From: Marivita sp. GX14005
GTDB lineage: Bacteria > Pseudomonadota > Alphaproteobacteria > Rhodobacterales > Rhodobacteraceae
Length of the DNA stretch: 64,000 nt
Assembly: GCF_023370775.1 (NCBI RefSeq)
Contig: NZ_JAMCCQ010000002.1
Coordinates: 248,001 to 312,000, forward strand
Reading direction: 5' to 3'
In this document: piece after piece, positions 1-64,000 of the stretch
How positions within the stretch are numbered: the stretch's first letter is position 1
Layout of the letters: every line of letters starts with the position of its first letter
Made by a program: the position numbers and the translations under genes
The notes under the pieces: model-generated
Database searches by the model: none
Seen by the model: the letters and a program-made list of their open reading frames with translations, nothing else
What the model was told of the DNA's origin: nothing

Positions 1-1844
1 TCGAGCGGCGGCGGGCCGCCGAAAAGCGCCTGCAGCGTCACGTCGCGCCCTATGGGGGCGGCTGCCTTCGACCCGCCCCCGCCATGCTCCACGACGACCG
101 AAACGGCGATCTTCGGATTGTCGTAGGGCGCGTAATTGACGAAAAGCGCATGATCGCGGCGTTTCCAGGGCAGGTCCTCGTTGCGCGTCACACCGCGCGC
201 GCGCTCGGCGGCGGTGATGTTGCGCACCTGGCTGGTGCCGGTCTTGCCCGCCATGCGGTAAGCGTCTTCGATGATGCGCGAGCGATAGGCGGTGCCGCGC
301 CGGTTGTTGCTGACCGCGAACATCGCGCGTCGGATCTGGCGCAGGTGATTTTCGTTGAAGTTCATATCCGCGGCTTCAGAGATCGCCTGCTCCGTATCTC
401 CGATATGACGCACCAGTCGCGGCGCAACCGATCGTCCCGTCGCCAGCCGTGCCGTCATCACCGCCTGTTGCAGCGGCGAGCACAGAACGAAGCCCTGGCC
501 GATGGACGAGTTGACCGTATCGCCGATCACCCAGCTTTTGCCGCGTTCGCGCAGCTTCCATTCCTTGTCGGGGATCAGGCCGTCGGTCACGGCGGACATG
601 CCGATGCTGAACGCATGCCCGAGGCCGAGCCGCTTGGCCGTTTCCGCGATCCGCTCGATCCCGACCTTCAGCGCGAGATCGTAGTAATAGACATCGCAGC
701 TTTCGCGCAGCGATTGTTCGAGGTTCATATGGCCGTGGCCCGCCCGTTTCCAGCAATGGAACCGGCGGCCGCCGACCTTGAGATGGCCGGGGCACCACAC
801 GGTTTCATCGGGCGCCACGACACCCGCATCGAGCGCCGCCAGGGCTGTGACCATCTTGAAGGTCGAGCCGGGCGGATAGGCGTCCTGAACCGTCTTGGAG
901 GCCAAGGGCCGGTGATCGTTCTCGCGCAGCGTGCTGTAATCGGCGACCGAGATTCCGCGAACGAACTTGTTCGGATCGTAGGAGGGCGAAGACGCGATCC
1001 CCAGAAGATCGCCGTTGTTCACGTCCATCACGACGACCGAGGCGCTTTCCGTGCCGAGCCGCGCTTGAATATAACTTTGCAGCCCGGCATCGACGGTGAG
1101 TTGCAGATCCGCGCCCGGCGTGCCCTCGCGGCGGTCGAGCTCGCGCATGACGCGGCCCACCGCGTTCACCTCGACGCGTTTCGCACCCGCGCGGCCGCGT
1201 AGCTGTTCCTCGTGCCGCGCCTCGATCCCGACCTTGCCGATCTGGAAACGCGGGATTCGCAGGACCGGATCGGGCTGCTCGTATCTCGCCAGATCGCGTT
1301 CGCTGACCGGGCCGACATAGCCGACGACATGCGCGAAATCGCCCTTGCGGGGATAGACGCGCGACAGCCCCACCTCGGGCGTGACGCCGGGCAGGGCAGG
1401 GGCGTTGACGGCGACCCGGCTGATATCCTCCCACGAAACACGCTCGGCCACGGTGACGGGCAAAAACGGCGCGCTGCGCTGCATCTCGGCGACCGCGCGG
1501 CCCAGCTCGTCCTCATCGAGCTGAACGAGCGCGGACAGCCGGGCGATGGTGTCGTCCACATCGCCGGCATCCTCGCGCACGATGGTGATGCGGTAGGACG
1601 GCTCATTGCCGGCGAGGATGACGCCGTTGCGGTCGAAGATCTGGCCCCGGCTCGGCGGAATCAGACGGATATTGATCCGGTTCTCCTCGGCCAGCAGGCG
1701 GAACTCGTCGGCCTGATCGACCTGCAGATGCCGCATCCTGAGCGCCAGCGCCCCGGCGAAGGCAAGCTGCGCACCGCCGAGCAGCACGCCGCGCCGGGAA
1801 ATCCGGCGCATGCTTTCGGCGGAATCCTTAGGTGCGCGTCTCAT
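1..1844 (-). CDS. mrdA: Penicillin-binding protein 2 (partial, 3' end outside window)
   Basis: Peptidoglycan DD-transpeptidase of the elongasome, anchored in the inner membrane with its catalytic domain in the periplasm. The minus-strand frame stays open from the ATG at 1844 to the window edge, about 614 codons, so the C-terminus is missing. A short N-terminal hydrophobic segment precedes the dimerisation domain. The transpeptidase motifs are visible: STFK with the nucleophile Ser near residue 327, SCD further on, and KTGTS near residue 534. The start overlaps the mreD stop as ATGA, so translation is probably coupled. Shorter reading frames in the same stretch are shadows of this gene. rodA would be expected next, beyond the window. 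Confidence 0.93.
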   Translation of the reverse strand, partial: MRRAPKDSAESMRRISRRGVLLGGAQLAFAGALALRMRHLQVDQADEFRLLAEENRINIRLIPPSRGQIFDRNGVILAGNEPSYRITIVREDAGDVDDTIARLSALVQLDEDELGRAVAEMQRSAPFLPVTVAERVSWEDISRVAVNAPALPGVTPEVGLSRVYPRKGDFAHVVGYVGPVSERDLARYEQPDPVLRIPRFQIGKVGIEARHEEQLRGRAGAKRVEVNAVGRVMRELDRREGTPGADLQLTVDAGLQSYIQARLGTESASVVVMDVNNGDLLGIASSPSYDPNKFVRGISVADYSTLRENDHRPLASKTVQDAYPPGSTFKMVTALAALDAGVVAPDETVWCPGHLKVGGRRFHCWKRAGHGHMNLEQSLRESCDVYYYDLALKVGIERIAETAKRLGLGHAFSIGMSAVTDGLIPDKEWKLRERGKSWVIGDTVNSSIGQGFVLCSPLQQAVMTARLATGRSVAPRLVRHIGDTEQAISEAADMNFNENHLRQIRRAMFAVSNNRRGTAYRSRIIEDAYRMAGKTGTSQVRNITAAERARGVTRNEDLPWKRRDHALFVNYAPYDNPKIAVSVVVEHGGGGSKAAAPIGRDVTLQALFGGPPPL

Positions 1845-2380
1845 ATCGTCCGTCCCAAACGGTCCACTTCCCCCGGCCCGGCCCGCCGCACGCCGAAGAG
1901 CAAGTAGGACATTCCCACGACGAGCGGATAGGCCAATATCGTCATCGCCACCTGAACCGAGGCGAGCGCCAGCGTGCCCGGTGCCACGATAAGCACCATG
2001 AGGACCAGCCGGTAGATCATGGTTATCACAATCAGGACAGCGGCAAAGGTCAGCCATTCAAGAAAGAACGTCGTTTCCCGATGACGCCGCTCGCGCGATT
2101 TCAGCCATTCGGCGGCGCAGAGCACCAGAACCGACCACAGGCCCGGCGGGCGTTGGAGCAGCAGATCGGCCAACAGCATAACCCCCGCGATGAGCAGGGC
2201 CGGAACGAAATCGGGCCGCCGCACCGACCAGCCCAGCACCAACGCGGTCAGCACATCCGGCCCCGCCCAGCGGCTTGGGGTCAGATCGAGCGGCAGAAGG
2301 TGGAAAAACAGAACCACCAGCGCGATGAAGGCGAAAAGCGCCCGCATGCCCCATATGCGCAACCGGGCGGCATCCATCAC
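1841..2380 (-). CDS. mreD: Rod shape-determining protein MreD
   Basis: Small integral membrane component of the rod complex, 179 residues. The sequence is mostly hydrophobic with about five predicted membrane segments; the first is near residues 12-30 and strongly hydrophobic stretches occupy residues 110-165. MreD is weakly conserved in sequence, so the call rests on size, hydrophobicity and position. Its start overlaps the mreC stop and its stop overlaps the mrdA start (ATGA at both ends), giving the canonical order mreB-mreC-mreD-mrdA. Confidence 0.88.
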   Translation of the reverse strand: MMDAARLRIWGMRALFAFIALVVLFFHLLPLDLTPSRWAGPDVLTALVLGWSVRRPDFVPALLIAGVMLLADLLLQRPPGLWSVLVLCAAEWLKSRERRHRETTFFLEWLTFAAVLIVITMIYRLVLMVLIVAPGTLALASVQVAMTILAYPLVVGMSYLLFGVRRAGPGEVDRLGRTI

Positions 2381-3288
2381 TCAAGCCCCACTGTCATGTC
2401 CTCGGGCGCATCCGGCCCGCCGGTCGGTGCCTCCGGCAGAATGAGCGCGGAGGGGTTGGAGACACGCCGCGCGCCGTGATCGCGCAGCACCCGCAGGAAT
2501 TCGAGCCTTTCATAATCCGCCGCCAGCCGTGTGCGCAGCCGCCCTCCGGGATCCTGCGCCACCTGACCGATCAAGAGGCCAGGCGGGAAGACGTCGCCAT
2601 CGCCGGAGGTCACGATACGGTCGCCGGGGCGCACCTGATCGGGATCTTCGAGGAAATCGATCGGCGGGGCGGAGGTGTTGTCACCGACGATGAGCGCGCG
2701 CTGCCCCGATGGCTGAATGGTCGCCGGTATCCGGCTGGTCGCATCGGTCAGCATGATGACCCGGCTGGTATTCGCGCCGACGCCCGAAATGCGCCCGACA
2801 AGTCCGGTGCCGTCCATCGTGGCCCAGCCATCGACGATCCCGTCGCGCGAGCCGACATTGATAAGGATCGATTGCCGGAAGGGCGAGCCGGAATCGGCCA
2901 GAACGACCCCGGTGATATAGGTCAGGCGCGGGTCGATCCGCACATTGTTCAGATCGCGCAGCTTGGCGTTTTCCTGTTCAAGCTGAAGCGCGGCTTCCTT
3001 CCAGGCCGTCATCTGCCGCAATTCCCGCCGCAATTCCTGGTTTTGTTCATAGATCCGCAGGTAGCTTTGGAAATCGCGCGCGATGTTCACCGTGGCCGTG
3101 ACCGGACCCATCGCCCAATCGAAGCTGGGCATCACGCGGTCGATCACCGCCGCGCGGAAACGCTCGACCCTCGGGCTATCGATGCGCCAAACGAAAAAGA
3201 GCGCAAGCAGGCACAACACGACGACCGCCAGCAGCAAGCGCCTGAGCGGGGTTGTGTAGGTCTCGCTGGTGCTTCGGTCTCTTGCCAA
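2377..3288 (-). CDS. mreC: Rod shape-determining protein MreC
   Basis: Periplasmic scaffold that links MreB to the elongation penicillin-binding protein; 303 residues. A single N-terminal membrane anchor lies near residues 18-34. It is followed by a coiled-coil-like stretch near residues 70-110, rich in Gln, Glu and Leu heptads, and then the beta-barrel MreC core. In the core, segments such as GVVLADSGSPF and the later LLIGQVAQ are typical of the family. It lies 32 bases downstream of mreB and overlaps mreD by 4 bases. The C-terminal tail after about residue 275 is Pro/Gly-rich and probably unstructured. Confidence 0.93.
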   Translation of the reverse strand: MARDRSTSETYTTPLRRLLLAVVVLCLLALFFVWRIDSPRVERFRAAVIDRVMPSFDWAMGPVTATVNIARDFQSYLRIYEQNQELRRELRQMTAWKEAALQLEQENAKLRDLNNVRIDPRLTYITGVVLADSGSPFRQSILINVGSRDGIVDGWATMDGTGLVGRISGVGANTSRVIMLTDATSRIPATIQPSGQRALIVGDNTSAPPIDFLEDPDQVRPGDRIVTSGDGDVFPPGLLIGQVAQDPGGRLRTRLAADYERLEFLRVLRDHGARRVSNPSALILPEAPTGGPDAPEDMTVGLE

Positions 3289-3320
3289 TGGTTTCCGTTT
3301 CCCGTGAAAGGGCGGGCGGA

Positions 3321-4695
<1,375 letters not shown>

Positions 4696-7209
4696 ATGAA
4701 AACGCATGTCAAAGCTCTGGTCGTCGGCGGCGGCGCTGTCGGCACGTCGATCGCCTATCACCTTGCCCGCGCGGGATGGGACGACGTGATGCTGCTCGAA
4801 CGCGATGAGTTGACGAGCGGCTCGACATGGCACGCGGCCGGGCTTCTGCCGTATTTCAACATGAGCTATGCGACGACGCATATCCATGACTATTCGATCC
4901 GGTTCTACAAGACACTGGAGGAGGAAACCGGCCTCAATGCGGGGTTTTCCGTGGTCGGCAATTTGCGGATGGCCCAGAGCCAGGCGCGCATGGACGAATA
5001 CATGCTTTATGCCTCGACCGCCGAGACCTGCGGCGTGCCCTATGAATGGCTCAGCCCCGCGCAGATCAAGGAACGCTATCCGCTGGTGCGGACCGAAGAT
5101 CTGGTTGGCGCGATTTACCACCCGACGGATGGTTACATCAATCCGGCCGATGTGACGATGGCGATGGCCAAGGGCGCGCGTCAGCGAGGCGTGAGAGTAG
5201 AGCGCAAATGGCAAGCCGATGGCTATCGCTGGACGGGCGATCATTGGGAGGTCACCTGCACGAAGATGGTCGAAAAGGGCGGCAATCTGGTGCCGTCGGA
5301 CGAACGGGCCGTCATCCACGCGGAACACGTTGTTACGGCCACGGGCAATCATCCTCAGCGGACGGCGAAACTGCTCGGGATCAAGATCCCGGCGATCCCG
5401 GTGGAGCATCAGTTTATCGTCACCGAGCCCGACCCGGCGCTGGTCGAATGGCGCAAGGCCGGCAACCCGGAGCATCCTGTCCTGCGCGATGCCGATGCCA
5501 AATGGTATGTGCGCGAGGAACGCGGCGGCTGGATTCTCGGGCCTTATGAACGGAACGCCCCCGCGCGGTTCGAATACGGTGTGCCGGACAGTTTTCGCGC
5601 CGATCTCTTCCCGCTCGATCTGGAGCGGATCGAAGAGGAATACATGAGCATGATCCACCGGATTCCGTCTTCGGAGGAGGTGGGGCTCAAGGACGATTTC
5701 AACGGCCCGATCTGTTACACGCCCGATGGCAACCCGCTGGTCGGCCCGGCGCCGGGACTGCGCAACATGTGGCTCGCCGAGGGGTTTTCCTTCGGCATCA
5801 CGGCGGCGGGTGGCACCGGATATTACCTTGCGCAGATGATGGTGGAGGGCGAGGCCGAGATCGACATGGCCTCGCTCGACCCCAAACGCTACGGCGACTG
5901 GATGACCACCGAATACGCCGCGCGCAAGAACGAGGAGGCGTATGAACATGTCTATGTCCTGCATCACCCCGACGAGGAGCGCCCCGCCTGCCGTCCTTTG
6001 CGCACCGCTCCGGCCTACGACCGGCAAAAGGCGCTAGGCGCGCAGTTCGGCTGTGTGAACGGCTGGGAACGGCCGAATTACTACGGCCCGCTCGATGCGG
6101 CGGATACGTTCGACCATGACGCGCGGTCTTTTCGGCGCGGCGCATGGTGGCAATATGCGGTGGAGGAAGCCAAGGCGATCCGCGAGGGCGTCGGGCTGAT
6201 CGACGCGACCGCCTTCGCCAAGCACCGCGTTTTCGGCCCCGGCGCTTCGGCGTTCCTTGACTGGTTCACCTGCAACGCCTTGCCGAAAGTCGGGCGGATC
6301 AACCTGACCTATGCGCTGACCGAAGCGGGCACGGTGCGGACGGAATACACCATCGTCCGGCTTGCGGAGGACGAATACTATCTGGTCTCTGCAGGTGCGT
6401 GGGAAGCCTATGACAGCGATTATCTGAAAAAGGCCGAAGAGGATTGGTGGGCCGAAAATGCCGGGCCTGATAACTGGATGGGGATCGAGAACGTCACGAC
6501 GAAATGGGGCGTGTTCGCCATTGCCGGGCCGAGTTCGCGCGATGTGCTGAAAGAGATCGTCAAGGATGCCGATCCCGATACCGTGCTGAGCAACAAGCGG
6601 TTCCCGTGGCTGTCCTGCCGCGATATCGAGCTTGGCATGTGTCCGGTGCGCGCGATTCGGGTGGCCTATACGGGCGAGCTTGGTTGGGAATTGCACCACC
6701 CGATCGAGATGCAGACTTACCTTTGGGACCGGCTGATGGAGGCCGGCGCTGGCCACGACATGAGGCTGGTCGGTGCGCGGGCGCAGAACTGGCTGCGGCA
6801 GGAAAAGAGCTATCGTGCCTTCGGCAACGAATTGGGCCGTGATGCCACGCCGCTGGAGGCCGACCTGCCGCGTTTCGTCGATCTGTCGAAGGAGTTTCGC
6901 GGCAAGGACGCGATGGAGCGGACCGGCGTTCGGTCGAAATGCTGCACGCTGCTGATCGACGGTCCACAAGATGCGGACCCCTGGGGGCGCGAGGCGCTTT
7001 ACGATGGGGGCAGGCGCGTCGGGCGGCTGACCTCGGGGGGGTATTCGGTGGCCTTCGGCAAGTCGATCGGCATGGGCTATGTGAGCCCGGACCTGGCCGT
7101 GCCGGGGACGAGGCTGCAGGTCAAGATGTTCGATACGCTTTGGGATGCGGAAATTGTGCGGGACAGCCCCTACGATCCCGCGAATGAGGCGATCCGCATC
7201 GATGGGTGA
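4696..7209 (+). CDS. Dimethylglycine/sarcosine dehydrogenase-type FAD oxidoreductase with GcvT domain
   Basis: An 837-residue demethylase expected to oxidise N-methylated glycines (dimethylglycine or sarcosine) and pass the one-carbon unit to tetrahydrofolate. The N-terminal FAD-binding DAO domain starts with VVGGGAVG at residues 9-16. The segment STWHAAGL carries His46, which corresponds to the histidine that covalently holds FAD in mammalian DMGDH. A linker FAO_M domain follows, and the C-terminal 400 residues form the GcvT-like folate domain (for example VAYTGELGWELH). The gene stands alone and ends at a structured repeat. DMGDH and SarDH share this architecture, so the substrate is not settled from sequence alone. 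Confidence 0.85.
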   Translation: MKTHVKALVVGGGAVGTSIAYHLARAGWDDVMLLERDELTSGSTWHAAGLLPYFNMSYATTHIHDYSIRFYKTLEEETGLNAGFSVVGNLRMAQSQARMDEYMLYASTAETCGVPYEWLSPAQIKERYPLVRTEDLVGAIYHPTDGYINPADVTMAMAKGARQRGVRVERKWQADGYRWTGDHWEVTCTKMVEKGGNLVPSDERAVIHAEHVVTATGNHPQRTAKLLGIKIPAIPVEHQFIVTEPDPALVEWRKAGNPEHPVLRDADAKWYVREERGGWILGPYERNAPARFEYGVPDSFRADLFPLDLERIEEEYMSMIHRIPSSEEVGLKDDFNGPICYTPDGNPLVGPAPGLRNMWLAEGFSFGITAAGGTGYYLAQMMVEGEAEIDMASLDPKRYGDWMTTEYAARKNEEAYEHVYVLHHPDEERPACRPLRTAPAYDRQKALGAQFGCVNGWERPNYYGPLDAADTFDHDARSFRRGAWWQYAVEEAKAIREGVGLIDATAFAKHRVFGPGASAFLDWFTCNALPKVGRINLTYALTEAGTVRTEYTIVRLAEDEYYLVSAGAWEAYDSDYLKKAEEDWWAENAGPDNWMGIENVTTKWGVFAIAGPSSRDVLKEIVKDADPDTVLSNKRFPWLSCRDIELGMCPVRAIRVAYTGELGWELHHPIEMQTYLWDRLMEAGAGHDMRLVGARAQNWLRQEKSYRAFGNELGRDATPLEADLPRFVDLSKEFRGKDAMERTGVRSKCCTLLIDGPQDADPWGREALYDGGRRVGRLTSGGYSVAFGKSIGMGYVSPDLAVPGTRLQVKMFDTLWDAEIVRDSPYDPANEAIRIDG

Positions 7210-7213
7210 CCGT

Positions 7214-7294
7214 GTCGGATCGGTGCGGCGGCCGATCCGACAGGACGGGGGGCCAGCCCCCCGAACCCCCGGGATATTTCCGGCAAGAAGAAAG
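7214..7294 (+). repeat. Structured intergenic repeat, copy A
   Basis: Two successive hairpins, with a 10-bp stem at 7214-7241 (GTCGGATCGG / CCGATCCGAC) and a 7-bp G/C stem at 7247-7262, lead into a single-stranded tail CCCGGGATATTTC followed by GGCAAGAAGAAAG. The same architecture and tail recur at 36308-36386, and inverted at 24061-24166. This copy lies between two convergent genes, the flavoprotein gene and mcd, immediately after the first stop codon. Confidence 0.75.
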
Positions 7295-7332
7295 CAGCGC
7301 AATGACGCCGGATCTGCGCGCAAGCCGGTTAT

Positions 7333-9021
7333 TCAGCCAAGCAACCGGCGGGCGATCACTTGCGCCTGAATCTCTGCTGCGCCTTCGAAGATGTTGAGGA
7401 TGCGGGCGTCGCAGAGGATGCGGCTGATCTTGTATTCCAGCGCGAAACCATTGCCGCCGTGGATCTGCAGCGCGTTGTCGGCGGCGGCCCACGCGACGCG
7501 GGCGCCGAGCAGCTTGGCCATGCCGGCCTCCAGATCGCAGCGGCGGCCTTCGTCCTTTTCGCGGGCGGAGAAATAGGTGAGCTGACGCGCCACCATGATT
7601 TCGACCGCCATCATCGCCAGTTTCGAAGCGACGCGCGGGAAGTTGATGAGCGTCTTGCCGAATTGCTTGCGGTCCTGCGCGTAGGCCATGCCTTCGTCGA
7701 GCGCGGATTGCGCGACGCCGATGGCGCGGGCGGCAGTCTGGATGCGGGCGGATTCAAATGTCTCCATGAGTTGCTTGAACCCCTTGCCCTCTTCCATGCC
7801 CAGCAGGTTCTCGCCCTTCACTTTGAAATCATCGAAGTTGACGGTGTATTCCTTCATCCCGCGATAGCCGAGCACCTCGATCTCGCCGCCGGAGATGCCT
7901 GCGTCCTGCCAGGGTGCATCATCCGTTCCGGGGGTCTTTTCGGCCATGAACATCGACAGGCCCTTGTAATCGTCGGTATCCGGCACCGTTCGCGCCAGCA
8001 CGGTCATCACATGGGTGCGCGCGGCATGGGTGATCCACGTCTTGTTGCCGTTCAGAATCCAGTCGCCGTTTTCGTCCTTCACGCCGCGCGTGCGCAGCGC
8101 GCCGAGATCGGAGCCGGTGTTGGGTTCGGTAAAGACGGCGGTGGGCAGGATCTCGCCCGAGGCCAGGCCGGGCAGCCACTTTTCCTTTTGCTCATCCGTG
8201 CCGCCGGCAAGCACCAGTTCTGCCGCGATTTCGGAGCGGGTGCCGAGCGAGCCGACGCCGATATAGCCGCGCGACAATTCTTCGGAGACGACGCACATGG
8301 ATGCCTTGGACAGGCCCAGACCGCCGAGGTTTTCGGGGATGGTCAGGCCGAACACGCCCATTTCGGCAAGCTCGTCGATGATTTCCATCGGAATCAGCTC
8401 ATCTTTGAGGTGCCATTCATGGGCATGGGGTTCGACCCGGTCGGCGGAGAAGCGGCGGAATTGTTCGCGGATCATGCCAAGTTCGTCGTCGAGCCCGCAG
8501 GCGCCGACGGTCAGTTCCGCGCTGCGCTCCTGCATCAGTTCGACAAGGCGCGTGCGCGCGGCCTGCGTGTTGCCCTCACCAGTAAGCTGCATCACCTCGG
8601 TCGTCAGGAATTTGCTGGTGTCTTCTTGGCTCAGACCGATGTCCTTAAGGCGCACGATTTCGCCCTGGTTCATCTGGATGCCGCCGTGGATCTGCCACAG
8701 ATATTCGCCGAAGGCGATTTGGTGGATCAGTTGCTCCACTTCGCCGAACGCGCCTTCTGCATCCAGCCGTTCGGCCCAGCCCTGCATCTGGCGGAGGGAT
8801 TCGACATAGGTGGCGAGCCAGGCAAGCGCATGCGCCGCCGTCTGATGCGTTTCGATCAGCGCGCCGGAGATGCGCCCGTCCGCCTCGACCATGGTGCGAA
8901 CCCGCGCGGTCGCGCGCTCCAGAATATCGTTCGCGGCGGGCAGGGCCGCCTTCGTCAGGGTCAGCAGATCGGGCAGAATGGCGCCCGGGGTCAGGGTGAG
9001 GTCTTGTCCGTCATGGGCCAT
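7333..9021 (-). CDS. mcd: (2S)-methylsuccinyl-CoA dehydrogenase
   Basis: FAD-dependent acyl-CoA dehydrogenase of the ethylmalonyl-CoA pathway, converting methylsuccinyl-CoA to mesaconyl-CoA during acetate assimilation; electrons pass to ETF. It is 562 residues from the chosen ATG at 9021, which has AGAAGG nine bases upstream; an in-frame ATG at 9030 lacks that spacing. An extra N-terminal helical region of about 170 residues precedes the normal acyl-CoA dehydrogenase fold, a hallmark of Mcd. The FAD/substrate motif FTEPNTGSDL and the C-terminal IFEGAAEIQ with the catalytic-type Glu are present. It lies downstream of pckA on the same strand. Confidence 0.85.
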   Translation of the reverse strand: MAHDGQDLTLTPGAILPDLLTLTKAALPAANDILERATARVRTMVEADGRISGALIETHQTAAHALAWLATYVESLRQMQGWAERLDAEGAFGEVEQLIHQIAFGEYLWQIHGGIQMNQGEIVRLKDIGLSQEDTSKFLTTEVMQLTGEGNTQAARTRLVELMQERSAELTVGACGLDDELGMIREQFRRFSADRVEPHAHEWHLKDELIPMEIIDELAEMGVFGLTIPENLGGLGLSKASMCVVSEELSRGYIGVGSLGTRSEIAAELVLAGGTDEQKEKWLPGLASGEILPTAVFTEPNTGSDLGALRTRGVKDENGDWILNGNKTWITHAARTHVMTVLARTVPDTDDYKGLSMFMAEKTPGTDDAPWQDAGISGGEIEVLGYRGMKEYTVNFDDFKVKGENLLGMEEGKGFKQLMETFESARIQTAARAIGVAQSALDEGMAYAQDRKQFGKTLINFPRVASKLAMMAVEIMVARQLTYFSAREKDEGRRCDLEAGMAKLLGARVAWAAADNALQIHGGNGFALEYKISRILCDARILNIFEGAAEIQAQVIARRLLG

Positions 9022-9153
9022 GAATCGCATCCTTCTGTCGCTTGCTGCATAGATAGCACTTCGCAGGTGCAGCGCAACTTAAATGCCGAATTAAAAGCGT
9101 GGATGATCGAAAATTGCGCGCTTGCGGCTTGCGTGCTGCGCTGCGGAATGAGG

Positions 9154-9181
9154 GTCCGGGCCGTTTCGCAGCGGCCCGGAC
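9154..9181 (-). terminator. Stem-loop downstream of pckA
   Basis: A perfect 10-bp stem (GTCCGGGCCG / CGGCCCGGAC) with an 8-base loop lies 10 bases past the pckA stop. There is no U-tract on either strand, so it may act as a 3'-end stabiliser or a weak terminator rather than a classical intrinsic terminator. Confidence 0.5.
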
Positions 9182-9190
9182 GGGCTATGC

Positions 9191-10789
9191 TCAGCCGATT
9201 GCGGCGGCTTTCACGTCGTCATCGATATACGGGACGTATTGCGCGAAATTGTCGGCAAACATCTGCACCAGCTTTTCGGCTTGCGCGTCATAGGCGTCCT
9301 TGTCGTTCCACGTCCGGCGCGGATCGAGCAGCATATCCGGCACACCTTCGACGGCGACCGGCACATCGAAGCCGAAATTGGGATCCTTGCGGAACTCGGC
9401 CTCGGCGAGGCTGCCATCCAGCGCGGCGGTCAGCAAGGCGCGCGTTGCCTTGATCGGCATGCGTTGCCCGGTGCCATAGGCGCCGCCAGTCCAGCCGGTA
9501 TTGACCAGCCAGCAGGTCGCGCCATGTGACGCGATCTTCTCGCGCAGAAGGTTGCCGTAAACCTCGGGCCGGCGGGGCATGAAGGGCGCGCCGAAACAGG
9601 TGGAAAAGGTCGGCTCCGGCTCGGTCACGCCGCGCTCGGTGCCGGCCACCTTTGAGGTGAAGCCCGACAGGAAGTGATACATCGCCTGCGCCGGTGTCAG
9701 CCGCGCGATGGGCGGCAGCACGCCGAACGCATCACAGGTGAGCATGATGATGTTCTTGGGATGCCCGCCGAGAGCGGTTTTGGACGCGTTGGAGATATAA
9801 TCGAGCGGATAGGCGCAGCGCATGTTCGCGGTCAGGCTGTCATCCTCGAAATCCAGATCGAAGGTTTCGGGATCGAACACCATGTTCTCGATCACGGTGG
9901 CGAACTTGCTCGTCGTGGCGTAGATCTCCGGCTCCGCCTCCGGGCTCAGGTTGATCGTCTTGGCATAGCACCCGCCTTCGAAGTTGAAGGTGCCGCGATC
10001 GGACCAGCCGTGTTCGTCGTCGCCGATCAGCACGCGGTTCGGATCGGCCGACAGCGTTGTTTTACCAGTGCCGGAAAGGCCGAAGAAGATCGCGGTATCG
10101 ACTGGATTGCCGACAGCATGATTGGCCGAGCAATGCATCGGCATGATGCCCTTCTCCGGCAGCAGGTAGTTGAGCAGCGAGAACACGGATTTCTTGTTCT
10201 CCCCGGCATATTCGGTGCCACCGATCAGGATCATCTTGCGGTCGAAATTCATCGCGATCACGGTTTCGCTGCGGCAATCGTGCTTTTCGGGATCGGCCTG
10301 GAAAGACGGGCAGTTGAACACGGTGAAATCGGCGACGAACGTTCCCAGATCGTCGCGCTCGGGACGGCGCATCATGTGGCGGATGAACAGGCTGTGCCAG
10401 GCCAGTTCGGTGACGAACCGCACATCAATGGCGTGTTTCGGATCGGCGCCGCCGACGAGATCCTGAACATAGTAATCGCGGCCCTTCATATGCTCGAGCA
10501 TGTCGCGATAAAGCGCGTCGAACCCTTCGGGGGACATCTCGGCATTGTTGTCCCACCAGATCTTGTCGGCGACATCGCCCGTCTTGACGACATGCTTGTC
10601 CTTGGGGGACCGGCCGGTGAACTTGCCGGTGGTGACAAGAAACGCGCCGCCCTTTCCGAGCGTGCCTTCCTCGCGTTCAAGAGCGGCCTGGATCAGGGCC
10701 GGCTCGGTAAGGTTGTAATAGACATTGCCAAGCCCGTCGATCTGTTGATCCTCAAGCCGGAATTCCGGGTTAACCCGTCCAAATGTCAT
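9191..10789 (-). CDS. pckA: Phosphoenolpyruvate carboxykinase (ATP)
   Basis: Converts oxaloacetate and ATP to phosphoenolpyruvate, the first committed gluconeogenic step. The ATG at 10789 gives 532 residues, the normal ATP-PEPCK length, with AGGAG nine bases upstream; the longer open frame upstream of it is not needed. The kinase P-loop [10 protein letters not shown] and the metal-binding segment GDDEHGW are present, as is the substrate-binding region [11 protein letters not shown]. Two LacI-type operator-like repeats lie about 140-170 bases upstream. The gene is divergent from chvI and followed by a stem-loop and mcd. Confidence 0.97.
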
Positions 10790-10925
10790 TTGCCAAGCTC
10801 CTGTAGCCGCGCGATCAGCGGCGGTATCGTCGAGGGCCGCAGACGCGGTCCGCCCCGGGCGGCGCGCCCGCGGTATCGCGGTCTTAACATGAGCATTCCG
10901 AAACTGAACAGGATCCAAACGTGTC

Positions 10926-10958
10926 GTTAGCGCAACCAAACGGCGGTTAGCGCAACCA
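10926..10958. promoter_or_regulatory. Tandem operator-like repeat (GTTAGCGCAACC x2)
   Basis: GTTAGCGCAACCA occurs at 10926 and again at 10946, exactly 20 bases (about two helical turns) apart. Each is an imperfect dyad with GTT/AAC arms around a GCGC-type centre, the style of LacI-family operators. A related site, GTTAGCGATAAC, lies upstream of pyk. CceR, the LacI-family central-carbon regulator of Rhodobacter, is a candidate binder by inference only. Confidence 0.5.
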
Positions 10959-11057
10959 GCGGCTGCGGCGTGCGAATGTGGTGATGCAAATTAGTCATCC
11001 GTAAGGGTTTTTGCGCCTCAATGGGGAAGAAGGATGGAAGTGATTCGCAAAATTGGA

Positions 11058-11086
11058 TTGGCGGGATGCTGAAAAACACGCATAAT
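11058..11086 (+). promoter_or_regulatory. Candidate sigma-70 promoter of chvI
   Basis: A -35-like TTGGCG at 11058-11063 and a -10-like CATAAT at 11081-11086 are separated by exactly 17 bases and lie about 40 bases before the chvI start codon. A second TATAAT at 11097 lacks a matching -35 element. Confidence 0.45.
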
Positions 11087-11127
11087 GGCAGAAAAATATA
11101 ATTGAGAGCAGTACAAGGAACACCCCC

Positions 11128-11832
11128 ATGTCGAAAATCGCCCTTGTGGACGATGACAGGAACATCCTGACATCTGTCGCAATCACGCTCGAAGCCGAAG
11201 GGTTCGAGGTCGAAACCTATAATGACGGGCAATCTGCCTTGGATGCGTTCAACAAGAAGATGCCGGACATGGCCGTCTTCGACATCAAGATGCCGCGCAT
11301 GGACGGAATGGACCTGCTTCAGCGCGTGCGTCAGAAATCGAAGATGCCGGTGATTTTCCTGACCTCCAAAGACGACGAGATCGACGAGGTTCTGGGCCTT
11401 CGCATGGGGGCGGACGATTATGTCAAAAAGCCTTTTTCCCAAAGGCTCCTGGTCGAACGCATCCGCGCTTTGCTTCGGCGGCAGGATACCATGGCCAGCG
11501 ATGCCGCCGGCGGCGAGGTCGAAGAGGCCAAGCTGATGGTGCGGGGCGAATTGACGATGGATCCGCTGCGCCATTCCGTCTCCTGGAAAGGGCAGGATGT
11601 GTCCCTGACCGTCACGGAATTCCTGCTGTTGCAGGCGCTGGCGCAGCGCCCCGGTTTCGTCAAATCGCGCGATCAGCTGATGGATGTGGCCTATGACGAT
11701 CAGGTCTATGTCGATGACCGGACCATCGACAGCCATATCAAGCGGCTTCGCAAGAAGATGCGCACTGTCGATAGCGAGTTCTCGGCGATCGAGACGCTTT
11801 ATGGTATCGGTTATCGCTATAACGAAGAGTGA
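11128..11832 (+). CDS. chvI: Response regulator ChvI (OmpR family)
   Basis: DNA-binding output of the ChvG-ChvI two-component system, which in alphaproteobacteria governs envelope, acid and host-related responses. It is 234 residues. The receiver domain spans residues 1-120 with the acidic pair DD near residue 8, phospho-acceptor Asp52 (AVFDIKMP) and the conserved Lys in VKKPF. The winged-helix OmpR-type domain occupies about residues 135-232. chvG starts within its stop codon, and the pair heads a six-gene cluster with the HPr kinase branch. Confidence 0.92.
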
Positions 11833-13547
11833 CTATGGCATTGGTCGAGGGTGTGGACATCGGGAAATCCGGGTCTCGCAAGGATGCAGATGTGGTGCTC
11901 GGGGACGATTGGATCGCCCCTGACCGGACGGTCGATTCCGAAGTGCGCGACAGCAGCGAACGGCGCGGGCTGTTTTCGCTCAACCGCTCTCCGCTGACCC
12001 GCAAGATCATCACCTTCAACCTCGTCGCGCTCAATTTCCTGGTCGCGGGCGTTCTTTTTCTCAATTCCTCCCGCGATACGCTGGCTGAACAAAAGGCGGC
12101 GAATGTCCGGGTCGAGGCGGAGCTTGTCGCCGATGTGTTCGAGACTGCCTTGCGTGGGAAAGAGGCGGTCAATCTGGGCACCGGCGACGGTGTCGATGTG
12201 GCCGCGGTGCTCGAGGGGGTCAATGTGCCTCCGAGCGCGCAACTCTTCGTCTTCGATGCGGCGCGGTTTCTTGTCGGCGAAATCGGCGGAAACGAGGCCT
12301 CGGATTTGTTGGCCGCGCCCGAGAAGCCGACGGTCATCTCCGATTTCCTGCTGACCGTCTGGACGAGCGTTTCATCGGTGTTCCGGTCCGATCCGGCGTT
12401 CGATTCATTGACGCTGGAGGATATCCTGCGCCGCCAGATCGAGCAGACGGACCCGGCGCGAACCCGCGTGGATCGCAGCGAAGGGCCGAACGGCGCGACG
12501 ATTTTCACCGCGCTCAGCCCGATCGAGGTCGAGGACGGGGTGGCCGGAACCGTCGCTCTGGTAAGCTATGCTCCCGAGATCGACGCCGCGGTGCGGCTGG
12601 AGCGGGAAAACGTGTTGCAGATGTTCGTGATCGCGACGCTTGTCTCCATCGGGCTGAGCCTCGTTTTGGCATCGACGATCTCCAACCCGATTTCCAATCT
12701 GGCCGATGCCGCGGAGGTCGGACGGGAGCGCAACCGCCGGAACGTGTCTTCCGGCCGCATCCGGATTCCCGACCTGACGGCGCGGCCCGACGAGATCGGC
12801 CGCCTGTCCGGCGCGCTGCGCGGAATGGTGGCCGCGCTTTACGACAGGATCGATGCGAATGAACAATTCGCGGCAGACGTGGCACATGAGATCAAGAACC
12901 CGCTGGCCTCTCTGCGTTCGGCGGTGGGCACCTTGCGCGTCGCCAAGCGCCCGGATCAGGTCGACCGGCTGCTGGACGTGATTGACCATGACGTGCGCCG
13001 GCTCGACCGGCTGGTCAGCGATATCTCCAACGCGTCGCGGCTCGACAGCGAATTGGTGAAGGAAGAGGAAACGCAGTTCAATCTGCTAGACATGCTGGGC
13101 AACCTGTCGCAGTTCCTCGGCGAAGATGCCCGCAAACGGGGGATTGAATTCATCACCGATCTGCCGTCGCGACCGATCCCGGTGCATGGGCTCGAAGCGC
13201 GTCTGGCGCAGGTTTTCGTCAACCTCATCACCAACGCGATCAGCTTTTGCGAGGATGGCGACGCGATACGCCTCTGGGCGCGCCAGCGCGAGAACCGCGT
13301 GCTCATCGTCGTGGAGGATACCGGCCCCGGCATCCCGGACGAAGCCTTGACCAAGATCTTCAAACGCTTCTACTCGCAGCGCCCGGAAACCGATTTTGGC
13401 AATAATTCCGGCCTCGGCCTCGCCATTTCGAAACAGATCGTCGAAGCGCATGGCGGTGTGATCTGGGCGGAGAATATCCGCCCGACCGAAGCCGACGCCA
13501 CGTCCGAGCCGCTCGGCGCCCGGTTCGTGGTGGGCCTCCCGCTTTAG
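11829..13547 (+). CDS. chvG: Sensor histidine kinase ChvG
   Basis: Inner-membrane sensor partner of ChvI, 572 residues from GTG 11829; an ATG at 11835 is an equally possible start, and either overlaps or abuts the chvI stop. The first membrane segment is near residues 58-80 and the second near 258-280, flanking a periplasmic sensor region. A HAMP domain follows, then the H-box [17 protein letters not shown] with the phospho-accepting His, the N-box LITNAISF, the G1 box EDTGPGIP and the G2 box GLGLAI. A long cytoplasmic N-terminal tail before the first membrane segment is a feature of this family. Confidence 0.92.
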
Positions 13548-13551
13548 GCCG

Positions 13552-13986
13552 ATGGTGCCGCTCCCGTCTATGGTGCTGCATGGCTCGGCGGTGGCGGTCA
13601 ACGGGCGGGCGGTGTTGATAATCGGGGCGTCTGGGTCCGGTAAATCGGCGCTTGCGCTGGAAATGATGGCGCGGGGCGCGGTTCTGGTGGCCGACGATCA
13701 GGTCCGCCTCAATCCGCACGGCAATGGCGTTGTCTTGACCTGTCCGAAGCCTATAGCCGGCATGATCGAGGCGCGAGGCGTCGGCCTGATCCGGGCCGAA
13801 CATGTATCCGATATTCCGCTCGCACTTGTCGTCGATCTTGACCAATCGGAAACCGAACGGATGCCGCCCGAGCGATCCATCACCTATCTGGGAATACGTT
13901 TCCCGCTTATTCACAATGTCGCGCACCGGCATTTTCCCGCCGCTTTGATACAATATCTCAACAGCGTAGAGCGAGTTGATGAATAG
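13552..13986 (+). CDS. hprK: HPr kinase/phosphorylase, short alphaproteobacterial form
   Basis: Expected to phosphorylate a serine of HPr and tune the regulatory phosphotransfer branch. At 144 residues it contains only the catalytic domain and lacks the N-terminal half of the roughly 310-residue Firmicutes enzyme, as is usual in alphaproteobacteria. The P-loop GASGSGKS lies at residues 25-32, and VADDQVRL carries the acidic residue of the active site. It begins 4 bases after chvG and overlaps rapZ. Co-location with ptsH, which keeps a matching serine, supports the function. Confidence 0.9.
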   Translation: MVPLPSMVLHGSAVAVNGRAVLIIGASGSGKSALALEMMARGAVLVADDQVRLNPHGNGVVLTCPKPIAGMIEARGVGLIRAEHVSDIPLALVVDLDQSETERMPPERSITYLGIRFPLIHNVAHRHFPAALIQYLNSVERVDE

Positions 13987-14932
13987 CGAAAGCGCCATGA
14001 CCCGAAACCCCGAGACCGGCCCGGACCGCAACCGCATCGTGCTGGTAACCGGCCCGTCCGGTGCGGGGCGGGCAACGGCTCTTAACGTGCTCGAAGATCT
14101 GGGGTTCGAGACGATCGACAACATCCCGTTGAGGATGATCCCGCGTCTCTTCGATGGCGCGCCGCTCGATCATCCGCTCGCGCTGGGTATCGATGTGCGA
14201 AACCGCGATTTCTCGCTGTCTGCGCTGATTGATCTTCATGGCGGGCTGTCCCGAAGCCGGGATGGCGGTGTCGCGCTGCTCTATCTCGATTGTCGCCCCG
14301 ATGTTTTGTTAAGGCGCTACTCGGAAACACGTCGTCGCCATCCGCTAACTCCGTTGGACGCACCGGAGGCGGGCATCCTGCAGGAGATCGCGCTGCTCGG
14401 ACCGATCGAGCAGCGGGCCGATATCGTGATCGACACATCCGACCTGTCGCCGCATGATCTCAAGAGCGAACTGCATCAATGGTTTGCTGACGGGGCAGGC
14501 CAGAGCTTGTCCGTCACGGTGCAGTCCTTCTCCTACAAGCGCGGGATTCCGAACGGTGCTGACATGGTGTTCGACTGCCGGTTCCTTGCCAACCCGCACT
14601 GGAACGATGACCTGCGTGACGGCACGGGCCTCGACGGCCCCGTCCGGGCGTTCGTGCAAGCCGATGAAAGATACGACGGTTTTGCGCAGCGCGTCCGCGA
14701 TCTGTTGCTTTTCATGCTTCCGAGTATAGAAGCAGAGGGCAAAACGCATTTCGTTGTCGGAATCGGATGCACCGGGGGGCAACATCGCTCCGTCGTGATG
14801 GCACAGGACGTTGCGTCAACTCTTGCACAGCAGGGGTGGCGGGTGGCACTGAACCACAAGGAATTGGCGCGACGCGGGATCGCGGCCTCCGGCAATTCGT
14901 CAGCGCCGGAAGTTGGAAAGGCAGCAAAGTGA
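13979..14932 (+). CDS. rapZ: RNase adapter / nucleotide-binding protein RapZ
   Basis: RapZ (YvcJ) family protein; in E. coli it controls a small-RNA cascade for glucosamine-6-phosphate synthase, while in alphaproteobacteria the role is less clear. Three in-frame starts exist (TTG 13976, ATG 13979, ATG 13997); ATG 13979 overlapping the hprK stop is used here, giving 317 residues. The N-terminal Walker A reads GPSGAGRAT, with Arg where the canonical Lys would be. The C-terminal domain has the conserved GCTGGQHRSV segment. It sits between hprK and the EIIA gene, the usual alphaproteobacterial order. Confidence 0.92.
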   Translation: MNSESAMTRNPETGPDRNRIVLVTGPSGAGRATALNVLEDLGFETIDNIPLRMIPRLFDGAPLDHPLALGIDVRNRDFSLSALIDLHGGLSRSRDGGVALLYLDCRPDVLLRRYSETRRRHPLTPLDAPEAGILQEIALLGPIEQRADIVIDTSDLSPHDLKSELHQWFADGAGQSLSVTVQSFSYKRGIPNGADMVFDCRFLANPHWNDDLRDGTGLDGPVRAFVQADERYDGFAQRVRDLLLFMLPSIEAEGKTHFVVGIGCTGGQHRSVVMAQDVASTLAQQGWRVALNHKELARRGIAASGNSSAPEVGKAAK

Positions 14933-15330
14933 TCGGGATCGTCATCGTCGCGCATGGGGGCCTGGCGCAGGAATATCTTGCTGCGGTCGAACATGTCGTC
15001 GGTCGCCAAAAGGGCATGGTCGCCGTTTCGATCGCCAGCGACCACAACCGCGATGCCAAGCAAACCGAGATCTGCGCCAGGGCCGACGAGGTCGATACCG
15101 GCGGCGGTGTCGTGATCGTGACCGATATGTTCGGCGGATCGCCGTCGAACCTGAGCCTGCGCGCCTGCCGGCCGCAGAACCGGCGCATCGTCTATGGCGC
15201 GAACCTTCCGATGTTGATCAAACTGGCGAAAAGCCGCGACAAATCCGTGCCCGATGCCGTGCGCGCCGCACTTGAAGCCGGGCGTAAATATATTGACAGT
15301 CAGGATATGAGCCTCGATCACAACGTCTGA
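14929..15330 (+). CDS. PTS EIIA component, mannose (EIIA-Man) type
   Basis: Cytoplasmic phosphocarrier of 133 residues in the Man family. The GTG start at 14929 overlaps the rapZ stop (GTGA) and is preceded by GGAAAGG. The phospho-accepting His is His9 in IVIVAHGGLA, and the TDMFGGSPSN segment typical of EIIA-Man follows near residue 65. No EIIB, EIIC or EIID genes are present, so this is probably a regulatory phosphate acceptor rather than part of a sugar importer. ptsH follows. Confidence 0.9.
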   Translation: MIGIVIVAHGGLAQEYLAAVEHVVGRQKGMVAVSIASDHNRDAKQTEICARADEVDTGGGVVIVTDMFGGSPSNLSLRACRPQNRRIVYGANLPMLIKLAKSRDKSVPDAVRAALEAGRKYIDSQDMSLDHNV

Positions 15331-15357
15331 TTGGGGCAGGTTTGGGGGCGCATGCGC

Positions 15358-15636
15358 ATGAACGAAACGGCGCAGCGGAAGCTGAAGATCGTGAACGAAA
15401 AGGGCCTGCATGCCCGTGCCTCGGCCAAGCTGGTCGAGGTGGTCGAAGGGTTCGATGCCAGCGCGGAGGTGCGGCGCGAGGGCACGACCGCGCCCGGAGA
15501 CAGCATCATGGGGCTTCTCATGCTCGCCGCGTCGAAGGGCACGACAATCGAGGTCATAACCCGCGGCCCCGACGCGGAGGCGCTTGCCGCAGCGATCGAA
15601 ACGCTGGTGGCGGATCGGTTCGGCGAAAACGCCTGA
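15358..15636 (+). CDS. ptsH: Phosphocarrier protein HPr
   Basis: Small phosphocarrier that links enzyme I to EIIA proteins. The start at ATG 15358 gives 92 residues and places GGGGG nine bases upstream; ATG 15352 is an alternative. The active histidine is His18 in KGLHARAS. Ser49 in PGDSIMGLLML matches the regulatory Ser46 that HPr kinase modifies, consistent with hprK in the same cluster. It is the last gene of the chvI-to-ptsH run and lies only 6 bases from the end of the convergent hbd gene. Enzyme I (ptsP/ptsI) is not in the window. Confidence 0.94.
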   Translation: MNETAQRKLKIVNEKGLHARASAKLVEVVEGFDASAEVRREGTTAPGDSIMGLLMLAASKGTTIEVITRGPDAEALAAAIETLVADRFGENA

Positions 15637-15642
15637 GCCGTT

Positions 15643-16518
15643 CTACCGGGTCGGCACCGGGGTATCGCCGCGATAGTCGTAAAAGCCGCGTTTCGTCTTG
15701 CGTCCAAGCCAACCGGCTTCGACATATTTCGTCAGCAGGGGGCAGGGGCGGTATTTCGTATCGGCCAGCCCGTCATGCAGCACGTTCATGATCGCGAGGC
15801 AGGTGTCGAGTCCGATGAAATCGGCCAGTTCCAGCGGCCCCATCGGATGGTTCGCGCCCAGCTTCATCGATTGATCGATGGAGTTGACGTTTCCGACCCC
15901 TTCGTAAAGCGTGTAAACCGCTTCGTTGATCATCGGCATCAGGATGCGGTTGACGATGAAAGCGGGGAAATCCTCGGCCGATGCCGCGGTTTTACCCAGC
16001 TTTTCGACAACGCCGAGACAGGTTTCGTAGGTCTCCCGATCGGTGGCGATGCCGCGGATCAGTTCGACAAGCTGCATCACCGGAACGGGGTTCATGAAAT
16101 GGAACCCCATGAATTTCTCGGGGCGATCAGTACGGCTTGCCAGCCGGGTGATCGAGATGGAGGAGGTGTTCGAGGTCAGGATCGTGTTTTCGCCCAGATG
16201 CGGCAGCAAACCGTCGAAGATCTTTTGCTTGATCGCCTCGTCTTCGGTTGCCGCCTCGATCACCAGATCGGTCTGCGCCACTTGAGGAAGGTCTTGCGAC
16301 AAGGTGATGCGGGAGAGTGCATTGTCGCGCTCCTCGGGCGTGATCTTCTCGCGGGTGACCTGGCGGTCGAGATTGCGTTCGATCAATTCGAGGGCTTTTT
16401 TCAGCGCATCTTCGCTGATGTCGTTCAGGACAACGTCATACCCGGCCAGCGCCATCACATGCGCGATACCGTTTCCCATCTGGCCGGCGCCGACGACACC
16501 GATTGAATTGACTGCCAT
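15643..16518 (-). CDS. hbd: 3-hydroxybutyryl-CoA dehydrogenase
   Basis: NAD(P)-dependent oxidation of 3-hydroxybutyryl-CoA to acetoacetyl-CoA, or the reverse; 291 residues, the usual size for the short single-function enzyme. The Rossmann motif GVVGAGQMGNGIA is at the N-terminus, the catalytic His lies in GFHFMNPVP and the catalytic Glu in LVELIRG. The C-terminal helical dimerisation domain contains NHPMGPLELADFIGLD. It is convergent with ptsH. A role in butyrate/PHB-type C4 metabolism is inferred from the family. Confidence 0.94.
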   Translation of the reverse strand: MAVNSIGVVGAGQMGNGIAHVMALAGYDVVLNDISEDALKKALELIERNLDRQVTREKITPEERDNALSRITLSQDLPQVAQTDLVIEAATEDEAIKQKIFDGLLPHLGENTILTSNTSSISITRLASRTDRPEKFMGFHFMNPVPVMQLVELIRGIATDRETYETCLGVVEKLGKTAASAEDFPAFIVNRILMPMINEAVYTLYEGVGNVNSIDQSMKLGANHPMGPLELADFIGLDTCLAIMNVLHDGLADTKYRPCPLLTKYVEAGWLGRKTKRGFYDYRGDTPVPTR

Positions 16519-16666
16519 TTACACGCTCCGTCCGTTCCGCCGGCACAATGGCGCGTGGGGCAGGGGGCTGCAAGGCGGATCGGGAGAAAGACCGCATTTT
16601 AGCTTTAGCTTTTTGGGAACCGAATCGCCCCAGTCTCGACCATGGGTAGATAAAGGGGTTGGGGAT

Positions 16667-17485
16667 ATGCTTGTTTCCTCCATGCGCGATCATTCGATTG
16701 ATTATGCGCCATGTCACTACAATGGATCACGGCTTTGGTTCCGCGGGCCGTGCAAGACGTTGCAATCGCCATACATCGCCTGTCTGGGCGGGTGCGAAAC
16801 CTATGGCCGTTTCGTCGCCGATCCATGGCCGGTGCGGCTTGAAACCATGCTGGGCCGGGCCGTTGTCAATCTCGGGGTGGAGAATACGGGTGTCGATGCC
16901 TATCTGAACGACGCCGGCGCGCTTTGCACTGCGGCTCAGGCGCGGCTGGCGATCATCCAGCTGACGGGCTGCCACAACGGATCGAACCGCTATTACACGG
17001 TGCATCCGCGCCGCAATGACCGGTTCGTCAAGGCGTCGAGCGCGCTCAAGGCACTGTATCCCGAAATGGATTTCACCGAGGTGCATTTCACGCGGCACAT
17101 GCTCACGCGCCTCCGTAGCATCTGCCCGGACCGGTTCGCGCTTGTCGCGGAGGAGGCGCGCATCGCATGGCATGCCCGGATGCAGCAGTTGATCGCGCAC
17201 ATGAGCAGTGAGGTCATCCTGTTCTGGTTCGCGCCCTTCGCGCCGGAGAAGTCGAAGGACGACCTTGAGGATGGCGAGATTTTCCTTGATCGGCGCATGG
17301 TCGAACGTCTTCAACCACATGCGTTCGAAACGGTGGAACTCGTTGCAGACCCATGGGCCGAAGGACACGACGATACGACTGTATCGCCGCTCGAAACGGG
17401 CCGGGCTGCGCGATTGCCCGGAAGATCCGCCCATGAAGCAGCGGCCCGCGCGCTTCAGGATGCGATTGCGGGGGCGCTGCAATGA
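16667..17485 (+). CDS. DUF6473 family protein
   Basis: A 272-residue protein of unknown function resembling the DUF6473 family found mainly in Rhodobacteraceae. The ATG at 16667 has AAAGGGG about 10 bases upstream; the open frame extends further 5' but overlaps the start region of hbd. Visible features are an early Cys/Gly-rich stretch (YIACLGGCETYG), then VVNLGVENTGVDAYL, a layout reminiscent of SGNH-hydrolase-like folds, and a later FWFAPFAPE. No signal peptide or membrane segment is apparent. No catalytic assignment is justified. Confidence 0.75.
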   Translation: MLVSSMRDHSIDYAPCHYNGSRLWFRGPCKTLQSPYIACLGGCETYGRFVADPWPVRLETMLGRAVVNLGVENTGVDAYLNDAGALCTAAQARLAIIQLTGCHNGSNRYYTVHPRRNDRFVKASSALKALYPEMDFTEVHFTRHMLTRLRSICPDRFALVAEEARIAWHARMQQLIAHMSSEVILFWFAPFAPEKSKDDLEDGEIFLDRRMVERLQPHAFETVELVADPWAEGHDDTTVSPLETGRAARLPGRSAHEAAARALQDAIAGALQ

Positions 17486-17489
17486 GAAA

Positions 17490-17514
17490 ACGGCGCGCCA
17501 CGATGGCGCGCCGT
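17490..17514. terminator. Bidirectional terminator between DUF6473 gene and etfA
   Basis: A perfect 11-bp stem (ACGGCGCGCCA / TGGCGCGCCGT) with a 3-base loop lies between convergent stops. On the minus strand it is followed by TTTTC, so it fits an intrinsic terminator for etfBA best. Confidence 0.75.
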
Positions 17515-17536
17515 CTCAAAAGCCGCGAATACCTGC

Positions 17537-18466
17537 CTAGCCGAGCTTTTCGGTCAGTTCGGGCACGGCGGTGAAGAGATCGGCCACAAGCCCGTAATCG
17601 GCCACCTGAAAGATCGGCGCTTCCTCGTCCTTGTTGATGGCGACGATGATCTTGCTGTCCTTCATGCCGGCCAGATGCTGGATCGCGCCCGAGATGCCGA
17701 CCGCGATATAGAGATCGGGTGCGACGACCTTGCCCGTCTGGCCGACCTGCCAGTCGTTCGGTGCGAAACCGGAATCGACCGCAGCGCGCGATGCACCGAC
17801 CGCCGCGCCCAGCTTGTCCGCCAGTTTCTCGATCATGGCGAAATCTTCTTCGGAGCCGATGCCGCGCCCGCCGGAGACGACGATTCCCGCAGAGGTCAGT
17901 TCGGGGCGATCGCTTTCGGCGACCTTGTCCTCGACCCATTCGGACAGGCCGGGATTGTCGCCGGTGGCGATAGTCTCGACCGACGCAGATCCGCCCGTGG
18001 GCGCCGCATCGAATGTGGAGGTGCGGAAGGTGATGACCTTCTTGTCGTCCGCCGATTTCACCGTCTGGATCGCGTTTCCGGCATAGATCGGGCGCTCGAA
18101 CGTGTCGGCATCCACGACCTTGGTCACATCCGTCAGGATCATCACGTCGAGCAGCGCGGCAACGCGCGGCAGGATGTTCTTGGCGTCCGTGGTCGCCGGC
18201 GCGGCGATATGCGAATAGTCGCCGGCAAGCGACGCGATCAGGGCGGCAACGGGTTCGGCAAGGCGGTGGCCGTAGAGATCGTCTTCGGCCAGCAGAACCT
18301 TCGAGACCCCCTCGATTGTCGCGGCTTCGTCGGCGGCGGCCTTGGCGCTCGCCCCTGCGGCCAGAACGACGACATCGCCCAGCTCGCGCGCGGCACTCAC
18401 GGCCTTGGCGGTGGCATCCATCGCCAGCGCGCCGTCATTGATTTCTGCAATCAGAAGAACGCTCAT
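17537..18466 (-). CDS. etfA: Electron transfer flavoprotein alpha subunit
   Basis: FAD-carrying subunit of ETF, which takes electrons from acyl-CoA and N-methyl dehydrogenases and gives them to ETF-ubiquinone oxidoreductase. It is 309 residues. The C-terminal FAD domain shows [21 protein letters not shown] and the late [14 protein letters not shown] segment. The start overlaps the etfB stop (ATGA), and the operon ends at the hairpin at 17490-17514. The acyl-CoA dehydrogenases and the DMGDH-type enzyme in this window are plausible electron donors. Confidence 0.96.
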
Positions 18467-19224
18467 CACACGGCCCCCGCTTCCTTGAGTTTCGCCACCA
18501 GTTCATCGACCGAGCCGACCTTGATGCCCGCCGCCCGCTCTTCGGGTTCGGAGGTTTTCACGATCTCCAGCCGCGGCGCGGTATCGACGCCGTAATCGGC
18601 GGCGGTTTTCTCGTCCATCGGCTTTTTCTTGGCCTTCATGATGTTCGGCAGCGATGCGTAGCGCGGCTCGTTCAGGCGCAAATCGGTCGAGATGATGGTC
18701 GGCAGCTTGACCTTCACGGTCTGCAGCCCGCCATCGACCTCGCGCGTGACCACGGCATGATCGCCGTCGATATCGACCTTGTTGGCATACATCGCCTGCG
18801 ACCAGCCGAGCAGCGCCGACAGCATCTGACCGGTGGCGTTCATGTCGTTGTCGATGGCCTGCTTGCCGCACAGCACAAGGCCGGGCTGTTCCTCCTCGAT
18901 CACCTTAGCGAGAATCTTGGCAACGGCCAGCGGTTCGATATCCTGATGCACGTCGTCGGCGGCCACGATCAGGATCGCGCGATCAGCGCCCATCGCCAGC
19001 GCGGTGCGCAGGGTTTCCTGACTTTGCTTGACACCGATGCTGACGGCAACGATCTCGTCGGCCTTGCCGTTTTCCTTCAGGCGGATCGCCTCTTCGACGG
19101 CGATTTCGTCGAACGGGTTCATCGACATCTTCACATTGGCGAGATCGACACCCGAACCGTCCGCCTTGACGCGAACCTTCACGTTGTAGTCGATCACGCG
19201 TTTGACCGGCACGAGGACCTTCAT
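18466..19224 (-). CDS. etfB: Electron transfer flavoprotein beta subunit
   Basis: AMP-binding partner of EtfA, 252 residues. The ATG at 19224 is preceded by GGAAGGAA, and the protein begins with the typical [19 protein letters not shown]; the longer open frame upstream runs into the parC 3' end and is not the start. The ETF-beta signature region is visible as [19 protein letters not shown] and [11 protein letters not shown]-like [14 protein letters not shown]. Its stop overlaps the etfA start. Confidence 0.96.
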
Positions 19225-19378
19225 AAGCGCGTTCCTTCCGTTGTATCGCGGCGACACCGCGATTCTGACGTTTCGTTCCGGCCAAGGCTTACCTAACTGA
19301 TCACTGGGGAAACAGGCCAAAATCGCCCCGTTAGCGCCATCGGACGCCGCGTTTCCGCTGATCCTTCGCCCGGCCGGG

Positions 19379-21694
19379 TCAGATTTGGTTGAACCTGTTG
19401 TCGCGGGGAAAGCCGCGCGGTGCCATACGTCCGCTTCCGGCGCGTTTGCCCGTCCATTCGGCCAGATCGGTCTGCGTGCGCGTGCGCCCGGCGGGATCAA
19501 GCCATGACAGGCCGTTTTCCAAGGCGAAGGTCGTGGCATCCGACAGGCCACCATCCTTGTATTTCTGCAGCCGAACACCCTTGCCGCGCGACATTTCGGG
19601 CAATTCGTCCAAGGGAAACACGAGAACCTTGCGGTTTTCGCCAACCACGGCCACCGCATCGCCCGCCACCGGCTTGCACAGCTTCGCCGTCACGTCGCCG
19701 CGCACGTTCAGCACCTGTTTGCCGGCACGGGTCTGGGCCACCACGTCGCTTTCCGGCACGATGAACCCGTCGCCGGCGCTCGATGCGACCATCAGCTTGC
19801 GGCCGGGTTTGTGAATGAACAAATCGACGATCTGCGCCTCGTTGGGCAGATCGACCATCAGGCGCAGCGGCTCACCCATACCGCGCCCGCCGGGCAGATT
19901 TGCCGCCGATAGCGTATAGAACCGCCCATTGGAGCCGAAGACCAGCAGTCGGTCAGTCGTTTCGGCGTGGAAGATGAAGCGCGGGCCATCACCGTCCTTG
20001 AACTTCAACTCGCGCGCCAGATCGATATGGCCTGTCATCGCGCGGATCCAGCCCATCTGCGAGCAGACCACCGTGATGGGTTCGCGCTCGATCATCGCTT
20101 CTAGCGGCACATCTTCGACCTCGCCGGCTTCGGCGAATGTCGTCCGGCGCTTTCCGCCGGGATAATCCTTGCCGAAGGTCTTCTTGACCTCCTTGAGCTG
20201 CCGGGACACCGCCGACCATTGCAGATCGACACTGTCCAGCAGGTCCTCGAGCCCGGCGCGCTCTTCCATCAACCTGTCGCGCTCGGCCACCAACTCCATC
20301 TCTTCGAGCTTGCGCAGCGACCGAAGGCGCATGTTCAGGATTGCTTCGGTCTGAACTTCCGTCAGGCCAATCTCGCCTTTCGCCTCAGGCGGCGATACGT
20401 AATCCGCCTCGTCGCGCGCGCGGGGATGATCCTTGCCCCAATCCTCGCGCATCAGCGCCGCCTTGGGATCGTCGTCATAACGAATGATATCGATGACACG
20501 GTCCAGGTTCAGAAAGGCGACGATAAGGCCTTCGAGAACTTCGAGCCGATGATCGATCTTGTCCATCCGGTGCTGACTGCGCCGGATCAGAACCTCGCGC
20601 CGGAAGTCGAGAAACGCGCGCAGCACCTCCTTCATGGAGCAAACCTTGGGCGTCAGCCCGTCGATCAGCACGTTCATGTTGAGCGAGAACCGCACTTCCA
20701 GATCGGAATTGCGATAGAGCATGTTCATCAGGACATTCGGATCCACGTTCTTCGAACGCGGCTCAAGCACCATGCGGATGTCGTCGGCGCTCTCGTCGCG
20801 GATATCGGCGAGGATCGGGACTTTCTTGGTCTGGATCACCTCGGCCAGACGCTCGACCAACTTGGATTTCTGCACCTGATAGGGAATTTCGGTCACGACG
20901 ATCTGCCACTGACCACGCCCGAGATCCTCGACCTCCCATTTGCAGCGGAGCCGCATCGAGCCGCGGCCGGTGCGATAGGCCTGCGCAAGCGTCTCGCGAT
21001 CCTCGACGATGACGCCACCGGTCGGGAAATCGGGGCCCGGAACGTAGTTGAGCAACGTGTCGTCACGCGCATCCGGGGTGGCGATGAGATGCAGGCACGC
21101 GTCGATCAGTTCCGCGATGTTGTGCGGCGGGATGTTCGTGGCCATCCCGACCGCGATGCCCGACGCGCCATTTGCCAGAAGGTTCGGAAACTGCGCCGGC
21201 AGGACAGCCGGTTCGGTGAGCGTGCCGTCGTAATTGTCACGAAAATCGACCGCGTTTTCGTTCAGCACGTCAAGTAGCGCCTCGGCGACCTGCGTGAGCC
21301 GCGCTTCGGTGTAGCGGGCAGCGGCGGGGTTGTCGCCGTCGATATTGCCGAAATTTCCCTGCCCGTCGACCAGCGGATAGCGAACCGCGAAATCCTGCGC
21401 CAGCCGCGCCATCGCGTCATAGATCGCGGCGTCGCCATGCGGGTGATAGTTGCCCATCACGTCGCCGCTGATCTTGGCCGATTTGCGGAACCCCCCCGTG
21501 GAACTCAACCGCAATTCGCGCATTGCGTAAAGGATACGGCGATGCACCGGCTTGAGCCCGTCGCGCGCATCGGGAAGCGCGCGGTGCATGATCGTCGAAA
21601 GCGCGTATGTCAGATATCGCTCGCCGATCGCGCGGCGCAGTGGTTCGGCCACATCGCGGGAATTTGGATCGGGAGTGTCGACAGGATCGGTCAT
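19379..21694 (-). CDS. parC: DNA topoisomerase IV subunit A
   Basis: DNA breakage-reunion subunit of topoisomerase IV, which decatenates daughter chromosomes. It is 771 residues from ATG 21694; a GTG 18 bases upstream is possible but less likely. The winged-helix region contains the [19 protein letters not shown] segment and the catalytic Tyr128 preceded by Arg127 (AARYTE). The C-terminal beta-propeller repeats are short compared with GyrA and lack a clear GyrA box, favouring ParC. It is monocistronic; the 3' end lies 154 bases from etfB. Confidence 0.93.
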
Positions 21695-21832
21695 GGCGGA
21701 TGTGATAGCCACCCCCTCTGATGCCGTAAAGCAATTGCGCGCATTATTTTCGCCTCTCAGGGCGCGCCGGGCAGCAGAATCGGAGTATTCTGTGCGCGCG
21801 GCACTGGTGGAACAGGGCCGCTGGGGGATGAA

Positions 21833-22378
21833 ATGAATAGATATATCATAATTGCCTTCGCCGTCATGGCGTTGGCGTTTTACGAATTGTCAGGAGGCGC
21901 GGATTTTGTGCCGGGCGAAAATTCCTTGCGGATATTCGCGCAACCGAAGCCCGTGGCGCCCAGGTCGCAGTCTGCCGATCTCGTCGCGCGCGCCGATACC
22001 AGCGCAAGCCGCTTGACCGACGTCGTGCCGGCCCGCGCCGCTCCGGAGCCCGAAACATCGCTCGACCCGGTGCTCAGCGGTGTCTCGTTGGCGTCGGTGG
22101 AGCAGATGGCGTCCGCTGCTGAAGACACGGCGACGATTGCAACGCCCGTGCCGCCGAAACCCGAAATACAAAGCGGGCCGGATCTTCGCTTCGTCGATGG
22201 CGACCGCGTGAACATGCGCGCCGGCCCCGGCACCGATTTCGCCGTGATCGGACAGTTGCAGCGCAACGACATGATCGAGGTGATTGACGACGAGGGGGAT
22301 GGCTGGCTGCATATCCGCGCCTCGGCGAGCGGCGAGGATGGCTGGATGGCCGATTGGCTCGTAAGCGCCGCGAACTGA
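21833..22378 (+). CDS. SH3-domain protein, exported
   Basis: A 181-residue protein with an N-terminal hydrophobic segment (residues 3-18) that acts as signal peptide or anchor. A Pro/Ala-rich low-complexity spacer to about residue 115 is followed by a C-terminal bacterial SH3 domain ([17 protein letters not shown], then DGWLHIR and GWMADWLV). Such proteins usually act in the envelope, often binding peptidoglycan; no enzymatic domain is present. Its stop lies one base from the next gene, suggesting co-transcription with the SDR. Confidence 0.8.
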
Positions 22379-22379
22379 C

Positions 22380-23204
22380 GTGAAGACCCGCAACATCCTG
22401 ATCACCGGCTGTTCCTCCGGCATCGGCCTCGATACGGCGCGACGACTGAACGCGCTCGGCTGGACTGTGTTCGCGTCCTGCCGGCGGATGGAGGATTGCG
22501 CGATGCGCGAAGCCGAAGGGTTCATGGCGCCGCGCATCGATTACGAAGACGAGCGCAGTATCGCGCAAGGCGCGCAGCAGGTGCTGGAGGCAACCGGCGG
22601 TCATCTTGATGCCGTGTTCCACAACGGCGCCTATGCCATACCCGGCCCGCTCGAGGATATTCCGACCGCCGCCTTGCGGGCGCAGCTGGAGGCCAATTTC
22701 CTCGGTTGGCACGACCTGAACCGCCATATCATTCCCGCAATGCGCGCGGCCGGGCGCGGGCGCATCCTGCTCAACTCATCGGTGCTCGGCCTCGTCGGGA
22801 TGCGCTATCGCGGCGCCTATGTGTCCAGCAAGTTCGCGCTCGAAGGTTATGCCGATGTGCTGCGCATGGAGATGGCAGATGCCGGGATCGACGTGGTGCT
22901 GATCGAGCCGGGGCCGATCGCGACGGAATTCCGCGCAAACGCGATCCGCCAGTTCGAACGATGGGTCGACTGGACAGCTTCCGCGCGGCGCCGCCAATAT
23001 GAAGAATCTTTGCTGGAGCAGCTGCACGAGGGCAGCAAAGGCCGTCAATGGCCCGCCTCCTCCGTCACCGATGCGGTGATCCGGGCCTTGAACGCCCGCC
23101 GACCGAAACCGCGCTATGCCGTTACTGCGCCAACGCACGCGATGGCCATCGCCCGCCGTATCCTGCCCGCGCGAATGCTCGATTGGGTTTTGTCCAAAGG
23201 CTGA
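22380..23204 (+). CDS. SDR family NAD(P)-dependent oxidoreductase
   Basis: Classical short-chain dehydrogenase, 274 residues, with GTG start at 22380 directly after the SH3 gene. The cofactor motif TGCSSGIG lies at residues 9-16, the catalytic Ser at 133-134 (LLNSS) and the Tyr-x-x-x-Lys pair at Tyr147/Lys151 (YVSSK). Arg residues after the second strand (CRRMED) suggest NADP preference. The substrate cannot be deduced. The C-terminal 70 residues are extended as in other long SDRs of this group. Confidence 0.88.
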   Translation: MKTRNILITGCSSGIGLDTARRLNALGWTVFASCRRMEDCAMREAEGFMAPRIDYEDERSIAQGAQQVLEATGGHLDAVFHNGAYAIPGPLEDIPTAALRAQLEANFLGWHDLNRHIIPAMRAAGRGRILLNSSVLGLVGMRYRGAYVSSKFALEGYADVLRMEMADAGIDVVLIEPGPIATEFRANAIRQFERWVDWTASARRRQYEESLLEQLHEGSKGRQWPASSVTDAVIRALNARRPKPRYAVTAPTHAMAIARRILPARMLDWVLSKG

Positions 23205-23271
23205 CTTTCCATTCGCCTTCAGGCAAGCTACGGCTACATGGCGCATCATCCGAAGCTGAACGGGGCTCGCC

Positions 23272-23472
23272 ATGACGAACGATCCGCTATTCATCATTGT
23301 CGCAATCGCCTGTCTGGCGGTTGTCGCCGTGCTGGTCTTCGGCATCGGCAGCTTTGCCAAGGGCGGAGACTTCAACAAGAAATATGCCAACAAGGCGATG
23401 CGCTGGCGCATCATCGCGCAGTTTCTGGCGGTGATCCTGATCCTGCTCTTCGTCTGGGTAAGGGGAGCCTGA
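23272..23472 (+). CDS. HIG1-type twin-transmembrane small protein
   Basis: A 66-residue protein with two hydrophobic helices (residues 5-25 and 46-63) joined by a charged loop FAKGGDFNKKYANKAMRWR. The layout matches the hypoxia-induced HIG1 domain; bacterial relatives are often near cytochrome oxidase or energy genes, but none is seen here. It ends 2 bases before the adenosyltransferase start, so the two are probably co-transcribed. Confidence 0.75.
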   Translation: MTNDPLFIIVAIACLAVVAVLVFGIGSFAKGGDFNKKYANKAMRWRIIAQFLAVILILLFVWVRGA

Positions 23473-23474
23473 CC

Positions 23475-24047
23475 ATGGTCGTTCTGAACAAGATCTACAC
23501 ACGCACTGGCGATGCCGGAGAAACCGCGCTGGGCGACGGCACGCGCGTCGCCAAATACGACGCGCGCGTGGAAGCCTATGGCACGAGCGACGAGTTGAAC
23601 GCGGTTCTGGGGCTGGCGCGCCTGCACGCCTCGGATGAGATGGATGCGCAGCTTTCGCGGATCCAGAACGATCTTTTCGACCTTGGCGCCGATCTTTGCC
23701 GGCCGGACCTGTCGGGCGACAAGGACGCCGAATACCCCCCGCTGCGCATGGTCGCGTCCCAGATCGACAGGCTGGAAGCCGAAATCGACGCGATGAACGC
23801 CCGTCTCGAGCCGCTGCGCAGCTTCATCCTGCCGGGTGGCTCGGCGCTTTCGGCATATCTGCACCAATGCCGGACGGTCGCCCGACGGGCCGAGCGGCGC
23901 GCGGTCGAACTCGCGTCCACCGAAGAGATCAACCCGGCGGCGATCAGATACCTCAACAGGCTGAGCGACTGGTTCTTCGTCGCCGCGCGTATCGCGAATG
24001 ACGATGGCAAGAACGACGTGCTCTGGGTGCCCGGCGCCAACCGCTGA
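23475..24047 (+). CDS. Cob(I)alamin adenosyltransferase, PduO type
   Basis: Transfers the adenosyl group of ATP to cob(I)alamin or cob(I)yrinic acid diamide, making coenzyme B12. It is 190 residues from ATG 23475 with AGGGGAG upstream. The N-terminal ATP-binding signature KIYTRTGDAGETALGDG is complete, and the later LPGGSALSAYLHQCRTVARRAER and RLSDWFFVAAR match the PduO family. Adenosylcobalamin is needed by ethylmalonyl-CoA and methylmalonyl-CoA mutases, which fits the pathway implied by mcd. It is convergent with the DUF1244 gene across repeat copy B. Confidence 0.93.
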   Translation: MVVLNKIYTRTGDAGETALGDGTRVAKYDARVEAYGTSDELNAVLGLARLHASDEMDAQLSRIQNDLFDLGADLCRPDLSGDKDAEYPPLRMVASQIDRLEAEIDAMNARLEPLRSFILPGGSALSAYLHQCRTVARRAERRAVELASTEEINPAAIRYLNRLSDWFFVAARIANDDGKNDVLWVPGANR

Positions 24048-24060
24048 GGCGCCCTTCCGG

Positions 24061-24166
24061 CTTCTTTGGGCCTAAAATACCTCGGGAGTGTGAGGGCAGA
24101 GCCCTCACCCCCGCCTCCGGCGGGGTATTTCGGTCGACCGAAATACCCGATGCGTCACCGCATCGG
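24061..24166 (-). repeat. Structured intergenic repeat, copy B (inverted)
   Basis: Read on the minus strand, this stretch has successive hairpins at 24166-24147, 24148-24123, about 24125-24109 and 24108-24090, then the tail ACTCCCGAGGTATTTTAGG and CCAAAGAAG. Hairpins followed by a GRTATTT / AAGAAG tail match copies A and C. It lies between the convergent adenosyltransferase and DUF1244 genes. It is the longest copy and contains a perfect 26-bp palindrome at 24123-24148. Confidence 0.7.
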
Positions 24167-24176
24167 CACCCGGCTT

Positions 24177-24494
24177 TCAGCCTTCGCGATCCGTCACGTT
24201 TTCCTTGAAGGCGGTCTCGAACGCCGCCTTCTGCGCCTCGCTCGCCTCTGTCTGATAGCGTGCCTTCCATTCGGACATCGGCATGCCGTAGAAGATCTTG
24301 CGGGCCTCGTCCTTGCCCATCTCGATTCCGCGCTCGTTGGCCGCTTCCTGATACCAGCGACTCAGGCAATTGCGGCAAAAACCGGCCAGGTTCATCATGT
24401 CGATATTCTGCGCGTCAGGGCGATCCTCGATCAGGTGCCGGCGCAGCCGGCGGAAGGCCGCGGCCTCGATCTGGATGCGGGTCTGGTCGTCCAT
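24177..24494 (-). CDS. DUF1244 family protein
   Basis: A 105-residue acidic cytoplasmic protein that matches DUF1244, a small helical family common in proteobacteria. Characteristic segments are AAAFRRLRRHL, DAQNIDMMNLAGFCRNCLSR with a CxxC pair and KIFYGMPMSEWKA. No function is established. It lies 11 bases downstream of the N-formylglutamate amidohydrolase-like gene on the same strand and is probably co-transcribed with it. Confidence 0.88.
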   Translation of the reverse strand: MDDQTRIQIEAAAFRRLRRHLIEDRPDAQNIDMMNLAGFCRNCLSRWYQEAANERGIEMGKDEARKIFYGMPMSEWKARYQTEASEAQKAAFETAFKENVTDREG

Positions 24495-24505
24495 GCTAAC
24501 TCCTT

Positions 24506-25243
24506 TCAGCGTTCGCTTTCGGCCAGCGCGGCCGCCAGAAGGGGCGCAAGGCGCTGCCCCCAGGCTTCCTGCGCGGCTTCGGTTTCGATCAAATCGTTAC
24601 GCAATTCGATAAGTGTATTGAGGCGTCCGCAATGCAAGGCATGTCGGTCGATCGTATCGCCCGGAAGATGCCCCGGATAGGGCTCGTTGCGCCCCACGAC
24701 GAGATCGGGTTCGGCCTGAAGACGAGCGATCAGCGGATCGGACAGCCGGCTGTCATAGCCGTGAAGGATCCCGACATGCCAGGGCCGGCTCGGCCGGCCG
24801 CGCAACTGCCGGGTGTAGGAATGGATCGACACGATCACGGTATCGTCCCGGCGATTCGCCAATCGCTCCAGCTCCGCGTGATAGGGGCGGTAATAGGCCT
24901 CGAGCCGGCGCGCCTTTTCGTCCGCTCCGGCGCTGCGGTTGCCCGGAACGACCGATCCGTCATAAAGCCGCATCAGCAGCGTCGGATCGTCCTCGCCCCG
25001 GTTGGGATCGATCACGAGGCGGGAGAAATTCGTCAGGATCGCCGTCCCTCCAAGAGCATCGGCGAGCGCCAGCGAAACCCCCGCCGCGCCAGGGTCGAAG
25101 GCGATGTGGCGCGTCATGTCGGCCTCTGGCAGCCCGAGGGTACCGCCCAGATCCGGCGGCACCGTGTTATGCGCGTGATCGCAGGTGATCAGCCATCGCG
25201 ATGCGCGGTTCTCGGCATGCACAAAGTAAGGTAGATACGACAT
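24506..25243 (-). CDS. N-formylglutamate amidohydrolase family protein
   Basis: Metal-dependent hydrolase of the family that cleaves N-formyl-L-glutamate to formate and glutamate in histidine degradation. It is 245 residues from ATG 25243. The conserved CDHAHNTVP near the N-terminus, the DPGA and FSRLVIDPNR motifs, and VSIHSYTRQL with a likely metal-binding His are visible. No hut genes are nearby, so the real substrate may differ. DUF1244 follows 11 bases downstream. Confidence 0.82.
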   Translation of the reverse strand: MSYLPYFVHAENRASRWLITCDHAHNTVPPDLGGTLGLPEADMTRHIAFDPGAAGVSLALADALGGTAILTNFSRLVIDPNRGEDDPTLLMRLYDGSVVPGNRSAGADEKARRLEAYYRPYHAELERLANRRDDTVIVSIHSYTRQLRGRPSRPWHVGILHGYDSRLSDPLIARLQAEPDLVVGRNEPYPGHLPGDTIDRHALHCGRLNTLIELRNDLIETEAAQEAWGQRLAPLLAAALAESER

Positions 25244-25318
25244 CGATGCGGATTCTCCCGGTCGCACCCTTTAGTCAAGTTGTGCGGGAAAGGGAAATGG
25301 ACAATGGCGCGGCGAGCC

Positions 25319-25330
25319 GTTAGCGATAAC
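25319..25330. promoter_or_regulatory. LacI-type operator-like dyad upstream of pyk
   Basis: GTTAGCGATAAC is a dyad with perfect GTTA/TAAC arms, 53 bases before the pyk start. It shares GTTAGCG with the two copies upstream of pckA, suggesting one regulator for both ends of the PEP-pyruvate node. Confidence 0.5.
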
Positions 25331-25382
25331 GAAGTGATGCGGGCGCCTCGGATGTCGCCCCGCCCAACAGACAGGACCATGA

Positions 25383-26828
25383 ATGAGACGTTTGCGGAAT
25401 GTGAAGATCGTTGCCACCCTCGGACCGGCCTCGTCGAGCTATGAAATGATCCGCGCACTGCACGAGGCGGGCGCGGATGTGTTCCGGCTCAACATGAGCC
25501 ATGGCAGTCACGATGAAATTGCCGAGCGTCATGCCATCATCCGCAAGGTCGAGCAGGATCTTGGCAGCACGATCGCCATTCTGGCCGATCTGCAAGGCCC
25601 GAAACTGCGTGTCGGCACGTTCGCCAATGGCGAGGAAGAGCTTGAAGAAGGCGCGGCCTTCCGCCTCGATCTGGCCGAGCGCGAGGGCGATGCCACCCGC
25701 GTGACGCTGCCGCATCCCGAGATCTTCGCTGCGCTCGAACCGGGGTCGCATTTGCTCGTGAATGACGGCAAGATCCGCCTCAAGGTCGAAAGCTGCGGCA
25801 AGGATTTCGCCGATTGCACCGTGTTGACGGGCGGCACGATCTCCAACCGCAAGGGGGTGAATGTTCCCGATGTGGTGCTGCCGCTGGCCGCGCTGTCAGA
25901 GAAGGATCGGGCGGATCTGGAATTCGTCTGCGAGCTGGGGGTCGACTGGCTGGCTTTGAGTTTCGTTCAACGGGCCGAGGACGTGAAAGAAGCGCGCGAG
26001 CTGTCGAAGGGCCGCGCGGCGATCCTGTCGAAGATCGAGAAGCCGGCAGGCGTCAAGGCGTTCGAGGATATCCTCGCCGTGTCCGACGGGATCATGGTGG
26101 CGCGCGGCGATCTGGGCGTCGAACTTCCGGTGCAAAACGTGCCGCCGATCCAGAAGCGTCTGATCCGGCGGTGCAGATCCGCGGCCAAGCCGGTGATCGT
26201 GGCGACGCAGATGCTGGAATCCATGATCGAATCCCCGATGCCGACACGGGCCGAAGTGTCCGATGTGGCGACCGCGATCTACGAGGGCTCCGACGCCATC
26301 ATGCTGAGCGCGGAATCGGCCGCCGGCGACTATCCTGTCGAGGCCGTCACCACGATGAACAATGTCGCCATCGAGGTCGAAAGCGACCCGACCTATACAG
26401 AGATCATCGAAGCCTCGCGTACCGCCAAGCGCGAAACCGTGGCCGACGGTATCGTCGCCGCCGCGCGCGAGATCGCCGAGACGACCGACATCAAGGCGAT
26501 CTGCTGTTTCACCTCCTCTGGTGCCACTGCGCTTTTGACCGCGCGCGAACGCCCACGCGTGCCGATCATCGCGATGACGAGCTATGTGCGCACAGCGCGG
26601 CGTCTGGCGCTCACATGGGGGACGAAATGCGTTCTGACCGGAGAGTTGGAGCGGTTCAAGCAGGCGGTCGTCAATGCCGCCCGCGCCGCCCGCTCGGGTG
26701 GATATGCGGACGAGAACGACCAGATCCTCGTCACCGCGGGCGTGCCATTCAACACACCCGGCACGACGAACATCCTGCGCGTTGCGCCCTGCGATGAACG
26801 TTTGATTTTCAGCACCGATCCGGAGTAA
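25383..26828 (+). CDS. pyk: Pyruvate kinase
   Basis: Converts phosphoenolpyruvate and ADP to pyruvate and ATP; 481 residues, full length. The N-terminal strand KIVATLGPASSS leads the TIM barrel. FRLNMSHG carries the conserved Arg/Asn/Ser, and ILSKIEKPAGVKAF contains the catalytic Lys. MVARGDLGVELP and VIVATQMLESMI complete the active site, with the allosteric C-terminal domain last. An operator-like dyad precedes it. A small membrane-protein gene follows 37 bases downstream and may be co-transcribed. Confidence 0.97.
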   Translation: MRRLRNVKIVATLGPASSSYEMIRALHEAGADVFRLNMSHGSHDEIAERHAIIRKVEQDLGSTIAILADLQGPKLRVGTFANGEEELEEGAAFRLDLAEREGDATRVTLPHPEIFAALEPGSHLLVNDGKIRLKVESCGKDFADCTVLTGGTISNRKGVNVPDVVLPLAALSEKDRADLEFVCELGVDWLALSFVQRAEDVKEARELSKGRAAILSKIEKPAGVKAFEDILAVSDGIMVARGDLGVELPVQNVPPIQKRLIRRCRSAAKPVIVATQMLESMIESPMPTRAEVSDVATAIYEGSDAIMLSAESAAGDYPVEAVTTMNNVAIEVESDPTYTEIIEASRTAKRETVADGIVAAAREIAETTDIKAICCFTSSGATALLTARERPRVPIIAMTSYVRTARRLALTWGTKCVLTGELERFKQAVVNAARAARSGGYADENDQILVTAGVPFNTPGTTNILRVAPCDERLIFSTDPE

Positions 26829-26865
26829 CCTTCCGCAAAGTAACCCGTTTTGGAGGTTTGAGCAG

Positions 26866-27087
26866 ATGGCGCCCGACACGTCATTGGTTCTTGGTCTGGC
26901 GCTCGGCGTCCTGTCGCTGCCGGCCATTGTCTCGGCGATCTCGCAAGGGCGTAGTCCGCGTGTCGCGACCGTCATTCTGATCCTCGCGGGCGGATTCATT
27001 GTCTACGCGCTGAGCCAGAAACCCGGCGGCTACGCGCTCGAGCAGATCCCGGCAGTGGTGGCGCGCGTCCTGCAATCCTGGGTCTGA
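26866..27087 (+). CDS. Small conserved membrane protein, unknown function
   Basis: A 73-residue protein with two hydrophobic helices (about residues 6-25 and 33-50) separated by a short basic loop QGRSPR, and a C-terminal tail after KPGG. The ATG is preceded by TGGAGG at good spacing. I do not recognise a named family. Position directly after pyk and the clean ribosome-binding site support it being a real gene. Confidence 0.7.
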
Positions 27088-27205
27088 GCGGCGACGGGCT
27101 CTTGCATCCCGAACGATCCCCGCCTATACGGCGCCCTCCACCCGCGCGTCCGGTCGAGATGGCATACCGAGTCGCGCGTCAACCGATCTTTCCAAGGAGA
27201 CGGAA

Positions 27206-27406
27206 ATGCCGAAGATGAAGACGAAATCGAGCTGCAAGAAGCGGTTCAAGGTGACGGCCTCCGGCCGGATCAAGGCCGGTCAGGCGGGCAAGCGCCATGG
27301 CATGATCAAACGCACCAACAAGTTCATCCGCGATGCGCGCGGAACCACCGTACTTTCGAAGGCTGACGAACAGATCGTCAAGCCGATGATGCCCTACGCG
27401 CGCTAA
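27206..27406 (+). CDS. rpmI: 50S ribosomal protein L35
   Basis: Large-subunit ribosomal protein, 66 residues, with the standard N-terminus [17 protein letters not shown] and a strongly basic composition. AAGGAGA lies at ideal spacing before the ATG. rplT follows after 12 bases. infC, often adjacent in other bacteria, is not present here. Confidence 0.97.
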
Positions 27407-27418
27407 GGAGGAATTGAT

Positions 27419-27784
27419 ATGCCCAGAGTCAAAGGCGGAACCACCACACACGCCCGTCACAAGAAGGTCGTCAAGGCGGCCAAGGGATATTACGGTCGTC
27501 GCAAGAACACCTTCAAGGTTGCCCGTCAGGCCGTCGACAAGGCCAACCAATACGCGACCCGCGACCGTCATAACCGCAAGCGCAATTTCCGCGCCCTGTG
27601 GATCCAGCGGATCAACGCCGCCGTGCGCGCGCATGACGAATCGCTGACCTATTCGCGCTTCATCAACGGCCTGACGCTGGCCGGTGTCGAGGTGGATCGC
27701 AAGGTGCTGGCCGATCTGGCCGTGCACGAGCCCGAAGCCTTCGGCGCGATTGTCGATCAGGCCAAAGGCGCGTTGCCGGCATAA
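27419..27784 (+). CDS. rplT: 50S ribosomal protein L20
   Basis: rRNA-binding protein needed for early 50S assembly; 121 residues, normal length. The basic N-terminal extension [19 protein letters not shown] and the segment [19 protein letters not shown] are diagnostic. A ribosome-binding site AAGGAGG lies between rpmI and rplT. The operon ends at an intrinsic terminator at 27811-27840. Confidence 0.97.
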
Positions 27785-27810
27785 GAGCTGCGCAGCAACT
27801 TCGAAATTTC

Positions 27811-27840
27811 AAAGCCCCGTCAGATTTGGCGGGGCTTTTT
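27811..27840 (+). terminator. Rho-independent terminator after rplT
   Basis: AAAGCCCCG and CGGGGCTTT form a 9-bp stem around a 10-base loop, followed by a run of T. It lies 27 bases after the rplT stop and separates the ribosomal genes from pheS. Confidence 0.9.
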
Positions 27841-27911
27841 CGTACCCGCCGCCGGCTTGCGTCCCTGCGGCGCTGGGGCTAGGGAACGGGCGACACGAGC
27901 CGGAGAGTGAC

Positions 27912-28982
27912 ATGGACGATTTGCGCGACAAGTATCTTGGCCTGATTTCGGGTGCTTCGGACGAGGCGACGCTGGAGGATCTGCGCGTTCAGGCTGTCGG
28001 CAAGAAGGGCGAGATCAGCCTCAAGATGCGCGAGCTTGGCAAGATGAGCCCGGAAGAGCGGCAGACAGCCGGTCCCGCGCTCAACGCTCTGAAGGCCGAG
28101 ATCAATTCGGCGCTGTTGGCCAAGAAAGCGGCACTTGAGGACGCCGCGCTCGATGAACGGCTCCGCGGCGAATGGCTTGACGTGACGCTGCCGGGGCGCG
28201 CGCGGCGACAGGGCACGATCCACCCGATCAGCCAGGTGACCGAAGAGGTCACCGCGATTTTCGCCGATATGGGTTTTGCCGTCGCCGAAGGGCCGCAGAT
28301 CGATAGCGACTGGTATAATTTCGACGCGCTCAACATCCCCGGCCACCACCCCGCGCGGGCCGAGATGGACACGTTCTACATGCACCGCGCGACAGGCGAC
28401 AACCGCCCGCCCCATGTGCTGCGCACTCATACCAGCCCGGTGCAGATCCGCACGATGGAGAAGACCGGCGCGCCGATTCGCGTGATCGCACCGGGCCGCG
28501 TCTACCGCGCCGATTACGACCAGACGCATACACCGATGTTCCATCAGGTCGAGGGGCTGGCGATCGACCGCGATATTTCGATGGCGAATCTGAAATGGGT
28601 TCTGGAGGAATTCGTAAAGGCCTATTTCGAGGTCGATGACGTCGAGTTGCGCTTCCGCGCCTCGCATTTCCCGTTCACCGAACCGTCGGCCGAGGTGGAC
28701 ATCCGCTGTTCCTGGGAGGAGGGCACTTTGAAGGTGGGCGAAGGCGACGACTGGCTGGAGATCCTCGGCTCCGGCATGGTGCACCCCAAGGTTCTGGAGA
28801 ACGCGGGCGTGAACCCGGACGAATGGCAGGGCTTTGCTTTCGGCATGGGGATCGACCGGATCGCGATGCTGAAATACGGGATACCGGATCTGCGGGCGTT
28901 CTTCGATTCAGACCTGCGATGGCTGCGCCACTACGGCTTTGCCGCGCTGGATGTGCCGACGTTGCATGGGGGGCTGAGCTGA
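27912..28982 (+). CDS. pheS: Phenylalanyl-tRNA synthetase alpha subunit
   Basis: Catalytic subunit of the heterotetrameric class II synthetase, 356 residues from ATG 27912 (GGAGAGTGAC upstream); the longer frame runs back into rplT and is not used. An N-terminal coiled coil occupies roughly residues 1-85. Class II motif 2 includes [11 protein letters not shown], and motif 3 includes [17 protein letters not shown]. pheT lies about 420 bases downstream, with a YrhK-type gene inserted between. Confidence 0.96.
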
Positions 28983-29051
28983 GTCACCGGCGCTTCCGGG
29001 AACGCCCCCGCTCGAATTTCGTTTTGCAAGACAGCAAGACGGAGACTGCGC

Positions 29052-29333
29052 ATGAAACTGTTTCGATTGAGCAACCGCGAACGCAACGAGCGATCCAAGG
29101 ACATATATGCGGCCTATGAACTGGCTTATACGATTGTCGAATTTGGCGCGGCGATATCCTTCCTGATCGGTTCGATCCTTTTTTTCTGGAAGGAATACGA
29201 AACGCCGGCCCTGTGGCTCTTCGTCATTGGATCGCTCCTTTTTGCCGCCAAACCGACCATTCGCTTTGCGCGCGAGATCAAGCTGGCGTCTGAGGGTGAT
29301 GTGGACGATCTGGCCGAGCGCTATGGCGGGTGA
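29052..29333 (+). CDS. YrhK domain membrane protein
   Basis: A 93-residue protein with two membrane helices (about residues 28-48 and 54-70) matching the YrhK-like domain: AYELAYTIVEFGAAISFLIG followed by FWKEYETPALWLFVIGSLLF. Function is unknown. It is inserted between pheS and pheT, 69 bases after pheS and 72 before pheT, in the same direction, so it may be carried on the pheST transcript. Confidence 0.82.
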   Translation: MKLFRLSNRERNERSKDIYAAYELAYTIVEFGAAISFLIGSILFFWKEYETPALWLFVIGSLLFAAKPTIRFAREIKLASEGDVDDLAERYGG

Positions 29334-29405
29334 GGATCAAGTCTTTCCCCTGTGACGTCGATCCGGTAGGAAGCCGCCAAACGTCACAAATTCGCGGCAG
29401 ATCCG

Positions 29406-31802
29406 ATGAAATTCACCCTCTCCTGGCTGAAAGACCATCTCGACACCACGGCCACGGTGGACGAGATCACTGATGCGCTGACCGATCTTGGGCTTGAGGT
29501 CGAAGGGGTCCATAACCCCGCCGAAGCCTTGAAAGCCTTTACGCTGGCGAAAGTCACCCATGCCGAGCAGCATCCCGATGCCGACCGGCTGCGCGTCTGC
29601 ACCGTAAAGACGGACGAGGGCGAGAAGCAGATCGTCTGCGGCGCGCCCAACGCGCGCGAGCAAATTACCGTCGTTCTGGCGAAACCGGGTGATTATGTCC
29701 CGGGCATCGACGTAACGCTGAGCGTCGGTAACATTCGCGGGGTCGAAAGCCACGGCATGATGGCTTCGGAACGCGAGTTGGAACTGTCGGACGAGCATGA
29801 CGGCATCATCGAACTGCCCTCGGGCGAGGTGGGCGAGCGGTTCATCGACTGGCTGGCGCAGAACGATCCGGCCAAGGTCGATCCCGTGATCGAGATCGCC
29901 ATCACGCCGAACCGCCCCGACGCGCTGGGCGTGCGCGGCATCGCGCGCGATCTGGCGGCGCGGGGGCTGGGCACGCTCAAGCCGCGCGAGGTCGATCCGG
30001 TGCCGGCGGCGTTCGACGCGGGCATGACCGTGACCATTGACGACGACACGCTCGACGGTTGCCCGCTCTTCTGCGGGCGCGTCATTCGCGGTGTGAAGAA
30101 CGGCCCGTCCCCGAAGTGGTTGCAGGATGTCTTACGCGCTATCGGGCTGCGGCCGATCAACTTCCTTGTCGATGTGACGAATTTCTTCACCTATGATCGC
30201 AACCGCCCGCTGCACGTGTTCGACCTGGCGAAGGTGCAGGGCGATCTGCGTGTGCATCGTGCCCAGGGCGGCGAGGAACTGCTGGCGCTTGACGGCAAGA
30301 CCTATACGTTCCAGCCCGGCCAGATGGTGATTTCCGACGCGAACGGGGCCGAGAGCATCGCCGGGATCATGGGCGGTGATGCGACGGGCTGCACCGAGGA
30401 AACGACGGATGTCTTCGTCGAAAGCGCCTACTGGAACCCGGTGCAGATCGCCTATGCGGGCCGCGCACTCAAGATCAACTCGGATGCGCGCTACCGGTTC
30501 GAACGCGGCGTCGATCCGGCCTTCACGCCCGAGGGACTGGAACACGCGGTGCGGATGATCGTGGACAACGCGGGGGGCGAGGCGTCGGAGATGATCGTTG
30601 CCGGTGCCGTTCCGGACACGACCCGTGCTTACAGGCTAGATCCCGCGCGGGTGATCTCGCTTGTCGGGATGGACATTCCCGAGGACACGCAGCGGGCCAC
30701 GCTGACCGCGCTGGGGTTCGAACTCGATGGCGATCAGGCCTATGTGCCAAGCTGGCGGCCCGATGTGACCGGCGAGGCCGATCTCGTCGAGGAGGTCGCG
30801 CGCATCGCGTCGCTGACCCGGCTGGAAGGCAAGCCTATGCCGCGCGCCAAGGCCGGTGTGCCCAAGCCGATCCTGTCGCCGATGCAGAAACGCGAACGCG
30901 CCGCGCGGCGGACGGCGGCGGCTCTGGGCTACAATGAATGCGTGACCTACAGCTTTATCGATCAGCACTCCGCCGCGCTGTTCGGCGGTGGCGATGATGC
31001 GACGATGCTGGCCAATCCGATCAGTTCGGAAATGAGCCATATGCGCCCCGCGCTTTTGCCCGGCCTGTTGCAGGCGGCTGCGCGCAATCAGGCGCGGGGC
31101 TATATGGACCTTGCGCTGTTCGAGCTGGGCCATGTGTTCAGCGGCGGCGAACCGGGCGAGCAGCACCTGATGCTGTCGGGCCTTCTGGTCGGGCGCTCCG
31201 GGCCCAAGGACGTGCATGGCGCGTCGCGGCCTGTCGATGTGTTCGACGCGAAGGCCGATGCCGAGGCGGTTCTGGCCGCGATGGGTGCGCCGGCCAAGGC
31301 GCAGATCCGGCGCGGGGCCGATGAGTGGTGGCATCCGGGGCGGCATGGCGTGATCTGCCTTGGCCCGAAGAAGGTGCTGGGCGTGTTCGGTGAGTTGCAC
31401 CCCAAGGTGCTCAAGGCGATGGACGTGAAAGGCCCGGCGATGGCGTTTACCCTGTGGCCCGAGGAGATCCCGATGCCGCGCAAGACGGGTGCGACCCGCC
31501 CGGCGCTTGCGCTCAACGATCTGCAGGCGGTGGAGCGTGATTTCGCCTTCGTCGTCGATGCCGATGTCGCCGCGCTCGATCTGATGAACGCGGCAGCGGG
31601 CGCGGACAAGGCGCTGATCGAGGATGTGCGCGTCTTCGACGAGTTCATCGGCGGCAGCCTTGGGGAGGGGAAGAAATCGCTGGCGATCACGGTCCGGTTG
31701 CAGCCCAAGGACAAGACGCTCAAGGAAGCCGAGATCGAGGCGGTCGCGGGCAAGATCGTCGAGAAGGTCCAGAAGGCGACCGGCGGCGTCTTGCGCGGAT
31801 GA
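29406..31802 (+). CDS. pheT: Phenylalanyl-tRNA synthetase beta subunit
   Basis: Editing and tRNA-binding subunit, 798 residues, normal size. Domain order is an N-terminal EMAP/tRNA-binding fold (about residues 40-150), the B3/B4 editing domain (DVTNFFTYDRNRPLHVFD near residue 258), the B5 domain, a catalytic-like core and the C-terminal FDX-ACB domain (ERDFAFVVD to the end). A methyltransferase gene starts 21 bases downstream. Confidence 0.96.
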   Translation: MKFTLSWLKDHLDTTATVDEITDALTDLGLEVEGVHNPAEALKAFTLAKVTHAEQHPDADRLRVCTVKTDEGEKQIVCGAPNAREQITVVLAKPGDYVPGIDVTLSVGNIRGVESHGMMASERELELSDEHDGIIELPSGEVGERFIDWLAQNDPAKVDPVIEIAITPNRPDALGVRGIARDLAARGLGTLKPREVDPVPAAFDAGMTVTIDDDTLDGCPLFCGRVIRGVKNGPSPKWLQDVLRAIGLRPINFLVDVTNFFTYDRNRPLHVFDLAKVQGDLRVHRAQGGEELLALDGKTYTFQPGQMVISDANGAESIAGIMGGDATGCTEETTDVFVESAYWNPVQIAYAGRALKINSDARYRFERGVDPAFTPEGLEHAVRMIVDNAGGEASEMIVAGAVPDTTRAYRLDPARVISLVGMDIPEDTQRATLTALGFELDGDQAYVPSWRPDVTGEADLVEEVARIASLTRLEGKPMPRAKAGVPKPILSPMQKRERAARRTAAALGYNECVTYSFIDQHSAALFGGGDDATMLANPISSEMSHMRPALLPGLLQAAARNQARGYMDLALFELGHVFSGGEPGEQHLMLSGLLVGRSGPKDVHGASRPVDVFDAKADAEAVLAAMGAPAKAQIRRGADEWWHPGRHGVICLGPKKVLGVFGELHPKVLKAMDVKGPAMAFTLWPEEIPMPRKTGATRPALALNDLQAVERDFAFVVDADVAALDLMNAAAGADKALIEDVRVFDEFIGGSLGEGKKSLAITVRLQPKDKTLKEAEIEAVAGKIVEKVQKATGGVLRG

Positions 31803-31823
31803 GCGTTGCGCGGGGGGCTGTGC

Positions 31824-32456
31824 ATGCGTGACAGCGCCGCGTTCTGGGATCGCGTCGCCGATCGCTACGCCCGGATGCCGGTCCGCGACCCGGTCGGCTA
31901 TCGCGAGACGCTGGATCACCTGCGCGGATATCTGGAACCGGATCACCGGATGCTCGAACTCGGCTGCGGCACGGGCAGCACGGCCGTCGCCTTGGCCGGC
32001 GATGTTGCGCATATCACCGCGAGCGATATTTCTGGCGCGATGCTTGAGAAGGGCCGTGAGAAGGCGGTTGCGGCGAGGATCGGGAACGTCGATTTCGTGC
32101 AGGCCGACGCGGTGGAAGCGCCGCGCGGGCCGTTCGATATCGTGACGGCATTCAATCTTCTGCATCTAATCGAGGACCGGGACGCCGCACTGCGCGCGAT
32201 CGCGGAGCGGACGAAACCCGGCGGGCTCTTTATCTCCAAGACATTCTGTCTGCCGCGCCGCCGCGGGCTTGTCTGGCTGGCACTCTATACGGTTCTGCCG
32301 ATGTTGCAGGCGATCGGCAAAGCGCCCTATTTCGCGCGGCTGACGCAGGAGGAGCTGCTTGCCGCCATCGAAGGCGCAGGGTTCGCGACAGTGGAGACGA
32401 GGCAGGCATCCGGCCGCGATCCGCGCCTCACCATCGTTGCGCGGCGCAATGGCTGA
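31824..32456 (+). CDS. Class I SAM-dependent methyltransferase
   Basis: A 210-residue Rossmann-fold methyltransferase. The ATG at 31824 has CGGGGGG upstream. Motif I is LELGCGTGSTAVAL near residue 50, the acidic motif II lies in ITASDIS, and motif III is FDIVTAFNLLHLIED. The C-terminal region has SKTFCLPRRRG and a hydrophobic stretch LVWLALYTVLPML, suggesting contact with a lipid or small hydrophobic substrate. The substrate is unknown. Close linkage to pheT is probably positional. Confidence 0.85.
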   Translation: MRDSAAFWDRVADRYARMPVRDPVGYRETLDHLRGYLEPDHRMLELGCGTGSTAVALAGDVAHITASDISGAMLEKGREKAVAARIGNVDFVQADAVEAPRGPFDIVTAFNLLHLIEDRDAALRAIAERTKPGGLFISKTFCLPRRRGLVWLALYTVLPMLQAIGKAPYFARLTQEELLAAIEGAGFATVETRQASGRDPRLTIVARRNG

Positions 32457-32513
32457 GTGGCCTTTGCCGCGATACCGCGCTACTGCTTCGGGATCACAGA
32501 AAGGAGACAAGAC

Positions 32514-32963
32514 ATGGGTTTGAAGGTTTACCTGTCCGGCGAGATACACACAGACTGGCGCGAGCAGATCATCGACGCTTGCGACGGGCTCGATGTCAGC
32601 TTTGACAGCCCGGTGACCGATCATGCGGCCAGTGACGATTGCGGGGTCGCGATCCTCGGGGCGGAGGAAAACAAGTATTGGCACGACCACAAGGGCGCGA
32701 TGGTCAACGCAATCCGCACGCGGAAGGGGATCGCCGATGCCGATGTCGTCGTCGTGCGGTTTGGTGAGAAATACAAGCAGTGGAACGCCGCGTTCGACGC
32801 GGGCTATGCCAGCGCGCTCGGCAAATCGCTCATCATCCTACAGCAGCCCGAGCATGACCATCCGCTTAAAGAGGTCGATGCGGCAGCCCTGGCGGTGACG
32901 CGGACCCCGCAGGAAGTGGCGCAGATCCTGCGATACGTTCTCACGGGATCGCTCCCCTCTTGA
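32514..32963 (+). CDS. YtoQ family protein
   Basis: A 149-residue cytoplasmic protein matching the YtoQ family, which resembles nucleoside 2-deoxyribosyltransferase-like folds. Characteristic parts are KVYLSGEIHTDWRE at the N-terminus, DDCGVAILGAEENKYWHD and DVVVVRFGEKYKQWNAAFDAG. The ribosome-binding site AAGGAGA is strong. Biochemical function is not established. Confidence 0.87.
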   Translation: MGLKVYLSGEIHTDWREQIIDACDGLDVSFDSPVTDHAASDDCGVAILGAEENKYWHDHKGAMVNAIRTRKGIADADVVVVRFGEKYKQWNAAFDAGYASALGKSLIILQQPEHDHPLKEVDAAALAVTRTPQEVAQILRYVLTGSLPS

Positions 32964-33100
32964 TCCAGCCGGCGCCCCGATCGGCGTTGTTCTGCGCTTG
33001 GCGCGCCGCTGCGCGCGTTTTGCGTGACAAATCGTTGTCCCATGATAACAATGCATTACCGCCGCAACGATTTCGGCGATTATAACGAGGGGACAAGATT

Positions 33101-33535
33101 GTGATTCAGGAATTCAAGGATTTTATCGCCAAGGGCAATGTCATGGACATGGCCGTGGGCATCATCATCGGGGCGGCGTTTACGGCAATCGTGACATCGC
33201 TTGTCGGGGATATCATCAATCCGATCATCGCGCTCTTTACCGGAGGGATCGATTTTTCGGGATGGTTCTATGTTCTGGGCGAGGGTGACTTTGCGTCCAT
33301 CGAGGCGGCGACCGAGGCGGGCGTGCCTGTCTTCGCGGTCGGCAAGTTCATCATGGCGGTCATCAATTTCCTGATCATCGCCTTCGTGGTGTTCATGCTG
33401 GTGAAAATGGTCAACCGCATCAAGGAAGCGGCGGAAAAACCCGATGAGGTCGCGCCAGAAGTTCCGACCGCGCCGAGCGAGCTCGATGTGCTGCTCGAAA
33501 TCCGGGATTCCCTGAAAGCGTCGGGCCGCGTCTGA
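33101..33535 (+). CDS. mscL: Large-conductance mechanosensitive channel MscL
   Basis: Homopentameric inner-membrane safety valve opened by membrane tension on hypo-osmotic shock. GTG start at 33101 with GAGGGG upstream; 144 residues, normal length. The N-terminal amphipathic helix [20 protein letters not shown] leads directly into the first membrane helix with the pore-lining Gly/Ala residues. The second membrane helix (residues 86-106) is followed by a charged C-terminal bundle. Together with ectoine synthesis and the BON-MscS channel, it forms part of the osmotic repertoire here. Confidence 0.96.
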
Positions 33536-33542
33536 CGCCCTG

Positions 33543-33565
33543 AGGTGCCCCGGCGTGGGGCACCT
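33543..33565. terminator. Terminator between mscL and ald
   Basis: AGGTGCCCC and GGGGCACCT form a perfect 9-bp stem with a 5-base loop, 8 bases after the mscL stop and 20 bases from the end of the convergent ald gene. The U-tract is weak on both strands. Confidence 0.7.
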
Positions 33566-33584
33566 TCGGACCACCGCCCGTCCG

Positions 33585-34703
33585 TCAGGACCGGACAACC
33601 GCTTCGGGGTCGGTCACGTCGATCCCCAGCGCGTTACCGACAGCGGCGTAGGTCAACGCGCCGTCATGGACGTTCAGCCCGTTCAGAAGGTTCGGATCGT
33701 CCGCGCACGCCTGTTTCCACCCCTTGCCGGCGATTGCAAGCATATGGGGCAGCGTCGCGTTGCCCAGAGCAAGGGTCGAGGTGCGCGCCACCGCGCCGGG
33801 CATGTTGGCGACGCAGTAATGGACGATTCCATCGACCTCATAGATCGGATCCTGATGCGTGGTGGGTTTCGACGTCTCGAAACACCCACCCTGATCGATT
33901 GCGACATCCACGAGCACCGAGCCGGGTTTCATCAGTGACAGTTGATCCCGGCTGACCAGTTTCGGTGCCGCCGCTCCGGGGATGAGAACGGCACCGATCA
34001 CCAAATCCATCCGGGGCAACAGTTCCTCGATCGCCGCTTGATCGGAATGCTGCGTGGTCAGCTGACCCATGAAAACATCGTCGAGATAGGACAGGCGCGG
34101 GACGGAGCGATCGAGCACCGTGACATTCGCGCCCATGCCGACCGCGATCCGCGCCGCCGCCGCTCCGACGACGCCGCCGCCGATGATCGCGACATTGGCA
34201 GGCCGGACGCCCGGCACGCCGCCCATCAGAACGCCGCTGCCGCCATTGGCCTTTTGCAGGGCCCAAGAGCCGCTTTGCGGGGCAAGGCGCCCGGCAACTT
34301 CCGACATCGGCGCAAGCAAGGGTAGGCCGCCGCTGTCATCGGTGACGGTTTCGTAGGCGATACAGGTCGCTCCTGAAGCGATCAGATCGTGCGTTTGGTC
34401 CGGGTCGGGCGCGAGATGAAGATAGGCGAAGAGGATCTGACCCTTCCGAAGCATCTTGCGTTCCGACGCCTGCGGCTCCTTGACCTTCACGATCATCTCG
34501 GCGCTTTCGAACACCTCTTCGGCGCTGCCCAATATCGACGCGCCGGCATTGCGGTAGGCTTCATCCTCGAATCCCGCACCGCGCCCCGCGCCTGTTTCGA
34601 TGACGACCTCATGCCCCCGCGCGACGGCTTCCTGCGCGGCTGCGGGTGTCAGTCCGACGCGGAATTCCTGCGCCTTGATTTCGGTCGGGCATCCGATTTT
34701 CAT
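33585..34703 (-). CDS. ald: Alanine dehydrogenase
   Basis: NAD-dependent interconversion of L-alanine and pyruvate plus ammonia. The start at ATG 34703 gives 372 residues beginning [10 protein letters not shown], the normal family N-terminus. Lys75 in VKVKEPQ and His96 in YLHLAPD correspond to the catalytic pair. The nucleotide-binding motif is [14 protein letters not shown], and [16 protein letters not shown] lies near the C-terminus. A divergently transcribed Lrp/AsnC-type regulator lies 136 bases away, a common arrangement for alanine-induced ald control. Confidence 0.96.
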
Positions 34704-34839
34704 ACCTGTCTCCTCTGGGTCTGCCATGTGCCGGCAGGTTTGCAGTTGGCGCGATTATGTGTGGATTTTCATGGATGATCCACTCATTCTGCGCAGGTCT
34801 GTTGATAGGCGCGCAGACCAGGGGGAGATTTGCAACGTC

Positions 34840-35298
34840 ATGATACTGGACGACACGGACCGCCGTATCCTGAGGGTCTTGCAGCGCAAGGGACGCATTT
34901 CCAATGCAGAGCTTTCGGATGCGGTCAACCTGTCGCCTTCGGCATGCCATCGGCGGGTCCACAGGCTTGAGGCCGAGGGGATGATAGAGCGTTATGTTGC
35001 GTTGCTGAATGCGCGGAAACTGGGAAAACCGGCTACCGTCTTCGTCGAGGTGACGCTGAACGGACAGGCGGACGAGCTCCTGGACGCGTTCGAAAAGGCG
35101 GTGGCGCGGGTTCCGGACGTTCTGGAATGTCACCTGATGGCGGGGGCGGCGGATTACATCCTGAAGGTCGTGGCCGAGGATACCGAGGATTTCGCGCGCA
35201 TTCACCGCCAATACCTGACCCGCCTGCCGGGCGTTGCACAGATGCAAAGCTCCTTCGCGCTGCGCACTGTGTTCAAGAGTTCCGCGCTGCCGGTGTGA
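34840..35298 (+). CDS. Lrp/AsnC family transcriptional regulator
   Basis: A 152-residue amino-acid-responsive regulator. The start at ATG 34840 has GGGGGAG upstream. The N-terminal helix-turn-helix (DRRILRVLQRKGRISNAELS through SACHRRVHRLE) is followed by a RAM ligand domain with VPDVLECHLMAGAADYILKV. It faces ald, which it probably controls; the intergenic 34704-34839 would hold the binding sites. The regulatory link is inferred from position. Confidence 0.9.
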   Translation: MILDDTDRRILRVLQRKGRISNAELSDAVNLSPSACHRRVHRLEAEGMIERYVALLNARKLGKPATVFVEVTLNGQADELLDAFEKAVARVPDVLECHLMAGAADYILKVVAEDTEDFARIHRQYLTRLPGVAQMQSSFALRTVFKSSALPV

Positions 35299-35364
35299 TT
35301 TCTGCATCCTGCTGCCGGGCTTCGTGCTAGGGTGGGGATCATGGTGCAGGGATGGAGGAAGAGG

Positions 35365-35760
35365 ATGTCGCAGTCTCATGGAATTGTCGCGTGGAGCGAA
35401 TTGATGACCCGCGATCTGGATGCGGCCAGGGACTATTACGGCAAGGTCTGTGGCTGGAGCTTCGAGACGATGAAGATGGATAACGGTCAGGATTATATTG
35501 TCGGCTCGTGTCACGGGCGCCAGACGGCCGGTCTGATGGACATGACGGGCGATGACGCGTTCGCCGATCTTCCCCCGCATTGGTTCACCTATCTGGGGGT
35601 CGATGATGTGGATAAGGCGACCCGACAGACGCGCGACGCGGGCGGCCGGGTGATCCGGGATCCGTTCGATGTGGCGGGTGTCGGACGTATCGCCATTGTC
35701 GCCGATCCGACCGGCGCGGCGTTCGGGCTGATCACCGAAGAAGGTCAAGCCGGCGGGTGA
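35365..35760 (+). CDS. VOC (glyoxalase/bleomycin-resistance fold) family protein
   Basis: A 131-residue protein with one vicinal-oxygen-chelate module pair: SHGIVAWSELMTRDLDAARDYYGKVCGW at the start, then HWFTYLGVDDVDKATRQTRDAGG and a C-terminal IVADPTGAAFGLI. The ATG at 35365 is chosen because GGAGGAAGAGG precedes it; an upstream in-frame ATG at 35341 has no such site. The substrate is unknown. Confidence 0.85.
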   Translation: MSQSHGIVAWSELMTRDLDAARDYYGKVCGWSFETMKMDNGQDYIVGSCHGRQTAGLMDMTGDDAFADLPPHWFTYLGVDDVDKATRQTRDAGGRVIRDPFDVAGVGRIAIVADPTGAAFGLITEEGQAGG

Positions 35761-35860
35761 TTTGCACCCTCAGGCCGGATTTGCTAGGGTGCGGTCTTCA
35801 TTGGAGCACCCGCGCATGGCGCGGCCTCCGTCAACACACCCCCGACATATCGGAGATTTC

Positions 35861-36295
35861 ATGACGCAGGTCAAAACGGGCGATACCGTTTCCATTCACT
35901 ACACCGGCACCCTGGCAGGTGGCGAGACGTTCGACAGCTCGGACGGGCGCGAGCCTTTGGAATTCACCGTTGGGCAGGGGCAGATCATCCCGGGCCTGGA
36001 TCAGGCGATCCCCGGTATGGAAGTCGGCGACAAGAAGACGGTCGAGGTGCCCGCGGATCAGGCTTACGGCAAAATCGACCCGAACGCGCGACAGGCAGTC
36101 CCGCGTTCCGAGATACCGGCGGAGATCCCGCTCGAGCCCGGCACGCAGCTGCAGATGCAGACACCGACAGGACAGGTCGTGCCGGTCATGGTGGCCGAGG
36201 TCAGCGATAGCGAGGTGACGCTCGATGCGAACCATCCGCTGGCGGGCAAGGATTTGACTTTCAATATCGAACTGGTCGAGATCAAGGCCGCCTGA
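35861..36295 (+). CDS. FKBP-type peptidyl-prolyl isomerase, SlyD-like
   Basis: Prolyl cis-trans isomerase/chaperone of 144 residues. FKBP core motifs VSIHYTGTLAGGETFDSS and GQIIPGLDQAIPGMEVGDKK are at the N-terminal side. The insert-in-flap region QAVPRSEIPAEIPLEPGTQLQM and the HPLAGKDLTFNIELVEI tail are characteristic of SlyD/SlpA relatives. There is no His-rich metal tail. The ATG at 35861 has CGGAGAT upstream; no signal peptide, so it is cytoplasmic. It is followed by repeat copy C. Confidence 0.92.
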   Translation: MTQVKTGDTVSIHYTGTLAGGETFDSSDGREPLEFTVGQGQIIPGLDQAIPGMEVGDKKTVEVPADQAYGKIDPNARQAVPRSEIPAEIPLEPGTQLQMQTPTGQVVPVMVAEVSDSEVTLDANHPLAGKDLTFNIELVEIKAA

Positions 36296-36307
36296 GCCGG
36301 CTCAGGT

Positions 36308-36386
36308 GTCCGGTCGGCTGCGCCGACCGGACGGGCGAGGGGCGCTGCCCCTCGCGCTCCCCGGGATATTTATGGCAAGAAGAAAG
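36308..36386 (+). repeat. Structured intergenic repeat, copy C
   Basis: Hairpin 1 is a 10-bp stem GTCCGGTCGG / CCGACCGGAC (36308-36332); hairpin 2 is a 9-bp stem GCGAGGGGC / GCCCCTCGC (36335-36355). The tail CTCCCCGGGATATTTATGG then CAAGAAGAAAG is nearly identical to copy A. It fills the gap between the convergent FKBP and metG genes. Confidence 0.78.
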
Positions 36387-36393
36387 AGAGGCT

Positions 36394-38112
36394 TCAGGTG
36401 CGTGTGCCGGCGAAGCGGGCTTGCCATTCCGAGCGCTCTTCATCCGAAATCTTGCGGAAGGTAACGTCTGGCACGGAAAAGACGTGACCGGCGGGCAACG
36501 CGGCGAGCGCGCCTTCAGCGCCGTCAGGCCAGTTTGCGGTTTCCGCCTGCATGGCGGTCAGCAGTTGGGCCGAGGCGTCGGGGATGAAAGGGCTTGAGAT
36601 CACGCCGTAGAGACGGATGAGGTTGAGCGCGGTGCGGATTTGCATCGCGGCCTTGCCCGGGTCCTGCTTGAAGGTGGCCCAGGGCGCTGCGTCCTGCAGG
36701 TATTCGTTGCCCAGCACCCAGAGGCCGCGCAGCGCGGTGGCGGATTTGCGGATGTCGATTGCGTCCATGTGGCGTTCGTAGTCGCCCAGGCCAGCGTTCA
36801 GATCGGCGATAAGCTGTGCCTCGCGGGCGCCCGGCGTTCCGCCCTCCGGTACGTGTTCACCGAACTTGGAGCGGCAGAACTTGGTCACGCGGGAGGCGAA
36901 ATTGCCCAGCACGTCTGCCAGATCCTTGTTCACCGAACCCTGGAAATTCACCCATGTAAATTCGCTGTCCGAGCTTTCGGGCGCGTGGGACAGAAGCCAC
37001 CAGCGCCAGTAATCCGCCGGAAGAATGTCGAGCGCTTGATCCATGAAGACGCCGCGCCCTTGGGAGGTGCTGAACTGGCCGCCATCGTAGTTGAGGTAGT
37101 TGAAGGATTTAATGTAATCCACGAGCTTCCACGGCTCGCCCGAGCCGAGGATCGTGGCCGGAAAGCTGAGCGTGTGGAACGGCACGTTGTCCTTGCCCAT
37201 GAACTGCGTGTAGCGCACGTCATCCGCACCCTTGTCGGTGCGCCACCAGCGTTCCCAGTCGCCATCGGTCTTGCCATGTGCCTCGGCCCATTCGCCTGCA
37301 CAGGCGATGTATTCGATGGGCGCGTCGAACCAGACGTAGAAGACCTTGCCTTCCATGCCGGGCCAGTCCTCGGCGCCTTTCTTGACCGGGATGCCCCAGT
37401 CGAGATCGCGGGTGATGCCGCGGTCTTGCAGACCGTCGCCATCGTTGAGCCATTTTTTCGCGATCGAGGTGGTGAGGATCGGCCAGTCGGTCTTGCTGTC
37501 GATCCATTCTTGCAGCTTCCCACGCATCTCGGATTGGCGCAGATAGAGATGCTTGGTTTCGCGTACCTCGAGGTCGGTCGAGCCGGAAATGGCGCTGCGC
37601 GGATCGATCAGGTCGGTCGGATCGAGCTGCTTGGTGCAGTTCTCGCATTGATCGCCGCGCGCCTTGTCATAGCCGCAATTGGGGCAGGTGCCCTCGATAT
37701 AGCGGTCGGGCAGGAAGCGGCCGTCGGCGTTGGAATAGACCTGTTTTTCGCTGACTTCGCGGATCAGCCCGGCATCGGCCAGACGGCCCGCGAAATGCTG
37801 CGTCAGGCGGTGGTTCTGCGGGCTGGAGGAGCGGCCGAAATGATCGAAGCTGAGGCGGAAGCCGCGAGCCAGTTCGGCCTGCACGGCCCACATCTCGGCG
37901 CAGTAATCGGCCACGGGCTTGCCGGCCTTGGCGGCGGCAAGCTCGGCCGGCGTGCCGTGTTCGTCGGTGGCGCAGAGGAACATCACCTCGTTGCCGCGCG
38001 CGCGCTGGTAGCGGGCATAGAGATCGGCGGGAAGCTGGCTGCCGACGAGGTTGCCGAGGTGCTTGATCCCGTTGATATAAGGGATCGCCGAGGTGATGAG
38101 ATGTCGTGCCAT
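36394..38112 (-). CDS. metG: Methionyl-tRNA synthetase
   Basis: Class I synthetase, 572 residues, without the C-terminal dimerisation/tRNA-binding domain of the E. coli enzyme. The HIGH-like element is in INGIKHLGN near residue 14. A four-cysteine zinc knuckle has Cys143, Cys146, Cys156 and Cys159. The KMSKS region is replaced by the variant [12 protein letters not shown], as in the MetG1 type. The 3' end abuts repeat copy C. A long antisense frame spanning this gene is a shadow. Confidence 0.96.
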
Positions 38113-38187
38113 GCGCAGATGTCCGCCTTGATAGTCCTGCGCCGCTTTAGCGGATCGGCGGGGCGAGGGCCAGAGCGCCCGTCCGTT

Positions 38188-38829
38188 TCACGAAGAGAGC
38201 GTGCCGGCGCAGGGGCTCAGCCCGGCCTGACCGGGCTTCATCAGCCATTGGCGCGGCGGGGCCATGCGGGCGCGAAGGCGATCGAGGTGCCAGCGGCCCT
38301 GTTGTGCCACATCCTGTGTCAGATCCTGTGCCAGATGATGCGCCGGGGTCAGCGACCAGCGCGTTTCGATCCCCGGCGCGCCGCCCTCGTCCGGGGTCAG
38401 CAAAAGCGCGAGCGGCGTGCAGGTGCCCGCACCGGCTCCCGTTTCGGCGGCCAGATGCAGGCGGCGCACCGGCACGAGAGCGGGGGCGGTGGGCAGATCG
38501 CCGATGACGACCGGGGTCTGGCCATCGCGCAGCGCCTCTTCCATCGCCCAGAGCGCCGCGTCGATCTTTGTGGTCCTGACGAACAGAATGTCGCGCGGTT
38601 CCACGAAACGGGCGAGCGCATCGGCGCAGAATTGTTCCGTCATGGCTGTGGTGACCCAGAGGATGGGCGCTCCGGCATTGGCGGCAAGAGCAAGGGCCAG
38701 CGTGCGCCGAGCCGGGCCGCAAAGCTCGTGCACGCGCCCCAATCTCAGGGCGATCTCGGCATTGCCGAGGGTGAGCTCTGGATAGGGGCGGTGGGGGCGT
38801 CGGGACAGGAGGGCGGCGGCGGTCTGCAT
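38188..38829 (-). CDS. ImuA-like (RecA-fold) protein
   Basis: A 213-residue protein that resembles ImuA, the RecA/SulA-like partner in ImuAB-DnaE2 translesion synthesis. Supporting segments are GRVHELCGPARRTLALALA, where a Walker A would be but is not intact, ALWAMEEALRDG, VVIGDLP and VRRLHLAAETGAG. The C-terminal QQGRWHLDRLRARM and WLMKPG are also family-like. imuB and dnaE2 are not adjacent. It precedes metG on the same strand by 75 bases and is divergent from modA. Confidence 0.6.
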   Translation of the reverse strand: MQTAAALLSRRPHRPYPELTLGNAEIALRLGRVHELCGPARRTLALALAANAGAPILWVTTAMTEQFCADALARFVEPRDILFVRTTKIDAALWAMEEALRDGQTPVVIGDLPTAPALVPVRRLHLAAETGAGAGTCTPLALLLTPDEGGAPGIETRWSLTPAHHLAQDLTQDVAQQGRWHLDRLRARMAPPRQWLMKPGQAGLSPCAGTLSS

Positions 38830-38950
38830 GGGATGAGTATAAATGTTCGTATTTTGTTCTCAAGAGATTCGTCGTTTCCTCTTGCTTCCATGCGCCGGCC
38901 TTGGTCTTTTGCGCCGACATTCGGATAGTCGAAGCGAGGAAACGGACGGA

Positions 38951-39724
38951 ATGTTCCCATATCTGCGCGTGCTTCTGCTCGCCCTGTGCTGCGCGACGCC
39001 CGTGCGCGCGGCCGATATCACCGTTTTCGCCGCCGCGTCGCTTGGCGATGCGATGGCCGAAATGGCTCGGGAATGGCAAACACGGACGGGTCATCACGTC
39101 ACGCTAACGCTGGCCGGAAGTTCGACGCTGGCGCGGCAGATCGGTGCCGGGGCGCCGGCGGACCTTTTCATTTCGGCGAATTCGGAATGGATGGATTGGC
39201 TTGCCGAACGGGGCGGGGTCGATCCCGGCAGCTTGCGCGATGTCGCCGCGAACCGTCTTGCGCTGATTGCGCATGGCGAAGGGGCGCCGGACCTGCGCGA
39301 TTTGCGAAGCGATGAGGATTTGCCTTCTGCGCTCGGCCCGCGCGGGCGGTTGGCGATCGCCCTGCCGGAAGCGGTGCCCGCCGGGATTTATGCCAAGGCC
39401 GCGCTGACGCATCTGGGCTTGTGGCAAAGCGTGACAGATCGGCTTGCGCCGACGGATAATGTGCGTGCCGCGCTGGCGCTTGTTGCGCTGGGCGAGGCGC
39501 CGCTGGGTGTCGTTTACGCCACCGACGCGCAGGCCGAACCGCGGGTGCGTGTGATCGGTCTATTCCCCGAAGCCTCGCATCCGGTGATCCGGTATCCGGC
39601 CGCAATCGTATCCGGCAGCACCGAAGCGAGTGTGGCAACGGCATTTCTCGACTGGCTTGAAACCGATGCGGCCCAAGAGATTTTCGAAAGCCATGGTTTC
39701 CTGCCGCCGAGGCCATCTGAATGA
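38951..39724 (+). CDS. modA: Molybdate ABC transporter substrate-binding protein
   Basis: Periplasmic molybdate/tungstate-binding protein, 257 residues. A signal peptide covers about residues 1-20 (hydrophobic LRVLLLALCCATPVRA, cleavage near ADI). The mature protein starts with DITVFAAASLGDAMAEM; LAGSSTLARQI and GAPADLFISAN are conserved ligand-binding segments. Its stop overlaps the modB start by 4 bases. Confidence 0.95.
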   Translation: MFPYLRVLLLALCCATPVRAADITVFAAASLGDAMAEMAREWQTRTGHHVTLTLAGSSTLARQIGAGAPADLFISANSEWMDWLAERGGVDPGSLRDVAANRLALIAHGEGAPDLRDLRSDEDLPSALGPRGRLAIALPEAVPAGIYAKAALTHLGLWQSVTDRLAPTDNVRAALALVALGEAPLGVVYATDAQAEPRVRVIGLFPEASHPVIRYPAAIVSGSTEASVATAFLDWLETDAAQEIFESHGFLPPRPSE

Positions 39725-40419
39725 CCGATTGGCTCGCGCCGGAAGAGTGGCAGGCCGTGGCCTTGTCGCTCAAAGTGTCTTTCTGGGCGACACTCGCCAG
39801 TTTGCCGCTCGGGCTCTTCTGCGCGCTCGCTCTGGCACGGGGGCGGTTCATCGGGCGGGACGTTCTGAACTGGCTCGTGCATCTGCCGCTGGTGATGCCG
39901 CCTGTGGTGACGGGATATCTGCTGCTACTGAGTTTCGGGCGCCGCGGCCCTGTCGGAGCGTTCCTCTACGACGCTTTCGGCATTACCTTGGCCTTTCGCT
40001 GGACCGGGGCGGCGCTGGCGGCGGCGATCATGGCGTTTCCCTTGATGGTGCGTGCCATGCGCCTTGCCATCGAAGCGGTGGACCCGAAGCTCGAAGAAGC
40101 GGCTGCCACACTCGGGGCAAGCCGGACGAGGGTTTTCACCACGGTGACGCTGCCGCTGGTGATGCCGGGCGTGATCGCGGGAGCGGTGCTCGCTTTTGCC
40201 AAGGCGATGGGAGAGTTCGGCGCGACGATCACCTTCGTGTCGAACATTCCCGGCCAGACGCGCACCGTGCCTTCGGCGATCTATGCCTTCCTGCAGGTGC
40301 CGGGGGGCGAGGCCTCGGCGCTGCGGCTCGTCGCTGTTTCGGTCTCCATCGCCATCGCGGCGCTGATCCTTGCCGAATGGCTCTCGCGCCGTGTGGCGCG
40401 GCGGATCTCGGGCGGATGA
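39721..40419 (+). CDS. modB: Molybdate ABC transporter permease
   Basis: Inner-membrane channel subunit, 232 residues with about five membrane helices. The EAA-type cytoplasmic loop that contacts ModC is EEAAATLGASRTRVFTTVTLP, located near residues 122-142. KAMGEFGATITFVSNIPG is a ModB hallmark. It overlaps modA at its 5' end and modC at its 3' end (ATGA). Confidence 0.95.
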   Translation: MTDWLAPEEWQAVALSLKVSFWATLASLPLGLFCALALARGRFIGRDVLNWLVHLPLVMPPVVTGYLLLLSFGRRGPVGAFLYDAFGITLAFRWTGAALAAAIMAFPLMVRAMRLAIEAVDPKLEEAAATLGASRTRVFTTVTLPLVMPGVIAGAVLAFAKAMGEFGATITFVSNIPGQTRTVPSAIYAFLQVPGGEASALRLVAVSVSIAIAALILAEWLSRRVARRISGG

Positions 40420-41549
40420 CGCTCGATGTGCATATCAGGCGCGATCTGGGCGGGTTCGATCTGACCACGGAGTTCGAGGCGCCCGAAGGTGTAACGGTGC
40501 TTTTCGGGCGCTCCGGCAGTGGCAAGACTTCGATCGTCAAATCCATTGCCGGGCTTCTTCGGCCGCACGCCGGCCGGATCGTCCTGAACGGGCGCGTTCT
40601 GTTCGATGGCGAGGCGCGAGTGAACCTACCGGTGCATGAGCGCCGGTTTGGCTATGTCTTTCAGGACAGCCGGCTTTTCCCCCATCTGAATGTGCGGGAG
40701 AATATGTGCTATGCCGCACGGGCCGGCAGGCGCGGCGCAAGCGATCCGGGTTCGGTGGCCGAGTTGCTCGGCATTTCGCATCTTTTGAATCGCCGCATCC
40801 AGTCGCTTTCCGGCGGGGAGGCGCAGCGGGTGGCGATCGGGCGCGCGCTGCTTTCGGGGCCGGACATGCTCTTGATGGATGAACCGCTGGCGTCGCTCGA
40901 CGGGGCGCGAAAGGCGGAAATCCTGCCCTATCTCGAAACCCTGCGCCGGGAGACAGGGCTGTCGATCCTCTATGTCACGCATAACATGGCCGAAGTTGCC
41001 CGGCTTGCGACCCATATCGTCCTGATCGAGGCGGGACGGGCGGTGCGTTCGGGCGCGCCGGACGCCGTGTTGACCGATCCCGATATGGTGCGCGCGCTCG
41101 GAATTCGCGATGCGGGAGCGGTCCTTCCGGCGCGCGTTGCGGCACAACACGAGGATGGGTTGAGCGAATTGCAGGTGTCAGGCGGCACGCTTTTCCTGCC
41201 ATCCATCGCCGCGCCCGTGGGCGCGCAGGTCAGGGTGCGGATACTGGCGCAGGATGTGATGCTGGCGCGCGAGCGCCCGGACGCGCTGTCCGCGCTCAAC
41301 ATCCTGCCGGTGCGGATCACCGCCGTCCGGCGTGGCGTCGGGCCGGGTGTGATCGTCCAGATGCAAGCCGGGTCGGACAGACTTCTTGCCCGGATCACGC
41401 GGCGCAGCGCAGATGCGCTTGGCGTGACCGAGGGCGCGGAGTGTTTCGCGGTGATGAAATCGGTTGCCGTGTCACAAACCGATATCGCGACGGGAGTGCA
41501 GAATGGCGCGCCCGCGCAGGACGTTCAATCCGGCAGCGGCTTGCCGTAG
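40416..41549 (+). CDS. modC: Molybdate ABC transporter ATP-binding protein
   Basis: ATPase that powers molybdate import, 377 residues. The Walker A GRSGSGKT is at residues 31-38, the signature LSGGEAQRVAIGRAL is mid-protein and Walker B is LLMDEPLASLD. The C-terminal third is a Mop/TOBE molybdate-binding domain (ALNILPVRITAVRR). The last 25 bases overlap the 3' end of the convergent NUDIX gene. No modE-binding site was recognised upstream of modA. Confidence 0.95.
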   Translation: MTLDVHIRRDLGGFDLTTEFEAPEGVTVLFGRSGSGKTSIVKSIAGLLRPHAGRIVLNGRVLFDGEARVNLPVHERRFGYVFQDSRLFPHLNVRENMCYAARAGRRGASDPGSVAELLGISHLLNRRIQSLSGGEAQRVAIGRALLSGPDMLLMDEPLASLDGARKAEILPYLETLRRETGLSILYVTHNMAEVARLATHIVLIEAGRAVRSGAPDAVLTDPDMVRALGIRDAGAVLPARVAAQHEDGLSELQVSGGTLFLPSIAAPVGAQVRVRILAQDVMLARERPDALSALNILPVRITAVRRGVGPGVIVQMQAGSDRLLARITRRSADALGVTEGAECFAVMKSVAVSQTDIATGVQNGAPAQDVQSGSGLP

Positions 41550-42244
41550 AGACGCAAAAAGAGGCTTTCCTCATCGTCATTGCGAAAGAACGGGACCGAC
41601 GCCGGCGGCGTCCGATCGGACGCGCGTGCGGCGATCTCGGCCAGGACGACTTCGGTGATGAAGGGCAGATCGAATTCGCGCACAGCGTCGAGCGCGATCC
41701 ATTGCAGATGGGACAGCTCATCGCAGGCGGCCGAGAAATCATCGGGATCATTGGCGATATCCTCGGCATCGAGCAGAAAGAACCGCGCATCGAAGCGGCG
41801 GGGCCGGCCGGGCGGTGTGATGGCGCGGAACACGAATTGCATCGGCGCGGCGTTGGGCAGATGACCGGCCTGTGCGAAACCGCGCCAATTGTCTGGCACC
41901 GTGCCACGCCACGCGCCGGGACGACCGAGGATCAGCCCGGTTTCCTCCCAAAGCTCGCGAATTGCCGCGCCGGCCAGGGCCGGGGCACAGTCTGCCGGCG
42001 CGTTATCGGTGAGGCGGGCCGCGCAAAGTTCCTCCAGCGGCTCGGCGAAAGGCACGTGGGCATCCTCCGGATCGACCGCGCCGCCGGGAAAGACGAATTT
42101 GCTCGGCATGAAGGCGGCGGTCTTGCCGCGTTGCCCCATCAAAACCTTGGGCCGCGTTTCACGGTCGCGCAGAACGATCACCGATGCCGCATCGCGCAGC
42201 GCGGATTTATCGATCTCTCCGGTCTCGCTCATCAGGGTGCTCAT
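41525..42244 (-). CDS. NUDIX hydrolase
   Basis: A 239-residue NUDIX-fold pyrophosphohydrolase; substrates of the family include nucleoside diphosphate derivatives and CoA. The Nudix helix is present as AGAAIRELWEETGLI, with a long insertion between the preceding GGAV strand and the REL-EE core, giving a NUDT19/NUDT7-like layout. In-frame ATGs at 42244 and 42232 are both plausible starts. It lies directly downstream of the DUF983 gene (same strand, adjacent stop and start) and overlaps modC tail-to-tail. Confidence 0.88.
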   Translation of the reverse strand: MSTLMSETGEIDKSALRDAASVIVLRDRETRPKVLMGQRGKTAAFMPSKFVFPGGAVDPEDAHVPFAEPLEELCAARLTDNAPADCAPALAGAAIRELWEETGLILGRPGAWRGTVPDNWRGFAQAGHLPNAAPMQFVFRAITPPGRPRRFDARFFLLDAEDIANDPDDFSAACDELSHLQWIALDAVREFDLPFITEVVLAEIAARASDRTPPASVPFFRNDDEESLFLRLYGKPLPD

Positions 42245-42640
42245 TCAAGAGGATGTTCGGCCGGAAAAGCCGTGCATCAGCCGGGCCCATTGAAAGGCGA
42301 CGATGGCGCCCTTGAATTTAGGCAGAAGATAGAAGGTCAGCCCGGCGCACCCGACTGCAAAGATCGTGAACAGCATCAGCGGCGAAGGCCGATAGGCGAC
42401 GAACACGATATGGAGCAGCGGCGCCATGAGATGCCCGACGATCAGGATCGTCAGATACGCCGGCCCGTCATCGGCGCGGTGGTGGTGATAGTCCTCATGA
42501 CAGACCGCGCAGGCATCGCGCACCTTGAGGTAGCTGTGCAAAAGGGCGCCCTTGCCACAATTGGGGCATTTGCCGCGCCAACCCCGGCGCATGGCGGGCC
42601 AGGTGGGGCGATCTTGAGCGGTTATCAAATCGGCTGTCAT
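42245..42640 (-). CDS. DUF983 family membrane protein
   Basis: A 131-residue protein with a zinc-ribbon-like N-terminus (GKCPNCGKGALL and CAVCHEDYHHHRADDGPAY) followed by two or three membrane helices (about residues 60-80 and 86-106). The pattern is typical of DUF983, often found near cytochrome oxidase or Nudix genes in alphaproteobacteria. Function is unknown. It is contiguous with the NUDIX gene downstream and probably forms an operon with it. Confidence 0.88.
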   Translation of the reverse strand: MTADLITAQDRPTWPAMRRGWRGKCPNCGKGALLHSYLKVRDACAVCHEDYHHHRADDGPAYLTILIVGHLMAPLLHIVFVAYRPSPLMLFTIFAVGCAGLTFYLLPKFKGAIVAFQWARLMHGFSGRTSS

Positions 42641-42873
42641 CTATCTCTCCTCGCGAAAGACATGGCGTTCTAGCGGGGCTTTGAACAGATCCGAAGCCCT
42701 TCTTGCGTCCGGATGCCGCAAATCACGGCCTCGTGACTTTATTTGCCATCTTCATGCGACGGAAATGGTGCTCTGCCCCGTGGAACACAGTGTGATTGGC
42801 AGATGGGGCGATCAGCTCCGCCATCCGGACAGGAACGCGGCACTGCGCCGCGACGGATACAGAGGATAACGAT

Positions 42874-43350
42874 ATGACAAGACGATCAAGCATCTCCGCA
42901 CTTTTCATCGCTACGCTTGTCGCCTCATCGGGCGCGACCATGGTGGCGGCCAAGGGGTTCGATCGTGGCGGGCAGGGCCGTGCCGAGATGTTCCGGGAGA
43001 TGGACGCGAACGCAGACGGGTCCGTCAGCGCAGAGGAATTCGCGGCACGCAAAACGTTTTTCGACCGGGCCGATACAGATGGCGACGGCCGTCTGACCCG
43101 CGGGGAAATCGTATCGGCCGCGCAGGCGCGCGCGGAAAACAGGGCGGACCGCATGATCGCCCGTATGGACGCGGATGGCGATGGCGCTCTTTCGGCCGAC
43201 GAGATCGGACCGCGCGGGACCAAAGCGCGCATGTTCGAGCGGCTGGATTCGGATGGGGACGGGGCGATCAGTGAAACGGAGTTTCGCGAAGCGCGCGGGA
43301 TGACGGGATGGGGCAGGCCGCATCATGGCAAGGCGCGTTCCGGGAATTGA
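42874..43350 (+). CDS. Secreted EF-hand calcium-binding protein
   Basis: A 158-residue protein with a signal peptide (about residues 1-26, cleavage after VAA). It has four EF-hand loops: DANADGSVSAEE, DTDGDGRLTRGE, DADGDGALSADE and DSDGDGAISETE. All four keep the acidic residues at positions 1, 3, 5 and 12, so calcium binding is likely. The ribosome-binding site AGAGGA is good. It lies 80 bases upstream of the ECF sigma gene in the same direction, suggesting functional linkage with the envelope-sensing trio. Location is probably periplasmic. Confidence 0.9.
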   Translation: MTRRSSISALFIATLVASSGATMVAAKGFDRGGQGRAEMFREMDANADGSVSAEEFAARKTFFDRADTDGDGRLTRGEIVSAAQARAENRADRMIARMDADGDGALSADEIGPRGTKARMFERLDSDGDGAISETEFREARGMTGWGRPHHGKARSGN

Positions 43351-43430
43351 TCGGCCACGCGGCGCGCGGTGGCGCATTTCGCGTCGCGAGCCGTTATATC
43401 GTTTGAAACGTCACGATTTGCAGCATCCGC

Positions 43431-44024
43431 ATGAGTCAAAGCCAAAACGACCCGGCAACCGATGCGGCCTTGCTTCGCGCCTATGCCAAGGGGGACGCCC
43501 GCGCCGCGCAGAGTTTGGCGGAGGCGTTTACACCTTTGGTCTATGCGCATGCCTGCCGCATGCTGAACGATCGCGCCGAAGCCGAGGACATTGCGCAAGA
43601 GGCGATGCTGCGCCTCTGGCGCGCCGCCTCCGGGTGGGATGCAAACGGCGCCGCGACGATCCGAACCTGGCTCTATCGGGTGACGGCCAACCTGTGCATA
43701 GACCGGTTGCGCAAGGCGCGTCCGTCGGAGATGCCGCCCGATTTCGACGTTGCGGATCCGGCCGCCGGACCGGAACAGCGGCTGCAGGAGCGCACGCGGC
43801 GCTCGGCCTTGCAGGCCGCATTGATGCGGCTTCCCGAGCGTCAACGCCAAGCGGTTGTGCTGCGCCATATCGATGGGCTCGGCAATTCCGAGATCGCCCG
43901 GATCATGGATATCGGACCAAGGGCGGTGGAAAGTCTGACGGCACGAGGCAAGCGCAGCCTGTCGAAGCTGCTTTCGGTGCACCATAGTGAATTGGGGTAT
44001 GAGGATGAGACACAAAGAGACTGA
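43431..44024 (+). CDS. ECF-type RNA polymerase sigma factor
   Basis: A 197-residue extracytoplasmic-function sigma factor. Region 2 contains VYAHACRMLNDRAEAEDIAQ and EAMLRLWRAA, with IRTWLYRVTANLCIDRLRK following. Region 4 contains LPERQRQAVVLRHIDGLGN and a helix-turn-helix SEIARIMDIGPRAVESL. It overlaps by 26 bases the next gene, a small single-pass membrane protein, and is followed by a periplasmic metal-sensor-like gene, the composition of CnrH/NccH-type systems. A GAAAC element at 43405-43409 upstream may be part of its own promoter, but this is weak. Confidence 0.9.
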   Translation: MSQSQNDPATDAALLRAYAKGDARAAQSLAEAFTPLVYAHACRMLNDRAEAEDIAQEAMLRLWRAASGWDANGAATIRTWLYRVTANLCIDRLRKARPSEMPPDFDVADPAAGPEQRLQERTRRSALQAALMRLPERQRQAVVLRHIDGLGNSEIARIMDIGPRAVESLTARGKRSLSKLLSVHHSELGYEDETQRD

Positions 44025-44337
44025 GGATCGCGCCTTGATCGAGGCTTTCGCGCGCGAAAGGGCGGCACGACATGATCCGCCCGATGGTCTCGTGGCGCGG
44101 ATCATGGACGATGCGCGCCGTTTGCAGCGCTCGCCAGCGCCGGTCGAGCCGCTTTGGCGCCAGATCCTGCGCGCCCTGGGGGGCTGGCCGGCGGCCGCCG
44201 GATTGGCCGCAACCGCCGGTATCGGCCTTTGGATCGGTGTCGAGGTTCCCGCCGCTATGCTTGAAGCCGGGGATAACCAGATTGTCCTCATCGAAAGCGA
44301 TCTGGGCAGTTTCGATCACTTGCTTCTGGATGGGTGA
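43999..44337 (+). CDS. Small single-pass membrane protein, candidate anti-sigma factor (CnrY-like by position)
   Basis: A 112-residue protein with a cytoplasmic N-terminal helix rich in Arg/Glu (residues 1-60), one membrane helix (about 66-83, GWPAAAGLAATAGIGLWIGV) and a short periplasmic tail. This topology fits CnrY-type anti-sigma factors, which hold the ECF sigma with the N-terminal segment. I see no zinc-binding anti-sigma motif. ATG 43999 and 44005 are both possible. It overlaps the sigma gene and ends 1 base before the sensor gene. The function is inferred from position and topology only. Confidence 0.6.
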   Translation: MRMRHKETEDRALIEAFARERAARHDPPDGLVARIMDDARRLQRSPAPVEPLWRQILRALGGWPAAAGLAATAGIGLWIGVEVPAAMLEAGDNQIVLIESDLGSFDHLLLDG

Positions 44338-44338
44338 C

Positions 44339-44818
44339 ATGACGGATCGTTCACCGCCTCAATCGCCGTTCTGGATGCGAGCCTTGCTGGTCGTGTCGCT
44401 GGGCCTCAACCTTCTGGTCATCGGCGCGCTCGCGGGGTTCGCGGTGACACACGGGCCTGAACGATGGGCCGGCAGACCGCACGCGGCTTCCGGTTCGATC
44501 TTCACGCGCACGCTGCCTGCCGAGGAAAGGCGCGCCTTGCGACATGCGTTCATGAGTAGCGCAAGCCGTCCGGGCGGATCGCAACCGATTGCCGCCGATC
44601 TGCAAAGAGCCATCGATTTGCTGAGAGAGACCCCCTTCGATGCCGACCGGTTCGCGGCCGCAATGGCGGAACATTCGCGCCACCGCGCCGAACGTGATGA
44701 AATCGGACGGCGTTTGATCGCAGACCGTATCGCCGGCATGAGCGATGCCGAACGCGATGCTTATGCCGATCGGGTTCAGGAGGCGTTGGACCGTCTGATC
44801 CGGCGCCGCGACCGCTAG
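44339..44818 (+). CDS. Periplasmic metal-sensor/CpxP-like protein (CnrX-like)
   Basis: A 159-residue protein with an N-terminal signal anchor (about residues 14-36) and an all-helical periplasmic domain similar in outline to the Metal_resist/CpxP/CnrX group. LPAEERRALRHAF is the LTxxQ-like segment, and HSRHRAERDEIGRRL is rich in potential metal ligands. In CnrX proteins, metal binding releases the anti-sigma factor. Here it directly follows the sigma and putative anti-sigma genes. The cognate metal or stress is unknown. Confidence 0.7.
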   Translation: MTDRSPPQSPFWMRALLVVSLGLNLLVIGALAGFAVTHGPERWAGRPHAASGSIFTRTLPAEERRALRHAFMSSASRPGGSQPIAADLQRAIDLLRETPFDADRFAAAMAEHSRHRAERDEIGRRLIADRIAGMSDAERDAYADRVQEALDRLIRRRDR

Positions 44819-44821
44819 ACG

Positions 44822-46237
44822 TTATCCGGTCCGTCGGTGCGGTGTCAGGCGCCCGCTGCTGCGCGGCGCGATAAAATCGGCCGGTGTCGCCTGCTCGATC
44901 CGGTTCCGCCCCAACCCCTTGGCGCGATAAAGCGCGGTGTCTGCTGCGCGGCGCAGATCGGCGGTCGATTTGCGCTCCGATTTCCCGGTTAGCGCGATGC
45001 CGATACTGATCGTCGCGCGCATAAGCGTTCCGTCTTCCAAAGCTGCCGGCCCGGCGGATACGGCCTTGCGCAACCGCTCCGCGATGCACCGGGCCTGCGC
45101 CGCACCGACATTCGGCAGAACGATCAGGAATTCCTCGCCGCCATAGCGCGCCAGCGTATCGCCCCCGCGCAGGTTCGCTTTCAGAACGCCTGCGATATGA
45201 GCGAGAATCCTGTCGCCGGCCTCGTGGCCGTGATTGTCATTGATCTTCTTGAAATGATCCACATCGGCCAGCAGGATCGCCAAAGGGGCGGGATGTTCGG
45301 CCAGCGAGCGATCTGCGCGCTGCAAATATTCATCTGCATATCCGCGATTGTTCAGACCGGTGAGCCGGTCGGTGTAGGCCTTCTCTCCGAGCGCGTTCAG
45401 ACTTTCGCGCTCGCGATCGGCGTTTTGCTTGAGCCGCGCGAGCCGCCGGATGCGCAAGGCGAGTTCGGCAGGGGAGGCGGTGCAGGGGACATGGTCATGT
45501 GCGCCCAGGTCGAGCGGCGAGGCCATATGCGGTGCGGCATCGGAAACGAAGAGTATCCGGCTATGGCAGCTGCCCGGATGCGAACGCAACGCGCCAAGAA
45601 GATCGCGCGCCTCGGCCGGCCGGCTCGCTTCAAGCAGGATGTAGACGTCGGTTTCCGAGCCCGGATCGCGGCGGATATCGCGCTCATCCGCTGCATGAAG
45701 GACCAGCCCCGCCGACGCGGGCAACGCATCGCGCAGGGCTTCGGCGCGTTCGGATTCCCCTGCCGAGACGATCTGCGCGACGATGCGATGGGCGAACCCG
45801 CTCGGGGCTTCGGCGAAGCCGCCGGCATGTTCGACGGGCGCACGAACGCGGGTTTGCTCTGTCATCTGCCGCGATCGCATGACGTTTCTGAGCCGCGCGC
45901 GCAGTTCCGCCGGCTCTGCCGTATATTCGATCAGGTCATGCGCCCCTGCGATCAGCGCGCTGACCCGGGCGGAGTGATTTTCCGACGGGACCGCCACGAT
46001 GATCGTCGTCAGCTGCGTTTGGGGATTGGCGCGCAACGCCTTGCAGAACCGGTTGAGCTTCAGCTCCGGCAGATCGTGAGCCACGATCACGACATCCGGT
46101 GCGGTCTTGCGAATCTGCGCCAGCGCGTCGGTGCCTGTCTCTACAAGGGCAACGGTGTCGCAGACCGTTTTGACCTGCGCCTGCAAGCGAATGCGGCGGG
46201 TCGTTTGGGCGTCGAGTATCAGGACAATGCCGGACAC
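44822..46237 (-). CDS. PleD-like diguanylate cyclase with two degenerate receiver domains
   Basis: A 471-residue protein with receiver-like domain 1 (about 1-125), receiver-like domain 2 (about 155-275) and a C-terminal GGDEF domain making cyclic di-GMP. The active loop is GGEEF at about residues 366-370. An RGGD inhibitory site lies exactly five residues before it, so product inhibition is likely. In receiver 1, Asp55 is kept, but the second acidic residue of the DD pair (DAQ) and the conserved Lys (Tyr105 region) are not. Receiver 2 lacks a clear phospho-acceptor. This differs from a normal phosphorylation-switched PleD. Confidence 0.88.
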   Translation of the reverse strand: MSGIVLILDAQTTRRIRLQAQVKTVCDTVALVETGTDALAQIRKTAPDVVIVAHDLPELKLNRFCKALRANPQTQLTTIIVAVPSENHSARVSALIAGAHDLIEYTAEPAELRARLRNVMRSRQMTEQTRVRAPVEHAGGFAEAPSGFAHRIVAQIVSAGESERAEALRDALPASAGLVLHAADERDIRRDPGSETDVYILLEASRPAEARDLLGALRSHPGSCHSRILFVSDAAPHMASPLDLGAHDHVPCTASPAELALRIRRLARLKQNADRERESLNALGEKAYTDRLTGLNNRGYADEYLQRADRSLAEHPAPLAILLADVDHFKKINDNHGHEAGDRILAHIAGVLKANLRGGDTLARYGGEEFLIVLPNVGAAQARCIAERLRKAVSAGPAALEDGTLMRATISIGIALTGKSERKSTADLRRAADTALYRAKGLGRNRIEQATPADFIAPRSSGRLTPHRRTG

Positions 46238-46330
46238 GGGGGCTGGCTCCGATCTGGGGCGAGTGCTAAGAATCTGTTCACCAATTCTTTGTCAGTATTG
46301 GTTAACAAACTGTGAGGAAATTTCTTAAAA

Positions 46331-46615
46331 ATGGCGGTTTCTCAGGATGCGGCAGAAGCGATCGCGCTAAGAGCCATTGCTTGGCTTGCCGGTAACGACG
46401 ATCTGCTGCCGGTCTTCATGGGCGCGACGGGTGTGGACGAAGCCGCGTTTCGCAATGGGCTTGCCGATCCCGATTTCCAGGCATCGGTTCTGGATTTCCT
46501 CATGATGGACGATGCATGGATCGTCGCCTTCTGCGACGCCGAGGCTTTGCCTTATGAGCGGCTGATGGAGGCGCGCGCTACATTGCCCGGCGGCGCACAG
46601 GTGCACTGGACGTGA
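46331..46615 (+). CDS. DUF3572 family protein
   Basis: A 94-residue acidic helical protein matching DUF3572, common in alphaproteobacteria: EAIALRAIAWLAGNDDLLP near the start and SVLDFLMMDDAWIVAFCD in the second half. In other species it often lies near pleD, as here, where it is divergent from the PleD-like cyclase. The HAD gene starts within its stop codon (GTGA). Function is unknown. Confidence 0.87.
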   Translation: MAVSQDAAEAIALRAIAWLAGNDDLLPVFMGATGVDEAAFRNGLADPDFQASVLDFLMMDDAWIVAFCDAEALPYERLMEARATLPGGAQVHWT

Positions 46616-47334
46616 GCGCCGGAACGGCCGCCCGGCCTGCCGCGATCCTCTTCGACAAGGACGGCACTTTATTCGATTTCCGCGCAACGTGGAACGCGTG
46701 GGCTGCGTCGCTGTTGACGCGCCTCGCCGGCGGAGACCTCGCCCGGGCCTCGATGCTCGGTGCGCGCATCGGCTTCGATGTCGAGCGTGCGGAATTCGAG
46801 CCCGGCAGCATCGCCATCGCCGGAACGCCGCTGGATGTCGCCAGCGCCCTCGCGCCGGCCATCGGCGGCCTCTCGATCCGGGACTTGGTCGACCTTCTCA
46901 ATGCCGACGCCGCGGCGGCGCCAATGGTCGAGGCGGTTCCGCTCGCCGAATTGTTCGACGACCTCGCCGCCGCCGATCTGCGGCTTGGCGTGGCAACCAA
47001 TGACGGCGAAGCGCCGACCATCGCGCATCTCGAAAAGGCAGGCTTGCGGGACAGGTTCGATTTCATTGCCGGCTCCGATAGCGGCTTCGGTGCCAAACCC
47101 GGCGCCGGTCAGCTTCTCGCGTTTTGCGAGACGGTCGGTGTCGGGCCGGAACGCGCGATCATGGTCGGCGACAGCACGCATGATCTGATCGCCGGGCGCG
47201 CGGCGGGGATGGGCGTGATCGCGGTGCTGACAGGCCTGGCCAGCCGCAGCGATCTGGCGCCATTCGCCGATGCGGTGCTGCCCGATATCGGACATTTGCC
47301 GGGCTGGTTGGGCCTGACGGTGAATAATCGCTAA
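46612..47334 (+). CDS. HAD family hydrolase (phosphoglycolate phosphatase-like)
   Basis: A 240-residue HAD-superfamily phosphatase. Motif I FDKDGTLFD carries the nucleophilic and general-acid Asp residues near 15-17. Motif II lies in LGVATND, motif III includes the Lys in GAKPGAGQ, and motif IV is MVGDSTHD. A helical cap domain lies between motifs I and II. The GTG start at 46612 overlaps the DUF3572 stop. Substrate unproven; phosphoglycolate phosphatase is a family guess. Confidence 0.87.
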   Translation: MSAGTAARPAAILFDKDGTLFDFRATWNAWAASLLTRLAGGDLARASMLGARIGFDVERAEFEPGSIAIAGTPLDVASALAPAIGGLSIRDLVDLLNADAAAAPMVEAVPLAELFDDLAAADLRLGVATNDGEAPTIAHLEKAGLRDRFDFIAGSDSGFGAKPGAGQLLAFCETVGVGPERAIMVGDSTHDLIAGRAAGMGVIAVLTGLASRSDLAPFADAVLPDIGHLPGWLGLTVNNR

Positions 47335-47403
47335 AATCTTACCTGTTTGCGATATGTTAAGGTCGTCCTGCGACGCTGCCAGCAGATATGAGGATCGCGG
47401 CTG

Positions 47404-47994
47404 ATGCACGGATTGATTTTTCGAACGGTGGAGGCGTTCGTCACGGACAGTTTCGGGCTGGACAGTTGGACAAAAGCGCTCATCGCGGCCGATGTCCCGC
47501 TGTCGAGTTTCGAAGCGATGCTGCAATATGACAGCGTCTATTTCCCAGCTGTGCTCGACGCATGCGCGCGAACGCTCGACCGGTCGGAGGCGAATATCCT
47601 GGAGGATATCGGAACCTACCTGATCACCCGCCAGAACCATGTCAGCGTTCGCAGGCTCATGCGGTTCGGGGGGCAGGATTTTCCCGAACTTCTTTATTCG
47701 TTGGAGGATCTGCCCGGGCGCACACGGCTTGCCGTTCCGGGGCTCGATCTTCCGCGTATCGTCGTCAGGGAGGTCGAACCCCATTGCTTCGATCTTTGCT
47801 GCGAAGGCGAGTTGCCCGGTTTCGGGCATCTTCTTGTCGGTCTTCTGCGGGCCATGGCCGATGATTATGGCGTGCTTGCCGTTCTCGAACATCGCGGATC
47901 GAATGACGGGATCGAAGCGATAGCGGCGCGGATCGTCGATATCGGCTTTGCCGAGGACCGAGGATTTTCCTTTGCCAGGGCGATGCGCGCGTGA
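47404..47994 (+). CDS. H-NOX (heme NO-binding, HNOB) fold protein lacking the canonical heme-ligand residues
   Basis: A 196-residue protein with the H-NOX outline: MHGLIFRTVEAFVTDSFGLDSW is the family N-terminus and FGGQDFPELLYSLEDL precedes the ligand position. H-NOX proteins bind heme through a proximal His and a YxSxR motif, and signal NO to cyclases or kinases. Here the proximal position appears to be Pro104 (SLEDLPGRTR, where relatives have LDALH), and the YxSxR region reads FDLCCEGELPGF with no Tyr, Ser or Arg. Three Cys cluster at residues 128-133. It is translationally coupled to the next gene, a cyclase. Family membership is clear, but heme binding is doubtful. Confidence 0.85.
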   Translation: MHGLIFRTVEAFVTDSFGLDSWTKALIAADVPLSSFEAMLQYDSVYFPAVLDACARTLDRSEANILEDIGTYLITRQNHVSVRRLMRFGGQDFPELLYSLEDLPGRTRLAVPGLDLPRIVVREVEPHCFDLCCEGELPGFGHLLVGLLRAMADDYGVLAVLEHRGSNDGIEAIAARIVDIGFAEDRGFSFARAMRA

Positions 47995-48989
47995 TCGCGG
48001 CTCATGACCTGATGGCGCGACTGCGACCAATGCATCTTTGTGTCGATGGGTGCGGCTGTATCACCCAGGTCGGGCGCAGCCTGGACAGGATTGCCGGGGA
48101 AACGCTTCTGGGCAGACCCTTTTTCGACAGGGTCGCAATATTCGGCCCGGCTCGCCCGGTCTGCATGGCCGAGCTTGCCGGCCTTGAGACGCAGCCGATC
48201 CGTCTGAGCCTCACCGAAATGCCCGATATCGTTCTGCGGGGATGTGTCATTCCCGATGGCGACGGCGGCGCAATTATCGACCTATCGTTCGGGATCGCCA
48301 TCGTTGACGCGGTCCGGAAATTCAACCTGTCGGCACAGGATTTCGCCCCTTGCGACCTTGCGGTTGAATTGCTGTTCCTGCAGGAGGCCAAATCGAGCGC
48401 TATATCCGCAAGCTTCAGCCTGAACGCGCGTCTGAATGGCGAGAAACTCGCTGCCGAGTCCGACGCGGTGACAGACGAGCTTACCGGGCTCGGCAACCGC
48501 CGCGCCCTCGACAACGCGATGTCGAGGCTTGGCCGGTCGAATACGGCCTACGCCATGCTCCATCTCGATCTCGATCGGTTCAAGCAGGTGAACGATACGC
48601 TGGGTCATGATGTCGGTGATGCACTTTTGAAACATGCGGCGCGGGTCATGCGTCGGGTTCTGCGCAAGGAGGATGTCGTCGCGCGCATGGGCGGCGATGA
48701 ATTCGTGATCGTCTGCCCCGGGCTCGTCGACCGGGCGCGGCTCGACCAGTTGGCGCGCCAGATCATTGGCGATCTCTCCGCGTCGGTCGATCCACCACTC
48801 GCGAAGGTGCCGATCGGCGCCAGCATTGGCATCGCAATGGCGCGCAGCGATCGTAAGCTGGCACCCGACCACGCATTGAAACGCGCCGATATCGCGCTTT
48901 ACGCAGCGAAACGCTCTGGACGGGGATGCCACAGGTTCTGGCAGCCCGAGCTTGGCGAAACCCTTTGCGATATGGCGCCGGGCGAATGA
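47991..48989 (+). CDS. HNOBA-GGDEF diguanylate cyclase
   Basis: A 332-residue cytoplasmic protein with an N-terminal HNOBA-type (H-NOX-associated) domain (about residues 10-150, RPMHLCVDGCGCITQVG then GRPFFDRVAIFGP). A short coiled coil and a GGDEF domain follow, with active loop GGDEF at residues 234-238. The RKED inhibitory site is five residues upstream, so feedback by cyclic di-GMP is expected. The GTG start overlaps the H-NOX stop (GTGA), so the two proteins are very likely partners. The N-terminal VDGCGC carries extra cysteines. There is no EAL domain. Confidence 0.88.
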   Translation: MIAAHDLMARLRPMHLCVDGCGCITQVGRSLDRIAGETLLGRPFFDRVAIFGPARPVCMAELAGLETQPIRLSLTEMPDIVLRGCVIPDGDGGAIIDLSFGIAIVDAVRKFNLSAQDFAPCDLAVELLFLQEAKSSAISASFSLNARLNGEKLAAESDAVTDELTGLGNRRALDNAMSRLGRSNTAYAMLHLDLDRFKQVNDTLGHDVGDALLKHAARVMRRVLRKEDVVARMGGDEFVIVCPGLVDRARLDQLARQIIGDLSASVDPPLAKVPIGASIGIAMARSDRKLAPDHALKRADIALYAAKRSGRGCHRFWQPELGETLCDMAPGE

Positions 48990-49047
48990 AGGGGGCGAAA
49001 GCGCAATGCGGCTTGCGCACTGCCGGGGCCTGTCGCACTCTCGCCTC

Positions 49048-50409
49048 ATGAAACTTTTCGCACGGCTCTTGCTTTTGATTTGCCTATGCGGCGCGGTATC
49101 TCCCGAAGGAAGCATCGCGCAGGAAAGCGGGCAGCCATCCGGCACCATCGCAGTGGAAGACAGCGCCGAAACCGACGCTGCCATTGCAACGCGCATACGC
49201 GAAATCCTTGGGCAACTCGATGGGTTTGAGGATGTGACGGTCACCGTCAGCTCGGGTATCGTGACCCTGCGCGGAACCGCGATAGACGGTATGGCCGTGG
49301 CGCGGCTCAATGAGCTGGTCGGACGTGTCGAAGGCGTGGTGACGATTGAGAACAAGGTGCAGGAGACAACGGATGTCGCCCGCCGTCTCGACCCCGCGGT
49401 GGAGCGGTTCCGGCTTCGGTTCGAACAATTCGTCAACTATCTGCCGCTTGCCGCGATCGCGCTCGGTGCTTTCGCTGTCGTCGTTCTGGCCGGTTTCGCG
49501 CTCGCGCGGCTCGATAGGCCGTGGAGCCGCTTTGCGCCGAACGCGTTCATCGCCGATATCTATCGCCAGCTGATCCGCGTGGCTTTCGTGATCGCCGGGC
49601 TCGTGATCGCGCTCGATATCCTGAACGCAACGGCGCTTTTGTCGACCATTCTCGGCGCAGCGGGGATCATCGGGCTGGCCATCGGTTTCGCGGTCCGCGA
49701 CACCGTGGAGAATTTCATAGCTTCCATCATGCTGTCTATTCGCCAGCCGTTCCGACCCAACGACACGGTGGAGATCGAGGGCGATCAGGGCAAGGTCATT
49801 CGGTTGACGAGCCGGGCCACCATCCTGCTCAGCTTCGATGGCAATCATATTAGAATTCCCAACGCGACGGTGTTCAAAAGCCGTATCGTGAACTTCACGC
49901 GCAACGATGAACGGCGTTTCGTGATCGATCTCGGTGTGGCTTTCGACAGCGACCTCAACCGCGCGCAGGATCTGGCCTTGCAGACCGTCGCGGCGCTCCC
50001 CTTCGTGCTGGAAGATCCGGCGCCGGCGGTCTGGATCGAGAAGATGGGCGACAGTGCGGTCATTCTCAACGTCGCCGGGTGGATCCTGCAGCATAAGACA
50101 AGCTACGCGAAAGCGCGCAGCGAAGCGTGGCGATCCTGCCTTACCGCATTCGATCACGCCGGGATCGTCATGCCGGAAACGACGATCCGCATCGTCGGTC
50201 TCGATGGCGGCTCCGAAAGTTCTGCAGAGGATGCCACGCCCAGCCCGGACAAACGGCCGCGATCGAATGCCGAGGCAATCGCCGTGGCAACACAATCGCT
50301 GGGAGATGTAGCTGCGGAAATGGACCGGGAACTGAACCGTATCGTCGCCAGCGAACGCGCCGAGAAACAGGACAACGACCTTCTGCACAAGAATGCGCCG
50401 GAAGAATGA
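49048..50409 (+). CDS. MscS-type mechanosensitive channel with N-terminal BON domain
   Basis: A 453-residue exported/inner-membrane protein. A signal peptide (about 1-24) is followed by a periplasmic BON domain (about 45-115; IREILGQLDGFEDVTVTV and GIVTLRGTAIDG). Three membrane helices come next (about 133-153, 172-192 and 198-218); the last, TILGAAGIIGLAIGFAVRD, is the MscS pore helix. The MscS beta domain (QPFRPNDTVEIEGDQGKV) and a C-terminal cytoplasmic region follow. The last 65 residues are low-complexity and charged. It fits osmotic protection; tRNA-Gln lies 60 bases downstream. Confidence 0.88.
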   Translation: MKLFARLLLLICLCGAVSPEGSIAQESGQPSGTIAVEDSAETDAAIATRIREILGQLDGFEDVTVTVSSGIVTLRGTAIDGMAVARLNELVGRVEGVVTIENKVQETTDVARRLDPAVERFRLRFEQFVNYLPLAAIALGAFAVVVLAGFALARLDRPWSRFAPNAFIADIYRQLIRVAFVIAGLVIALDILNATALLSTILGAAGIIGLAIGFAVRDTVENFIASIMLSIRQPFRPNDTVEIEGDQGKVIRLTSRATILLSFDGNHIRIPNATVFKSRIVNFTRNDERRFVIDLGVAFDSDLNRAQDLALQTVAALPFVLEDPAPAVWIEKMGDSAVILNVAGWILQHKTSYAKARSEAWRSCLTAFDHAGIVMPETTIRIVGLDGGSESSAEDATPSPDKRPRSNAEAIAVATQSLGDVAAEMDRELNRIVASERAEKQDNDLLHKNAPEE

Positions 50410-50469
50410 GATTTTCGATTTTCGGGTCTTGATCCCGTTAATTTCCGCGAGTAGACACCGCCGCACGGT

Positions 50470-50544
50470 TGGGGTGTAGCCAAGTGGTAAGGCAACGGTT
50501 TTTGGTACCGCGTACCGCAGGTTCGAATCCTGCCACCCCAGCCA
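50470..50544 (+). tRNA. tRNA-Gln (UUG)
   Basis: The acceptor stem TGGGGTG pairs with CACCCCA, followed by G and an encoded CCA. The anticodon loop TTTTGGT gives anticodon TTG, and the T-loop GGTTCGAATCC is canonical. The anticodon stem has an A-C mismatch at its outer pair. The gene stands between the MscS-type gene and the MarR gene. Confidence 0.96.
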
Positions 50545-50589
50545 GTTCCTCCTGACATCGGGCGTTCGATATGGTGCAGGTGCGCGGAC

Positions 50590-51090
50590 TCAGCCGATTG
50601 GCGGATCGGTCGGCAACTCACCTGTCGTCAGCACGGGCGAGGCATCGATGCTGATCGCATCAAGCATGCTCGCCACTCGTTCAAGCGAGGCGACAAGCTG
50701 CGCCTGCTCCCAATCGGCCAGATCGGCAAATGCGCGCGCGTAGCGTTGCTGCAGCGGATCGGGTGCTTGGCTCAGGGTTGTGCCGCCAAGTTCCGTCATC
50801 ACCACATTGATCTGTCGCCGGTCGCTTTGGGACGAGACGCGCTGCACCAGCTTCCGGGCCACCAGCTTGTCGACCAAGGCGGTCACCGTCGCCTGGCTCA
50901 CCCGCATCTGCGCGGCAAGCGCCTTCGGCGTGACCGAGCCCCGTTCCTCAACGATCTGCAGCACGCGGAGCTGCGCGGGTGTCATGCCTGCAGCTTGAGC
51001 GAGATCGCGCGCATAGATTTCCGTCGCGCGCAGGATGCGGCGCAGCGCGATCAGGCTGTCATCGGTGCGATCATGGGGCTTTGACGTCAT
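50590..51090 (-). CDS. MarR family regulator, EctR-like
   Basis: A 166-residue winged-helix regulator. The start at ATG 51090 has GGGAGGAT-like purines upstream region; the longer frame begins 18 bases earlier. The DNA-binding core is MTPAQLRVLQIVEERGSVTP through ALAAQMRVSQATVTALVDKL, with the wing SSQSDRRQINVVMTE. It is divergent from ectABC-ask, the position of EctR, the MarR-type repressor of ectoine synthesis known from halophilic methylotrophs. The regulatory role is inferred from position. Confidence 0.85.
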   Translation of the reverse strand: MTSKPHDRTDDSLIALRRILRATEIYARDLAQAAGMTPAQLRVLQIVEERGSVTPKALAAQMRVSQATVTALVDKLVARKLVQRVSSQSDRRQINVVMTELGGTTLSQAPDPLQQRYARAFADLADWEQAQLVASLERVASMLDAISIDASPVLTTGELPTDPPIG

Positions 51091-51265
51091 GGGAGGATCA
51101 TCGCACAAAATCTATAAAAACTTCAATCTTCTAAGCACTTGTGAATGTTCCGGTCGGGTGATCTCAACCGCATCGGCTTATCCTTCGGAGATCGAAAGAT
51201 GCGCGATCCTCATGTGACACAAAATCTGGTTCAATTTCTATATTTCGGCATTTTTTAGCTAGATG

Positions 51266-51294
51266 TTGAGTTTTCCGCTGCAGCACACTATTTA
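51266..51294 (+). promoter_or_regulatory. Candidate ectA promoter
   Basis: A -35-like TTGAGT (51266-51271) and a -10-like TATTTA (51289-51294) are separated by exactly 17 bases, 31 bases before the ectA ATG. The surrounding 51200-51300 stretch is markedly A/T-rich compared with the rest of the window, as often seen for osmotically induced promoters. Confidence 0.5.
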
Positions 51295-51325
51295 GTCAAT
51301 CGAACTACAAGAGAGGTCTTTGCAC

Positions 51326-51862
51326 ATGCCCGATGGAACCACCCCTGCCCGAACGCCCAAACCACAGCTCCGCAAGCCGGTCGCGGAAGATGGAGCGGCC
51401 ATCTGGGAGTTGATTCGCAGCTGCGCGCCGCTGGACGAAAATTCGATGTACGCGAACCTGATCCAGGCCGATCATTTCCGCGATACATGCGTCGTGGCCG
51501 AAGCAGGTGGCGAGATCGTGGGTTGGATTTCGGGGCACATGATCCCGAACGAAGACGCATTTTTCGTCTGGCAGGTGGCGGTCAGCCCGAAAGCACGCGG
51601 TCTCGGGCTCGGCAAGACGATGCTTTTCGAGCTTTTGAACCGCGAGGAGGTTCAGGACGCCGAAGCGCTGAAGACCACGATCACCAAGGACAATGATGCA
51701 TCCTGGGGGCTTTTCCGAAGCCTCGCCCGCGACATCGGCGGCGATCTGACGGATACGCCGTATTTCAAAGAAGAAACCCATTTCGATGGGGCGCATGATA
51801 CCGAGCACATGGTGACGATCACGCTGCCTGCGCAGGGCATCACGCTCAAGCGCGCCGCTTAA
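51326..51862 (+). CDS. ectA: L-2,4-diaminobutyrate acetyltransferase
   Basis: GNAT enzyme that acetylates diaminobutyrate in ectoine synthesis; 178 residues. ATG 51326 has AGAGAGG nine bases upstream. LRKPVAEDGAAIWELIRSCAPLDENS is the family N-terminus; the acetyl-CoA-binding core is VAVSPKARGLGLGKTMLFELL. The C-terminal DTEHMVTITL segment is also characteristic. It is first of ectA-ectB-ectC-ask. Confidence 0.96.
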   Translation: MPDGTTPARTPKPQLRKPVAEDGAAIWELIRSCAPLDENSMYANLIQADHFRDTCVVAEAGGEIVGWISGHMIPNEDAFFVWQVAVSPKARGLGLGKTMLFELLNREEVQDAEALKTTITKDNDASWGLFRSLARDIGGDLTDTPYFKEETHFDGAHDTEHMVTITLPAQGITLKRAA

Positions 51863-51919
51863 GACCTCGTTCACATCACGATGATAGACACACCCTTAGC
51901 CGAGGGGGAAAGGAAACTC

Positions 51920-53212
51920 ATGCCCAAGGACATGACTGCCGAAACCACGATCTACGAACGCCGCGAAAGCAACGCGCGGTCCTATTGCCGCAATATGAGC
52001 GCGACCTTCACACGCGCTTCCGGTGCGGAGATGTTCGATGCCGATGGCAACCGCTACATCGATTTTCTGGCTGGATGCTCGTCGCTCAATTACGGCCATA
52101 ATGACCCTGATATGAAGGCCGCGCTGATGGAGCATATCGCTGGTGACGGCATTGCACATGCGCTCGACCTGCACACTGACGCCAAGGCCGCATTTCTCCA
52201 TGCGTTCGAGGAAAATATCCTCGCGCCGCGCGATATGGACTACAAGGTGATGATGACGGGCCCGACCGGAACCAATGCTGTCGAAGCGGCGGTGAAGCTC
52301 GCGCGGAAGGTGACAGGGCGGCGCAATGTGATCTCCTTTACCAACGGTTTCCACGGCATGACGATGGGCGCGCTGGCGCTGACCGGCAATGCCGGAAAGC
52401 GCGGCGGTGCCGGAACCGGATCGCTGACGGACGTGACGCATATGCCGTTCGAAGGCGCGATGGGCGAGAGTGTCGATACGCTGGAACTCATCGATGCCAT
52501 GTTGTCGAACCCGTCTTCGGGCATCGACGCGCCGGCGGCGTTTATTTTCGAGCCGATCCAGGGGGAGGGCGGTCTGAACGCGGCCTCCGATGAGTGGATG
52601 CGCGGCATCGAGAAGATCGCGCGCAAGCATGGCGCCTTGCTTATCATTGACGATATCCAGGCGGGCTGCGGCCGGGCTGGAACGTATTTTTCCTTCGAGG
52701 CAGCGGGCATCCAGCCGGACATGATCACGCAGGCCAAATCGCTTTCCGGCTTCGGGCTTCCCTTCGCGGCGCTTCTGATCAAGCCGGAACACGATATTTG
52801 GGGCCCGGCGGAGCACAACGGAACATTCCGGGGCAACACGCATGCATTCGTCACCGCACGTGTCGCGCTTGAAAAGTTCTGGTCCGATGACGCGTTCGAA
52901 AAGGCCGTGGCCCATAAATCAGTGGTCCTCACAACGGCGCTGAGCGATGTCGCCGATCTGATCGACGGAGCCACGCTCAAGGGGCGCGGCATGATGCAGG
53001 GGGTCGATGTCGGCTCTGGTGAGCTTGCGAGCGCGATCTGCGCACGCGCCTACCAGCTGGGCCTCGTGATCGAGACATCCGGTGCGCATGACGAGGTCGT
53101 CAAGTTCCTCGCCCCGCTCACCATTTCGCAGGAGGTCATGCGCGAGGGGTTCGATATCCTCATGCAGGCGACACGCGATGTGACCGGAGAGATGAAACTG
53201 GCGGCGGAGTAA
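51920..53212 (+). CDS. ectB: Diaminobutyrate--2-oxoglutarate aminotransferase
   Basis: PLP-dependent class III aminotransferase that makes diaminobutyrate from aspartate semialdehyde; 430 residues. ATG 51920 is preceded by AAAGGAAA. The PLP Lys is Lys273 in TQAKSLSGFG, and the cofactor-binding Asp lies in LLIIDDIQAGCGRAG near residue 244. MMTGPTGTNAVEAAVKLAR binds the phosphate. It lies 57 bases after ectA and 6 bases before ectC. Confidence 0.97.
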   Translation: MPKDMTAETTIYERRESNARSYCRNMSATFTRASGAEMFDADGNRYIDFLAGCSSLNYGHNDPDMKAALMEHIAGDGIAHALDLHTDAKAAFLHAFEENILAPRDMDYKVMMTGPTGTNAVEAAVKLARKVTGRRNVISFTNGFHGMTMGALALTGNAGKRGGAGTGSLTDVTHMPFEGAMGESVDTLELIDAMLSNPSSGIDAPAAFIFEPIQGEGGLNAASDEWMRGIEKIARKHGALLIIDDIQAGCGRAGTYFSFEAAGIQPDMITQAKSLSGFGLPFAALLIKPEHDIWGPAEHNGTFRGNTHAFVTARVALEKFWSDDAFEKAVAHKSVVLTTALSDVADLIDGATLKGRGMMQGVDVGSGELASAICARAYQLGLVIETSGAHDEVVKFLAPLTISQEVMREGFDILMQATRDVTGEMKLAAE

Positions 53213-53218
53213 CCGGAC

Positions 53219-53614
53219 ATGATCGTACGAGATTTCAACGAGTTGAAGAAAACCGATCGCCACATCGCCGATGCGAAATGGACATCGACGCGCATGCTGC
53301 TCGCCGACGACGGGATGGGGTTCTCGTTCCACATCACCGTGCTCGAGGCCGGTTCGGAACATACGTTCCACTACAAGCACCATTTCGAGAGCGTCTATTG
53401 CATGCAGGGCAAGGGCTCGATCACCGATCTTGCCACGGGCAAGACGCATGAGATCAAGCCGGGTGTGATGTATGCGCTGGACCAGCATGACAAGCATGTC
53501 CTGCGCGCGGAAGAAGAACTTCACATGGCGTGCTGCTTCAATCCGCCGGTGACGGGCAAGGAAGTGCACCGCGAGGATGGCTCCTACGCGCCGGCCGAGG
53601 AATTGGAGGCTTAA
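53219..53614 (+). CDS. ectC: Ectoine synthase
   Basis: Cupin-fold dehydratase that closes N-gamma-acetyl-diaminobutyrate into ectoine; 131 residues, normal length. [20 protein letters not shown] is the family N-terminus. Metal-ligand candidates are the Glu in [12 protein letters not shown] and the His in [11 protein letters not shown]. It is followed after 3 bases by the aspartokinase gene. No ectD (ectoine hydroxylase) follows. Confidence 0.97.
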
Positions 53615-53617
53615 CCC

Positions 53618-55051
53618 ATGTCACGTTCATCCTATACGGTCGAGAAGATTGGCGGAACGTCCATGTCTCGCGTCCGCGAATTGAAGGACACGCTCTTTAT
53701 CGCCGGGCGCGCGGGGGCCGATCTTTACGGGCGCGTGTTCGTCGTATCGGCGTTCGGCGGCATCACCAACCTGCTTCTGGAACACAAGAAATCCGGGGAG
53801 CCGGGCGTTTACGGGCATTTTTCGAGCGCACAATCCGATCACGGTTGGCATGACGCGTTGAACCGCGTGTCCGATGAGATGCAGGCGTTGAACCACAGCG
53901 TTCTCGATCATCCAGGAGATATCGAACAGGCCGATGCTTTCGTTTCGGAGCGCATCCTTGGTGCCCGCAACTGCCTGATCGACCTGCAGCGCATTTGTTC
54001 CTACGGTCATTTCCGCCTTGCGGAGCATCTGCTGCAAATCCGTGAAATCCTGTCGGGATTGGGCGAGGCGCACTCCGCCTTCGTCACAACGCTGCTGCTG
54101 CAGCGGGCCGATGTGAACGCGCGGTTCGTCGATCTGTCGGGTTGGCGCGACGAGGGGGATGCAACGCTTGAGGAACGCATCGCGGGCGCGATGGACAGGA
54201 TCGATCCCTCCACCGAAATGCCGATCGTTACCGGCTATGCGCAATGCGCCGAAGGGCTGATGAAGCGGTTTGATCGCGGCTATTCGGAGGTCACGTTCTC
54301 CAAGATTGCGGCCATGCTCGGCGCGCGGGAGGCGATCATCCACAAGGAATTTCACCTCTCTTCGTCGGACCCGAACCTTGTCGGGGCGGAGAATGTGCGC
54401 AAGCTGGGACGGACGAATTATGACGTCGCGGATCAGTTGTCCAACATGGGGATGGAGGCGATCCACCCGCTTGCCGCCAAGACGCTGCGGCAGGCCGATG
54501 TGCCGTTGCGCGTGACCAACGCGTTCGAGCCGAACGATCCCGGCACGTTGATCGACGACCGCGCCGCAGAAACGCCAGCGGTGGAGATCATTGCCGGGCT
54601 CGATATCCTCACGCTTGAGGTGTTCGAACAGGACATGGTCGGGGTGAAGGGCTATGACGCGACCATCCTCGATGTGCTCAAGCGTCACAACGTGCGCATC
54701 GTGTCGAAAGTGTCGAACGCCAACACGGTCACGCATTATCTCGACACCTCGCTCAAGACGATGCGGCGGCTCGAGAAGGATATCGCCAAGGAATATCCGG
54801 CCGCGGAGATCACGATGCGCACAGCGTCGATGGTGTCTGTGATCGGACGCGACCTCGCTGGTCTGTCGGTTCTGCAACGCGGATTGGTCGCGATTGCCGA
54901 GGCCGGCCATTCCGCCATCGGCGCGTCGCAGGGGCCGCGCAATGTCGATGTGCAGTTCATCGTCGATCGAGCTCAGAAGGATTCGATCATCAAGACGTTG
55001 CACGGCGCGTTCATCGAAGAGGCCAAGCCGGAGCTTTCGCGCGCGGCATAA
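53618..55051 (+). CDS. ask: Aspartate kinase, ectoine-pathway type
   Basis: Phosphorylates aspartate to feed aspartate semialdehyde into the ectoine pathway. It is 477 residues and begins with the Ask signature VEKIGGTSMSR. EVTFSKIAAMLGAREAIIHK lies in the catalytic domain, and two ACT domains occupy the C-terminal 150 residues. Ectoine-cluster aspartokinases are typically less feedback-inhibited than the housekeeping enzyme; that property is family knowledge, not seen here. The gene ends at a strong terminator 17 bases on. Confidence 0.93.
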   Translation: MSRSSYTVEKIGGTSMSRVRELKDTLFIAGRAGADLYGRVFVVSAFGGITNLLLEHKKSGEPGVYGHFSSAQSDHGWHDALNRVSDEMQALNHSVLDHPGDIEQADAFVSERILGARNCLIDLQRICSYGHFRLAEHLLQIREILSGLGEAHSAFVTTLLLQRADVNARFVDLSGWRDEGDATLEERIAGAMDRIDPSTEMPIVTGYAQCAEGLMKRFDRGYSEVTFSKIAAMLGAREAIIHKEFHLSSSDPNLVGAENVRKLGRTNYDVADQLSNMGMEAIHPLAAKTLRQADVPLRVTNAFEPNDPGTLIDDRAAETPAVEIIAGLDILTLEVFEQDMVGVKGYDATILDVLKRHNVRIVSKVSNANTVTHYLDTSLKTMRRLEKDIAKEYPAAEITMRTASMVSVIGRDLAGLSVLQRGLVAIAEAGHSAIGASQGPRNVDVQFIVDRAQKDSIIKTLHGAFIEEAKPELSRAA

Positions 55052-55068
55052 GGCGCCGGCAATGACAT

Positions 55069-55105
55069 GAAAACGGCCCGGTCCATTGCGAGGACCGGGC
55101 CGTTT
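55069..55105. terminator. Bidirectional terminator between ask and dppF
   Basis: A 15-bp perfect stem (AAAACGGCCCGGTCC / GGACCGGGCCGTTTT) with a 7-base loop. T-runs on both strands make it a convincing two-way intrinsic terminator for the ectoine and dpp operons. Confidence 0.92.
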
Positions 55106-55109
55106 TGTT

Positions 55110-56066
55110 TCAGACGTTTTCGGGAAAGAAACAGGCGGCGGTGTGGTTGCCTTCGCCGAGCAAAGGCAACTCTTCGCGGCACTTGTCCTGCGCCTTCCAG
55201 CAGCGCGGCGCGAAGGGGCATCCATCGGGGATTGCCAGCGGTGATGGCAACTCGCCCTTGAGCTTGATGCGTTTCTTATCCGCCACCGGGTCGGCTTGCG
55301 GCGTCGCGGACAGCAACGCGACGGTATACGGATGGCGCGGGGCAGCGAACAGCGCTTCCTTCGGGCCTTTTTCGACGGCACGGCCCAGATACATGACGAT
55401 CACGTCATCGGCGACATGGCGCACCACGCTGAGATCGTGGCTAATGAAGAGATAGGCCAATTGCAGCCGTTCCTGCAATTCCAGCAACAGATTGAGGATC
55501 GCGCTCTGGATCGACAGATCGAGTGCGGAAACCGGCTCATCGAGCACCAGAACCTTGGGATCGAGCATCAGCGCGCGCGCAATGGCGATCCGTTGGCGCT
55601 GGCCGCCGGAGAACATATGCGGATAGCGATCGAAATGCTCGGGGCGCAGCCCTACGAGGTTCAGCATCTCGCGCGCTTTCGCCTCGCGGTCGGCTTTGGG
55701 CAGATCGGTGTTGATGACAAGCGGCTCCATCAGGATCGTGCCGACGCGCTGGCGCGGGTTGAGCGAGCCGTAGGGATCCTGAAAGACGATCTGCACGGAT
55801 TGCCGCAGATCGGCCCAATCCTCGCGCCGCACCGGTTTGCCGTCGAGCGTCAGCGTGCCGTCCGTCGGCTCCTCGATCATGGCGACCATGCGGGCGAGAG
55901 TGGATTTGCCGCACCCGGATTCGCCGACGACCGCCAGCGTCTTGCCCGGCGTGACGTCGAAATCGACGCCGCCCACCGCCTTGAGGATACGCGGCTTGCG
56001 GAAGAGCCCGCCGCCGACTTCGTAATGCCGCTGCAAGGCTTTGGCGTGCATGACCGGCGTTGTCAT
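55110..56066 (-). CDS. dppF: Dipeptide ABC transporter ATP-binding protein
   Basis: Second ATPase of the peptide transporter, 318 residues. Walker A GESGCGKS is at residues 48-55, signature FSGGQRQRIAIARAL mid-protein and Walker B VLVLDEPVSALD. The C-terminal oligopeptide-transporter extension (CPFAPRCWKAQDKC) has the Cys-rich element of the DppF/OppF group. Its start overlaps the dppD stop by 4 bases; it is last in the operon and ends at the terminator. Confidence 0.93.
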   Translation of the reverse strand: MTTPVMHAKALQRHYEVGGGLFRKPRILKAVGGVDFDVTPGKTLAVVGESGCGKSTLARMVAMIEEPTDGTLTLDGKPVRREDWADLRQSVQIVFQDPYGSLNPRQRVGTILMEPLVINTDLPKADREAKAREMLNLVGLRPEHFDRYPHMFSGGQRQRIAIARALMLDPKVLVLDEPVSALDLSIQSAILNLLLELQERLQLAYLFISHDLSVVRHVADDVIVMYLGRAVEKGPKEALFAAPRHPYTVALLSATPQADPVADKKRIKLKGELPSPLAIPDGCPFAPRCWKAQDKCREELPLLGEGNHTAACFFPENV

Positions 56067-57040
56067 GAGGCGACCCTTTCATCGGTATTGAGCGGATAGA
56101 AGCAGCGCGCATAGCCTAGATCGGCGCCCAGGGGAGGCGGCGGGGTGGATTTGCACTTCGCATCCGCGTATTTGCACCGCGGCGAGAAAAGGCAGCCTTG
56201 CGGGCGGTCGAACTGGCCGGGCACGACGCCTGGAATGGTCGGCAGCATCCGGTCGGTCGCGCGTTCGGGCAGCGCGTCGAGCAGGGCAGCGGTATAGGGA
56301 TGATGCGGCTGCGAAAAAAGCTCGCGCACGGGCTGTTCCTCGACCTTTTGGCCGGCATATTGCACGCTCACCCGTTCAGCCGTTTCCGCGACGACGCCCA
56401 TGTCATGGGTGATGAGCACAAGGCCCATCCCTGTTTCATCGCGCAGGGAGGCCAGCAGATCGAGGATCTGCGCCTGAATGGTCACGTCGAGCGCGGTTGT
56501 CGGCTCGTCCGCGATCAGCAGCTTCGGTTTGCAGGCGATCGCCATCGCGATCATCACGCGCTGGTTCATGCCGCCGGACAGCTGGTGCGGGAAGGCGGAC
56601 AGACGCTTTTCGGGATCGGGGATGCCCACCTGCTCGAAAAGCTCCACCGCGCGGGTGTGTCGGTCGCGGCGGCTGAGACCAAGATGAAAGCGCAAGGCTT
56701 CCTTGATCTGCCAGCCCACGGTGAAGCAGGGATTGAGCGAGGACATCGGTTCCTGAAAGATCATCGCCAGATCGTTGCCGACAATCCGGCGCCGCGCCTT
56801 GCGGTCGATATTGAGCATATCCTGCCCGTCGAACGTGATCTCGTCGGCGGTGATCGTCGCGGTCCAGGGCAGGAGGCCCATGACGGCGAGCATGGAAACC
56901 GATTTGCCCGACCCGCTTTCACCGACAATGGCGAGGATCTCGGCGGTATCGACATCTTGATCGACGGAATCGACGGCGCGGAAGGAGCCCGAGGCGGTCG
57001 CGAAATCGACGCTGAGATTGCGGATGCGCAGAAGTGACAT
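56063..57040 (-). CDS. dppD: Dipeptide ABC transporter ATP-binding protein
   Basis: First ATPase of the pair, 325 residues. Walker A GESGSGKS is at residues 40-47, the signature is [16 protein letters not shown] and Walker [13 protein letters not shown]. The C-terminal oligopeptide domain carries [14 protein letters not shown]. It overlaps dppF by 4 bases and follows dppC after 3 bases. Confidence 0.93.
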
Positions 57041-57043
57041 GGC

Positions 57044-57949
57044 CTAGCTCCGCTTCAGTTTCGGATCGAGCGCGTCGCGCAACCCGTCGCCCATCAGGTT
57101 GATCGCCAGCACCGTCACGAGGATCGCAAGGCCGGGGAAGGTCACAACCCACCAGGCGCGCAGGATGAACTCGCGCGCTTCGGCCAGCATGGTGCCCCAT
57201 TCCGGCGTGGGGGGCTGCGCGCCCATGCCAAGGAACCCGAGCGCGGCGGCATCGAGGATGGCAGTCGAAAAGGACAAAGCCGCCTGCACGATGATCGGCG
57301 CAAGACAGTTTGGCAGGACGGTGACGAACATCAGCCGGAAATACCCCGCCCCGGCCACACGCGCGGAGGTGACGTAATCTTTCTGCTTTTCGGACAGGAC
57401 GCTGGCGCGGGTGAGCCGGACGTAATGCGGCTGCAGCACGATGGCGATGGCGATCATCGCGTTGGTGAGCGACGGCCCGAGCACGGCAACCAGCACCAGC
57501 GCCAGCAGCAGCGAAGGGAAGGCGAGGATGATATCCATGATCCGCATGATGATCGTGTCGAGCCATTTCGGCGCAAACCCCGCGATCAGGCCGATCAGGA
57601 TGCCGCCGGTTGCCGCCACGGTGACGACGACGATGCCGACGAAGAAGGAAAACCGCGCGCCGACGATCAGGCGAGACAGCATATCGCGGCCCAGTGGATC
57701 GGTGCCGAGGATGAAATCCCAGTTGCCCCCGTCCTGCCAGGCCGGCGGGATCAGAGTGTAGTCGCGAAACTGCTCGGTCGCGCTATGCGGTGCGATCCAC
57801 GGGCCGAAAAAGGCCAGGAAGGTGAACACGGCAAAGATGCACAGCCCCACGACAGCGCCGCGGTTTTCGCGGAAATAGAACCAGAACTCCCGGAGCCGCC
57901 CCGGACGTTCGTTGACCATCTTCGCTTCGGCGGAAAGAGCGTCGTCCAT
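57044..57949 (-). CDS. dppC: Dipeptide ABC transporter permease
   Basis: Inner-membrane permease, 301 residues, with about six membrane helices (the first at about 33-53). The N-terminal OppC-N region includes GTDPLGRDMLSRLIVGARFS, a DppC hallmark. The cytoplasmic EAA loop reads SARVAGAGYFRLMFVTVLPN near residue 210. It follows dppB by one base. Confidence 0.93.
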   Translation of the reverse strand: MDDALSAEAKMVNERPGRLREFWFYFRENRGAVVGLCIFAVFTFLAFFGPWIAPHSATEQFRDYTLIPPAWQDGGNWDFILGTDPLGRDMLSRLIVGARFSFFVGIVVVTVAATGGILIGLIAGFAPKWLDTIIMRIMDIILAFPSLLLALVLVAVLGPSLTNAMIAIAIVLQPHYVRLTRASVLSEKQKDYVTSARVAGAGYFRLMFVTVLPNCLAPIIVQAALSFSTAILDAAALGFLGMGAQPPTPEWGTMLAEAREFILRAWWVVTFPGLAILVTVLAINLMGDGLRDALDPKLKRS

Positions 57950-57950
57950 G

Positions 57951-58958
57951 TCAGCGCTTCCTGATCTTGGGGTTGATGATACCGTAGAGCATGTCGACGG
58001 TCAGGTTCACCACCATCACCATCACGGCGATCAGCAGCAGACCGCCCTGAACCACCGGGTAATCGCGGCGGAAGATGCTGTCGACCATCCATTTGCCGAT
58101 GCCGGGCCAGCTGAAGATCGTCTCGGTCAGGATCGCGCCCGCAAGAAGCGTGCCGACGCTGAGGCCGATCACCGTGATGACCGGGATCATCGCGTTGCGC
58201 AGTGCGTGGATGCCGTTGATCCGTGCCGGTGACATCCCCTTTGCGCGGGCGGTGCGGATGTAATCCTCGCCCAGCACTTCCAGCATGGCGGACCGTGTTT
58301 GCCGCGCGATGACGGCAAGAGGGATCGTTCCTAGCACGATCGCCGGCAGCAGAAGGTGCAGCAAGGCAGAGGAGAACGCGCCTTGTTGGCCTGACATGAG
58401 GCTGTCGATCAACATGAAGCCGGTCGCGTCCGGAAAGTAATACATAAGGCTGATGCGCCCGGAAACCGGCGTCCAGCCGAGGTTGCCCGAGAAGACGATG
58501 ATGAGCAAAAGCGCCCACCAGAAGATCGGCATCGAATAGCCGACCAGCGCCGTGGACATGAGCGCGCGGTCGAAAAACTTGCCACGGTTGACCGCCGCGA
58601 TCACGCCTGCAGGCAGACCGAGAACGACGGCAAAGATCATCGCGCAGATCGACAATTCCAGCGTCGCGGGGAAAAGCGCGAAGAACTCATCGAACACGGG
58701 GCGTTTCGTCACGAATGAAGTGCCCAGATCGCCCTGAAGAACGCCCGTGAAATAGTCCCAAAACTGCACATAGATTGGCTGGTCGAAACCGTATTGCTTC
58801 GACAATTCGGCATAGCGTTCATCTGACAGCCCGCGTTCGCCGGCCATGACGACGATCGGATCGCCCGGCAGCGCGCGGATGAAGCTGAAGGAAATCAGGG
58901 TGACGCCAAGGAAAGTGGGGATGAAAGTCAGCAAGCGGCTGAGAACGTAATTCAGCAT
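57951..58958 (-). CDS. dppB: Dipeptide ABC transporter permease
   Basis: Partner permease, 335 residues. The N-terminus MLNYVLSRLLTFIPTFLGVT forms the first membrane helix. The EAA loop is YIRTARAKGMSPARINGIHA, followed by LRNAMIPVITVIGL. About six helices are predicted. Its start overlaps the end of the upstream M24 peptidase gene by 7 bases, tying the two translationally. Confidence 0.93.
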   Translation of the reverse strand: MLNYVLSRLLTFIPTFLGVTLISFSFIRALPGDPIVVMAGERGLSDERYAELSKQYGFDQPIYVQFWDYFTGVLQGDLGTSFVTKRPVFDEFFALFPATLELSICAMIFAVVLGLPAGVIAAVNRGKFFDRALMSTALVGYSMPIFWWALLLIIVFSGNLGWTPVSGRISLMYYFPDATGFMLIDSLMSGQQGAFSSALLHLLLPAIVLGTIPLAVIARQTRSAMLEVLGEDYIRTARAKGMSPARINGIHALRNAMIPVITVIGLSVGTLLAGAILTETIFSWPGIGKWMVDSIFRRDYPVVQGGLLLIAVMVMVVNLTVDMLYGIINPKIRKR

Positions 58959-60061
58959 GACAGCACCGTCAGTTCCTTGGTAAAGGTGGTCAGCGTCCGG
59001 TAGCCGTCTTCGGTGACAAGCACATCGTCCTCGATCCGGACGCCGAATTTGCCGATCTCGTATAATCCCGGCTCGTTGGTGTAAACCGTGCCGGCGGGTA
59101 ACGTCATGTGATTGCCGCGCATGATGTAAGGGGCTTCATGCACCTCGCGGCCCAGACCGTGACCCGTCTTGGTGCGGATGCGGTCCCTGAAGGGCGATGC
59201 TTCAAGAACCGAGGTTGCGGCATCGTCGATCTTGTGCGCGGTCACGCCGGCGCGGGTGGCATCGAGCCCGGCGAGGTTGGCGCGCAGCACGGTGTCATAG
59301 ACCGCGCGCGCTTCGTCGGAGGCGTGGACAAGGAACACCGTGCGCGTGATATCGGAACAGAACCCGTCCTTGCGCACGCCGAAATCGATCAGCAGCGCGT
59401 CGCCCGACTGCACCTTGTAATCAGCGCGCGCCTTGGCGTGGGGCCTGGCGGAATTGTCGCCCGCGGCGACAATGGGTGCGAAGGCGAGATCGTCCGCGCC
59501 CTCGGCGAAAACGCTCTGGATGAGAACCTGCTCGATATCCTTCTCGGTCTGGCCGAGTTTCACGCTGTCGAAGGTGCGCGCAAGCGCGCGCTCGGAAATG
59601 TCGATTGCGGCCTGCATCGCGGCGATGTCGGCGTCCGTCTTGATCATGCGTAGCGCAGAGATCTCGCGCTCGGCGTCGATGATCGTCAGGTCGGGCTGCG
59701 CGGCCTTGAGCGCGTGATGCACGAAAACGCGCATGATCTGACCTTCAACCCCCAGTGACTTGATTGAAAGATGCCGCATCATCGCGTCGAACGCGGCGGC
59801 GTAGCCGTCCTGATCGCGCCAGTCGAAGACTGCGCCGTCAAAGCCGATGAGATCCCAGCTTCCCAGTTCGAGGTTCGGAACCAGCGCCGCGGCAGCCCCC
59901 TGCGCCGGGATCACCAGAACGAAGGGGCGTTCATGGCTCATGAAGTTGTGCTGCACGGTCCGGGTGAAGTTCGGACCCGGCACGAGCGCCACAGCATCGA
60001 CATTCAGATCGGACGCGACACTGGCATAGGCGGCAAGACGGTCGGCAAGCGTATCGGACAA
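58952..60061 (-). CDS. M24 family Xaa-Pro-type peptidase
   Basis: A 369-residue aminopeptidase-fold (pita-bread) metalloenzyme, a prolidase/Xaa-Pro aminopeptidase or creatinase relative. The dinuclear metal ligands are visible in order: Asp in LLIDFGV, Asp in FCSDITR, His in GHGLGREVHEAP, Glu in TNEPGLY and Glu in RIEDDVLV. There is no signal peptide, so it acts in the cytoplasm. It is embedded between dppA and dppB, implying that imported proline-containing or similar peptides are cleaved by it. The exact substrate is not determined. Confidence 0.9.
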   Translation of the reverse strand: MSDTLADRLAAYASVASDLNVDAVALVPGPNFTRTVQHNFMSHERPFVLVIPAQGAAAALVPNLELGSWDLIGFDGAVFDWRDQDGYAAAFDAMMRHLSIKSLGVEGQIMRVFVHHALKAAQPDLTIIDAEREISALRMIKTDADIAAMQAAIDISERALARTFDSVKLGQTEKDIEQVLIQSVFAEGADDLAFAPIVAAGDNSARPHAKARADYKVQSGDALLIDFGVRKDGFCSDITRTVFLVHASDEARAVYDTVLRANLAGLDATRAGVTAHKIDDAATSVLEASPFRDRIRTKTGHGLGREVHEAPYIMRGNHMTLPAGTVYTNEPGLYEIGKFGVRIEDDVLVTEDGYRTLTTFTKELTVLSC

Positions 60062-60086
60062 AGGAAATTCCTGTCGGAAATGAGAA

Positions 60087-60116
60087 GGAGGCGGGCGATA
60101 GAATCGCGCCGCCTCC
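60087..60116 (-). promoter_or_regulatory. Intercistronic stem-loop between dppA and the peptidase gene
   Basis: GGAGGCGG and GCCGCCTCC flank GCGAT / ATCGC arms and a 3-base loop, giving a stem of about 12-13 bp with one bulge. There is no U-tract. In operons led by a substrate-binding protein, such hairpins usually stabilise the upstream mRNA and lower expression of the downstream permeases. Confidence 0.6.
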
Positions 60117-60134
60117 CCCCGGTAGCATGAGTGC

Positions 60135-61721
60135 TTACTTCAGGCCAACCTGATTGAAGATGTGCCCGCCGAGCGGGTGAACGACGTAATTGTCCACTTC
60201 GGGGCGCATCGTCATATACACGACCGAATGCGCGATGGTGGCCCAGGGTGCCTGATCCTTGAAGACTTCCTGCGCTTGCTTGTAAAGTTCGGCGCGCTCT
60301 TCCTGGCTCGACAAGGTCTTGGCCTTATTGACCAATTCGTCGAACTCCTCGTTGCACCACATGGCGCGGTTCGAACCGCCAACGGCGTCACAGCTGAGCA
60401 GGACAGCAAGGAAGTTGTCCGGATCGCCATTGTCGCCGGTCCAGCCAAGAAGGACAGCGCCATCGCGGTCCTCGGCCTTGGAACGCTCCAGATACTCGCC
60501 CCACTCGTAAGAGACGATTTCAACATCGACCCCGATCTCGGCCATATCGGCCTGGATCAATTCGGCCATGCGACGCGCATTCGGGTTGTAGGGGCGCTGC
60601 ACCGGCATCGCCCAGATCTTCATCGACAGATCGGAAACGCCCGCTTCTTCCAGCATCTGCTTGGCCTTCTCGGGGTCGTAATTGTCGTCCTCGATGGCTT
60701 CGTTATAGGACCACATGGTCGGCGGGATCGGGTTCTTGGCGATCTGGCCGGAGCCCTGGAACACAACGTCGATGATCGCCTGCTTGTCGATGGCGTGGTT
60801 GAGCGCCTTGCGGACCTTCGGATCGTCGAACGGCTCGACCTTGGTGTTATAGGCCAGATAGCCGACATTCAGGCCTTCCTGCTCCATGACCACGATATCT
60901 TCGGCGTCTTTCATCGCCTGGATATCGGCCGGGTTCGGATAAGCCATGACATGACACTCGCCAGCCTGAACCTTCTGGTAGCGCACGCTCGCGTCCGGCG
61001 TGATCGCGAATATCAGGTTCTGAACGCGGGCCTTGTCGCCATAGTAATCGTCGTTGCGGACATAGCGGATGACGGCGTCTTTCTGGTAGTCCTGGAACTT
61101 GAAGGGGCCGGTGCCGATGGGTTTCTGGTTGAGCATCTCGGGCGTGCCGGCTTCGAGCATGGCGTCCGCATATTCCTTGGATAGGATGGACGCGAAATCC
61201 ATCGCCATGTTGGCGATGAACGGTGCTTCGGGGCGGGTCAGGTTGAACCGGACCGTGTAGTCATCGACCTTCTCGATGCTCTCGATCAGCTCGGGCATGG
61301 ACATGCCGCCGTAATATTCCCACGTGCCGCCGGAATAGGAGTTATACGGGTTGTCCGGGTTGCCCTGACGGTCGAAGCTGAAGATCACGTCATCGGCGTT
61401 CATGTCGCGCGTCGGCGTGAACAGATCGTTGGAATGAAACTGCACCCCTTCGCGCAGCTTGAAGGTAACGGTCTTGCCGTCCTCGCTGATCTCCCAGCTT
61501 TCGGCCAGGCCCGGCTCGACCTCGGTTGTGCCGACCTTGAATTCGGCGAGGTGATCGTAGATCGGGTGGCTGGACGCATCGAAGGTCGTACCGGAGGTGT
61601 AGAGCGCGGGGTCGAACCCTTCGGGCGAGCCTTCGGAGCAATAGACCAGAGACTGCGCCGAGGCGGACATGCCCATCGCGGCCAAAAGGACGCTACCGGC
61701 GAGAGTGTGTTTGAAAGACAT
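60135..61721 (-). CDS. dppA: Dipeptide ABC transporter substrate-binding protein
   Basis: Periplasmic peptide-binding protein, 528 residues. The signal peptide (residues 1-22, MSFKHTLAGSVLLAAMGMSA) is cleaved before QSLVYCSEGSPEGFDP, which matches the mature DppA N-terminus. YTSGTTFDASSHPIYDHLAEF and DADDVIFSFDRQ-type segments (NADDVIFSFDRQGNP) follow. It is first in the operon dppA-peptidase-dppB-dppC-dppD-dppF. Ligand range (dipeptides or heme precursors) is not determined. Confidence 0.93.
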   Translation of the reverse strand: MSFKHTLAGSVLLAAMGMSASAQSLVYCSEGSPEGFDPALYTSGTTFDASSHPIYDHLAEFKVGTTEVEPGLAESWEISEDGKTVTFKLREGVQFHSNDLFTPTRDMNADDVIFSFDRQGNPDNPYNSYSGGTWEYYGGMSMPELIESIEKVDDYTVRFNLTRPEAPFIANMAMDFASILSKEYADAMLEAGTPEMLNQKPIGTGPFKFQDYQKDAVIRYVRNDDYYGDKARVQNLIFAITPDASVRYQKVQAGECHVMAYPNPADIQAMKDAEDIVVMEQEGLNVGYLAYNTKVEPFDDPKVRKALNHAIDKQAIIDVVFQGSGQIAKNPIPPTMWSYNEAIEDDNYDPEKAKQMLEEAGVSDLSMKIWAMPVQRPYNPNARRMAELIQADMAEIGVDVEIVSYEWGEYLERSKAEDRDGAVLLGWTGDNGDPDNFLAVLLSCDAVGGSNRAMWCNEEFDELVNKAKTLSSQEERAELYKQAQEVFKDQAPWATIAHSVVYMTMRPEVDNYVVHPLGGHIFNQVGLK

Positions 61722-61889
61722 TCTTCATTCTCCGTAGTTGATCGGTTTCTTATTGGCCGTAACCGGACCTTATCTTTCGGGAATCGTCAAGGGCCGGCGA
61801 CAGGCGACGCGAGGGGAACCATGTGTTTGCGCCGGCGCGCGGGCCGGACTACCAATGCCCTGACCGCAGAGATCGAGAGAGGCTGCAGC

Positions 61890-63050
61890 ATGAATTTTCT
61901 GTCCGACGAGTATCAGGATATCCGCGACGGCGTTGCCGCCGTCTGCGCCCAGTTTCCGGCCGAATATCACCGCGAGATTGACGAGAAACGCGGCTATCCC
62001 GAAGCCTTCGTCGATGCACTGACCCGCGAAGGTTGGCTGGCCGCGCTGATCCCTGAGGAATATGGCGGCTCGGGGCTTGGCCTCGTCGAAGCCAGCGTGA
62101 TCATGGAAGAGATCAACCGCAACGGGGGCAATTCCGGCGCCTGTCACGGCCAGATGTATAACATGAACACCCTCGTGCGCCACGGCAGCGAGGAACAACG
62201 CCAGCGCATCCTGCCCAAGCTGGCCAGCGGCGAGTTGCGACTGCAGTCGATGGGCGTGACCGAACCCACCACCGGCACCGATACGACCAAGATCAAGACG
62301 ACCGCCGTGAAGAAGGGCGACAGATACGTCATCAACGGCCAGAAGGTCTGGATCAGCCGAGTGCAACATTCCGATCTGATGATCCTTCTGGCGCGCACGA
62401 CGCCGCTTGCGGAAGTGAAGAAGAAATCGGAAGGGCTTTCGATCTTTCTCGTCGATATCAAGGAGGCGACGAAAAACGGGATGCAGGTCAAGCCGATCCC
62501 GAACATGGTCAATCACGAGACCAACGAGCTTTTCTTCGACAATCTCGAGATCCCGGAGGAAAACCTGATCGGCGAGGAAGGCAAGGGGTTCAAGTATATC
62601 CTGACCGGGCTGAACGCGGAACGCGCGCTGATCGCGGCTGAGTGCATTGGCGATGGTTATTGGTTCACCGACAAGGTCACCGCCTATGTCAACGAACGCA
62701 ACGTTTTCGGTCGCCCCATCGGGCAAAACCAGGGCGTGCAGTTCCCCATCGCCGAGGCGTTCATTGAAATCGAAGCCGCGAACCTGATGCGCTACAAGGC
62801 CTGCGCGCTATACGATGCAGGGCAGCCCTGCGGGGCCGAGGCGAACATGGCCAAGTATCTGGCCGCCAAGGCAAGTTGGGAAGCGGCAAATGCGTGCATC
62901 CAGTTCCACGGCGGCTTCGGTTTCGCCAATGAATACGATGTCGAGCGCAAGTTCCGCGAAACGCGGCTCTATCAGGTCGCGCCGATCTCGACCAACCTGA
63001 TCCTGTCCTATGTGGCCGAGCATATCCTCGGGATGCCGAGGTCGTTCTGA
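61890..63050 (+). CDS. Acyl-CoA dehydrogenase family protein with helix-G-type catalytic Glu
   Basis: A 386-residue FAD-dependent acyl-CoA dehydrogenase; oxidises an acyl-CoA with ETF as acceptor. ATG 61890 has GAGAGGC upstream; the longer frame reads through the upstream gene's antisense. GVTEPTTGTDTT and VWISRVQHSDLMI are the FAD/substrate segments. The usual C-terminal catalytic Glu (YEGT) is replaced by Tyr361-Gln362 in RLYQVAPISTN, while Glu244 in GLNAERALIAA occupies the alternative position used by isovaleryl-CoA-type enzymes. The stop overlaps the CoA-transferase start (ATGA). Confidence 0.88.
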   Translation: MNFLSDEYQDIRDGVAAVCAQFPAEYHREIDEKRGYPEAFVDALTREGWLAALIPEEYGGSGLGLVEASVIMEEINRNGGNSGACHGQMYNMNTLVRHGSEEQRQRILPKLASGELRLQSMGVTEPTTGTDTTKIKTTAVKKGDRYVINGQKVWISRVQHSDLMILLARTTPLAEVKKKSEGLSIFLVDIKEATKNGMQVKPIPNMVNHETNELFFDNLEIPEENLIGEEGKGFKYILTGLNAERALIAAECIGDGYWFTDKVTAYVNERNVFGRPIGQNQGVQFPIAEAFIEIEAANLMRYKACALYDAGQPCGAEANMAKYLAAKASWEAANACIQFHGGFGFANEYDVERKFRETRLYQVAPISTNLILSYVAEHILGMPRSF

Positions 63051-64000
63051 TGCTGCCGCTGCAAGGACTGGAAGTCGTCGCCATCGAACAGGCGGTCGCG
63101 GCTCCCTTCGCGTCCTCGCGCCTTGCTGATGCGGGCGCGCATGTGGTCAAGATCGAACGTCCCGAAGGCGATTTTGCGCGCGGCTATGACGATGTCGCGG
63201 CCGGGCAGTCGAGCTATTTCGTTTGGCTCAACCGCGGCAAGGAAAGCGTGACGCTCGATCTGGCCTCAGAGGCGGGCAAGGCGGCGCTGGGTGACTTGCT
63301 GGGCAAGGCCGATGTGCTGATCCAGAACCTCAAGCCGGGCGCGCTCGCGCGGCTGGGGTTCGGGCTGGATAGGTTGCGAAAGGATCATCCAAGGCTCATC
63401 ACCTGTTCGATCTCCGGCTATGGCGAAGATGGTCCGATGGCGGACCGCAAGGCCTATGATCTGCTGATCCAGGCTGAAAGCGGGCTTTGCTCGATCACTG
63501 GCGGGCCGTCGGAGCCAGCGCGGGTCGGTGTTTCGGTCGTCGATATCGCCACCGGCGCGACGGCCCATGCGGCCATTCTGGAGGCGCTGATCCGGCGCGG
63601 GATCACGGGGCAGGGGGCGCAAATCTCGGTGTCCATGTTCGACGTGATGGCCGATTGGCTGACCGTGCCGCTCTTGAATCATGAAGGCGGCAAGACTCCG
63701 CAGCGAGTCGGGCTCGCCCATCCGTCGATTGCACCTTACGGGGTTTTCCACCCCAAGGGCGGCGCGCCGATCCTTATCTCGATCCAGAGCGACCGCGAAT
63801 GGGTCAAGCTGTGTGCCGATTTCATCGGCGACGCGGCGCTGGGCCATGATCCGCGGTTTGCCACCAATGTGGCGCGTGTGGCGAACAGGGCCGAAACGGA
63901 TGCCATCGTGGCGGCCGCCTTTGCGAAATACGACGCGGCAGAGGCCATAGACCTGTTGGAAAACGCCAAGATCGCGCTCGCATCGGTCAATGACATGGCG
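63050..64000 (+). CDS. CaiB/BaiF family CoA-transferase (partial, 3' end outside window)
   Basis: Class III CoA-transferase that moves CoA between carboxylic acids. 317 codons are in the window and the frame is open at the right edge; full family members have about 390-410. MLPLQGLEVVAIEQAVAAPF is the family N-terminus, and the CoA-linked catalytic Asp is Asp165 in VSVVDIATGA. It is translationally coupled to the acyl-CoA dehydrogenase, so the pair probably activates and oxidises the same carboxylic acid. Substrate unknown. Confidence 0.9.
   Translation, partial: MLPLQGLEVVAIEQAVAAPFASSRLADAGAHVVKIERPEGDFARGYDDVAAGQSSYFVWLNRGKESVTLDLASEAGKAALGDLLGKADVLIQNLKPGALARLGFGLDRLRKDHPRLITCSISGYGEDGPMADRKAYDLLIQAESGLCSITGGPSEPARVGVSVVDIATGATAHAAILEALIRRGITGQGAQISVSMFDVMADWLTVPLLNHEGGKTPQRVGLAHPSIAPYGVFHPKGGAPILISIQSDREWVKLCADFIGDAALGHDPRFATNVARVANRAETDAIVAAAFAKYDAAEAIDLLENAKIALASVNDMA

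Follow-up and report, generated by a model that had tools for sequence, protein, structure and literature searches.

The hnoX locus and its overlapping cyclase gene

The stretch of DNA analysed here (the window) comprises 64,000 nucleotides of a contig from Marivita sp. GX14005 (Rhodobacteraceae). It carries the gene of an H-NOX homologue and, overlapping its 3' end, the gene of a diguanylate cyclase. The features of the pair are as follows (window coordinates; the cyclase-linked group and the other H-NOX type are described in the next section):

47404..47994, + strand: hnoX homologue, 196 amino acids, HNOB/H-NOX fold without the proximal His; intact open reading frame
47713..47715, + strand: Pro104 (codon CCC), aligned with the proximal heme His (Alr2278 His105)
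47752..47754, + strand: Pro117, kept in 172/173 members of the cyclase-linked group and in 36/36 proteins of the other type
47800..47814, + strand: residues 133–137 (CEGEL) at the YxSxR position, with Tyr replaced by Cys133
47991..48989, + strand: diguanylate cyclase gene, GTG start, 332 amino acids, overlapping hnoX by 4 bases (47991–47994)
47991..48323, + strand: N-terminal alpha/beta domain of the cyclase (residues 1–111), HNOBA-like, under the Pfam cut-off
48357..48467, + strand: long helix of the cyclase (residues 123–159), a putative coiled-coil linker
48465..48926, + strand: GGDEF domain with the GGDEF motif and the RxxD (RKED) inhibitory-site motif

The window protein matches the Pfam family HNOB (PF07700) with 67.7 bits against a curated cut-off of 25.5 (E = 1.5e-18). 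In the alignment with Nostoc Alr2278, Pro104 stands under the proximal His, and the window segment CCEGELPG lies opposite HYQSTRAG, which carries YxSxR. The original prediction held that Pro104 replaces the proximal His, that YxSxR is missing and that the gene is intact and coupled to the cyclase. The first claim is confirmed by the Alr2278 alignment and the profile match, the second by the CEGEL segment (YxSxR is found in 0/173 group members), and the third by the four-base overlap and the conserved pairing of the two genes.

The fold of the window protein, predicted with 91 group members and 4 sequences of the other type, is that of H-NOX, with high confidence. Fold comparison lists 2kil, the structure of a Shewanella oneidensis mutant without the proximal His; such a mutant reportedly mimics the inhibitory state. 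In the structural Z scores of the window protein against sGC, the difference between the NO state and the unliganded state was too small for use. The H-NOX domain of the sGC alpha subunit is itself heme-less and has a structural/regulatory role; it differs from the window protein in being one half of a eukaryotic heterodimer whose beta subunit bears the heme. A search of a viral fold library with the window protein gave nothing at E ≤ 0.001.

The GGDEF domain of the partner cyclase scores 135.9 bits, with both the GGDEF and the RxxD motif in place. The HNOBA score of this protein is 14.0 bits against a cut-off of 23.4, and 88/99 relatives match HNOBA at E ≤ 0.1.

Directly upstream of hnoX (window 46331–47334, +) lie a DUF3572 gene and a gene for a HAD-family hydrolase. 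A receiver-GGDEF protein is encoded at window 44822–46237 (−), and 1.2 kb separate it from the beginning of the hnoX–cyclase pair; the two strong GGDEF matches of the genome are found within ~4 kb. The open reading frame downstream of the pair (window 48952–50409, +) resembles by eye a BON and small mechanosensitive channel protein.

Two H-NOX types in the Rhodobacteraceae

H-NOX homologues were surveyed in two samples of the window's family, one of 296 genomes and one of 120 genomes with one genome per genus. HNOB matches of either type occur in 223/296 and 88/120 genomes, respectively. Among the 88 matching genera, 83 have the cyclase-linked type to which the window protein belongs, 17 have another type, 13 have both and 1 has only a split gene. 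In a larger collection, 239 open reading frame matches in 237 loci gave 213 unique sequences; once two broken genes (L221, L228), present as four pieces, had been omitted, 209 remained, of which 173 form the cyclase-linked group and 36 stand outside it. Membership is defined by the tree clade of 173 sequences, an earlier motif rule (137/213) being too narrow. The clade is separated from the other sequences by a long branch with a support of 99. Percentages taken from the 173 sequences are biased toward the window, since these combine the one-per-genus sample, genomes of the same genus, extras from the 296-genome sample (part of whose matches entered the larger set) and the best 80 of at least 562 named loci; figures from the 83 genera are fairer.

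At position 104 the 83 cyclase-linked genera have Pro in 62 cases, His in 6 and other residues in 15 (Asn, Gly, Ala, Thr, Gln, Arg, Lys, Glu). In the larger set (n = 173) the counts are 138 Pro, 13 His and 22 others. For the other type, the one-per-genus sample gives His 16 times and Gln once at this position; in the larger set 35/36 sequences retain His, with Gln in the remaining one. YxSxR is present in 33/36 sequences of the other type vs none of the 173. The divergent branch without proximal His and YxSxR that had been proposed from the window is thus a conserved, cyclase-coupled group, and the survey of orthologues for the same loss finds the proximal His missing in 77/83 genera.

A same-strand cyclase gene lies directly 3' of hnoX in 172/173 group members, the lone miss being at a contig edge. 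By a mechanical start rule, the 4-base overlap is present in 124/172 of these pairs. Among the partner cyclases, GGDEF is found in 170/172 and RxxD in 168/171 with a recognised motif. In the partner cyclase of Marivita lacus (L023, L060) the GGDEF motif was not found by the patterns used, and the gene is perhaps degenerate or frameshifted.

The six neighbours of other-type genes that were scanned include 4 histidine kinases, three of the neighbours being hybrid histidine kinases, 1 GGDEF-EAL protein and 1 protein without a family, which is probably read in the wrong frame (L003). The two types thus share the HNOB profile and differ in His, YxSxR and partners.

Among the matches listed, the nearest named relatives of the window protein are those of Marivita. 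A class-level search of 289 genomes gave 7 genomes with a match, 4 of them from the same family; the three matches outside the family score ≤ 92 bits, and the two of them that were inspected carry LH or MH together with YxSxR. In the order-level search all genomes among the matches listed belong to the window's family, which makes this result uninformative on the spread of the group.

Conservation and selection

Column 104 of the group accommodates 12 residue types. Other columns are nearly or fully fixed: Arg106 is present in 171/173 members, Pro117 in 172/173, and Trp22, Tyr42, Gly146 and Tyr155 in 173/173 each. Gly146, like Pro117, is also kept in 36/36 proteins of the other type. Gly70 and Gly146 are invariant in a set of 95 rows (91 from the group, 4 of the other type; two of 93 selected rows, L131 and L135, were omitted), and they appear to be the hinge glycines of PMC8738867. 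Of 196 columns, 37 are invariant in an alignment of 12 diverse group members. The checked heme-pocket positions stay hydrophobic across the group.

His2 is kept in 161/173 group members vs 0/36 proteins of the other type. It is also found in 12/13 of the members that retain the proximal His. His79 and His127 were considered as alternative proximal ligands and rejected.

The original prediction also offered a redox role for a cluster of Cys128, Cys132 and Cys133. This does not hold as a property of the group: Cys128 occurs in 4/173 and Cys132 in 5/173 members, the window protein included, and a redox centre common to the group was rejected. Cys133, which takes the place of the Tyr, is present in 114/173, and no Cys column reaches 90%.

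The median dN/dS of hnoX is 0.15 (0.08–0.23) for 62 usable of 105 pairs among 15 same-genus sequences, many pairs that involve the window gene being saturated. The gene is clearly under purifying selection, and its reading as a pseudogene was rejected on this value.

Relation to described H-NOX proteins

A 'Group 5' of H-NOX proteins was described in PMC8738867, in which <10% of members have His, most have Pro, no Cys is conserved and the signal is given as unknown; the hinge glycines are kept in all groups. The window protein is a Group 5 homologue, a kind already in print: it carries Pro in place of the His, as do 62 of the 83 genera in its clade, against 6 with His, and none of its Cys columns is conserved at 90%, though Cys133 is found in 114/173. 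The counts for position 104 obtained here are independent of the published account and agree with it. The frequency of Cys133 is not mentioned in the passages of PMC8738867 that deal with Group 5. The window case is therefore not a local oddity and belongs to a large, already described group. The Pfam label of the family is heme-NO-binding and published accounts speak of 'NO sensors', yet the heme ligand is missing from 77/83 genera that carry the cyclase-linked type.

According to passages of PMC5588039, the H-NOX proteins of Paracoccus denitrificans and Rhodobacter sphaeroides lack the axial His, and deletion of hnoX in P. denitrificans leads to less biofilm and BapA. The authors of that paper take the deletion to suggest inhibition of DgcA by H-NOX; they nonetheless propose that NO acts through H-NOX. 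The same passages give P. denitrificans two GGDEF and two EAL proteins. As far as its published description goes, the pair Pden_3719/dgcA Pden_3720 resembles that of the window in the missing proximal His, the lack of a conserved Cys cluster, the overlapping or adjacent GGDEF gene and the similarly few diguanylate cyclase (DGC) and EAL genes. The orthologues of R. sphaeroides and Dinoroseobacter shibae fall within the window's clade, and that of Rhodobacter (Cereibacter) sphaeroides (L180) has Pro at the His position. Both genomes were assigned by plasmid identity, that of D. shibae through NC_009955.1 (of which 3 kb also occur in other records) and that of R. sphaeroides, to the species, through the four listed matches at 100%, with strain 2.4.1 among them.

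In D. shibae (DFL 12), H-NOX is cited, in passages of PMC8846402 and PMC7232146, as heme-based and as an inhibitor of the adjacent Dgc1 in its NO-bound form; two DGC and two PDE are described for this organism. The D. shibae pair (L174) shares with the window the clade, the HNOBA-GGDEF partner and the missing YxSxR. Unlike the window protein, that of D. shibae has retained the proximal His (GLDDLHDR), and it is cited as a heme NO sensor. The idea in the original prediction that this branch is not an NO sensor is thus tentative, D. shibae H-NOX being cited as NO-responsive with YxSxR missing there too.

Heme-free signalling by an H-NOX protein has been reported for Vibrio cholerae, whose protein acts in vitro as a Cys-based redox sensor (passages of PMC7108781). 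V. cholerae H-NOX keeps the proximal His, and its Cys/zinc site has no conserved counterpart in the group. In the literature passages searched, no heme-binding measurement of a Pro-form H-NOX was found. Nor did the literature searched, mostly as passages, state that YxSxR is lost, that the His column changed repeatedly or that D. shibae stands in contrast. New in the present work are the loss of YxSxR across the type, the repeated His-column change, the place of the NO-responsive D. shibae among the few His carriers and the nir genes in the window's genome.

NO and c-di-GMP in the window's genome

The genome to which the window belongs gives three matches to GGDEF: two are strong and lie in the window, the third is weak and sits in a GGDEF-EAL protein. 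EAL is matched twice. HNOB gives a single match, and a search for FIST (NosP-type) domains in this genome gave none. Within G000:C5:64705-76718, one full-length match to Cytochrom_D1 reaches 486 bits, further matches adjoin it, and ~2.6 kb on stands a COX1-family frame of 460 residues, the size of NorB. Together they appear to form a nir-nor cluster. With these nir-type genes the organism probably meets NO, and probably both makes and reduces it, yet its sole HNOB protein is without the heme ligand.

When a strong Cytochrom_D1 match is taken as nir-positive (our own reading), the genera with the group keep the His in 4/25 cases if nir-positive and in 2/58 if nir-negative (Fisher p = 0.064, kinship ignored). 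A link between His retention and nir-type genes is only a trend.

Possible function of the window protein

On balance, the mechanism most likely is that of a partner which restrains the cyclase without His-ligated heme, its input being another one or none. Specifically, the window protein could be a Group 5 H-NOX homologue which, lacking the proximal ligand and the propionate motif, acts on the cyclase of the overlapping gene as its regulatory partner; we give this about an even chance of being right. The H-NOX homologue would bind the HNOBA/PAS-like N-terminus of the partner cyclase and would restrain c-di-GMP synthesis. Its default state could resemble an H-NOX with a broken Fe-His link, which is the 'NO-on' state of ordinary H-NOX. 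The output would then be set by the amount of the H-NOX homologue, or by an input other than NO at a His-ligated heme. Observations on the window protein and its group are the starting point: the predicted fold, the missing residues, the gene overlap, the conserved pairing and the purifying selection. This reading is preferred in view of the conserved cyclase pairing, the conserved GGDEF/RxxD, the predicted fold, the low dN/dS and the invariant glycines. It is preferred also because both the P. denitrificans hnoX deletion and the NO-bound H-NOX of D. shibae point to cyclase inhibition, in the passages of the papers cited above, and because Fe-His rupture is thought necessary for H-NOX activation (passages of PMC12329717).

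Heme could still be bound and NO sensed, with another axial ligand (e.g., His2 or Cys133) or with no protein ligand. The presence of His2 in the group and its absence from the other type, the hydrophobic pocket positions and the near-invariant Pro117 suit this alternative, as do the nir-type genes of an organism that is likely to encounter NO; in the passages of PMC5588039, the H-NOX of P. denitrificans is likewise assumed to sense NO. However, His2 is equally common in the proteins that keep the proximal His (12/13) and so did not arise as a replacement, and column 104 holds 12 different residues. Heme binding with NO sensing is rated unlikely.

Another small molecule could occupy the old heme pocket, move the same Gly-hinged halves and thus gate the cyclase. 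The hydrophobic pocket positions and the two invariant glycines have been kept while both heme anchors are gone, which speaks for this reading; but no ligand is known or predicted, and the conservation may reflect folding alone. Such a pocket function is improbable. A thiol-based sensor, using oxidation or S-nitrosation at Cys133 in place of heme chemistry, has a still smaller chance: Cys133 does stand at the Tyr position of YxSxR in 114/173, and the heme-free V. cholerae protein offers an in vitro precedent (PMC7108781, in the passages cited), but 59/173 members lack this residue, Cys128 and Cys132 are rare, and Group 5 has no conserved Cys (PMC8738867). Decay of hnoX after loss of the sensor function, to which an in-frame TAA in G280 (L228) and split matches in G072 (L221) and G382 might point, is hardly credible given the median dN/dS of 0.15, the HNOB matches of either type in 223/296 genomes and the 37/196 invariant columns.

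If the group is heme-free, models of NO-to-c-di-GMP signalling based on D. shibae would not be transferable to most of the family. The question of the Group 5 signal would then become testable through orthologues with His and with Pro that have the same partner.

Origin of the cyclase-linked group

At least 7 changes between His and non-His are required on a tree built from 83 members of the group and 6 rows outside it. Without any regain of His, the 85-tip side of that tree, once rooted, shows 11 losses; deep branches of the trees are weak, D. shibae standing early in one tree and within the group in another.

One genome of the family pairs an H-NOX that has both His and YxSxR with a neighbouring HNOBA-GGDEF-EAL protein (L234:1984-4394, +), the HNOBA of which scores 23.1 bits, slightly under the cut-off. 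It is possible that this pair is of the ancestral type. In another genome an H-NOX with both features adjoins an HNOBA histidine kinase (L233). Because these H-NOX proteins with His and YxSxR adjoin HNOBA partners, the cyclase-linked group probably descends from an H-NOX of the heme type that had an HNOBA partner.

Tentatively, an ancestral heme NO sensor that served a diguanylate cyclase may have been turned stepwise into a non-heme regulator. YxSxR would have been lost in the ancestor of the group, with Cys often replacing Tyr, and the His would then have changed repeatedly. Most members would read a signal other than NO at heme, possibly via the old pocket or Cys133, and the NO response of D. 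shibae would be the exception and not the model.

A separate loss is seen outside the cyclase-linked group: one H-NOX (L138:1425-2078, +), which has YxSxR and is paired with a hybrid histidine kinase, carries Gln for the proximal His.
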